From the NCBI GenBank assembly GCA_020832805.1, contig JAFIED010000198.1, forward strand, positions 1 through 35,172: a stretch of 35,172 nt of DNA, given 5' to 3'. Of the stretch, positions 1 to 35,172 are shown piece after piece. A model generated the notes under the pieces. The model made no database searches and was not told the DNA's origin. It saw nothing but the letters and a program-made list of their open reading frames with translations. Made by a program: the position numbers and the translations under genes. How positions within the stretch are numbered: the stretch's first letter is position 1; every line of letters starts with the position of its first letter. The DNA comes from Pararhodobacter sp. (GTDB lineage Bacteria; Pseudomonadota; Alphaproteobacteria; Rhodobacterales; Rhodobacteraceae).

Positions 1-62
1 GGGACGGCCGGGCCACCCACCCGTCCCCCCCGGCGCTGTGCGGGGCAACGCGGCCTGGTGCT

Positions 63-104
63 GTGCGTCGTTCCGGCGGGCTGCTGCTTCTTACCGGCCT
101 CTGA
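63..104 (+). CDS. putative leuA leader peptide (attenuator), 13 codons
   Basis: A GTG-started frame encodes MRRSGGLLLLTGL followed by TGA. Four consecutive leucine codons (CTG CTG CTT CTT, 81-92) and a fifth just before the stop are what a leucine-sensing attenuation leader looks like, and the next gene is leuA, the first committed enzyme of leucine synthesis. Ribosome stalling at the Leu codons when charged tRNA-Leu is scarce would alter folding of the RNA downstream. A 10-bp hairpin starts inside the last codons (98-133). Weak points: no strong Shine-Dalgarno precedes the GTG, and no U-rich terminator tail is obvious before leuA. The run of Leu codons is seen; the regulatory role is inferred. 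Confidence 0.55.
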   Translation: MRRSGGLLLLTGL

Positions 105-133
105 GCGTGCCCCCTCGGCGCGCCGCTCAGAGG
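98..133 (+). promoter_or_regulatory. 10-bp perfect inverted repeat over the leader stop codon
   Basis: CCTCTGAGCG (98-107) and CGCTCAGAGG (124-133) are perfect reverse complements with a 16-nt GC-rich loop. The left arm contains the leader peptide stop codon (102-104), so a ribosome that finishes the leader would block this stem, while one stalled at the Leu codons might not. Such mutually exclusive folding is expected of an attenuator. The stem is not followed by a T run, so it may be an anti-terminator or pause hairpin rather than the terminator. A weaker stem (CGTCA/TGACG, 210-233) lies nearer to leuA. Confidence 0.5.
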
Positions 134-266
134 TAGACAGCGCCCCCCGCCCCGAACGGCCATCGACATACGGCCTTTGCCACACGGCAATCCACGACAA
201 GGCAATTTTCGTCAACGGCCCCCGCCAGTGACGGCATTCATGCCCCCAAGACACTGTGAGACAGTC

Positions 267-1823
267 ATGAGCACCGAACAGGACCGCGTTCTGATTTTCG
301 ACACCACCCTGCGCGATGGCGAACAATCGCCCGGCGCGACCATGAGCCATGAGGAAAAGCTGGAGATCGCCCAGCTGCTGGATGAAATGGGCGTGGATAT
401 CATAGAGGCCGGCTTTCCCATCGCCTCTGAGGGCGATTTCGAGGCGGTGAAGGCCATCGCCCAGAACGCGCGCAACGCCACCATCTGCGGCCTGGCCCGC
501 GCGAATTTCGCCGATATCGACCGTGCATGGGAGGCGGTGAAACACGCCCGCAGCCCGCGCATTCATACCTTCATCGGCACCTCGCCCCTGCACCGCGACA
601 TCACCGCGCTGGACCAGGACGGCATGATCGAGCGCATCCATGCCACCGTCGCCCACGCCCGCAACCTGTGCGACAATGTGCAATGGTCGCCCATGGATGC
701 CACGCGCACCGAACATGATTACCTGTGCCGCGTGGTGGAAACCGCCATCAAGGCCGGTGCCACAACGATCAACATTCCCGATACCGTGGGCTACACCGCA
801 CCGCGCGAATCGGCCGAGCTGATTGCCATGTTGCGCAACCGCGTGCCGGGCGCCGACAGCATCGTCTTTGCAACGCATTGTCACAACGATCTGGGCATGG
901 CCACGGCCAATGCGCTGGCCGCGGTGGAAGCCGGCGCGCGGCAGGTCGAATGCACGATCAACGGCCTGGGAGAGCGGGCAGGCAACACGGCGCTGGAAGA
1001 GGTGGTCATGGCGCTGAAGGTGCGCAATGACATCATGCCCTACCGCACCGGCATCGACAGCACCAGAATCATGCAGATCAGCCGGCTGGTGGCGGCGGTT
1101 TCGGGCTTTCCGGTGCAGTACAACAAGGCGGTGGTGGGCAAGAACGCCTTTGCGCATGAATCCGGCATCCATCAGGACGGGATGCTGAAGAATGCCGCCA
1201 CCTTTGAAATCATGCGGCCAGAGGACATCGGCCTGGCCTCGACCAGCCTGGTGATGGGCAAGCATTCCGGCCGCGCGGCGCTGCGCGCCAAGCTCAGCGA
1301 ACTGGGCTATGAACTGGGCGACAACCAGTTGAAGGATGTCTTCGTGCGGTTCAAGGCGCTCGCCGATCGCAAGAAGGAGGTCTATGACGAAGACCTGATC
1401 GCCTTGATGCAGGAAAGCACCGCGGGCGGCGAGGACATGCATCTGCAACTGCGCCGGCTGCGTGTCATCTGCGGCACCGACGGGCCGCAAGAGGCGGAAC
1501 TGACACTGGCGGTGGGCACCGAAGAGAAAAGCATCGACGCCACCGGCGACGGGCCGGTCGATGCGACCTTCAACGCCATCCGGATGCTGTACCCGCATGC
1601 CGCGCAACTGGAACTCTATCAGGTGCACGCCGTGACCGAGGGCACCGCTGCCCAGGCCACGGTCAGCGTGCGGCTGGCGCTGAACGGGCGCGTCTATACC
1701 GGGCAGTCGTCGGATACCGATACGGTCGTGGCCTCGGCCAAGGCCTATCTGAACGCGCTGAACAGGCTGCACCAGTCTGCCGGGCGGGCAGACAACTCGG
1801 CCCTGATGCAATCGGCGGGGTAA
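267..1823 (+). CDS. leuA: 2-isopropylmalate synthase
   Basis: Condenses acetyl-CoA with 2-oxoisovalerate to 2-isopropylmalate, the first committed step of leucine synthesis, in the cytosol. The 518-residue product has the N-terminal HMGL-like TIM barrel with the FDTTLRDGEQSPG motif (catalytic Arg16, metal-binding Asp17), the metal-binding HCH pair His204/His206, and NGLGERAGN. The C-terminal third (about 385-505) is the LeuA allosteric dimer domain that normally mediates leucine feedback. The length is normal for the long proteobacterial form. The frame is open from 177, but ATG 267 (MSTEQDRV) is preferred because family homology begins there and the upstream residues are Pro/Arg-rich. It lies downstream of a putative Leu-codon leader, which suggests transcription attenuation in addition to feedback inhibition. 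Confidence 0.96.
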   Translation: MSTEQDRVLIFDTTLRDGEQSPGATMSHEEKLEIAQLLDEMGVDIIEAGFPIASEGDFEAVKAIAQNARNATICGLARANFADIDRAWEAVKHARSPRIHTFIGTSPLHRDITALDQDGMIERIHATVAHARNLCDNVQWSPMDATRTEHDYLCRVVETAIKAGATTINIPDTVGYTAPRESAELIAMLRNRVPGADSIVFATHCHNDLGMATANALAAVEAGARQVECTINGLGERAGNTALEEVVMALKVRNDIMPYRTGIDSTRIMQISRLVAAVSGFPVQYNKAVVGKNAFAHESGIHQDGMLKNAATFEIMRPEDIGLASTSLVMGKHSGRAALRAKLSELGYELGDNQLKDVFVRFKALADRKKEVYDEDLIALMQESTAGGEDMHLQLRRLRVICGTDGPQEAELTLAVGTEEKSIDATGDGPVDATFNAIRMLYPHAAQLELYQVHAVTEGTAAQATVSVRLALNGRVYTGQSSDTDTVVASAKAYLNALNRLHQSAGRADNSALMQSAG

Positions 1824-1837
1824 AACCCGGAAACACA

Positions 1838-1866
1838 GGGCCGGGGCTGCAACCCCGCACCGGCCC
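1838..1866 (+). terminator. possible leuA terminator hairpin (no T tract)
   Basis: Fifteen bases past the leuA stop, GGGCCGG (1838-1844) pairs with CCGGCCC (1860-1866), or alternatively CGGGG pairs with CCCCG around a CTGCAA loop (1842-1857). The stem is very GC-rich, as intrinsic terminators in such genomes often are, but no T run follows. This is a structural observation only. Confidence 0.35.
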
Positions 1867-1983
1867 CGCACCAGCGCCGCACGGGCCCCTTGACGGCCCG
1901 CCTGTACCCCGGTTGACCGAGCCGCACCCCCGCCCGGCGGCCCTGTGTGACCGGAACGTGATCAGGCGCAGCGCGGCCACCGG

Positions 1984-2007
1984 CGGCAAGGCGCGCACGC
2001 CTTGCTG
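1984..2007 (+). repeat. strong inverted repeat upstream of mreB
   Basis: GCAAGGCG (1986-1993), loop CGCA, and CGCCTTGC (1998-2005) form a perfect 8-bp stem, extended by one wobble and one G-C pair. It lies in the 287-base space between leuA and mreB, just ahead of the candidate mreB promoter. It could end leuA read-through or be a protein-binding palindrome. The rest of this space holds no convincing ORF. Confidence 0.45.
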
Positions 2008-2015
2008 GCCTCCCC

Positions 2016-2045
2016 TTTACGCCGGTGGCAACGGGGGCCTATAAG
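2016..2045 (+). promoter_or_regulatory. candidate sigma-70 promoter of the mre operon
   Basis: TTTACG (2016-2021), an 18-base spacer, and TATAAG (2040-2045) resemble -35 and -10 boxes. Transcription would begin near 2052, about 60 bases before the mreB ATG. The match was judged by eye and only the -10 box is good. Confidence 0.35.
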
Positions 2046-2104
2046 GTCGGCCATCCTGCCCTGCGCGGAATACGGCGCGCGGGGCCTCCTTTTTGCGGGA
2101 TTGA

Positions 2105-3148
<1,044 letters not shown>

Positions 3149-3161
3149 GGGGTAGCCCTTC

Positions 3162-4184
3162 GTGGCAAGCGACCGTTCCCAGGAGGCCGACTATGTCCGC
3201 CCCGTGCGGCGGCTGTTGCTGGTGGTCATGGTCATCGTGCTGGGCGGCGTCTTTCTGCTGTGGCGGATCGACAGCCCGCGGGTAGAGCGGTTTCGCATGA
3301 CGGTCATCGATGCGGTGGTTCCCAACATGGACTGGGCCATGGCACCGGTCACGCGCGTCAGCCGGATGATCGAGGATTTCCGGTCTTACGCGCGCATCTA
3401 CGAACAGAATCAGGAACTGCGGCGTGAGTTGCAGCAGATGCGCGCCTGGCGCGAGGCCGCGCTGCAACTGGAACAGCGCAACGCGCAGCTGCTGGACCTG
3501 GCACAGGTGCGTCTTGACCCGCAATTGACCCATGTAACGGGCGTGGTGATGGCCGATGCCGGGTCGCCCTATCGCAAGTCGGTGCTGATCAATGTCGGTG
3601 CGCGAGATGGCATCGTCGATGGCTGGGCGGTGATGGACGGGCTGGGGCTGGCGGGCCGTATCGCCGGGGTGGGGCAGCGGTCATCACGGGTGATCCTGCT
3701 GACCGATTCAAACAGCCGTGTGCCAGTGCTGCTGCAGCCTTCGGGCCAGCGCGCCCTGCTGAGCGGCGACACCGGGCCGGCGCCGGTACTGGAATTCATC
3801 GACTCCCCCGAGGATATCCGGCCGGGTGACCGGGTGGTCAGCGCCTCGGATGGGGGGGTGTTCCCGCAGGGCCTGCTGGTGGGCGAGGTGGTGCTGGGCA
3901 GCGACCGGCGCTTGCGCGTTCGGCTGGCGGCTGATTACGGACGGCTGGATTTTCTGCGCGTCCTGCGCTCGCGCCCGGCCGAGAGGATCGAGCATAGCGG
4001 CACCCTGCTGCGCCCCCTTGACGAGGGCGGCACGCCGCTGGACCCGCAGACCGGCGCGCCCTTCGGCGTGCCGGTACCTGGCGCCGAAGACGCCAACGGC
4101 ACCGCGGGCCAGCCCAGACCCCAGACCCGGCCGGAAGTCGGCGTGGCGCCCATCGCCGGGCCGAACGGACAGGCCGATGGCTGA
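3162..4184 (+). CDS. mreC: rod shape-determining protein MreC
   Basis: Bitopic inner-membrane protein whose periplasmic domain binds and activates PBP2 within the elongasome. In the 340-residue product residues 1-16 are cytoplasmic, a membrane helix lies at about 17-34, a coiled coil at about 66-113 (AREYEQNQ-like heptads rich in Q, E, R and L), and the two beta-barrel MreC domain at about 120-290. The Pro/Gly-rich tail (about 300-340) lacks predicted structure. The start is GTG 3162, supported by GAGGGG upstream. The 3' end overlaps mreD by 8 bases, indicating translational coupling. Confidence 0.93.
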   Translation: MASDRSQEADYVRPVRRLLLVVMVIVLGGVFLLWRIDSPRVERFRMTVIDAVVPNMDWAMAPVTRVSRMIEDFRSYARIYEQNQELRRELQQMRAWREAALQLEQRNAQLLDLAQVRLDPQLTHVTGVVMADAGSPYRKSVLINVGARDGIVDGWAVMDGLGLAGRIAGVGQRSSRVILLTDSNSRVPVLLQPSGQRALLSGDTGPAPVLEFIDSPEDIRPGDRVVSASDGGVFPQGLLVGEVVLGSDRRLRVRLAADYGRLDFLRVLRSRPAERIEHSGTLLRPLDEGGTPLDPQTGAPFGVPVPGAEDANGTAGQPRPQTRPEVGVAPIAGPNGQADG

Positions 4185-4716
4185 ACGCCCGCGCGTCGAA
4201 ATGCTGGCCTATATGGGGCTGTTCCTGCTGCTGTTCGGGCTTTCGCTGTTCTTTCGTCTGCTACCCCTGAACATTGCCAGCACCGGTCTGCCGGCGCCTG
4301 ACCTGATGCTGTGCGCAGCCATGGCCTGGATCCTGCGCCGCCCTTCGCACTTGCCTGCACCGCTGATCGGGGGCGCGTTCTTTCTGGAAGATCTCTTTAC
4401 CCTGCGCCCGCCCGGTCTTTGGGCGCTGGCGGTGCTGGCCGGCACCGAGTTCCTGCGCCGCAGGCATGGTGTCGCCCGCGAGATGACGCTTATGCTGGAA
4501 TGGGCCATGGTTTCTGCGGTAATGGTGGTCATGTGGCTGGCCTATCGCAGCGTTCTTGCAATTGTGATGGTGCCCCAAAACTCTCTGGACTTGAGCCTCC
4601 TCGGCCTTGTCTTCACAGTGGCATGCTATCCGGTCGTGGTGATCCTGTTGCATTACGGCCTGCGCATCCGGAAACCCGCACCCGGCGAACTGGACGAACT
4701 GGGCCGAAAACTATGA
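4177..4716 (+). CDS. mreD: rod shape-determining protein MreD
   Basis: Small polytopic membrane subunit of the elongasome that works with MreC. The 179-residue product is hydrophobic, with about five or six membrane segments, starting MAERPRVEMLAYMGLFLLL. MreD sequences diverge strongly, so the call rests on size, topology and position between mreC and mrdA. ATG 4177 sits inside the end of mreC (8-base overlap). Its stop shares ATGA with mrdA. The longer upstream open frame antisense to none but overlapping mreC is rejected as a start. Confidence 0.88.
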   Translation: MAERPRVEMLAYMGLFLLLFGLSLFFRLLPLNIASTGLPAPDLMLCAAMAWILRRPSHLPAPLIGGAFFLEDLFTLRPPGLWALAVLAGTEFLRRRHGVAREMTLMLEWAMVSAVMVVMWLAYRSVLAIVMVPQNSLDLSLLGLVFTVACYPVVVILLHYGLRIRKPAPGELDELGRKL

Positions 4717-6662
4717 AACGTCCAAAGCATGAAACCGCCGAAAGCGCGCGCCTGATCGGGCGGCGCGCCGCGATTCTGGGTGGCGCGCAGTTGATCGTGG
4801 CGGGTGCGCTGGTGCTGCGCATGCGCCATATGCAGGTGGCCGAGGCTGATCAGTTTCGCCTGCTGGCCGAGGAAAACCGCATCAACATTCGCCTGCTGCC
4901 CCCGGCGCGCGGTCTGATTCAGGACCGCAATGGCGTCCTGCTGGCAGGCAATGAACAGAATTACCGCGTTGTGCTGGTGCGCGAGGATGCCGGCGATCCC
5001 CGCGCCGCACTGGACAGGCTGGCCCGGCTGATCCCGCTGTCCGAGCCCGAGATCGAGCGCGCCGTGCGCGAGATCATGCGCCACCGGCCGTTCGTGCCCG
5101 TGACCATCGCCGACCGGCTGAGCTGGGAAGAGGTCACGCGGGTGGCGGCCAACGCCCCTGCCCTGCCCGGCATCACGCCCGAGGTGGGGCTGAGCCGGCA
5201 TTACCCCTTCGGCGCCGAATTCGCGCATGCCGTAGGCTATGTCGGCCCGGTCAGCGAGGCCGATCTGGCCGCGCGCGAAAACCCCGAACCGCTGTTGCTG
5301 ATCCCGCGCTTTCAGATCGGCAAGGTGGGAGTCGAGCGCGAGATGGAAGAGAACCTGCGCGGCGCCGCCGGCCACAGGCGGGTCGAGGTCAATGCCGTGG
5401 GCCGCGAGATGCGCGAACTTGCCCGCCAGGAAGGCACGCCGGGGCGCAATGTGCAACTGACGCTGGACCGCAGGCTGCAGGCCTTTTCCCTGGCACGGCT
5501 GGAGGGCGAAAGTGCCGCGGCCGTGGTGATGGAAATCGCCACCGGCGACGTGCTGGCGCTGGCCTCGGCGCCATCCTTTGACCCCAACCTGTTCGTGCGC
5601 GGCATATCGGTTGCCGATTTCAACGCCCTGCGCGAAAACGAATACCGCCCGATGTCGAACAAGACGGTGCAGGGCGCCTATCCGCCGGGCTCGACCTTCA
5701 AGATGGTCACCGCGCTGGCCGCGTTCGAGGCCGGGCTGGTCACCGCCGAAGAGCGGGTTTTCTGCCCCGGCCACATGGACGTTGCCGGGCGGCGCTTTCA
5801 TTGCTGGAAACGCGGCGGACACGGGCGGGTCAGCCTGGTCGCGGCCCTGTCGGAAAGCTGTGACGTCTATTTCTACGAACTGGCCCAGCGCTGCGGAATC
5901 GATCGTATCAACGCCATGTCCGAACGTCTGGGCCTTGGGATGCGCTATGACATGCCGCTGTCGGCCATGTCGGCCGGCCTGAACCCCTCGCGCGAGTGGA
6001 AGCGGCAGCGGCGGGGCGAAGACTGGATGATCGGCGACACGATCAATGCCTCTATCGGGCAGGGGTTCGTGCTGTCAACGCCGCTGCAACTGGCGGTGAT
6101 GACCGCACGGCTGGCCACCAACCGCGCCGTGCAGCCCCGGTTGCTGAAAGCCATCGACGGGATAGAGCAGCCGGTGCCGGAACAGGCGCCGCTGAACCTG
6201 CCGGCACCGGTGCTGGCCCTGATCCACCGCGGCATGGTGGAATGTTCGAACCATGCGCGCGGCACGGCCTATTCCTCGCGCATTGTCGAGGCGGGCATGC
6301 GGATGGCCGGCAAGACGGGTACCAGCCAGGTGTTCTCGATCACGGCGGCTGAACGCGCATCCGGCGTGCGCAGGCAGGATCAATTGCCATGGAACCGGCG
6401 CAACCACGGGCTTTTCGTCTGCTATGCGCCGGAAAACGCGCCGCGCTACGCTGTTTCTGTCGTGGTGGAACATGGCGGCGGCGGGTCATCTGCCGCGGCC
6501 CCCATAGCGCGCGACATCACCCTGGCAGCGCTGAACGATGGCTGGCCCCCGATCGAGGCCTACCCACAGCCACAGCGCAACCGGATCGAGTCGATGTTGC
6601 GCACGATCCGCGAGCAGATCGGCCCGCCCGACGGCCCTGGCACCGCGATGAGCCGTGCCTGA
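4713..6662 (+). CDS. mrdA: peptidoglycan transpeptidase PBP2
   Basis: Class B penicillin-binding protein that cross-links peptidoglycan during cylindrical growth, paired with RodA. The 649-residue product has an N-terminal membrane anchor at about 16-36, a dimerisation (pedestal) domain at about 55-230, and a transpeptidase domain with the active-site SxxK motif STFK (Ser327, Lys330), the SCD motif expected for PBP2 (SESCDVYFYEL), and KTGTS (Lys534-Gly536). The length fits PBP2 (about 630). It starts at ATG 4713 overlapping the mreD stop by 4 bases. The frame is open further upstream, but those residues are antifamily and overlap mreD. Confidence 0.95.
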   Translation: MKRPKHETAESARLIGRRAAILGGAQLIVAGALVLRMRHMQVAEADQFRLLAEENRINIRLLPPARGLIQDRNGVLLAGNEQNYRVVLVREDAGDPRAALDRLARLIPLSEPEIERAVREIMRHRPFVPVTIADRLSWEEVTRVAANAPALPGITPEVGLSRHYPFGAEFAHAVGYVGPVSEADLAARENPEPLLLIPRFQIGKVGVEREMEENLRGAAGHRRVEVNAVGREMRELARQEGTPGRNVQLTLDRRLQAFSLARLEGESAAAVVMEIATGDVLALASAPSFDPNLFVRGISVADFNALRENEYRPMSNKTVQGAYPPGSTFKMVTALAAFEAGLVTAEERVFCPGHMDVAGRRFHCWKRGGHGRVSLVAALSESCDVYFYELAQRCGIDRINAMSERLGLGMRYDMPLSAMSAGLNPSREWKRQRRGEDWMIGDTINASIGQGFVLSTPLQLAVMTARLATNRAVQPRLLKAIDGIEQPVPEQAPLNLPAPVLALIHRGMVECSNHARGTAYSSRIVEAGMRMAGKTGTSQVFSITAAERASGVRRQDQLPWNRRNHGLFVCYAPENAPRYAVSVVVEHGGGGSSAAAPIARDITLAALNDGWPPIEAYPQPQRNRIESMLRTIREQIGPPDGPGTAMSRA

Positions 6663-6683
6663 ACCACGCCAGGAAAGACGGCG

Positions 6684-7832
6684 ATGAGCTATCTTGAATA
6701 CAACGTCAAACGCTCGCCCGCCGGACTGGCGAAGGTGCTGTACATCAACTGGCCGCTGGTGCTGCTGATCATTGCGGCGGCATCGGTGGGCTTTCTGATG
6801 CTGTATTCGGTGGCGGGCGGCAATCTGGGCCGCTGGGCAGAACCACAGATGAAACGCTTTGTCGTGGGTCTGGTGGCGATGTTCGCCATTGCGTTCGTGC
6901 CGCTTTGGTTCTGGCGGTCCATGGCGGGCCTGGCCTACGCGGTGTCGGTGCTGCTGCTTTTGGGGGTCGAGTTCTTTGGCACTGTCGGCATGGGGGCGCG
7001 GCGCTGGCTGGAGATCGGCCCGATCCGGCTGCAACCGTCGGAAATGGCCAAGATCACGGTCATCCTGGCCATGGCGGCCTATTATGATGCAGTGGATACC
7101 AAGCGCAGTTCGCACCCGCTTTTCGTGTTCCTTGCCCTGGTACTGGTGTTGGTGCCAACGCTTCTGGTGCTGCGCCAGCCGGATCTTGGCACGGCCCTGC
7201 TGATCCTGGGCTCGGGCGTGCTGGTAATGTTCTTTGCCGGGGTCAGCCTGTGGTATTTCGGCGTGGCGGCGGCGGCTGGCGGGGGGCTGGTGGCACTGGT
7301 CATGATGTCGCGCGGGACACCCTGGCAGGTGCTGAAGGACTACCAGTATCGCCGCATCGATGCTTTTCTGGACCCCACGATAGACCCGCTGGGCGCCAGC
7401 TATCATATCAATCAGGCGATGATCGCCCTGGGTTCGGGCGGATGGTCTGGCCGGGGCTTCATGCAAGGCACGCAATCACGGCTGAACTTCCTGCCTGAAA
7501 AACATACCGATTTCATCTTTACCACCCTGGCCGAGGAATTCGGCTTTATCGGCGGGGTGTCCCTGCTGGTGCTGTATCTGTGCATCCTGGTGGCCTGTGT
7601 GGTTTCGGCGCTGCAAAGCCAGAACCGTTTCGCACAATTGCTGATCCTTGGTGTCGCCGCCAATTTCTTCCTGTATTTCGCGGTCAACATGGCCATGGTA
7701 ATGGGGCTGGCGCCGGTGGTTGGTGTACCTTTGCCACTGGTGTCCTATGGGGGCTCTGCGATGTTGATGATCCTGATCGGCTTTGGCCTGGTTCAAAGCG
7801 CCTGCGTGCACCGACCGCGGACCCGCGCATGA
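6684..7832 (+). CDS. rodA: SEDS peptidoglycan glycosyltransferase RodA
   Basis: Polytopic membrane enzyme that polymerises lipid II into glycan strands as the partner of PBP2. In the 382-residue product with about ten membrane helices, the conserved GARRWLEIGPIRLQPSEMAK region (about 104-123), the catalytic-loop Asp276 in LPEKHTDF, and the C-terminal GVPLPLVSYGGSAML signature are all present. AGGAAAG lies 8 bases before the ATG. Its stop overlaps the next gene in ATGA. Confidence 0.96.
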   Translation: MSYLEYNVKRSPAGLAKVLYINWPLVLLIIAAASVGFLMLYSVAGGNLGRWAEPQMKRFVVGLVAMFAIAFVPLWFWRSMAGLAYAVSVLLLLGVEFFGTVGMGARRWLEIGPIRLQPSEMAKITVILAMAAYYDAVDTKRSSHPLFVFLALVLVLVPTLLVLRQPDLGTALLILGSGVLVMFFAGVSLWYFGVAAAAGGGLVALVMMSRGTPWQVLKDYQYRRIDAFLDPTIDPLGASYHINQAMIALGSGGWSGRGFMQGTQSRLNFLPEKHTDFIFTTLAEEFGFIGGVSLLVLYLCILVACVVSALQSQNRFAQLLILGVAANFFLYFAVNMAMVMGLAPVVGVPLPLVSYGGSAMLMILIGFGLVQSACVHRPRTRA

Positions 7833-8764
7833 ACGCGGTTGTCCTGTTCGCTGCGGGCGCCACGCGCTGGCCGCATTGGGAGGGGCCGTTGCGCAAGGCG
7901 CTGGCCGATGCCGGCGTGGCGGCTGATCTGGTGACCGAAGCCGCGCCCGAGCGTGTCGATTTCATCGTCTATGCGCCAAGTGGCGACACGCCGCCGGATT
8001 TCACCCCCTTCACGCGGTGCCGCGCCGTGCTGGGCCTTTGGGCGGGGGTAGAGCGTATCGTCGGCAACAGCACGCTGACACAGCCCCTGTGCCGCATGGT
8101 CGATCCCGGATTGACGCAGGGCATGGTCGAATATGTCACCGCCCATGTGCTGCGCCTGCATCTGGGCATCGATGCATTGCTGCGCGCGCAAGACGGGCGC
8201 TGGAATCACGAGGCGCCGGCGCTGGCCGGCGACCGGCCGATAGCCATGCTGGGGCTGGGTGCGCTGGGTGCTGCCTGCGCGCAGGCCCTGGTGGGCCTGG
8301 GTTTTCCGGTGATGGGCTGGAGCCGGCGCCGAAAGGACCTGCCAGGCATCGAATGCCACCATGGCCGGGCGGGATTGAAAACGGTCCTCAAGCGGGCGCA
8401 GATCGTGGTGACATTGCTGCCCGCCACGCCACAGACCGAGAATTTGCTGAACACGGAAACGCTGGGCTGGCTGCCCCATGGGGCGGCCATCATCAACCCC
8501 GGCCGCGGCAATCTGATCGATGATACCGCGCTGCTGGCGGCGTTGGCCTCGGGCCAGGTGGGGCAGGCAACGCTTGATGTGTTCCGTGTGGAACCGCTGC
8601 CGCAGGGTCACCCCTACTGGCAGCATCCGAAAGTCACCGTGACCCCTCATATAGCGGCCGAAACCCGCCCCGCCACAGCCGCCGCCGTGATCGCCGAGAA
8701 CATCCGGCGCGGCCTGGCCGGCCAGCCGCTTCTGCACCAGGTGGACCGGCAGGCCGGGTATTGA
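7829..8764 (+). CDS. GhrA-like glyoxylate/hydroxypyruvate reductase (D-2-hydroxyacid dehydrogenase)
   Basis: Likely reduces glyoxylate or hydroxypyruvate (or another 2-keto acid) using NAD(P)H in the cytosol. The 311-residue product has the split substrate domain and a Rossmann domain with GLGALGAACA (about 134-143). Catalytic residues are all visible: Arg226 in NPGRGNLID, Glu255 in DVFRVEPLP, and His274 in TPHIA. The DVFRVEPLPQGHPYW stretch is characteristic of the GhrA subfamily. It begins in an ATGA overlap with rodA, so it belongs to the wall-synthesis transcript, although no direct functional link is known. The exact substrate cannot be read from sequence. Confidence 0.85.
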   Translation: MNAVVLFAAGATRWPHWEGPLRKALADAGVAADLVTEAAPERVDFIVYAPSGDTPPDFTPFTRCRAVLGLWAGVERIVGNSTLTQPLCRMVDPGLTQGMVEYVTAHVLRLHLGIDALLRAQDGRWNHEAPALAGDRPIAMLGLGALGAACAQALVGLGFPVMGWSRRRKDLPGIECHHGRAGLKTVLKRAQIVVTLLPATPQTENLLNTETLGWLPHGAAIINPGRGNLIDDTALLAALASGQVGQATLDVFRVEPLPQGHPYWQHPKVTVTPHIAAETRPATAAAVIAENIRRGLAGQPLLHQVDRQAGY

Positions 8765-8792
8765 AGCGGCTGCGCGCAGGGTCGATTTCAGC

Positions 8793-9779
8793 CTAAAGCA
8801 TCGATGGCAGCACCTGATCGGGCGGGCGATGGCCGTCGGCAAAGGTCTTGATGTTCAGGATCACCTTTTCGCCCATCTCGACGCGCCCCTCCAGCGTGGC
8901 CGACCCCATGTGCGGCAGCAAGACCACATTGGGCAGTTCGCGCAGGCGCGGGTTGATGTCAGCGCCACGCTCGAACACATCCAGCCCGGCACCGGCCAGT
9001 TCGCCCGCCCGCAGGCCACGGGTCAGCGCATTCTCGTCGATCACCTCGCCGCGCGAGGTGTTCACGATCACGGCAGTCGGCTTCATCAGTTTCAGCCGCC
9101 GCGCATTCAACAGGTGAAAGGTCGAGGGCGTGTGCGGGCAGTTGATCGACAGCACATCGACGCGCGACACCATCTGGTCCAGACTTTCCCACCAGGTGGC
9201 CTCCAGCGCGGCCTCTGTTTCAGGGCGCAGCCGGCGGCGGTTGTGGTAATGGATCTGCATGCCGAAAGCCTGGGCCCGGCGTGCCACCGCCTGGCCGATC
9301 CGCCCCATGCCAAGAATGCCCAGCCGCTTGCCACCGATCCTGCTGCCCAGATTCGACATCGGCGACCAGCCCGGCCAGTCGCCCGCCTGCATTCTGGCCA
9401 GCCCCTGCGGAATGCCGCGCGTGACGGCCAGCATCAGGGCGATGGTCATGTCGGCGGTATCATCGGTCACCACGCCCGGCGTGTTCGACACCAGAATGCC
9501 CCGCTGACGGGCCGAATGCACGTCGATATGGTCGACGCCGGCGCCATAGTTGGCGATCAGCTTCAGCCGTTCGCCGGCCTGACCCAGCATGGTGGCATCA
9601 ATCTGGTCGGTCAGCGTCGGCACCAGCACATCGGCGCGGCGCATGGCGTCCAGCAGCGCCTGGCGGTCCAGCGGTTGATCCTCGACATTCAGTTCGGTGT
9701 CGAACAGCTCCTTCAGTCGGGTTTCCACGGCATCTGGCAGGCGTCGCGTGACGACAACACTCAGGCGATTTGTGGGCAT
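8793..9779 (-). CDS. D-2-hydroxyacid dehydrogenase of the glyoxylate reductase group, catalytic Glu apparently lost
   Basis: The 328-residue NAD(P)-dependent 2-hydroxyacid dehydrogenase resembles glycerate dehydrogenase/glyoxylate reductase of alphaproteobacteria. It has NYGAGVDHID, a Rossmann GMGRIG (about 157-162), Arg243 in NTSRGEVID, and His290 in LLPHMGSAT. The segment after DVF, which in relatives is normally x-x-E-P, reads DVFERGADINPRL. Position 272 is Gly (codon GGC), where the catalytic Glu is expected; Glu270 is two residues earlier. The enzyme may be impaired, use a shifted Glu, or have another role. AGGAGAG precedes the ATG. It is convergent with the GhrA-like gene, 28 bases apart, with no clear terminator between. 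Confidence 0.85.
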   Translation of the reverse strand: MPTNRLSVVVTRRLPDAVETRLKELFDTELNVEDQPLDRQALLDAMRRADVLVPTLTDQIDATMLGQAGERLKLIANYGAGVDHIDVHSARQRGILVSNTPGVVTDDTADMTIALMLAVTRGIPQGLARMQAGDWPGWSPMSNLGSRIGGKRLGILGMGRIGQAVARRAQAFGMQIHYHNRRRLRPETEAALEATWWESLDQMVSRVDVLSINCPHTPSTFHLLNARRLKLMKPTAVIVNTSRGEVIDENALTRGLRAGELAGAGLDVFERGADINPRLRELPNVVLLPHMGSATLEGRVEMGEKVILNIKTFADGHRPPDQVLPSML

Positions 9780-9862
9780 CGTCTCTCCTCGGGGCTTTCA
9801 AAACGGCATTGGCGCTGGCAAAGTGGCGCATTGACGACCGAGGCACAAGAACCCTCGCAACC

Positions 9863-9940
9863 GCAGCGCAACAAAATTGCCCGTGAAGTGGCATCTGCGC
9901 TCGTTTATTGCGGGGCGGCCGGCAGCGCAAGGCAGCGCAA
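9863..9940 (+). repeat. three copies of GCAGCGCAA upstream of the SH3 gene
   Basis: GGCAGCGCAA occurs twice in perfect tandem (9921-9930, 9931-9940), and GCAGCGCAA occurs again at 9863-9871. All lie in the 181-base divergent space between a minus-strand dehydrogenase and a plus-strand SH3 gene. They could be operator repeats or simple tandem duplication. No convincing -35/-10 pair was found here. Confidence 0.5.
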
Positions 9941-9960
9941 CGGCATCAGGAGCAGGAACG

Positions 9961-10551
9961 ATGACAGGACGGAAGGTCAGCAGCAGCCTGGCAGGCGCGG
10001 TACGGTTGGGTTCCGGGTGTCTGGGTGCGGCGGCGCTGGCTCTGGTGCTATTGGCAACGGGTGCCGCACGGTCGGGGGGCGCCGCACAGGCGCAAACCAT
10101 GGCCGCAACAGCTGCCACGATACAGCGCGGGCCGGAAACCGGCCTGCCGCTGCCCCGCTATGTTTCGCTGAAAAGCGGCGAGGGGCGCGCCCGTCGTGGG
10201 CCGAATCGCTCGCATAGGGTGGATTGGGTGTTTACCCGGCGTGACATGCCGCTGCGCGTGACAGCCGAGTTCGAGCATTGGCGCCTTATCGAGGATCAGG
10301 AGGGCCAGGGAGGCTGGATGCACCACTCGCTGCTTTCCGGCGTTCGAACCGCGCTGGTGCTCAACGACATGACCGTGATGCGCCGGCAGCCCACCCCCGA
10401 GTCCACAGAGGTGGCGTTGCTGGAGCGCGGCGTTGTTGCCCGCATTCTGGGCTGCGAGGGGGACTGGTGCCGCCTGCGCGTGGACAACTGGCGCGGCTGG
10501 GTGCCCCGGCAGGCCATATGGGGTGTCGATCCGGGGGAAGAGCTGAACTGA
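9961..10551 (+). CDS. exported protein with two bacterial SH3-like domains
   Basis: The 196-residue protein has a signal sequence (basic start, hydrophobic stretch about 20-36, likely cut after AQA near 45). Two SH3-like units follow at about 67-128 and 129-190, of the SH3_4/DUF1058 kind, with the repeated W-R-L...GWVP pattern (GDWCRLRVDNWRGWVPR). Such domains usually bind peptidoglycan or act as targeting modules in the periplasm. ATG 9961 is chosen because CAGGAGCAGGAA precedes it and the signal peptide starts there; the frame is open from 9877. The specific role is unknown. Confidence 0.8.
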   Translation: MTGRKVSSSLAGAVRLGSGCLGAAALALVLLATGAARSGGAAQAQTMAATAATIQRGPETGLPLPRYVSLKSGEGRARRGPNRSHRVDWVFTRRDMPLRVTAEFEHWRLIEDQEGQGGWMHHSLLSGVRTALVLNDMTVMRRQPTPESTEVALLERGVVARILGCEGDWCRLRVDNWRGWVPRQAIWGVDPGEELN

Positions 10552-10560
10552 CCCGCCCCG

Positions 10561-10616
10561 GCAGGCAGCGTGGGCTTTCGGCGCGCACCGGCCGGGCTGC
10601 CCCCCTTCTTGCCTGC
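10561..10616. terminator. possible bidirectional terminator between SH3 gene and fliP
   Basis: GCAGGCA (10561-10567) and TGCCTGC (10610-10616) are inverted repeats around a GC-rich loop in the 114-base convergent space. A separate direct repeat GTGTCACAT (10648-10656, 10663-10671) runs into the fliP stop. No T run is visible, so terminator function is uncertain. Confidence 0.3.
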
Positions 10617-10665
10617 GCGTCAGGGGCTGGCCGGTGCGGTCGTGGCTGTGTCACATGCGGCAGTG

Positions 10666-11430
10666 TCACATATAACCATTGACCAGGGCCGCCGACACCA
10701 GCGCCCAGCCGTCTGCCACCACGAAGAAGGCCAGTTTGAAGGGCAGCGACACGATCGCCGGTGGCACCATCATCATGCCCATCGACATCAGGATCGCCGC
10801 TACAACCAGATCGATGATCAGAAACGGCAGGAAGATCAGGAAGCCGATTTCGAACGCGCGGCTGAGTTCCGACAGCAGAAAGGCAGGCACCAGCACCGAC
10901 AGCGGCGCCTCTGGCCCAGAGACCACCGGGTCGGGGCGCAGCGTGGCAAGGCTGGCAAAGGTGTGGGTGTCGACCCGCGCCGCCATGAACAGGCGAAAGG
11001 GCTCCATCGCGCGCATGAAGGCTTCCTCCAGCCCGACAGTGCCGGCATTCAGGGGCTCGATACCCGCCTCCCAGGCGGCCACGAAAACCGGTTCCATGAT
11101 GAACCAGGTCAGGAAAAGCGCCAGCGTGGTCAGCAGCATGCCTGGGGGCGATTGCTGCAACCCGATGGCCTGACGCAGAATGGCCAGCACCGTCACCAGA
11201 AACGGAAAGCAGGTGATCATGATCGCCAGGCCAGGCACCAGACTGAGAAGGGTCATCAGCGCGATCAGTTGCACCGATCGCACGGCCAGACTGCCTTCGC
11301 TGCCAAAATCCAGCGTCAGGGACTGCGCATCGGCGGCTTGCGTCAGCGCCAGAACGATACAGCAGGCCAGCGACAGGGTGCCAACCCCGGCCAGCCACCG
11401 CAACCGCGCGGGCCGGGCCGCAGCGCGCAT
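10666..11430 (-). CDS. fliP: flagellar export gate protein FliP
   Basis: Core subunit of the flagellar type III export gate in the inner membrane. From ATG 11430 the product is 254 residues, close to the usual size of about 245. An N-terminal cleavable signal (hydrophobic LAGVGTLSLACCIVLAL, then ADAQ) is typical of FliP. Family signatures are present: PFLVTVLAILRQAIGLQQSPP and PAFLLSELSRAFEIGFLIFLPF. Four membrane helices are visible. The frame stays open upstream to ATG 11670, which overlaps the fliN stop, but those 80 residues are Arg/Ala/Pro-rich and not family-like. The chosen ATG lacks a good Shine-Dalgarno, so the start is less certain than the gene. Confidence 0.93.
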   Translation of the reverse strand: MRAAARPARLRWLAGVGTLSLACCIVLALTQAADAQSLTLDFGSEGSLAVRSVQLIALMTLLSLVPGLAIMITCFPFLVTVLAILRQAIGLQQSPPGMLLTTLALFLTWFIMEPVFVAAWEAGIEPLNAGTVGLEEAFMRAMEPFRLFMAARVDTHTFASLATLRPDPVVSGPEAPLSVLVPAFLLSELSRAFEIGFLIFLPFLIIDLVVAAILMSMGMMMVPPAIVSLPFKLAFFVVADGWALVSAALVNGYM

Positions 11431-11659
11431 GCGTGCGGCCGGCAAGATTCCCGCCGGCACGCTAGCGGCTGGCCAATTCCCGGCTGGCCAAGACCTGGCT
11501 GACAAGGCAAGCCTTGCAGCCTTGCGCAGGCTCTGTCCAGAAATCCCGCCGCCAGCGGCGCATGGCGCGCGGTTGATGACATGTCGCTGCGGTGCCACAC
11601 CACACAGGCAGGCAAGGCTTTTGCCGCGTCCGGCCACCCCGGGGCTGTTCTGTCGCACG
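11431..11659. other. fliN-fliP intergenic region with short repeats
   Basis: These 229 bases contrast with the overlapping genes upstream in the same operon. They contain a direct repeat CGGCTGGCCAA (11466-11476 and 11481-11491), a palindrome CAAGGC-AA-GCCTTG (11503-11516), and two GCCGGC boxes near 11440-11455 that could pair. They may be a structured leader for fliP, or encode an N-terminal extension of FliP starting at 11670. Confidence 0.4.
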
Positions 11660-12001
11660 CTACAGCCCATCGCTCAGGTCAACGACCTCGGTCAGGCGCA
11701 CGGCCATCTGGCCGGCCTGTTCGCCATCCAGTTCTTCCAGCGTGCCGCGGGCAATCATCCGGTCGCCGACATACAACTCTACCGGTTCATCCACGCGCCG
11801 GTCCAACGTCAGCACGCTGTCGCGCGACAGCCGCAAAAGTTCGCGCACGGTGGGCCTGGCCCGGCCCACCGAAATCACGATCTCTATGGGCACCTGCGAC
11901 AGCACACTGCGCCCGCCGCCCGGATCGGCGGCAACACCACCGCCAAGGGACTGGCTGGCCACTTGGCCGGCATCGACTTCTGCATTACCCGCTTGCGACA
12001 T
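11660..12001 (-). CDS. fliN: flagellar motor switch protein FliN
   Basis: C-ring subunit of the flagellar switch that also docks the export apparatus through FliH. The product is 113 residues, with a disordered Gly-rich start (about 1-30) and one SpoA domain (about 34-108) containing VPIEIVISVGRARPTVREL and the VELYVGDRMIARGTLEELD segment. It is slightly shorter than enterobacterial FliN. Its start overlaps the end of fliH by 17 bases, so the two are co-translated. Confidence 0.93.
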   Translation of the reverse strand: MSQAGNAEVDAGQVASQSLGGGVAADPGGGRSVLSQVPIEIVISVGRARPTVRELLRLSRDSVLTLDRRVDEPVELYVGDRMIARGTLEELDGEQAGQMAVRLTEVVDLSDGL

Positions 12002-12596
12002 CGCGCGGCTCCTTTTCTGACTGGCTGTACTGATAAAAGGCCGTCACGGCATCGGCGCAGCGCGCTGCGGCCTGGGACAGGTCGATCACCACATCCTGCG
12101 GCCCGGCAGCAAACTCGGCGCTGCCCGGCGGCAGATCGGCCGTTTCGACCAGTTCCAGCGGCGGCAGCACATGCCCCTTGAACCCGGCCTCGAACAGTGC
12201 CGCCGCCCCGGATGGCACCCGCAGCACCACCGGGGCATCAGCGGCCCGCCCGGCAAAGGGCAGCAGTTCCTCGATGACGCGTGGCACCAGGGCTGTCTGC
12301 GCGGCGACCGGCAACACCTGTTGCGCCATTGCCCGCAACACGGGTTCCAGCGCGCGCAGCACATGGTCCCGGGCCTCGTGATAGCCAAAGCACAACTGTT
12401 CGGCAAAACCGGCCAGCGCGGCCGCACGCGCCCGGTCATCGGTCTCGGCCTGGCGCATGGCGTCTTCCCAGCCCGCCAGATACCCGCGCTCATAGGCATT
12501 GAGGCGCAGATCCTCCAGATCTTCGGGCATCATCAGGCTGGGCGCATCGGGCTCGTCGGGCTGCTCGAAAACCTCCAGTCGCAGGGGCGCGGGCAT
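11985..12596 (-). CDS. fliH: FliH-like flagellar export ATPase regulator
   Basis: The 203-residue protein sits between fliF and fliN, the usual place for FliH, which links the export ATPase FliI to the C-ring. It has an acidic N-terminus, the Gly/aromatic segment AYERGYLAGWEDA (about 34-46) followed by an Ala-rich helix, and a C-terminal domain with VVLRVPSG and DVVIDLSQ. FliH is poorly conserved, so this is partly positional. It starts in a TGATG overlap with fliF and ends inside fliN. No fliI occurs in the window. Confidence 0.75.
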   Translation of the reverse strand: MPAPLRLEVFEQPDEPDAPSLMMPEDLEDLRLNAYERGYLAGWEDAMRQAETDDRARAAALAGFAEQLCFGYHEARDHVLRALEPVLRAMAQQVLPVAAQTALVPRVIEELLPFAGRAADAPVVLRVPSGAAALFEAGFKGHVLPPLELVETADLPPGSAEFAAGPQDVVIDLSQAAARCADAVTAFYQYSQSEKEPRDVASG

Positions 12597-14245
12597 CAGC
12601 GGCCTCCTTCCTGATCTTCCATCCAGCTGCGCAGAATCTCGACCGTCTCGTCCTGGCGGTCAGCGATCAGCCGGCGCATGCGCGCCACGGGATCTTCCGG
12701 CGGCGCCCCCGGGCCCACCGACCGCATCTGGCCAGGATCGGCCGCGTCGATCTCGCCCGTCAGGACCGGCCCATCGGCGCGGGCGGCTTGGCCGGCGGGC
12801 ACCGGCAGCCCGGCGCCGGGGCCGGCAGCGCCGGGCAGTGCCAATGCGCTGTCTGCCGGGCGGCCTGCGCGCAGGATCGGGCGAATCACGAACAGCGCGA
12901 GGATCAGCAGCACAAGGGCCAGCGCGGCCAGGCGGATCAGTCCCATCAGGTCCAGCCCCAGACGATCGATCATCGAGGGCTGGTACCCCCCGTCCATGAC
13001 CGCGGCCGGCTCGAACGGCAACGAGCGCAGGGTGATCACATCGCCGCGCGCCGGGTCATAGCCCACGGCCGATGCCACAAGTTCGCGCAGCGCTTCCAGT
13101 TCGGCCTCTGGCCGCGGCGCCCACTGGATGACCCCCTCGGCATCAGGGGCGCGCACCCCGTCCAGCATCACCGCCACCGTCAGGCGCCTGATCGACCCCG
13201 GGCCGCGCTGCACCTCGCGCGTGGTCTGGCTGACATCCCATGTCCGCCTCTCGCGCGACTGACGCTCGCGCGAATCGCTGCGGCCATCGCGCGCGGCGGC
13301 ATCGCCATCGGGCAGGTTCGACGCCACGGTCACCCCGCCCGCCCGCGTGTCCGAGGCCGTGGCATCACGCTCCTCGCTTTCCTCACTCAGTGCCACGCGT
13401 GAGTCAGGATCGATCAGCCGTTCGACCAGCGTTTCGCGGTCGTTCAACGTATCGACATGCACCTCGACCACCGCGCGGCCGCGGCCCACATGCGCCTCCA
13501 GCAGACGCTCGACATTGCGGCGCAATTCGGCGGCCCGCTCGCCGCCATGCTGCCTGCCGTGCTCGTCATCGCCCATCACCGCGCCGGTTGCCGAATCGAT
13601 CACCGCCACCCCCTCGGGTGTCAGCCCGGCCACAGCCGACGCCACCAGATAGCGCAACGCCTGCGCCTGCGCCGGGGTCAGCGCACCCGATACCGGTGTC
13701 ACCGTGACAGAGGCCGATACCTGCTGGTCACGGCGGAAGGGCTGCGCCGCGCCATGCGAGATATGCACCCGCGCCGCGCGCAGATGCGGGCTGGACATGA
13801 TGGTGCGCGCCAGTTCCCCTTCCTTTGCGCGCCAGTAGGCGGCGTCGAACATCTGCGAGGTGGTGCCGAAACCACTGAGCCCGTCCAGCAGTTCGTACCC
13901 GCCCGCGGCATTGGCCGGCAGGCCCTGCGCGGCCAGTGCCATGCGTGTCTCGTCGCGCAGGCGGGCATCGATCCAGATCGATTCGCCCCGCACTTCATAG
14001 CGGATACCGCGCTGGTCCAGCGCGGCAATCACATCGCCCGCGCGCGCACCGTCCAGCCCGGCGTACAGCAACGTCATCGATGGCGAAGCGGCGATGCGGG
14101 CGATCACCAGCACCGTGGCCAGCGCCATGACCAGACCCAGGCCAAGGCCAACACGGCGGCGCATGTCCAGCGCGGTCCAAAAAGCCAGAAACTGCTGCAA
14201 GGCGGCTCTCCTGTCAGACGGGCCTTCTGCCCCGTCACCGCCCAT
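12596..14245 (-). CDS. fliF: flagellar MS-ring protein FliF
   Basis: Forms the inner-membrane MS ring on which the C-ring and export gate assemble. The 549-residue product has membrane helix 1 at about 31-52, the ring-building motifs of the YscJ/FliF fold (LLYAGLDGARAGDV, GSYELLD-like GGYELLDGLSGFGTT), a long periplasmic domain, membrane helix 2 at about 436-455, and a C-terminal FliG-binding helix (TVEILRSWMEDQEGG). The length matches FliF of this group. It is the first gene of the minus-strand run fliF-fliH-fliN-fliP and is divergent from fliL. Confidence 0.95.
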   Translation of the reverse strand: MGGDGAEGPSDRRAALQQFLAFWTALDMRRRVGLGLGLVMALATVLVIARIAASPSMTLLYAGLDGARAGDVIAALDQRGIRYEVRGESIWIDARLRDETRMALAAQGLPANAAGGYELLDGLSGFGTTSQMFDAAYWRAKEGELARTIMSSPHLRAARVHISHGAAQPFRRDQQVSASVTVTPVSGALTPAQAQALRYLVASAVAGLTPEGVAVIDSATGAVMGDDEHGRQHGGERAAELRRNVERLLEAHVGRGRAVVEVHVDTLNDRETLVERLIDPDSRVALSEESEERDATASDTRAGGVTVASNLPDGDAAARDGRSDSRERQSRERRTWDVSQTTREVQRGPGSIRRLTVAVMLDGVRAPDAEGVIQWAPRPEAELEALRELVASAVGYDPARGDVITLRSLPFEPAAVMDGGYQPSMIDRLGLDLMGLIRLAALALVLLILALFVIRPILRAGRPADSALALPGAAGPGAGLPVPAGQAARADGPVLTGEIDAADPGQMRSVGPGAPPEDPVARMRRLIADRQDETVEILRSWMEDQEGGR

Positions 14246-14261
14246 CCTTGGCCGATACCGC

Positions 14262-14276
14262 TTAACAATCGGTTAG
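14262..14276. promoter_or_regulatory. near-consensus CtrA site between fliF and fliL
   Basis: TTAA (14262-14265), seven bases, then TTAG (14273-14276) matches the alphaproteobacterial CtrA box TTAA-N7-TTAA with one mismatch. The reverse strand reads CTAACC, close to the TTAACC half-site. It lies in the 91-base divergent flagellar promoter region. CtrA controls flagellar genes in Caulobacter and Rhodobacterales, so the setting fits. Binding is inferred. Confidence 0.5.
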
Positions 14277-14336
14277 TCAGATTGTGCGACGACTCGGGCA
14301 AGGAACGAAACCGGACCGCAGCAAGGAAGCCTGACC

Positions 14337-14813
14337 ATGACCGATGCCACAGACGCGGCAGAAGCGCCGGCAAAGACGCGCAACAAGGCCTTGCCGCTGG
14401 GCCTGGCTGCGGCGCTGGTGCTGGGCGGCGGTGGGTTCTATGCCACCTACAGCGGCCTGATCGGCGCGCCGGCGGCAAGCCCGCCGCCAGCGCAGGGCCA
14501 TACCGCAGAGGCCCGGTTCGCCTATCTGCCGCTCGATCCGATCATCGTGAACATCGGCCTGCGCGATCAGGCGCGCCTGTTGCGGTTCAGTGCCGAGCTG
14601 GAGGTGGCGCCCGATCATCTGGCCGAGGTGTCACGCCTGCGCCCGCGCATCCTGGACGTGCTGAATACCTATCTGCGCGCACTCGAGATGCACGAGCTGG
14701 AGGAACCGGCCGCCATGATTCGGCTGCGCTCGCAGATGCTGCGCCGGGTGCAGATCGTCACTGGGGCGGGGCGGGTAAACGATCTTCTGGTCATCGAATT
14801 CGTCTTCAACTGA
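14337..14813 (+). CDS. fliL: flagellar basal body-associated protein FliL
   Basis: Single-pass inner-membrane protein that forms a ring around the stator and supports torque or stator recruitment. The 158-residue product has a cytoplasmic start, a membrane helix at about 18-38, a Pro/Ala linker, and the periplasmic FliL domain (FAYLPLDPIIVNIG through LLVIEFVFN). AAGGAAG precedes the ATG. It begins the plus-strand run towards motA, divergent from fliF. Confidence 0.92.
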   Translation: MTDATDAAEAPAKTRNKALPLGLAAALVLGGGGFYATYSGLIGAPAASPPPAQGHTAEARFAYLPLDPIIVNIGLRDQARLLRFSAELEVAPDHLAEVSRLRPRILDVLNTYLRALEMHELEEPAAMIRLRSQMLRRVQIVTGAGRVNDLLVIEFVFN

Positions 14814-14822
14814 GGTCACGCA

Positions 14823-15356
14823 ATGGCATTCCTTTCGGATTTCATGATGGCATCTGCCGCCTTTGGCGCGGCGATCTACTGTTTCGTCCTGGCGCGGCGG
14901 CTGAAGGCCCTGACCCGGCTTGACGGCGGCATGGGCGGCGCGATTGCGCTGTTGTCGGCGCAGGTCGATGACCTGACACGCGCACTGGCCCAGGCACGTG
15001 CGGCAGCGGGCGCCCAGAATGATTCGCTGCCCCAGCTTGTCGAACGGGCCGAGGCGGCAGGCCGGCGGCTGGAACTGCTGATGGCGACGATGCACGACCT
15101 GCCTGACGGCACACGCGCCCGATACCCCGACAGGCAAGGTGATCCGGGGCCGGGAAATGATGCGGCGCCGGCCGGGGCGTCGGGGGGGGCGCCATCGCCC
15201 CGCCATGCCTCTGCTTCAAGTCGCCACGGCGATGCCCACGGCATCGATGATCAGGTCCACACCGGCGCAGAAAACACCAGGCGCGGCAGTGGCGCCATCC
15301 ATTCTGCGCCCAGAGCCCGGATCGTGCGGCGGCGCCAGCCAACAGAGGCCGTATGA
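14823..15356 (+). CDS. single-pass membrane protein of the fliL-motA operon (PflI-like by position)
   Basis: The 177-residue protein has an N-terminal membrane helix (about 6-25), a helical, probably coiled-coil region with Q/A/L heptads (about 33-95), and a Gly/Pro/Ser/Arg-rich tail (about 96-177). In Caulobacter the flagellar positioning protein PflI is a bitopic membrane protein encoded with fliL, and this gene has similar placement and architecture. I cannot confirm homology from motifs. A conserved core at the N-terminus with a fast-evolving tail seems likely. The start lies 9 bases after the fliL stop, and the stop shares ATGA with the next gene, which supports the full length despite the low-complexity tail. 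Confidence 0.65.
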   Translation: MAFLSDFMMASAAFGAAIYCFVLARRLKALTRLDGGMGGAIALLSAQVDDLTRALAQARAAAGAQNDSLPQLVERAEAAGRRLELLMATMHDLPDGTRARYPDRQGDPGPGNDAAPAGASGGAPSPRHASASSRHGDAHGIDDQVHTGAENTRRGSGAIHSAPRARIVRRRQPTEAV

Positions 15357-16201
15357 TGCGCCGCCCGCCCCATACAACGGCTGGCAATCCGCCGCCTGCA
15401 CACCAGCAACAGCCTGCACAGCGGCAACAGCCGGCACGACCCGCGCAGCGCAGGCCCGATGCGCAGCCCACCCTCGCCCCGGATCGATCGGGCAACGGCC
15501 GCTCCCTCGGCCGCGCCATCGTCGCGCGGCTGGGGGCGCTGCCGACCCGGGCGCGCGCCCTGCCCGCGCTGGTGCTGCTTTTCGCCTTGGCAGGGGCAAT
15601 GCGCCTCTCGCTGGGTATCGATGGCGCCCTGGCACAGGCCCTGGCGCCAGAGGGCGCGGCCCCGGTGACAGCCATTGCCGCGGCCACGCCTGCCCGGACC
15701 GACACGCCCCCGGATGCGGCGGCGCCGGAGGCGCCCGGCGATGCGGCGGGCGGTGAAGCCGCGCAGGACCCCGCGGCACTGGCTGCCATGCTGATCGACC
15801 TGCGCAACCGCGAGGCCGCGCTTGCAGCGCAAGCCACCCAGCTCGCCGAGCGTCAGGCCCTGCTTGCCGGCGCCGAGGCCCGGATTGCGCAGCAGATCGC
15901 CGCATTGAGTGAAGCCGAAGCGATGCTTGACGCCACCATGACCCGTGCCGACCGGATTGCAGCCGAGGATCTGGGCCAGCTGGTCGCCGTGTTCGAGGCC
16001 ATGCGCCCGGAACAGGCCGCCCAGGTCTTTGCCGAGATGGAACCCGGGTTTGCCGCCGGTTTCCTGGGGCAACTGCGCCCGGCCACCGCCGCCGGTATTC
16101 TGGCCGGGCTGGAACCCGCGCAGGCCTATGCGTTGAGCGCGACGCTGGCCGGGCGCAACGCTGTTGTCCCGCGCCGCACCGCGGCCCCCGAGGCACAGTG
16201 A
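15353..16201 (+). CDS. MotE-like protein with MgtE N-terminal-type domain
   Basis: The 282-residue protein has a Gln/Pro/Arg-rich start, a hydrophobic helix at about 68-86 (membrane anchor or uncleaved signal), an Ala/Pro linker, a coiled coil at about 140-200, and an MgtE_N-like helical domain at about 205-265 (FEAMRPEQAAQVFAEMEP, LGQLRPATAAGILAGLEP). This is the layout of rhizobial MotE, a chaperone that stabilises the periplasmic motility protein MotC. Its neighbours are motA and a large exported protein, which suggests a comparable pairing. The start overlaps the previous stop (ATGA) with AGAGG upstream; ATG 15356 is an equally possible start. Confidence 0.75.
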   Translation: MMRRPPHTTAGNPPPAHQQQPAQRQQPARPAQRRPDAQPTLAPDRSGNGRSLGRAIVARLGALPTRARALPALVLLFALAGAMRLSLGIDGALAQALAPEGAAPVTAIAAATPARTDTPPDAAAPEAPGDAAGGEAAQDPAALAAMLIDLRNREAALAAQATQLAERQALLAGAEARIAQQIAALSEAEAMLDATMTRADRIAAEDLGQLVAVFEAMRPEQAAQVFAEMEPGFAAGFLGQLRPATAAGILAGLEPAQAYALSATLAGRNAVVPRRTAAPEAQ

Positions 16202-16260
16202 AGCTTTCTTAAGGCAGTCGATACAGCCTGAACACAAGGCAGGGAATCGGAGAGCGTTGC

Positions 16261-17130
16261 ATGATTGGCATCATCGGTATCGTCGTGGTCTTCGTCATGG
16301 TTTTCGGCGGCTATACCATGTCAGGCGGCAAGTTCGGCATCATCCTGTATGCCCTGCCCTTCGAGATCACGATGATCGGCGGGGCGGCACTGGGCGGGTT
16401 TCTGATTGCCAACTCCGGTGCTGGCGCCAAGCAGACCCTGGTCGATCTGGGCAAGGTGTTTCGCGGGGCACACTGGAAACAGGCCGATTACAGTGATCTG
16501 CTTTGCCTGCTGTTCGAACTTATCCGCCTGGCGCGTCAGAACCCCGTGGCGCTGGAAGAACATATCGAAACACCCGAAACATCCGACATCTTCGGCCGCT
16601 ATCCACGGATTCTGAAAGATCACGAAGCGGTCGAGATGATCTGCGACACGCTGCGCGCCGTCACCATGAGCTATGATGACCCGCATCAGGTCGAAGAGGT
16701 GCTCGACAAGCGGCTTGAAACCAACCTGCACCACGCGCTTCATTCCAGTCACGCCATGCAGACAGTGGCAGACGGCTTGCCGGCGCTGGGGATCGTCGCG
16801 GCGGTGCTGGGGGTGATCAAGACCATGGCCTCGATCGCCGAACCCCCCGAGGTCCTGGGCGGCATGATCGGCGGCGCCCTTGTCGGAACCTTCCTTGGTG
16901 TGTTCCTGTCATACGGTTTCGTGGGGCCTTTTGCCAATCGCATGCGCTCGGTGATCGAGGAGGACGCCCATTTCTACAAGCTGATCCGCGAGGTGCTGAT
17001 CGCCAATCTGTACAACCATCCCGCCAGCATCTGCATCGAGGTGGGGCGCCAGAACACACCCCATCAGTTGCGCCCGGGCTACAGCGACCTGGAGGAAGCG
17101 ATGCGCGCGCTCAAACGCGAGGCTGCATGA
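16261..17130 (+). CDS. motA: flagellar stator protein MotA
   Basis: Proton-channel stator subunit that drives rotor turning through cytoplasmic charged residues. The 289-residue product has four membrane helices (about 1-20, 28-50, 173-192, 200-222). Arg89/Arg92 and Glu99/Glu100 are candidates for the rotor-contacting charges. The two conserved prolines are Pro174 (GLPALGIVAAVLGV) and Pro223 (VGPFANRM). GGAGAG precedes the ATG. Its partner motB is not in this window and must lie elsewhere. The stop overlaps the next gene in ATGA. Confidence 0.96.
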   Translation: MIGIIGIVVVFVMVFGGYTMSGGKFGIILYALPFEITMIGGAALGGFLIANSGAGAKQTLVDLGKVFRGAHWKQADYSDLLCLLFELIRLARQNPVALEEHIETPETSDIFGRYPRILKDHEAVEMICDTLRAVTMSYDDPHQVEEVLDKRLETNLHHALHSSHAMQTVADGLPALGIVAAVLGVIKTMASIAEPPEVLGGMIGGALVGTFLGVFLSYGFVGPFANRMRSVIEEDAHFYKLIREVLIANLYNHPASICIEVGRQNTPHQLRPGYSDLEEAMRALKREAA

Positions 17131-20111
17131 TGCCGGACAGCGCCCGCATCCCGCGCGGCAATGCGGCACACAGGGCCTTGACGCGCCGGCGGCAGGGCAC
17201 TGCCCGCCGGTCCGGACTTCACCGCAAAATTCTGACATTGCTGGCGTTTTTCGTCATGCTCCTGTGCGCTCTGCCCCCCGGCGCACAGGCACAGCAGACA
17301 GCGCCGTCAATCATGGTGACCGCGGGCGAGCATCGGGGTTTCACCCGAATCGTGCTGCAATCGACACGGGCATTCACCTGGTCGGTCCGGCAAGAGGATC
17401 AGCAGGTTCAGGTACGGATAGGCCCGCCAACCGCCCAGCTGGACCTGCGCCGCGCCTTTGACCGGATCACGCGGCAAAGGCTGGCCGGCATCGAACAGAC
17501 ACCAGACGGCCTTTTGCTGACCCTTGGCTGCGATTGCCCGATACGCTCTTTCGAGGAACGCGCAGGCGTCGTGGTTTTCGATATCATGGCACCAGAGGCG
17601 GCGCGCACCGACCCCGACCTGCAAGCCCGGGGCCCCGCAACGGTGCCAGACGGCGCCGCCATGTCGGATGCGGCACCCGGGGCTCCGGCGCCCGCGCGCC
17701 CTGGCGCGGCCCTGGATCCCGATGCGCTGACGCGGCGGGCCGGGCAGGCGCTGGCCGAAACCCTGCGCCACGGCGACAGAACGATCGGCGTTGCGGGCGC
17801 CGAGTCGGCGCCCCTCACGGTGCCATCCTCCGGCATGCGGTTGCTGCCTCTGGCGCAGCCGCCCGGCACCGCCCCGCAGGGCACCGTCGATCCGGCAACC
17901 GATCCAGCGCCCGTTGCCGTGGTCGGCACCGAAGCCGACACTGACACCGACAGAATGGGCAGCGCCGTCGCCCTGCGCCTGGCCGAGGCTGTGGCGCAGG
18001 GGTTGCTGGCCGGCATCGACGACGCGCCGCAGGGGGCGCGGCTGATGCCGGGCGCGGCGCTGGACCCGGCTGCGCAACAGGCCCGTCAGTTGCGCATCCT
18101 GAACCCCCTGCAGCCCGGCGTTGCCCAGGTCGATGCCCCGCCCGTGCCCGATGCCTGCGCGCAGACCGGCGCGCTGGCCTTTCTGGCGCAACCCGAAATC
18201 GCCCCCTTCGCCGAGACCCAAGGTCAGCTGATGCAAACCCTGCATGGCGAATTCGACCGACCGGATGAAGGGGCATTGTTGAACCTGATCCATCTTTACC
18301 TGCAGCATGGGTTTGGTGCCGAGGCCCGGCAACTGATCGATACCGCCCGCGCACCCGTCGCCGGGCATGACCTGCTGCGCGGGCTGGCCGACCTGCTGGA
18401 AGGGCGGCAATCGAACTCGCGCATGCTGTTGTCGTCACTGGCAGATTGTGACGGCCCTGCGGGCCTCGTCGCCGCACTCGCCGGCGCACCGCAGAGCAGC
18501 ATCAGCGCCGCAGCAGACGCCATCGCGCTCAGCTATGGCACCTTGCCTGACCCGCTGAAGCGGATCGTCGCGCAGGATCTGGTGGCGCTGATGGTCGATG
18601 CCGGCGCCTTGGATCAGGCGCGCGTCGTATTGCATCAGATGGAGGCTGCCGGGCCATCCGGCGTGTCACCGCCTGCCTTGCCAGAGGCTCTGCTGAACCA
18701 CGCCCGCGGCGCCCATGAACAGGCCGTCAGGGCACTTGAGCATCGAACCGGCGCCGATGATGCCGCCGCCTTGAGCCTGCGATTGCGTTTGCTGCGCGAT
18801 ACCGGAGCAGCGGCCGAGCCCGCGCTGATCGAACAGGCGCAGACCCTGGCGGGCATGCTGCGCCAGTCAGACGACGGCATCGCCCTGCTGCGCGACGTGA
18901 TCCACCTTCAGGCTGCTGCCGGCGCGTTCGAGCCCGGCTTTGCCAGCCTGGAGCGGCTGCGCGGCTGGCTGGGCCAGACCCCGCATGACCGCCAGATCGA
19001 TCTGACCCTGACAGACAGGCTATGGCAGCAGGTGGCTGATGACGCCGATGACCAGACATTGCTGGCGCTGTTCCTGACCCGCGACGACGGGCGGCGCGCC
19101 GATCTGTCAGCGGCCACGCGCACCGCGCTGGCCGCCCGGCTGCTGCGCCTGGGGCTGGCACAGGCGGCGATCGGCCTTGTCAGCCCGCCGACCGAACCGG
19201 CGCAGACCCTGATACTCGTCGAGGCGCTGATCGCCGCCGGCCGGGCCGAACGCGCGCTGGCGCTGCTGGCGCCGCTGCTGGCGCCGCCCGACGACCTGAG
19301 CGGCACCGATGTTGCCGCCCCCCAGAACCGGATGGCCCAGACCCTGTTGGCGCGTGCCCTGCGCGATCGGGGCGCCACCGACAGCGCGATTGCCGCCTTT
19401 GTCGCCGTCGGTGCCAGCCACGAAGCCGCGCAACTGGCCATGGCAACGGGCGACTGGCGCCAATTGGAAACCCTGCTGGCACAGCCGCCCGCGGCGCAAC
19501 AGCCCTCGCCCGCAGAGCCTGCGCGCCCGGTACCGGGTTCGCCTGCCGCGGGCACGGCGGGCGCCGTGCCCCGCACCGAAACCGCATCTACCCCCAATGT
19601 GACCGGCACAATACCGGCAGAAACGGGCACCATCGACTCACAGGCGGAACTGCTGGCCTTGACGCGCCTGTTGCTTGCAGCACCCGGCGACGCCGAGGGC
19701 GCCCGCCCTGCCCCGCCGCCCGCCTCTCCTGCCGGGCCGCCGCCGCTTGTCGATACCGCCTTGGCCGCACCCCTGGCGGCCGCACATGATTCGCCCGCAC
19801 CCGTGGAAGCCGCAGCTGATCCGCCCACCCCCGCGCGCCCCGAGCGCGATCTCCCCGCAGGCGCCGCCCCGGCGCTGGCCCTACCGGCGCTTGATCCCCC
19901 GATGTCTGGCTCGTCCGCGTCCGACGCCTTTGCGGCAGAGCGCCTTGCAACCGGGACCCTTGCGCCCGATACCATCGACACCGGAACAAGCCCCGCCGCC
20001 GAAGGGCCAGACAGCCCAGAGGCCGCACTGATGCGCCGCAATGCCACGCTTCTGGGGCAAAGCGCGGCGTTGCGCACGCTGATCGAGGACTTGCTGGCAG
20101 AGGGGCAATGA
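17127..20111 (+). CDS. large exported alpha-solenoid protein coupled to motA
   Basis: The 994-residue protein is not recognised with certainty. It has a signal sequence (basic residues, hydrophobic 36-50, likely cut at AQA near 56), an AMIN-like beta domain at about 60-155 (VTAGEHRGFTRIVLQ, VVVFDIMAPEA), a Pro/Ala linker, a long TPR-like helical solenoid at about 342-790, a Pro/Ala/Thr-rich stretch (790-950), and a short C-terminal helix (RRNATLLGQSAALRTLIEDLL). It starts in an ATGA overlap with motA and lies downstream of the MotE-like gene. Rhizobial MotE is the chaperone of periplasmic MotC, a stator partner, so this protein may be a functional MotC counterpart. That link is inferred from architecture and position only. 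Confidence 0.8.
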   Translation: MMPDSARIPRGNAAHRALTRRRQGTARRSGLHRKILTLLAFFVMLLCALPPGAQAQQTAPSIMVTAGEHRGFTRIVLQSTRAFTWSVRQEDQQVQVRIGPPTAQLDLRRAFDRITRQRLAGIEQTPDGLLLTLGCDCPIRSFEERAGVVVFDIMAPEAARTDPDLQARGPATVPDGAAMSDAAPGAPAPARPGAALDPDALTRRAGQALAETLRHGDRTIGVAGAESAPLTVPSSGMRLLPLAQPPGTAPQGTVDPATDPAPVAVVGTEADTDTDRMGSAVALRLAEAVAQGLLAGIDDAPQGARLMPGAALDPAAQQARQLRILNPLQPGVAQVDAPPVPDACAQTGALAFLAQPEIAPFAETQGQLMQTLHGEFDRPDEGALLNLIHLYLQHGFGAEARQLIDTARAPVAGHDLLRGLADLLEGRQSNSRMLLSSLADCDGPAGLVAALAGAPQSSISAAADAIALSYGTLPDPLKRIVAQDLVALMVDAGALDQARVVLHQMEAAGPSGVSPPALPEALLNHARGAHEQAVRALEHRTGADDAAALSLRLRLLRDTGAAAEPALIEQAQTLAGMLRQSDDGIALLRDVIHLQAAAGAFEPGFASLERLRGWLGQTPHDRQIDLTLTDRLWQQVADDADDQTLLALFLTRDDGRRADLSAATRTALAARLLRLGLAQAAIGLVSPPTEPAQTLILVEALIAAGRAERALALLAPLLAPPDDLSGTDVAAPQNRMAQTLLARALRDRGATDSAIAAFVAVGASHEAAQLAMATGDWRQLETLLAQPPAAQQPSPAEPARPVPGSPAAGTAGAVPRTETASTPNVTGTIPAETGTIDSQAELLALTRLLLAAPGDAEGARPAPPPASPAGPPPLVDTALAAPLAAAHDSPAPVEAAADPPTPARPERDLPAGAAPALALPALDPPMSGSSASDAFAAERLATGTLAPDTIDTGTSPAAEGPDSPEAALMRRNATLLGQSAALRTLIEDLLAEGQ

Positions 20112-20350
20112 ACGGGCCAACGACCCGTGGCGTCAGCATGACCGCCCCCCGGAAAAGCACGCGCCAGGGGCCGGTAACGCCGCGCGCGCCCATCGCGGCC
20201 AGCAGGCAGCATGGCCTGCCGGCACACAGCCATCCCGCGACGGCACAGCGCCTGGCGCCATGCATTGCCGCACACAGGGCAACGGCCAGGGCAGTGCCAG
20301 CGGCGGAACGCGCCAGAAAACGGCGCAATGCCCGTTTGGCAGAGGCCTGA
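20108..20350 (+). CDS. doubtful small basic ORF coupled to the solenoid gene
   Basis: This 80-codon frame starts in an ATGA overlap with the previous stop, as the real genes of this operon do. The product is Arg/Ala/Pro-rich (ending AERARKRRNARLAEA) with no recognisable domain. Third-position GC looks lower than in neighbouring genes. It may be a small basic protein or chance. Confidence 0.25.
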   Translation: MNGPTTRGVSMTAPRKSTRQGPVTPRAPIAASRQHGLPAHSHPATAQRLAPCIAAHRATARAVPAAERARKRRNARLAEA

Positions 20351-20640
20351 CGGCAAACCGCTGGCTGCCTGGCTCGCAAGGCGCCGCGCCATCCAGGCCG
20401 CTGAACCCGCAACACCGGTTCCTTGCGCCAACAACCGTGCATTGCCGGTCTCGTGAACGCCGGCTGCTTGCATGATCGACGGGCAGGCAGCACGTTGTTG
20501 GCCTGCGCGTGATCGGGATTCGTGCCCGGCCTTGCGCGCAGGACCACATGCACCCTTGCCCCTCTGTGACAGGTGCCGGGGTACCAGACAGGTCTTGCGC
20601 ATCAGCCAGCCTGGTCGATGCCACGAACAGGAGAGCGCGG
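20351..20640. other. about 290 bases without a convincing gene
   Basis: Only short frames with Cys/Arg/Pro-rich translations occur on either strand, and none has a family motif or good start. No tRNA-like fold was recognised. The last bases hold the AGGAGAG ribosome site of the next gene (20628-20634). Confidence 0.6.
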
Positions 20641-22644
20641 ATGCAACGTCTTTATCCAGTCATGCACCGGTTGAATCCCATGTCGCCACAGCCATCCTTG
20701 CCCCCCTGCGCTGATTCCCGCGCTTGCCGCGGGCTTGCGCGCCGGTCACGGGGCAACAGGGCGCTGATGCTTGCCGCATTTGTCGGCGTCGTCTGTTTCG
20801 CGCCACTGACCGGCAACCCGCTGCGGGCCGACACCCCGCCACAGGTTCAGGCAGTCACCCTGTCCACCGCCGGCCTGGCCATGATCGAGGCCAGCGCCGA
20901 GGTCGGCCCGCACCCCGTCAACCTGTCGATCCCCAGGCGCGATATCGATGATTTCCTGAAAAGCCTCTGGCTGGTAGACCCCAATCGCGCCACCGCGCGC
21001 CTTGTCCTGCAGGGGCCGGCCCAGCTGGATGATCTGTTCGCCAGCCTGCCTGTCACGCCCGAAGATGTGATCGACCGCACACGGCTGCTGGCCGCGCTGC
21101 CCGGTGTGCCGGTCACCGTTGCCCGGGCCGCCGGGGAATGGCAGGGCATCAACATGGGGGTCAGCCAGGGGCAGTGCGAAGGCACTCCTTGCAGCGTGCT
21201 GAACCTGATGGATGATGCCGGCAGCCTGCGCCAGTTCACGCTGAGCGATCAACTTGACATCCGGTTCACCGCCTCGGCGGATACCGACATGCTGCGCAGC
21301 GCGCTGGCCGCCCTGCGCGCCGCAGACGACACGCAGGTCAGCGCAAGCCTGCACACCGATGACGCCTCGGCACGCAGCATTGACCTGATCTGGCTGCAGG
21401 AGGCGCCGGTCTGGCGCACGGCCTGGCGCGCGCTGGCAGGGCCGGAAGGCGTGCGCCTGACCGGCTGGGCGATCGTAGAGAACGCCACCGGCACCGACTG
21501 GCAGGACGTGCGCCTGACGCTGGCCACCGGCAGCGTTCGCGCCATTCGTGCACCGCTTTATGACCGCCTGCACGCCCAGCGCATGCTGTCGGCACCAGCG
21601 GTCGAGCCGGCCTATGCCGGGATCGCGCAATTCCAGAGCCGGCAGGGCGATGCAATGCTGGACATGGCCGAGGCTGCCGCACCTGCAGCCATCGACGCCG
21701 ATGACGGTGACAGTTTCAGCCGGTTCACGCTGACCGAGCCGGTGTCGCTGCCCACCGGGCAAATGCTGATGCTGCCCTTTCTGGACGAGACCCTGCCGCA
21801 GGCGCGCCTGACACTTTTCCGGGGCGGCGCGGGCAACAGCCATCCCCAGATTGCGCTGGAGATCGAAAACCCCTTGCCGCTGCGGCTGCCTGCCGGCGTG
21901 CTGACGCTGTACGAGGACGGGCGCGGCCATGCCGGCGATGCCATTATCCCGGAACTGGCGCCGGGCGCACGGCAGATCGTGCCTTTTGCCAACGACACGG
22001 CCATGACCCTGCGCGAGGACGTGACGACAGGCGAACAGATCCGCGAAATGCGCCTGGTCGCGGGCGTGCTGCAGGTCAACGAGGATGTCGAGCGCCGCAC
22101 CACCTATCGCATCGAGGGGGCGCCCCGGGCCGACCGGGTGCTGACCCTGACCCATCCCCGGCGCGATGGCTGGACAGTGATCGCGCCACAGGGCGGGACA
22201 GAAGAACTGGACGGCTGGCGCTGGCAGATCGACGTGGGCGCCGGCGCGCGGATCAGCCATGTGGTCGTCGAGCGTCAACCCCGGATGCGGCGGATCGCGG
22301 TCATGGATATCGACCTGCCGACGCTGGCGGCATGGCAGGGACATGCGGCAGATCCTGAACTGCAGGCACGGCTGGCCGAGATCGGCAGCTTGCGCGGTCA
22401 GGTAGCGGCGGCGCAGCGCGCGATCTCTCGGCTCCAGGAAGAGGTTGCCGCGCTGACGGGCGAACAGGACAGGCTGGTCAACCTGATCGTGCAACTGGGC
22501 GAGGCCAGCGCGGCGACCCCGGAACGCCGCACCAGAGTCGACGGGATCGACGCCGAGATCACCCGGACACAAGCCGACATCCGGGCGCAACAGGCGCAGG
22601 CCGATGCCGCGCGCGCGCGAATCGAGGCCTTGCTGGGCGATTGA
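20641..22644 (+). CDS. exported DUF4139-type protein (mucoidy inhibitor-like)
   Basis: The 667-residue protein of unknown function resembles the DUF4139 family. A long basic N-region (1-40) leads to a hydrophobic signal (41-57, cut near LRA at 63). The start of the mature part (QAVTLSTAGLAMIEASAEV) and the DIDDFLKSLWLVDP segment are characteristic of bacterial members. The central DUF4139 beta region contains TGWAIVENATGTDWQDVRLTLATG, and a C-terminal coiled coil spans about 575-667. ATG 20641 is chosen over upstream codons because AGGAGAG lies 6 bases before it. Two cysteines in GQCEGTPCSV could form a disulfide. The function is unknown, probably periplasmic. Confidence 0.8.
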   Translation: MQRLYPVMHRLNPMSPQPSLPPCADSRACRGLARRSRGNRALMLAAFVGVVCFAPLTGNPLRADTPPQVQAVTLSTAGLAMIEASAEVGPHPVNLSIPRRDIDDFLKSLWLVDPNRATARLVLQGPAQLDDLFASLPVTPEDVIDRTRLLAALPGVPVTVARAAGEWQGINMGVSQGQCEGTPCSVLNLMDDAGSLRQFTLSDQLDIRFTASADTDMLRSALAALRAADDTQVSASLHTDDASARSIDLIWLQEAPVWRTAWRALAGPEGVRLTGWAIVENATGTDWQDVRLTLATGSVRAIRAPLYDRLHAQRMLSAPAVEPAYAGIAQFQSRQGDAMLDMAEAAAPAAIDADDGDSFSRFTLTEPVSLPTGQMLMLPFLDETLPQARLTLFRGGAGNSHPQIALEIENPLPLRLPAGVLTLYEDGRGHAGDAIIPELAPGARQIVPFANDTAMTLREDVTTGEQIREMRLVAGVLQVNEDVERRTTYRIEGAPRADRVLTLTHPRRDGWTVIAPQGGTEELDGWRWQIDVGAGARISHVVVERQPRMRRIAVMDIDLPTLAAWQGHAADPELQARLAEIGSLRGQVAAAQRAISRLQEEVAALTGEQDRLVNLIVQLGEASAATPERRTRVDGIDAEITRTQADIRAQQAQADAARARIEALLGD

Positions 22645-22648
22645 ACAC

Positions 22649-22693
22649 GCCTCGGCGCTCTGCGCGCGGGGCGGCCGGCAGCCACGCCGAGGC
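22649..22693. terminator. 9-bp inverted repeat, probable terminator between convergent genes
   Basis: GCCTCGGCG (22649-22657) and CGCCGAGGC (22685-22693) are perfect complements, five bases past the DUF4139 stop. The 27-base loop contains GCCGGC, a smaller palindrome. It faces the minus-strand zinc-ribbon gene. No T run follows on the plus strand. Confidence 0.5.
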
Positions 22694-22825
22694 CATGGAC
22701 AAGGCAGACCGCGTGTTGCCGCACACGCGTCGTGCCATTGCCGTCAGGGTGGCGCCGTCCCGCCCCGGCCATGATGGCTGTCCGCGCAGGGCTGTGACCG
22801 GCCACAGCTTGCCGGTGGCGCCGCT

Positions 22826-23620
22826 TCAGATGCCGACAAGCCCGCGCAGGTTGCCGACCCACTGCGCTATGGTCAGGCGCAGCGCATCAATCATTGCCAC
22901 ATAACCGGTCATCGCGGTTTCCAGAATCGGCACGCGGGTCACGATGAGCGGCGCGAAGAGGTAGAGAAACAGCAAGACCCCCACAATGATCACCACCATC
23001 GACAAGCCGCGCACCAGACCGCGCCGCTCTTCGACCGTTTCCTCGGCCGCGCCTGACTCGGTTCGGGCTGCCGGCTTGCGCGGTTCGCGCCGGGGTTCGA
23101 GGGTCGAGCTGAGTTCCTCTATATCCGGCAGCTGTTCAAGCCGGCTGCGCGCCGCGGCCTCGGCGGCCAGTCCGGTGGCGGCGTCGACACCAGGGACCGC
23201 CTGCGCTTCGGCATTGCCGCGGCGGCGCCCCTCTGGCGCGGTGGTCGCACCCGCCACTGAACGCCCCCCGGCCGGTGCATTCGGGCGGGACGGGCGCACC
23301 GGCAGGCCCAGATCGGGCTGCGATTCGACGGTGCCGGCAGCCTGCCGCCTTTCGCGCAATTCGCGGTCGGCCTCTTCACGCAGCAGGTCCATCACCGTGC
23401 GGTCGATCTGCCGGGCGGGCGTCGGGCTGGTTGCGGCGGCGGCAGGATCATCATCGTCGTCGTCATCCAGCTCGGCGGCGCGCATCTGCAACGCCACATC
23501 GATCGGATACTGATACCAGGTATGCCCGCAGGATGAACATTGCACGTCACGCCCGCCCTCGGGAATGACGCTTTCCTCCACCTCGTACTGCGCCTTGCAA
23601 TTGGGACAGGTCAGTCGCAT
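22826..23620 (-). CDS. MJ0042-type zinc-ribbon membrane protein
   Basis: The 264-residue protein begins with a zinc ribbon MRLTCPNCKAQYEVEESVIP (ligands Cys5, Cys8, Cys28, Cys31; CxxC twice), continues with an acidic run of aspartates and a charged, disordered middle, and ends with a membrane helix (about 203-225) and a short amphipathic tail. Such proteins are common beside ftsEX in Rhodobacterales, but the function is unknown. GGAGGT precedes ATG 23620; the upstream frame (to 23734) is rejected because the zinc ribbon is N-terminal in the family. It is divergent from ftsE. Confidence 0.85.
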   Translation of the reverse strand: MRLTCPNCKAQYEVEESVIPEGGRDVQCSSCGHTWYQYPIDVALQMRAAELDDDDDDDPAAAATSPTPARQIDRTVMDLLREEADRELRERRQAAGTVESQPDLGLPVRPSRPNAPAGGRSVAGATTAPEGRRRGNAEAQAVPGVDAATGLAAEAAARSRLEQLPDIEELSSTLEPRREPRKPAARTESGAAEETVEERRGLVRGLSMVVIIVGVLLFLYLFAPLIVTRVPILETAMTGYVAMIDALRLTIAQWVGNLRGLVGI

Positions 23621-23686
23621 GGCACCTCCGGCCAGACCGATGCACCGGTCTTTCACTCCTCGGCCATTGGCTTTGGCCCCATTCGT

Positions 23687-23715
23687 GTTGTAGCAAGCGG
23701 AAAGCCCGGTTCCAA
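23687..23715 (-). promoter_or_regulatory. candidate promoter of the zinc-ribbon gene
   Basis: On the minus strand TTGGAA (23715-23710), 17 bases, TACAAC (23692-23687) resemble -35 and -10 boxes, about 65 bases before the ATG. It overlaps the region where the ftsE promoter must lie on the other strand (TTGGCT, 16 bases, TGTAGC is a weak plus-strand candidate). Confidence 0.35.
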
Positions 23716-23763
23716 GTCCAACACTTGCAGGCACGAGTCCATGCCGGAGACAGAGAGGCGAAC

Positions 23764-24435
23764 GTGATCAGGCTGGAAAAGGTTGCACAGAATTACGGCG
23801 ACCGCCGGTTGCTGAGCGATGTCGATCTGCAAATGACATCAGGGGCCTTTCATTTCCTGACCGGCCCCTCGGGCGCCGGCAAGACCACGCTGCTGAAACT
23901 GTGCTATGGCGAGTTGCAACCCAGCACCGGGCGGGTGCTGCTGTTCGACGAAGACATGCGCACCATCAGCCGCGACAGGATGGCCGATACCCGCCGCCGC
24001 ATCGGGGTGATTCATCAGGATTGCCGTTTTCTGGATCATCTCAGCGTGGCCGACAATGTCGCCCTGCCCTTTACCGCCGCCGGCCTGCCCACGCCGAAAA
24101 GCGATCTGCGCGAGCTTCTTGCCTGGGTGGGGCTGACGGAACAGGCCGAGGCCCGCCCGCCCACGCTTTCAGGCGGCGAACGGCAACGCGCGGCGCTGGC
24201 GCGCGCGGTGATCGCCTCGCCCTCGGTGGTGCTGGCCGACGAGCCGACCGGCAATCTGGATTGGGACATGTCGCTGCGCATCCTGTCATTGCTGGTCGAG
24301 CTGAACCGGATGGGCACCGCCGTGATGATCGCCACGCATGACCTGAATCTGATCCGCGCGGCCAAGGCCCAGGTCTCGGCGCGGGTGCTGCGCATCGCCG
24401 ACAGGAAACTGCAAGCCGCGGGGGCTGATCTGTGA
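23764..24435 (+). CDS. ftsE: cell division ATP-binding protein FtsE
   Basis: ABC ATPase that with FtsX controls periplasmic peptidoglycan hydrolases at the septum. The 223-residue product has Walker A GPSGAGKT (34-41), ABC signature LSGGE (135-139), and Walker B VVLADEPTGNLD with Asp159/Glu160, then the switch His in ATHDLN. The start GTG 23764 is chosen because GAGAGG precedes it and homology begins at IRLEKV. A longer ATG frame from 23725 is possible but not family-like. The stop overlaps ftsX in GTGA. Confidence 0.95.
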   Translation: MIRLEKVAQNYGDRRLLSDVDLQMTSGAFHFLTGPSGAGKTTLLKLCYGELQPSTGRVLLFDEDMRTISRDRMADTRRRIGVIHQDCRFLDHLSVADNVALPFTAAGLPTPKSDLRELLAWVGLTEQAEARPPTLSGGERQRAALARAVIASPSVVLADEPTGNLDWDMSLRILSLLVELNRMGTAVMIATHDLNLIRAAKAQVSARVLRIADRKLQAAGADL

Positions 24436-25370
24436 AGGCGCTTTCCCGTCTGATGCCGGGCCGCCGGCGAAGTGGCAAGGCTGATACCCCGCAGACCGAG
24501 AGCGGCATTGCGCCCGATGTCGTACCGGGTTCGGGCTTTACCGCGGCGCTGACCATGGGCACGGCGCTGGCCATGGGCTTTCTGGCCGTGTTTGCCCTGG
24601 CCCTGGCGCTGGGCGCCGACCGGCTGGCTGACCGCTGGTCGGCCACGCTGGCGCAAAGTGCCACGCTGCGCCTTTCTGCCCCGGCGGGCGAGATGGCCGC
24701 GCAGACCGCGCGCGCACTTGATATCCTGCGCGCCACACCCGGTATTGCCTCGGTCCGTGTGCTGGAGGCCGAAGAACAGCGCGCATTGCTGGCGCCCTGG
24801 TTCGGCCCGGATCTGCCGGTCGAGCAATTGGCGCTGCCCCGCATGATCGAGATCATCGAGGGCGGCGGCGGTTTTGACCCGGTGGGCCTGCGCATGCGGC
24901 TGGCGGCCGAGGTGCCGGGCGCGGTGCTGGATGATCACAGCCGCTGGCGCGCGCCCATGGTGGCGGCCGCAGGGCATCTGCGGGCGCTGGCCCTGCTGTC
25001 GGTGGCGCTGATTGCCGCGGCAACGGCGGCGATGGTGGCCTTGGCAGCCAGCTTTTCACTGGCGGCGAATGCGCAGGTGATTGCCGTTCTGCGGCTGGTG
25101 GGTGCGCGCGACGCCTTCATTGCCCGCGCCTTTACCCGGCGTTTCACCCTGCGCGCGTTGGCAGGTGCCGCGCTGGGCACCGGCCTGGGCATGGGGGCGC
25201 TGGCACTGATGCCCGCCGCGCTGGCCCCGGCCGAGGGGGCAGCGCTGGCCGGGCCCGGCTTTCGCGGCACCGACTGGTTGTGGCCGCTGGTTGTGCCGCC
25301 CTTTGCCGCGCTGGTGGCCTGGGCCGCCACCCGGGCGGCAGCGTTCCGCGTTCTCAGGAGGGAAGCCTGA
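24432..25370 (+). CDS. ftsX: cell division protein FtsX
   Basis: Membrane partner of FtsE. The 312-residue product has a cytoplasmic N-terminus (about 1-35), helix 1 (about 40-62), a large extracellular loop (about 65-170), helices 2 and 3 with the conserved NAQVIAVLRLVGARDAFIARAFTRRF cytoplasmic turn (cited only as a region, about 214-240), and helix 4 before the C-terminus. The size is typical for alphaproteobacterial FtsX. GTG 24432 starts in an overlap with ftsE. The end overlaps plsC by one base (TGATG). Confidence 0.9.
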   Translation: MKALSRLMPGRRRSGKADTPQTESGIAPDVVPGSGFTAALTMGTALAMGFLAVFALALALGADRLADRWSATLAQSATLRLSAPAGEMAAQTARALDILRATPGIASVRVLEAEEQRALLAPWFGPDLPVEQLALPRMIEIIEGGGGFDPVGLRMRLAAEVPGAVLDDHSRWRAPMVAAAGHLRALALLSVALIAAATAAMVALAASFSLAANAQVIAVLRLVGARDAFIARAFTRRFTLRALAGAALGTGLGMGALALMPAALAPAEGAALAGPGFRGTDWLWPLVVPPFAALVAWAATRAAAFRVLRREA

Positions 25371-26161
25371 TGGCCTATGCGTGGCAATGGGTCCGGTCGC
25401 TGGTATTTGCCTTTCAGGCCTATGCGATGATGGCCATCATGGCCGTGTTCTTTACCCCCTGGGCCATCGTTGACCGGCGCGGCGCCTTTGCCGCCGTGCA
25501 TACCTGGTGCCGCTATGTGCGCTGGACCGCGCGCTGGATGATCGGCCTGCGGTCAGAAGTGCGCGGCGAAATCCCCCAGGGCGAGGTGCTGATCGCCGCC
25601 AAGCATCAAAGTTTTTTCGACATCATCATTCTGGTCAGCGAATTGCCGCGCCCCAAGTTCATCATGAAACAGGAACTCAGGCGCGCACCGATCCTGGGAT
25701 GGTATGCCGGGCGCATCGGCTGTGTGCCGGTCGATCGCGGGCGGCGCGGGGCGGCGATCAAGGCGATGATGCAACGCGTGCGCGCCGGCCTGCAAGAGCC
25801 GGGCCAGCTGATCATCTATCCGCAGGGCACCCGCGTGGCCCCGGGCGCATCGCGGGAATACAAGGTCGGCACGGGGCTTTTGTATCAGGAAATGGGCACC
25901 GCCTGCGTGCCTGTGGCGTGCAATGTCGGCGTGTTCTGGCCGCGCCAGCGCATCTATCGCGCCCCAGGACTGGCGGTGGTGGAGTTTCTGCCGCCGATCC
26001 CGCCGGGTCGTGGCCTGCGCGGTTTCATGACCGAACTGGAAGATGTGATCGAGACCCGCTCGAATGCCTTGATGGCCGAGGCAGGGTTCGCCCTGCCCTC
26101 GCGGCCCGCCCCGCCGCCTGCCCCGCCGCCTGCCCCCGGCACAGAGGAGACCGGCCCATGA
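25370..26161 (+). CDS. plsC: 1-acyl-sn-glycerol-3-phosphate acyltransferase (PlsC family)
   Basis: Transfers a second acyl chain to lysophosphatidate to form phosphatidic acid at the inner membrane. The 263-residue product has an N-terminal membrane helix (about 9-32), motif I KHQSFFD (His79, Asp84), motif II KFIMKQELRRAPILGW (about 96-111), and motif III YPQGTR (150-155), where many relatives have PEGTR. The Gln variant is noteworthy but also occurs, from memory, in alphaproteobacteria. The C-terminus is a Pro/Ala tail encoded by a 12-base tandem repeat, probably slippage-prone. AGGAGGGAAG precedes the ATG. It overlaps ftsX and the next gene. Confidence 0.9.
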   Translation: MAYAWQWVRSLVFAFQAYAMMAIMAVFFTPWAIVDRRGAFAAVHTWCRYVRWTARWMIGLRSEVRGEIPQGEVLIAAKHQSFFDIIILVSELPRPKFIMKQELRRAPILGWYAGRIGCVPVDRGRRGAAIKAMMQRVRAGLQEPGQLIIYPQGTRVAPGASREYKVGTGLLYQEMGTACVPVACNVGVFWPRQRIYRAPGLAVVEFLPPIPPGRGLRGFMTELEDVIETRSNALMAEAGFALPSRPAPPPAPPPAPGTEETGP

Positions 26162-26766
26162 CCTGGATCACCGAACTGGACGCGCTGGAGGCGCTTTACC
26201 CCGAGCCTCCCTCGCAAGCCGCCATCGCCAAGGTGGCCCGCTGCCTGACCCCGGCCTATCGCGCCTGGATCGACCGTCCGCGCTTTTGCATGCTGGCCCC
26301 GGTCGGCCCGCAGGGCACCGATTGCTCGCCGCGCGGCGATGACGGCCCGGTGGTCAGCGTGCTGGACCCCACCACACTGGCCCTGCCCGACTGGCGCGGC
26401 AACAACCGGCTGGACAGCCTGCGCAACATCGTGGCCGATGGGCGGGTATCGCTGACCTTCATGGTGGCGGGCGCACAAGAGATCTTGCGCGTGAACGGCA
26501 ACGCACGGCTGTCAGTTGCGCCAGACCTGCTGGCGCGGTTCAACCGCGCGGGCCGGCAGCCGCGTTGCGTGGTGGTGGTGGCGCTGGGCGAAGTCTACAT
26601 GCAATGCGCCAAATCGCTGATGCGGTCGCGGCTGTGGCAGGATGGCGACCAGTCGGCCGGGCTGCCCAGCCTTGGCACGATCCTGCAGGAAGGCACGGCA
26701 GGCGGTATTGATGCGGTCGCCTTTGATACGGCCGCCCCCATCCGCGCCCGGGAACGGATGTGGTAG
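26158..26766 (+). CDS. FMN-dependent PPOX-type flavoprotein (MSMEG_1061-like)
   Basis: The 202-residue protein has the pyridoxamine-phosphate-oxidase-like split barrel. Recognisable segments are FCMLAPVGPQGTDCSPRGD, LALPDWRGNNRLDSLRNI, VSLTFMVAGAQEILRVNG and VYMQCAKSLMRSRLW, as in the MSMEG_1061 family of FMN-binding proteins. The substrate is unknown; it probably binds FMN and reduces a small molecule in the cytosol. ATG 26158 overlaps the plsC stop (ATGA), so it is translationally coupled. An upstream open frame inside plsC is rejected. Confidence 0.8.
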   Translation: MTWITELDALEALYPEPPSQAAIAKVARCLTPAYRAWIDRPRFCMLAPVGPQGTDCSPRGDDGPVVSVLDPTTLALPDWRGNNRLDSLRNIVADGRVSLTFMVAGAQEILRVNGNARLSVAPDLLARFNRAGRQPRCVVVVALGEVYMQCAKSLMRSRLWQDGDQSAGLPSLGTILQEGTAGGIDAVAFDTAAPIRARERMW

Positions 26767-26779
26767 GCGGCAACGGCGC

Positions 26780-27439
26780 ATGCCCCGAATACCCCAGAAG
26801 CCGGCGATGCGTGGCAGTCAGAAATGGCTGCAACGCGCCGTCGCCCATGCGCCGCATCTGTTGCAGCCGCCTGGCCTGCCGCCGCTGACCTGGCGCTCGC
26901 CCCTGGCCAATGACGATTTTGCCGAATACAGCGACGCCGCTTTTCTGCAGCGGCTGGGCCTTGACCATCTGGTGCCCTTGATTGGCGGGTTCTGGCCCCG
27001 TGGCGGCCCGGTATGGGATGGTCTGGCCATAGCCGGCAAGGCCGTTGTCCTGGTCGAGGCCAAGGCCCATCTGCGCGAGGCCATCAGCACCCCTTGCGCC
27101 GCAACCGCCACCGAAAGCCGCGCACGCATCAGCGCTGCCCTGGCCGATGCGCGCGGCGCACTGGGCGGCGATGATCGATCAGACTGGATGCGGGTATTCT
27201 TCCAGCAGGCCAACCGGCTGGCGCATCTGCACTGGCTTGTTGCGCAGGGCGTGGATGCGCATCTGTTGCAGGTCGGTTTTTGTGGTGATCACGCCATGCG
27301 CCTGCCCGGAACGGCCGAAGCATGGCAGGCGATGGACATGGCCGTGCTGCATGCTTTGGGCCTGGGTCAGGCCCATCCGTTGGCGGGCCGCGTTCACCAT
27401 CTGCACCCGCCGGTTTCCCTGTTGCCAGCCGCCGGTTAG
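26780..27439 (+). CDS. unknown protein with PD-(D/E)XK nuclease-like motif
   Basis: The 219-residue protein is not recognised. From residue 76 it reads [22 protein letters not shown]: Asp80, a hydrophobic strand, then Glu93-Ala-Lys95, the order and spacing of D...(D/E)XK restriction-type nucleases. A later helix-strand segment ([18 protein letters not shown], about 141-158, then DAHLLQVGF) would fit the rest of the core. It may act on nucleic acid or be an inactive relative. It starts 13 bases after the PPOX gene; ATG 26780 or 26807 are both possible. Its stop overlaps that of convergent accA by 4 bases. Confidence 0.7.
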
Positions 27440-28395
27440 GCGGCCAGCCCTTTCTGCCCCATGTCCAGAAACTTGCGCCGGCGCCCGGCGATCAGGGCTT
27501 CGGGCGCCTTTGCTGACAGCCCGTCCAGGGCCCCTTGCAGGGCTGCGCCCACGGCCTCGATCGTGGCCTTGCGGTCACGTTGCGCCCCGCCGCGGGGTTC
27601 CGGCACGATCTGGTCGATCACGCCCAGCTTCAACAGGTCCTGCGCGGTCAGCTTCAGCGCGTCGGCGGCCTCGCGCATCTTTTCGGCATCCTTCCACAGG
27701 ATCGAGGCGCAGCCTTCGGGCGAGATGACCGAATAAACCGAATGTTCCAGCATCATCACGCGGTCGGCGGTGGCCAGTGCCACTGCCCCGCCCGAACCGC
27801 CCTCGCCGATCACCACCGACACCAGCGGGACACCGATCTCCAGGCATTTCTGGGTGGACCGCGCAATCGCTTCGGCCTGGCCGCGTTCCTCTGCCCCCTT
27901 GCCGGGATAGGCGCCCGGGGTGTCGACCAGCGTGATCACCGGCAGGCCGAACCGATGCGCCAGATCCATCAGGCGAATCGCCTTGCGGTAACCCTCGGGC
28001 CGGGCCATGCCGAAATTGCGCGCAATGCGCGATTTCGTGTCATCGCCCTTTTCCTGGCCGATCACCACAACCGGACGGTCATGAAACCGCGCCAGCCCGC
28101 CCATGATGGCCGCATCGTCGGCAAAGTTGCGGTCGCCGGCCAGCGGCGTGTATTCGGCAAACAACGCGTCGATGTAATCACGGCAATGCGGCCGGTCAGG
28201 GTGGCGGGCGACCAGGCATTTGCGCCAGGGCGACAGGTTGCGGTAAAGATCGCCCAGCATGCTTTCGGCCTTGCGGTCCAGCGCCTCGGCCTCTTTCTCG
28301 ACATCCATCTCGGGATTGGCCCGCGCCATGGCGCGCAACTCGGCCGACTTGCCCTCGATCTCGGCCAAGGGCTTTTCGAACTCCAGGTAATTCAT
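27436..28395 (-). CDS. accA: acetyl-CoA carboxylase carboxyltransferase subunit alpha
   Basis: Carboxyltransferase alpha subunit that with AccD transfers the carboxyl group from biotin to acetyl-CoA, the first step of fatty acid synthesis. The 319-residue product starts [16 protein letters not shown] and carries the crotonase-like core with [22 protein letters not shown] (region about 119-140), [17 protein letters not shown] and [19 protein letters not shown]. The length is normal. ATG 28395 has AGAGGGG upstream and is preferred to 28413. Its stop TAA overlaps the TAG of the plus-strand gene. Confidence 0.97.
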
Positions 28396-28421
28396 CGCGG
28401 CCCCTCTAGACAATCGCGCCT

Positions 28422-28450
28422 TATATGCCCGTGCATGCGACGCGATGCAA
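28422..28450 (-). promoter_or_regulatory. candidate sigma-70 promoter of accA
   Basis: On the minus strand TTGCAT (28450-28445), 17 bases, CATATA (28427-28422, or TATAAG two bases later) form a plausible promoter, about 27 bases before the accA ATG. Confidence 0.45.
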
Positions 28451-28472
28451 CGCCGCTGACCCGGCTTATCAC

Positions 28473-28490
28473 GCCCGCTTCATCGCGGGC
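28473..28490 (-). terminator. hairpin downstream of xseA
   Basis: GCCCGC (28473-28478) and GCGGGC (28485-28490) form a perfect 6-bp stem with a six-base loop, about 65 bases after the xseA stop on the minus strand. No T run follows. Confidence 0.3.
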
Positions 28491-28553
28491 CGATGGGCTG
28501 GTGCGGCGCGTCTCCTGCGCCTGTGTCGACCCGCCGGCACCTGCCTGCGGCGC

Positions 28554-30110
28554 TCAGAACAGCGAGCCCTGACCGGGCTCATCACTGCCGCTGACAGGCC
28601 CCGCCCCCCGGCGCTTGCCCCCTGGTGTCAGTGGCGCCGCCTCCAGCGTGCCATCGGCCATTTCCACGGTGAAACGCGCCGCGGCACGGGCGGCCGCCAC
28701 ACCCTTGATCACGCTGCCATCGACCGTGCGCAGCACGGCAAAGCCCCTGCCCAGCGTCTGCGGATAGCCCAGGGCCAGGCGCATGCGCTCCAACCCTGCC
28801 AGACGGTCGGCCAGGGCGCGCAGCCGCGCATCCTGCGCCGCAGACGCGCGGGCACCAAGCCGTGCCAGTTCTGGCACCTTGCGCGCGATCTCGCGCCGCA
28901 GGGGCTGGGGCGACGGGCGCAAGGCTGCCAGGCGGTCCTGTCGCCGTGCCAACCCCCGGGTCAGGGCGGGCGCCAGCCGCGCCGCGCGCGCCTCCAGCGC
29001 CTCGGCCCGGCGGCTGAACAGCGCGCGCAGGCTTGATACCCGCAGACCGGCCGCAGCCCGGCCCAGGTCAAGCCGCTTGCGGTCGGCCAACGCGCGCAGC
29101 GAGCCCGCAAACCGCCCCGCCGCCATGTCAAAGCGCTGCACGGGGCTGGCCAGCAATGCCTCTGGTCTGGGCAGCGCACGGGTCAGATCGCGCAGCCGCT
29201 GGGCCCGCAATTGCACCGCTCCACGCCCGGCACGCTCCAGCCGGGCACCCAGCGTGGCCACCTGCGCCAGCAGATCGGCGCGCACCGGCACCGCCAGTTC
29301 CGCCGCGGCCGTGGGCGTGGGCGCGCGCAGGTCGGCGGCGTAATCGATCAATGTGATGTCAGTCTCATGCCCGACGGCGGAAATCAGCGGAATGGCGCTT
29401 TCTGCCGCGGCGCGCACCACCAATTCATCGTTGAAGCCCCACAGATCCTCTATCGAGCCGCCACCACGCGCCACGATCAGCACATCGGGGCGCGGCACCG
29501 GCCCGCCCGGCGCCAATGCGTTGAAGCCCCGAATGGCGGCCACCACCTGTGGCGGGCACCGTTCGCCCTGCACCGCCACCGGCCAGACGATGACATGGCT
29601 GGGGAACCGGTCTGCCAGCCGGTGCAGGATATCGCGGATCACCGCGCCGGTGGGCGAGGTGATCACCCCGATGACGCGCGGCAGAAACGGGATCGGCCGC
29701 TTGCGCGCGGCGTCAAACAAGCCTGCCGCCGCCAGCGCCTTGCGCCGGGCCTCCAGCATGGCCATCAGGGCACCGGCCCCGGCGGGTTCGACCTGTTCGA
29801 CCTGCAATTGATATTTCGACTGCGGCGCAAAGGTCGTCATGCGGCCGGTGGCGATGCCCTCCATCCCCTCTTCCGGGCGCACCGCCATGCGCGCGACCTG
29901 GCCCTTCCAGCTGACCGCCGCGATCACCGCGCGATCATCCTTGAGGTCGAAGTACATGTGGCCGGTGCGTGCCACCACCACGCGCCCCACCTCGCCGCGC
30001 ACCCGGACCCGCCCGAACTCGCCCTCGACAACTCTTTTGACCGCGCCCGATATCTCGGACACGCTGTATTCATGGGCGTTCGAGGGGGGCGTATCGTCCA
30101 GCAGGTCCAT
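28554..30110 (-). CDS. xseA: exodeoxyribonuclease VII large subunit
   Basis: Large subunit of ExoVII, which degrades single-stranded DNA in both directions. The 518-residue product has an N-terminal OB fold (about 12-110; RVRGEVGRVVVARTGHMYFDLKD region), the catalytic domain with IGVITSPTGAVIRDI, RGGGSIEDLWGFNDE, SAVGHETDITLIDYAADLR and APTPTAAAE, and a long Ala/Arg/Leu-rich coiled-coil domain (about 270-440). The end GSLF is typical of the family. The small subunit xseB is not nearby. It is divergent from purD with 71 bases between the starts. Confidence 0.95.
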   Translation of the reverse strand: MDLLDDTPPSNAHEYSVSEISGAVKRVVEGEFGRVRVRGEVGRVVVARTGHMYFDLKDDRAVIAAVSWKGQVARMAVRPEEGMEGIATGRMTTFAPQSKYQLQVEQVEPAGAGALMAMLEARRKALAAAGLFDAARKRPIPFLPRVIGVITSPTGAVIRDILHRLADRFPSHVIVWPVAVQGERCPPQVVAAIRGFNALAPGGPVPRPDVLIVARGGGSIEDLWGFNDELVVRAAAESAIPLISAVGHETDITLIDYAADLRAPTPTAAAELAVPVRADLLAQVATLGARLERAGRGAVQLRAQRLRDLTRALPRPEALLASPVQRFDMAAGRFAGSLRALADRKRLDLGRAAAGLRVSSLRALFSRRAEALEARAARLAPALTRGLARRQDRLAALRPSPQPLRREIARKVPELARLGARASAAQDARLRALADRLAGLERMRLALGYPQTLGRGFAVLRTVDGSVIKGVAAARAAARFTVEMADGTLEAAPLTPGGKRRGAGPVSGSDEPGQGSLF

Positions 30111-30120
30111 GATGCCTCGC

Positions 30121-30149
30121 TTGTCTTGGCGCGGCGGTCAGCTTAGAAC
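30121..30149 (+). promoter_or_regulatory. candidate sigma-70 promoter of purD
   Basis: TTGTCT (30121-30126), 17 bases, TAGAAC (30144-30149), about 32 bases before the purD ATG and within the only space available between purD and xseA. Each box matches the consensus at four positions. Confidence 0.5.
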
Positions 30150-30181
30150 GCCGGCCAGACGGGGCCAAGGGGTGAGCGGGC

Positions 30182-31444
30182 ATGAACATACTGGTGCTGG
30201 GCGGCGGCGGGCGCGAGCATGCGCTGGCCTGGGCAATCAAGCAAAACCCCAAATGCGACCGCATGATCGTGGCGCCGGGCAATGCCGGGATCGCGCAGAT
30301 CGCCGAATGCGCAACGCTGAACGCCGAGAAGCCCGCGCTGGTGGTGCGGTTTTGCGAAGAGAACGCCGTGGATTTCGTGGTGATCGGCCCAGAGGCACCG
30401 CTGGCCGCCGGCGTGGGCGATGCATTGCGCGCGGCAGGCATCGCCTGTTTCGGCCCCTCGGCAGCGGCGGCCCGGCTGGAGGCGTCAAAGGCGTTCACCA
30501 AGGAAATCTGCGACGCGGTCGGCGCGCCCACCGCGGGCTGGGCGCGGTTCACCGATGCCGCGGCGGCGCGGTCCCATGTCACCGAAAAGGGGCTGCCGCT
30601 GGTCATCAAGGCCGACGGGCTGGCTGCGGGCAAGGGCGTGGTCATCCCACAGACGCTGGACGAGGCGCTGGGCGCGATCGACATGATGTTTGACGGTGCC
30701 TATGGCGCGGCCGGTGCCACCGTGGTGATCGAAGAATTCATGGCCGGCGAAGAGGCCAGTTTCTTTGTGCTGGTCGATGGCGAGGCCGTGTTGCCCATCG
30801 GCACCGCGCAGGACCACAAGCGCGTGGGCGAGGGCGATACAGGCCCCAACACCGGGGGCATGGGCGCCTATTCGCCCGCGCCGGTACTGACCGAGTCGAT
30901 TCAGCAACAGGTGCTGGACGAGATCATCACACCCTGCATGGCCGAAATGGCACGGCGCGGCATGCCCTATCAGGGCGTGCTGTATGCCGGGTTGATGATC
31001 CAGGACGGCCGCGCGCGCCTGGTGGAATACAACGTCCGTTTCGGCGACCCCGAGTGCCAGGTGCTGATGATGCGGCTGGGCGCGCAGGTGCTGGACCTGA
31101 TGCTGGCCTGCGCCGAGGGGCGGCTGGCCAAGGCGCGTGTGAACTGGGCGGACGACCATGCGTTGACAGTGGTGATGGCGGCGCGCGGATATCCCGGTGA
31201 CTATGCGAAGGGCAGCGCCATCAAGGGGCTTGAAACGCTGACTGAAGACAGTTTCAACATGATGTTCCACGCCGGTACGCGGCTGGAGGCGGGGCAGGTT
31301 GTGGCCGCGGGGGGCCGGGTGCTGAACGCCACCGCGCGCGCCGGCACCCTGGCACAGGCGCAGGCACAGGCCTATGCGCTGGTCGATGCCGTTGACTGGC
31401 CAGAGGGTTTTTGCCGGCGCGATATCGGCTGGCGCGCGCTGTAG
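30182..31444 (+). CDS. purD: phosphoribosylamine--glycine ligase
   Basis: ATP-dependent ligation of glycine to phosphoribosylamine, the second step of purine synthesis. The 420-residue product has the N-domain GGGGREHALAWAI, ATP-grasp segments (LVIKADGLAAGKGVV, EEFMAGEEASFFVLVDG), GPNTGGMGAYSPAPVL and VEYNVRFGDPECQVLMMRL. The length is normal. AGGGGTGAG precedes the ATG. Confidence 0.97.
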   Translation: MNILVLGGGGREHALAWAIKQNPKCDRMIVAPGNAGIAQIAECATLNAEKPALVVRFCEENAVDFVVIGPEAPLAAGVGDALRAAGIACFGPSAAAARLEASKAFTKEICDAVGAPTAGWARFTDAAAARSHVTEKGLPLVIKADGLAAGKGVVIPQTLDEALGAIDMMFDGAYGAAGATVVIEEFMAGEEASFFVLVDGEAVLPIGTAQDHKRVGEGDTGPNTGGMGAYSPAPVLTESIQQQVLDEIITPCMAEMARRGMPYQGVLYAGLMIQDGRARLVEYNVRFGDPECQVLMMRLGAQVLDLMLACAEGRLAKARVNWADDHALTVVMAARGYPGDYAKGSAIKGLETLTEDSFNMMFHAGTRLEAGQVVAAGGRVLNATARAGTLAQAQAQAYALVDAVDWPEGFCRRDIGWRAL

Positions 31445-31486
31445 CGACCGGCGCCTGGGCGAGGCGTGCGGCCCGGCCCGCGCGGG

Positions 31487-31536
31487 GTCAGGCGGTCTGT
31501 CAGGGGGGCGCTTGCCCTGTGTGCGTTGCGCCTGAC
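31487..31536 (+). terminator. nested inverted repeats between purD and recO
   Basis: GTCAGGCG (31487-31494) and CGCCTGAC (31529-31536) are perfect 8-bp complements, and inside them CAGGG (31501-31505) pairs with CCCTG (31515-31519). The pair lies 43 bases past the purD stop. A T run (31556-31561) occurs about 20 bases later. It may end purD transcripts, possibly incompletely. Confidence 0.45.
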
Positions 31537-31551
31537 CGGATGGCAGGGCAG

Positions 31552-31577
31552 ATGAGTATTTTTGGCAAGATGATGAG
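31552..31577 (+). repeat. GATGAGTATTTTTGGCAAGATGA-type intergenic motif
   Basis: The AT-rich block from 31551 (ATGAGTATTTTTGGCAAGAT then GATGAG) stands out sharply from its GC-rich surroundings. From memory, similar GAGTATTT...AAGATGA motifs recur between genes in Rhodobacterales; only this copy was seen here. It ends at the recO ribosome site. Confidence 0.4.
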
Positions 31578-31586
31578 CCTTGCGTG

Positions 31587-32312
31587 ATGGAGTGGATCGG
31601 CGAAGGCATCTGCCTGGGCATGCGCCGTCATGGCGAGAGCGCGGCCATTCTGGAGGTTCTGACCGCCGATCACGGGCGCCATGCCGGCGTTGTGCGCGGC
31701 GGCGGCGGCCGGCGCATGGCGCCGGTTCTGCAGCCGGGCGCGCAGTTGCACCTGGTCTGGCGCGCGCGACTGGACGGGCATATCGGCAGTTTCAGCGTCG
31801 AACCTCTGCGCGCGCGCGCCCCGGGGTTGCTGGGCAATGCCGAACGGTTGGCGGCGCTGAACGCCTTTTGCGCCCTGGCGCTTTTCGCCCTGCCCGAGCG
31901 CGAGCCGCAACCGCGCCTGTATGCGGCCGGGGTGGCGCTGCTGGACCGGCTGGCGGAGGGCGAAGGCTGGTATGGTGCCTATCTTGGGTGGGAACTGCTG
32001 TTGCTGGAGGAAAGCGGCTATGGGCTGGATCTGTCTGCCTGTGCGCTGAGCGGGGCGCGCAGGGGTCTGTCGCATGTATCGCCACGCAGCGGGCGGGCAG
32101 TGACCGCGGCGGCGGCGGGGGCGTATACGGACCGCCTGCTGCCGCTGCCCCCGCTGCTGGCCGATCCCGCCGCGCAGGTGGATGACCCCAGGCGCCAGAT
32201 GCGCGACGGCCTGCGTACAACCGGGCATTTTCTGGCGCAGGTGCTGGCCCCGGCGCTGGGCGAGCACCCCCTGCCCGAGGCGCGCGCGCGACTGGTGGCG
32301 CGCTTTGCCTGA
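31587..32312 (+). CDS. recO: DNA repair protein RecO
   Basis: RecO loads RecA on SSB-coated DNA together with RecR. The 241-residue product starts MEWIGEGICLGMRRHGESAAILEV, has the N-terminal OB fold (about 1-80; HGRHAGVVRGG), then the helical C-domain with LDLSACALSG and YVSP-like SHVSPRSGRAV. The zinc-binding Cys cluster of some RecO proteins is not present. ATG 31587 is preferred; the GTG just before (31584) is an alternative. Confidence 0.93.
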   Translation: MEWIGEGICLGMRRHGESAAILEVLTADHGRHAGVVRGGGGRRMAPVLQPGAQLHLVWRARLDGHIGSFSVEPLRARAPGLLGNAERLAALNAFCALALFALPEREPQPRLYAAGVALLDRLAEGEGWYGAYLGWELLLLEESGYGLDLSACALSGARRGLSHVSPRSGRAVTAAAAGAYTDRLLPLPPLLADPAAQVDDPRRQMRDGLRTTGHFLAQVLAPALGEHPLPEARARLVARFA

Positions 32313-32342
32313 GACCGGCCGGCAAGCGGTGCGGCGGCGCGC

Positions 32343-33134
32343 CTATCCCTCGTTGCGGATGATTCGGGTGAAGCCGTCAAAGATTTCGGCATTGCCCGCA
32401 ATCAGGCTGCCGGTATCCAGAATCGAGCTGCCCTCGCGGATCGGTTCGACAAAGCCCCCCGCCGCGCGCACCAGCAGCAGACCCGCCGCAACATCCCAGG
32501 GTTTCAGGCCCCGCTCCCAATAGCCGTCCAACCGACCGGCCGCCACATAGGCCAGATCAAGCGACGCCGCGCCCCAGCGGCGCAGGCCGGCACAGACCGG
32601 CATCAGCCGGGCGACATCCTGCAGTGTCGCGGGCAGCGCCGGGCGGGCACCAAAGGGCACGCCGGTGGCAAACAGCGCCTCGTTCATGCGCGCGCGGCCA
32701 GAGACGCGCAATCGCTGATCGTTCAGAAAGGCGCCCAGGCCCTTTTCGGCGTAGAACAATTCGCCCTTGGCCGCATCAAAGACAACCGCCGCCGTGATCT
32801 CGCCCTTGTGTTCCAGCGCGATGGATACCGCCCAGTGCGGCAGGCCGTGCAGGAAGTTGGTGGTACCGTCCAGCGGGTCGACAATCCAGCGGCGGGTGGG
32901 GTCTGTGCCCGGTGTTTCGCCGGTTTCCTCGCCCAGCCAGCCGTAATTGGGCCGGGCGGTCATCAGGTCTTCGCGGATCAGGCGCTCGGCTTCGCGGTCG
33001 GCGCGGGTGACAAAGTCGCCGGGCCCCTTGGTGGAGACCTGCAGCTGTTCGACCTCGCGGAAGTCCTTGACAAGAGAGCGGCCGGCGCGGCGCGCAGCCT
33101 TGATCATGAGGTTGAGATTGGCGCTGCCCTGCAT
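32343..33134 (-). CDS. suhB: inositol monophosphatase family protein (SuhB-like)
   Basis: Mg-dependent phosphatase of inositol or related sugar phosphates; SuhB also acts in ribosomal RNA transcription in E. coli. The 263-residue product has metal ligands in WLGEE (Glu69/Glu70), WIVDPLDGTTNF (Asp86, Asp89), and KPWDVAAG (Asp213). AAAGGGTG precedes the ATG. It is convergent with recO with 30 bases between. Confidence 0.9.
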   Translation of the reverse strand: MQGSANLNLMIKAARRAGRSLVKDFREVEQLQVSTKGPGDFVTRADREAERLIREDLMTARPNYGWLGEETGETPGTDPTRRWIVDPLDGTTNFLHGLPHWAVSIALEHKGEITAAVVFDAAKGELFYAEKGLGAFLNDQRLRVSGRARMNEALFATGVPFGARPALPATLQDVARLMPVCAGLRRWGAASLDLAYVAAGRLDGYWERGLKPWDVAAGLLLVRAAGGFVEPIREGSSILDTGSLIAGNAEIFDGFTRIIRNEG

Positions 33135-33231
33135 CCTGCACCCTTTCCGATTGCCGGGGCGGCTTACGGCAAAGACGACAGGAAGGGAAGGGGCGTGCGG
33201 GGATCAAGGCGCGCGGTCAGCGACAACAGGG

Positions 33232-33708
33232 TCAGGGCCCCCAGACCGGCCCTTCGTCCGCGCGCTCTTCTTCCGGCGTGCGCGGGGGCGCGGGATCTGC
33301 CGGGCGCGGGGCAAGGGTGGTGATTGCCGACCGATCGATGCTGCCCCGCGGGATGACCACCTCGGCCTGCGGTGCGGGCACGCGGCCTTCGGGGCGGGCG
33401 ATCGCGGGGCCGCAATCCTGTGGCCGGTCGCGCGAGAACAGATGCGCCGGCACATAGCCGTGGTTGCGTGCGGCGCGCACGCGCACCCATCTGAAACTGA
33501 GTGGGCCACCCGGCACCACCTCGACCGCCTCGCAGCGGCCCACACGGCCGACCGTGCGGGCGTTATCGCGCGGGTCGATGCGCAGCGGGGTGGTTTCGGT
33601 CATCCAGCCGCGGGTCTGCCCGGCGGCAGGGGCAGGCAGCATGGCAGCGAGGGCGAGTGACGGGACAGCAAGCAGGCAAAGGCAGGAAAGGCGCGGGGCA
33701 ATCGGCAT
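33232..33708 (-). CDS. small exported SH3-like protein
   Basis: The 158-residue protein has a signal sequence (hydrophobic LSCLCLLAVPSLALAAML, cut near AAG at 30), an SH3-like domain at about 34-93 (TTPLRIDPRDNARTVGRV, WVRVRAARNHGYVPAHLFS), and a Pro/Arg/acidic C-terminal tail without structure. Probably periplasmic. GGAG precedes the ATG. The 97 bases between this stop and suhB start hold nothing recognisable. Confidence 0.7.
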   Translation of the reverse strand: MPIAPRLSCLCLLAVPSLALAAMLPAPAAGQTRGWMTETTPLRIDPRDNARTVGRVGRCEAVEVVPGGPLSFRWVRVRAARNHGYVPAHLFSRDRPQDCGPAIARPEGRVPAPQAEVVIPRGSIDRSAITTLAPRPADPAPPRTPEEERADEGPVWGP

Positions 33709-33917
33709 GGCGAATCTCCGGCGGTACTGGAACGGACCGCGCGAAGCATAGCCGATAAACCGGGGCTTGCGGAAATATTCGTCAGCGGGCAGCGGATGGG
33801 CCGCGCTGGCCGGTGCCGCGGGGATCGGTGTGGCAGCGGCAGAGCGATCGGCGCCGGGGGCCGGGTCCGGGGAACGAGCCGCCAGCAGCCTTGGCCGGCA
33901 GGCTTGGGACGTGTGGA

Positions 33918-34349
33918 TCAGGGGCCCCAGTAAGGTGGCTGCGGGGCGTCTTGCTGGTGATGGCGCGGGGGGCGATGCCCCTGATGCCGCTGCCCGCGCC
34001 GGTCATGCGGGCGGTGGCTGCGATGATGCGGCGCGCGATAGCTGTGGCGCGGCGGGTGCAGGAATGCAGGAGCGCGATCCTGTGCCCGGCTGCGGCAGAA
34101 AGACGGCCGCTGATACGAGACATAGCGCCCCGAGACCCAGCCCTGCCCGCTGCGCGATACCACGCGGTACCAGCCCCTGTGGGTGCCGCGCAGATCGACC
34201 TGCGTGCAACTGCGCAGCACCGTATGGATGCGGTGCCCGGTCGAGGGACCGGCGCGCAGATTGACATCCCGCGTGATCCAGCCGGCATGGGCGGCGGTGC
34301 CAAGGGTGATCAGCATGGTGGCAAGGGCGGCGGTCAGGAAACGGGTCAT
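33918..34349 (-). CDS. small exported SH3 protein with His/Arg-rich tail
   Basis: The 143-residue protein has a signal peptide (TRFLTAALATMLITLGTAAHA, region 2-22), an SH3_3-type domain at about 23-80 (TRDVNLRAGPSTGHRI, GWYRVVSRSGQGWVSGRYV), and a tail at about 85-143 that is strongly His/Arg/Pro-rich (HHRSHRPHDRRGQRHQGH). The tail may bind metal or nucleic acid, or be a low-complexity extension. Start ATG 34349 lies at the signal peptide; the frame is open to 34406. Shine-Dalgarno is weak. It lies 209 bases upstream of the other SH3 gene in the same direction. Confidence 0.65.
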   Translation of the reverse strand: MTRFLTAALATMLITLGTAAHAGWITRDVNLRAGPSTGHRIHTVLRSCTQVDLRGTHRGWYRVVSRSGQGWVSGRYVSYQRPSFCRSRAQDRAPAFLHPPRHSYRAPHHRSHRPHDRRGQRHQGHRPPRHHQQDAPQPPYWGP

Positions 34350-34519
34350 GGCGGATGCTCGCGGTGGCGGCGGGGTGCGTTGCGGATTGGCAACTGAACG
34401 TACCATGCCTGCGGGTGGTTCCCGATCAAGAACGGGTGTTGGGGCCGTGATGGGGCGCAGCCGTTGACGTTGCTGTCCTTGTCGTCACTCCCCTTCCGTG
34501 CGACGTCCCTGACGCTGTC

Positions 34520-34538
34520 GCCCAGGATTGACCCGGGC
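34520..34538 (-). terminator. possible terminator hairpin of ettA
   Basis: GCCCAGG (34520-34526) and CCCGGGC (34532-34538) pair over seven bases with one G-U, loop of five, about 80 bases past the ettA stop on the minus strand. No T run follows. The rest of 34350-34618 shows no gene. Confidence 0.3.
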
Positions 34539-34618
34539 TTCAGCGCGCAGCGGAGGCGTGCGAGGCAGCACGGGCGAGGTGTATCACTGGTTTTCGCGTT
34601 GCCGGCGTGCGAGCCCCC

Positions 34619-35172
34619 TCACCGCGAGAACTTCTTGTGCTTCACCCGCTTCGGCTCCAGCGCATCGGGGCCCAGGCGGCGTTTCTTGTCTTCCTCGTAA
34701 TCGGCGAAGTTGCCTTCGAACCATTCGACATGCGCCTCGCCCTCGAAGGCCAGGATATGCGTACACAGCCGGTCCAGGAAGAAGCGATCGTGCGAGATGA
34801 TGACGGCGCAGCCGGCGAAATCCTCCAGCGCGGCCTCCAGCGCCTGCAGGGTTTCCACGTCCAGGTCGTTGGTCGGCTCGTCAAGCAGCAGCACATTGCC
34901 GCCCGAACGCAGCAGCTTGGCCATATGCACCCGGTTGCGTTCGCCCCCTGACAAGAGGCCCACCTTTTTCTGCTGATCGCCGCCCTTGAAGTTGAACGCC
35001 CCCACATAGGCGCGCGAATTCATCGTGGCATCGCCCAGTTCCAGCACTTCCAGCCCGTCCGAGATTTCCTCCCAGACGTTTTTCTGCGGGTCCAGCGCAT
35101 CGCGCGACTGGTCGACATAGGCCAGCTTTACCGTGTCGCCGTATTCGACCGTGCCGGCGTCAGGCTGTTCCT
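34619..35172 (-). CDS. ettA: energy-dependent translational throttle protein EttA, C-terminal part
   Basis: ABC-F ATPase that binds the ribosomal E site and gates early elongation according to ATP level. Only about 184 C-terminal residues are in the window; the gene runs off the right end. The second ABC domain shows [15 protein letters not shown], the EttA-type [14 protein letters not shown], signature [14 protein letters not shown], Walker [16 protein letters not shown], and switch [10 protein letters not shown]. The end [20 protein letters not shown] is typical of EttA. Confidence 0.93.

Follow-up and report, generated by a model that had tools for sequence, protein, structure and literature searches.

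Gene order at the locus

The window, that is the whole stretch of 35,172 nucleotides of Pararhodobacter sp. DNA analysed here, contains a run of five genes in the order fliL-pflI-motE-motA-motK, head to tail, with the following features:

14262-14276, +: putative CtrA-like site TTAA-N7-TTAG, one mismatch to TTAA-N7-TTAA, between the divergent fliF and fliL
14337-14813, +: fliL (158 aa); Pfam FliL 50.8 bits, cut-off 24.6
14823-15356, +: pflI (DUF6468 protein, 177 aa); Pfam DUF6468 E 6.1e-5, 23.5 bits, below the cut-off of 26.9; positioned as pflI of Cereibacter sphaeroides
15353-16201, +: motE (282 aa); Pfam MgtE_N 30.1 bits, cut-off 25.9
16261-17130, +: motA (289 aa), stator subunit; TIGR03818 350.4 bits, cut-off 303.8
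17127-20111, +: motK (994 aa), AMIN-like and TPR-solenoid stator scaffold, probably exported as judged by hydropathy only; assigned from the motA overlap, Cereibacter profile scores and structure
17307-17588, +: AMIN-like beta domain of MotK, residues 61-154, with C135-x-C137; AlphaFold, Foldseek
18150-19487, +: helical TPR-like solenoid of MotK, residues 342-787, with C344 and C441; AlphaFold, TPR families in relatives
20016-20102, +: conserved C-terminal helix of MotK, residues 964-992; AlphaFold, tail motif count

The original prediction had placed a MotE-like gene, motA and the gene for a 994-residue protein side by side, the last two sharing ATGA. The open reading frames were confirmed at these positions, as was the ATGA at 17127-17130, and a second ATGA overlap (15353-15356) couples pflI to motE. 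The predicted extent of 15353-20111 held the right genes but was too narrow, the run also including fliL and pflI upstream; motB was found elsewhere in the same genome. The CtrA motif is TTAA-N7-TTAA, and the putative site, which falls inside the 91-base gap separating fliF and fliL, is its only match in the window when up to one mismatch is allowed; at least one such site occurred by chance in 21 of 100 shuffled windows. In C. sphaeroides, fliL2 is preceded by a CtrA site (PMC10954123).

The large protein is very probably a member of the MotK family

The 994-residue protein is very probably MotK, encoded in an operon of the C. sphaeroides kind. In that species the order is fliL2-pflI-motE-motA2-motK, and MotK (RSWS8N_12065) is a protein of 652 aa with eight strands, disordered linkers and a TPR-like region (PMC10954123). 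The two proteins have in common the gene order, the coupling to motA, the AMIN-like domain, the TPR-like solenoid, the disordered linkers and, probably, export. The Pararhodobacter protein is the larger (994 against 652 aa), both its N-terminus and its Pro/Ala-rich tail being longer. Homology to the MotK of Cereibacter was established at the sequence level with C. ovatus and C. johrii, not with C. sphaeroides itself: tblastn of the window protein gave E 9e-28 against the C. ovatus locus and E 6e-15 against that of C. johrii (E-values relative to candidate stretches only), and a 13-row profile, to which all MotK proteins were aligned, scored the two proteins, 680 and 651 aa long, at 356 and 324 bits, respectively. 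In C. sphaeroides, MotK and MotE are periplasmic and bind each other and MotB, the loss of either results in a paralysed flagellum, both being needed for rotation, and MotK reaches the flagellated pole only when MotA and MotB are present (PMC10954123, 2024).

The large protein had been described as lacking a recognised family, and it has no match among the Pfam and NCBIfam models at E 1, but a published family, MotK, does exist. Because the protein belongs to that family, of which it is an outsized member, the arrangement, while real, is largely explained already, and a gene flagged as an orphan is now tied to a published stator scaffold. The reading as an orphan of unknown family was rejected on synteny and co-occurrence. 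A literature search for tetratricopeptide proteins beside motA in flagellar gene clusters of the Rhodobacteraceae returned no paper, and a plasmid collection gave only one weak, short match (9% of the query, E 2e-5).

Occurrence of motK across the family

A profile search matched motK in 159 of the 181 FliF-positive genomes of the family, compared with 4 of the 67 FliF-negative ones. The gene is coupled to motA, its start lying -3 to +5 bases from the motA stop in 71/71 named loci; motA is directly upstream in 71 of 72 named loci, and the 72nd gene begins at a contig end. Among the 148 genomes with listed coordinates motA lies just upstream of motK in 142, and in 5 of the other 6 motK is at a contig end; in one genome motK stands at a contig end with no MotA match, and in another motA and motK are on different contigs. 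Since relatives with the same motA neighbour are spread across the family, the adjacency is not due to chance. Conservation in non-flagellated species apart from motA, which the original prediction would have taken as a refutation, was checked with these counts and did not refute it.

Twenty-two of the 181 FliF-positive genomes have no motK match, and some flagella therefore do without MotK. Twelve of these genomes were inspected: nine have nothing MotK-like in the examined stretch behind motA, two have a divergent MotK candidate (judged by eye) and in one the contig ends.

Domain architecture of MotK

The AMIN-like domain, the TPR-like solenoid and the C-terminal helix of the original prediction are all present in the AlphaFold model, as a beta domain (residues 61-154), a helical solenoid (342-787, pLDDT mostly above 90) and a terminal helix (964-992). 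The protein has one hydrophobic stretch, starting at residue 35 and followed by AQA/QQ, as judged by hydropathy only. Folded alone, the beta domain reached a pLDDT of 93.4. Its Foldseek matches, none of which reached E 0.001, were headed by PilQ (E 0.02), a small heat-shock protein and AmiC (E 0.06), and small heat-shock proteins were interleaved with the AMIN matches; TM-scores by query were 0.61 for PilQ, 0.63 for AmiC and 0.46 for 9leq_A. By sequence, the best PDB profile match was again PilQ (E 0.0015), and Pfam AMIN-like touched 46 and AMIN 12 of 66 domain sequences (E up to 10), the window's own AMIN-like score of 15.5 bits being below the cut-off of 27. TPR_19 matched 8 of the 13 alignment rows, and no TPR family matched the window row. 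In a viral structure library two matches reached E 0.001 or better; judged by their names, both are non-flagellar.

Residues 790-962, ahead of the C-terminal helix, are mostly disordered. In 53 of 71 proteins a C-terminal motif was found within the last 60 residues, whereas shuffled tails gave a mean of 2.24, and four cysteines are conserved (C135, C137, C344 and C441). In PMC10954123 the mentions of cysteines or disulfides that we found concern MotE or other proteins, and the term "C-terminal helix" is absent. The four conserved cysteines and the conserved, tethered C-terminal helix are additions to the description of MotK, and they provide concrete residues for testing.

MotE and the E-ring

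The motE product carries an MgtE_N domain, as does C. johrii MotE (26.3 bits), and a hydrophobic segment, identified by hydropathy, from residue 69 onwards, after a long Pro/Gln/Arg-rich N-terminus; at 282 aa it exceeds the median for 59 relatives, which is 195. It matched the NCBIfam FlbB model at E 4.8e-5 (23.2 bits, far below the cut-off of 110). From its sequence, it is a predicted homologue of the E-ring proteins FlgY/FlbB, with which it shares the MgtE_N (ARM-like) domain and an N-terminal hydrophobic segment and from which it differs by the long N-terminal extension and the lack of cysteine. In a 2026 review, MotE is classed among the E-ring proteins, and MotK is placed together with the PflA spoke (PMC13023049). 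MotE is reported to depend for its stability on C20 in C. sphaeroides and on C53 in Sinorhizobium meliloti; there is no cysteine in the 282 residues of the window MotE, which counts against simple identity with these characterised MotEs. This stability cysteine is a trait of the two proteins, however, and the review does not define the family by it; 24 of 58 relatives have a MotE without any cysteine. The chaperone role that the original prediction gave to MotE is outdated: the case is now made that MotE, like FlgY/FlbB, is a structural part of the E-ring and not only a chaperone (PMC13023049).

Alternative assignments

The original prediction also called the system MotC-type, the large protein being a MotC-type stator protein with MotE as its chaperone. 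A MotE does lie beside the large protein, and S. meliloti MotC is likewise periplasmic and TPR-rich, has MotE as partner and is described as a greatly diverged homologue of MotK (PMC13023049). MotC nevertheless has no AMIN domain (PMC13023049), whereas the window protein has an AMIN-like one; no homologue of MotC is present in C. sphaeroides, which possesses MotE and MotK (PMC10954123); and the gene context differs, motE lying between flgI and flgH in the Rhizobiaceae (PMC10954123) and between pflI and motA in the window. Furthermore, the localisation of GFP-fused MotE requires neither MotK nor MotA2 nor MotB2, which speaks against a role as chaperone only. In the regions behind motB in 8 genomes we saw no MotC-like gene by eye. 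We take the partner of MotE to be MotK and consider the MotC assignment highly improbable; it was rejected because the gene context and the domain plan differ, the window protein being set apart from MotC by description, not by sequence.

TPR and AMIN-like domains are widespread, and the large protein might also be a general envelope TPR protein that came to lie behind motA by chance. The motK matches in four FliF-negative genomes and the nine genomes that have FliF and MotA and lack a recognisable motK behind motA would fit such a protein. Yet the four cases comprise one weak match (E 4.5e-6), one genome that is 62% complete and two genomes with a strong MotA, and motA stands upstream of motK almost throughout, with contig ends at nearly all exceptions. 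The synteny and the co-occurrence of motK with FliF largely refute this reading, to which we give practically no credence, and it was rejected in favour of MotK.

MotK compared with PflA

Among 350,542 chains searched with Foldseek, rank 1 for MotK was 9hmf_K, a periplasmic scaffold protein of Campylobacter jejuni that we take, from its chain length, to be PflA. The match had a very low TM-score (0.16/0.19), an rmsd of 39.5 and 11% identity, the 9hmf model consists of an alpha-carbon trace, and most of the remaining listed matches were unrelated helical-repeat proteins; homology with PflA is therefore unproven. No flagellar protein appeared among 13 PDB profile matches (E up to 1), so that sequence likeness to PflA was not detected. 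PflA in the 9hmf model was predicted to have an N-terminal beta-sandwich, a linker and 16 TPRs (PMC12222027), and the two proteins resemble each other in the succession of an N-terminal beta domain, a disordered linker and a long helical solenoid; PflA is moreover a stator scaffold in the periplasm for which contact with an E-ring protein has been reported, as proposed for MotK. It differs in working with PflB and other scaffold proteins.

If MotK were a PflA-like spoke, its N-terminal beta domain could have another protein at the stator rim as its partner, and not peptidoglycan. PflB is bound by the beta-sandwich and linker of PflA, whose deletion removes PflB from the motor (PMC12222027), the PflA domain complexed with PflB (9leq_A) appears at rank 17 of the beta-domain matches, and MotK localisation requires MotA2/MotB2 (PMC10954123). 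PilQ and AmiC, however, have AMIN domains that fit the beta domain better than 9leq_A does, and AMIN families and PilQ are its recurring sequence matches. Binding of a rim protein in place of the wall is thus a serious possibility, though we lean against it.

A possible architecture of the stator scaffold

In substance the original prediction is probably right: the large protein would be a stator-associated scaffold in the periplasm that has an AMIN-like domain and a TPR-like solenoid and acts together with MotE. We propose that MotE dimers may form an E-ring around the MS-ring and that the MotK solenoid would be a radial spoke meeting this ring and holding MotA/MotB stator units at the motor rim, a placement of the two proteins that we regard as having about an even chance of being correct. 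Through its N-terminal AMIN-like domain the spoke would be anchored either to peptidoglycan or to a partner in the stator, and a second docking site could be provided by the C-terminal helix on its long flexible tether. It is tempting to go further and view the Rhodobacteraceae motor as one in which the Campylobacter scaffold is condensed into two proteins: MotE makes the ring and MotK alone is spoke, anchor and rim, its AMIN-fold domain docking to wall or stator, its disulfide-locked solenoid spanning the gap and its C-terminal helix making a second contact on a tether that varies between lineages. This extended scheme is speculative and, as a whole, rather unlikely; if true, the distance between stators and axis would be set by tether length, and the form with 994 residues would point to a wider ring. 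The MotK assignment also ties the gene to the idea that E-ring and spoke are an old and widespread part of the flagellar motor.

A counterpart by gene position is found in Phaeobacter inhibens, where CP4 (PGA1_c35690) occupies the same slot behind motA and is needed for motility: transposon mutants are immotile, are complemented by the CP4-containing operon and still have filament and hook proteins outside the cell (PMC12363192). That study uses neither the name motE nor motK and calls the functions of CP2, CP3 and CP4 enigmatic. CP4 is likened to the window MotK by gene order only, not sequence, and on gene order alone the data suggest that CP2, CP3 and CP4 correspond to PflI, MotE and MotK.

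Identity of the protein and its operon

The 994-residue, probably exported protein is a new, outsized member of a known family, MotK; its own sequence gave no match at E 1 in Pfam or NCBIfam. Among the papers listed, the name MotK was found only in PMC10954123, PMC13023049 and PMC11870540. In Cereibacter sphaeroides, the operon fliL2-pflI-motE-motA2-motK encodes a MotK of 652 residues, which combines a signal sequence, an AMIN-like domain of eight strands and a TPR-like region with disordered linkers (PMC10954123). The same gene order is found in the window:

Genes of the motK operon and the divergent flagellar genes
14337-14813, +, fliL
14823-15356, +, pflI
15353-16201, +, motE
16261-17130, +, motA
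17127-20111, +, motK (994 codons)
10669-14245 region, -, fliF, starting at 14245 and divergent from fliL
within 10669-14245, -, fliP, on the opposite strand like fliF

ATGA overlaps join pflI to motE and motA to motK. The original prediction had grouped the MotE-like protein, MotA and the 994-residue protein as a candidate MotC-type stator system. The unit was correctly spotted, it is real and conserved and its interpretation was sensible; it is longer, with fliL and pflI upstream, and the family of the large protein was already known.

With the window protein alone as query, C. ovatus and C. johrii were recovered at E 9e-28 and 6e-15, values relative to the candidate stretches only. Their proteins (680 and 651 residues) score 356 and 324 bits with the MotK profile, whose members are the window protein plus 12 of 19 fetched relatives, possibly including a Cereibacter. 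The scan of named genomes yielded 72 loci, and 994 residues is the greatest length among 73 MotK sequences (median 745, three being cut by contig ends). For several Paracoccaceae, Roseobacteraceae and Caulobacteraceae, the corresponding region is reported to contain a gene of 2,000 to 3,000 bp (PMC10954123), so that a size near 3 kb was already published.

The source assembly is incomplete (3.75 Mb in 300 contigs, 89.9% complete), the window being one contig. Among named genomes, those that came closest to it in the genome scan are Rhodobacteraceae bins, Rhodobacter sp. NTK016B and Pararhodobacter species. The motB gene lies on a different contig of the same genome (G000:C292), followed by genes for FlgE- and FlgK-like proteins. 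The fliF-fliL gap contains a CtrA-like site, TTAA-N7-TTAG (14262-14276), one mismatch away from the CtrA motif TTAA-N7-TTAA; it is the sole match in the window with up to one mismatch, at least one match arising somewhere in 21 of 100 window shuffles. A bacterial SH3-domain protein (9877-10548, +; Pfam SH3_4, E 6.3e-28) is encoded near the flagellar genes. The next gene after motK (20509-22644, +) has a partial DUF4139/MuiA-like similarity, below the cut-off (E 8.4e-6), whereas sltF and flhA come after the motK-slot gene in Phaeobacter (PMC12363192).

Coupling of motA and motK

motA lies directly upstream of motK in 71 of the 72 named loci, the 72nd motK running off the contig start. In all 71, the first motK start codon, located mechanically as the first ATG, GTG or TTG, falls between -3 and +5 relative to the motA end, with an overlap at -3 in 51. 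The available upstream DNA lacks motE in 10 of the 71 loci (two short contigs, seven Salipiger/Alloyangia loci and C. ovatus), and all eight genomes of the latter two groups have a motE match elsewhere. Within the unit, motA and motK are thus the most tightly coupled genes. Inspection of two Salipiger/Alloyangia loci showed the pair behind flgI. The eight Salipiger, Alloyangia and C. ovatus loci (L042, L052, L053, L073, L075, L080, L086 and L089) carry motA-motK apart from fliL-pflI-motE; a second, distant match to MotE occurs in each of the seven genomes of Salipiger or Alloyangia.

Co-occurrence with flagella

Among 248 family genomes, 163 match the MotK profile and 181 match FliF, with a model that also matches 4 of 14 named control genomes: 159 have both, 4 motK alone, 22 FliF alone and 63 neither. 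Of the four FliF-negative motK genomes, one has a weak match (E 4.5e-6), another is 62% complete and two have a strong MotA. motK coordinates were available for 148 of the 163 genomes, a second fragment in G207 being set aside. In 132 of them, motK is closely preceded by a motA in the same orientation, and searching 12 others again for motA yielded 10 further cases (142/148), the gaps of these ten and of the remaining six being read off coordinates by hand. In five of those six (G081, G109, G159, G203, G210), motK sits at the end of a contig; in the sixth, G216, motK is close to one end of a contig and motA close to the other, a distance of about 1.5 kb should that contig be circular.

We inspected 12 of the 22 genomes positive for FliF and negative for the MotK profile. 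In one, the contig ends behind motA. In two (G021 and G266; loci L094 and L095), the slot behind motA is occupied by an exported protein that bears a C-x-C feature and was missed by the profile; by eye, these look like very divergent MotK proteins. In the other nine (G023, G064, G085, G148, G178, G179, G180, G211, G218), no ORF of at least 120 residues in the fetched stretch behind motA scored better than E 0.5 against the profile. MotA exceeds the TIGR03818 cut-off in all nine, which look like another flagellar type because at least seven share a slightly different MotA start. Within the family, motK therefore accompanies one kind of flagellum and is not universal. Loci L108, L110-L114 and L116 have another MotA type with no recognisable motK behind it; by eye, a FliJ-like coiled-coil ORF seems to come next in several.

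Structure of MotK

The AlphaFold model, run with 13 sequences, contains the following parts:

Parts of the predicted MotK structure
61-154, beta domain, pLDDT near 90
159-336, largely disordered
342-787, helical solenoid, pLDDT mostly above 90
790-962, largely disordered
964-992, terminal helix

With an overall pLDDT of 69.4 and a pTM of 0.50, the relative placement of these parts carries no meaning. A Foldseek search with the predicted model alone against 350,542 PDB chains ranked 9hmf_K first (E 9.4e-7; 820 columns aligned to a chain of 773 residues), at very low TM scores (0.16/0.19). Judging by its length, this chain is probably PflA. Since the TM scores are very low and most matches further down the list are helical-repeat proteins, eukaryotic or designed, a like architecture is supported, but descent from a common ancestor with PflA is not proven. 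Entry 9HMF represents the periplasmic scaffold of Campylobacter jejuni as an alpha-carbon trace (PMC12222027).

Folded alone with 66 sequences (the window's and those of 65 of 70 relatives), the beta domain reached a pLDDT of 93.4. Foldseek ranked PilQ B2, a small heat-shock protein and AmiC first to third and the N-terminal domain of PflA in complex with PflB (9leq_A) 17th, no match having E below 0.001. The domain profile matched PilQ among PDB sequences (E 0.0015); at E up to 10, Pfam AMIN-like touches 46 and AMIN 12 of the 66 domain sequences, the window's falling below the cut-off. Calling the domain AMIN-like is justified; the proposed contact with peptidoglycan does not follow from it, because the comparable PflA domain binds a protein, PflB (PMC12222027).

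Small additions to what was known include the cysteine conservation and a C-terminal helix motif. Of the aligned MotK sequences, 68 of 72 retain C135 and C137, and 73 of 73 retain C344 and C441; these cysteines may form disulfides. The motif lies within 60 residues of the C-terminus in 53 of 71 proteins, compared with 2.24 on average when the tails are shuffled, for a pattern written after viewing the alignment and with two proteins cut at the C-terminus left out; many, though not all, of the 18 misses are similar by eye.

A possible mechanism

In C. sphaeroides, MotE and MotK are both periplasmic and bind each other and MotB2; MotA2 and MotB2 are required for MotK to reach the pole, and motE and motK mutants form flagella that do not support swimming, showing the need for rotation (PMC10954123). 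Gene order suggests CP2, CP3 and CP4 of Phaeobacter inhibens (PMC12363192) as counterparts of pflI, motE and motK; the words motK and motE are absent from that paper. MotE would make the E-ring, after the review PMC13023049, MotK may be a spoke linking this ring and the stator, and its beta domain might anchor the spoke. That MotK resembles PflA was already noted in the same review, and a preprint lists MotK among PflAB homologues (PMC11870540).

In C. sphaeroides and Sinorhizobium meliloti, the stability of MotE is reported to depend on a cysteine (PMC10954123). The window MotE contains none, nor do 24 of 58 relatives, so any dimerisation of these proteins would proceed without a disulfide. 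The window MotE has 282 residues, whereas the median of 59 relatives is 195 (one of them a 59-residue artefact). It carries an N-terminal extension of about 68 residues (15353-15556), rich in Pro, Gln and Arg, before its hydrophobic segment; this segment also starts beyond residue 40 in 3 of the 59 relatives.
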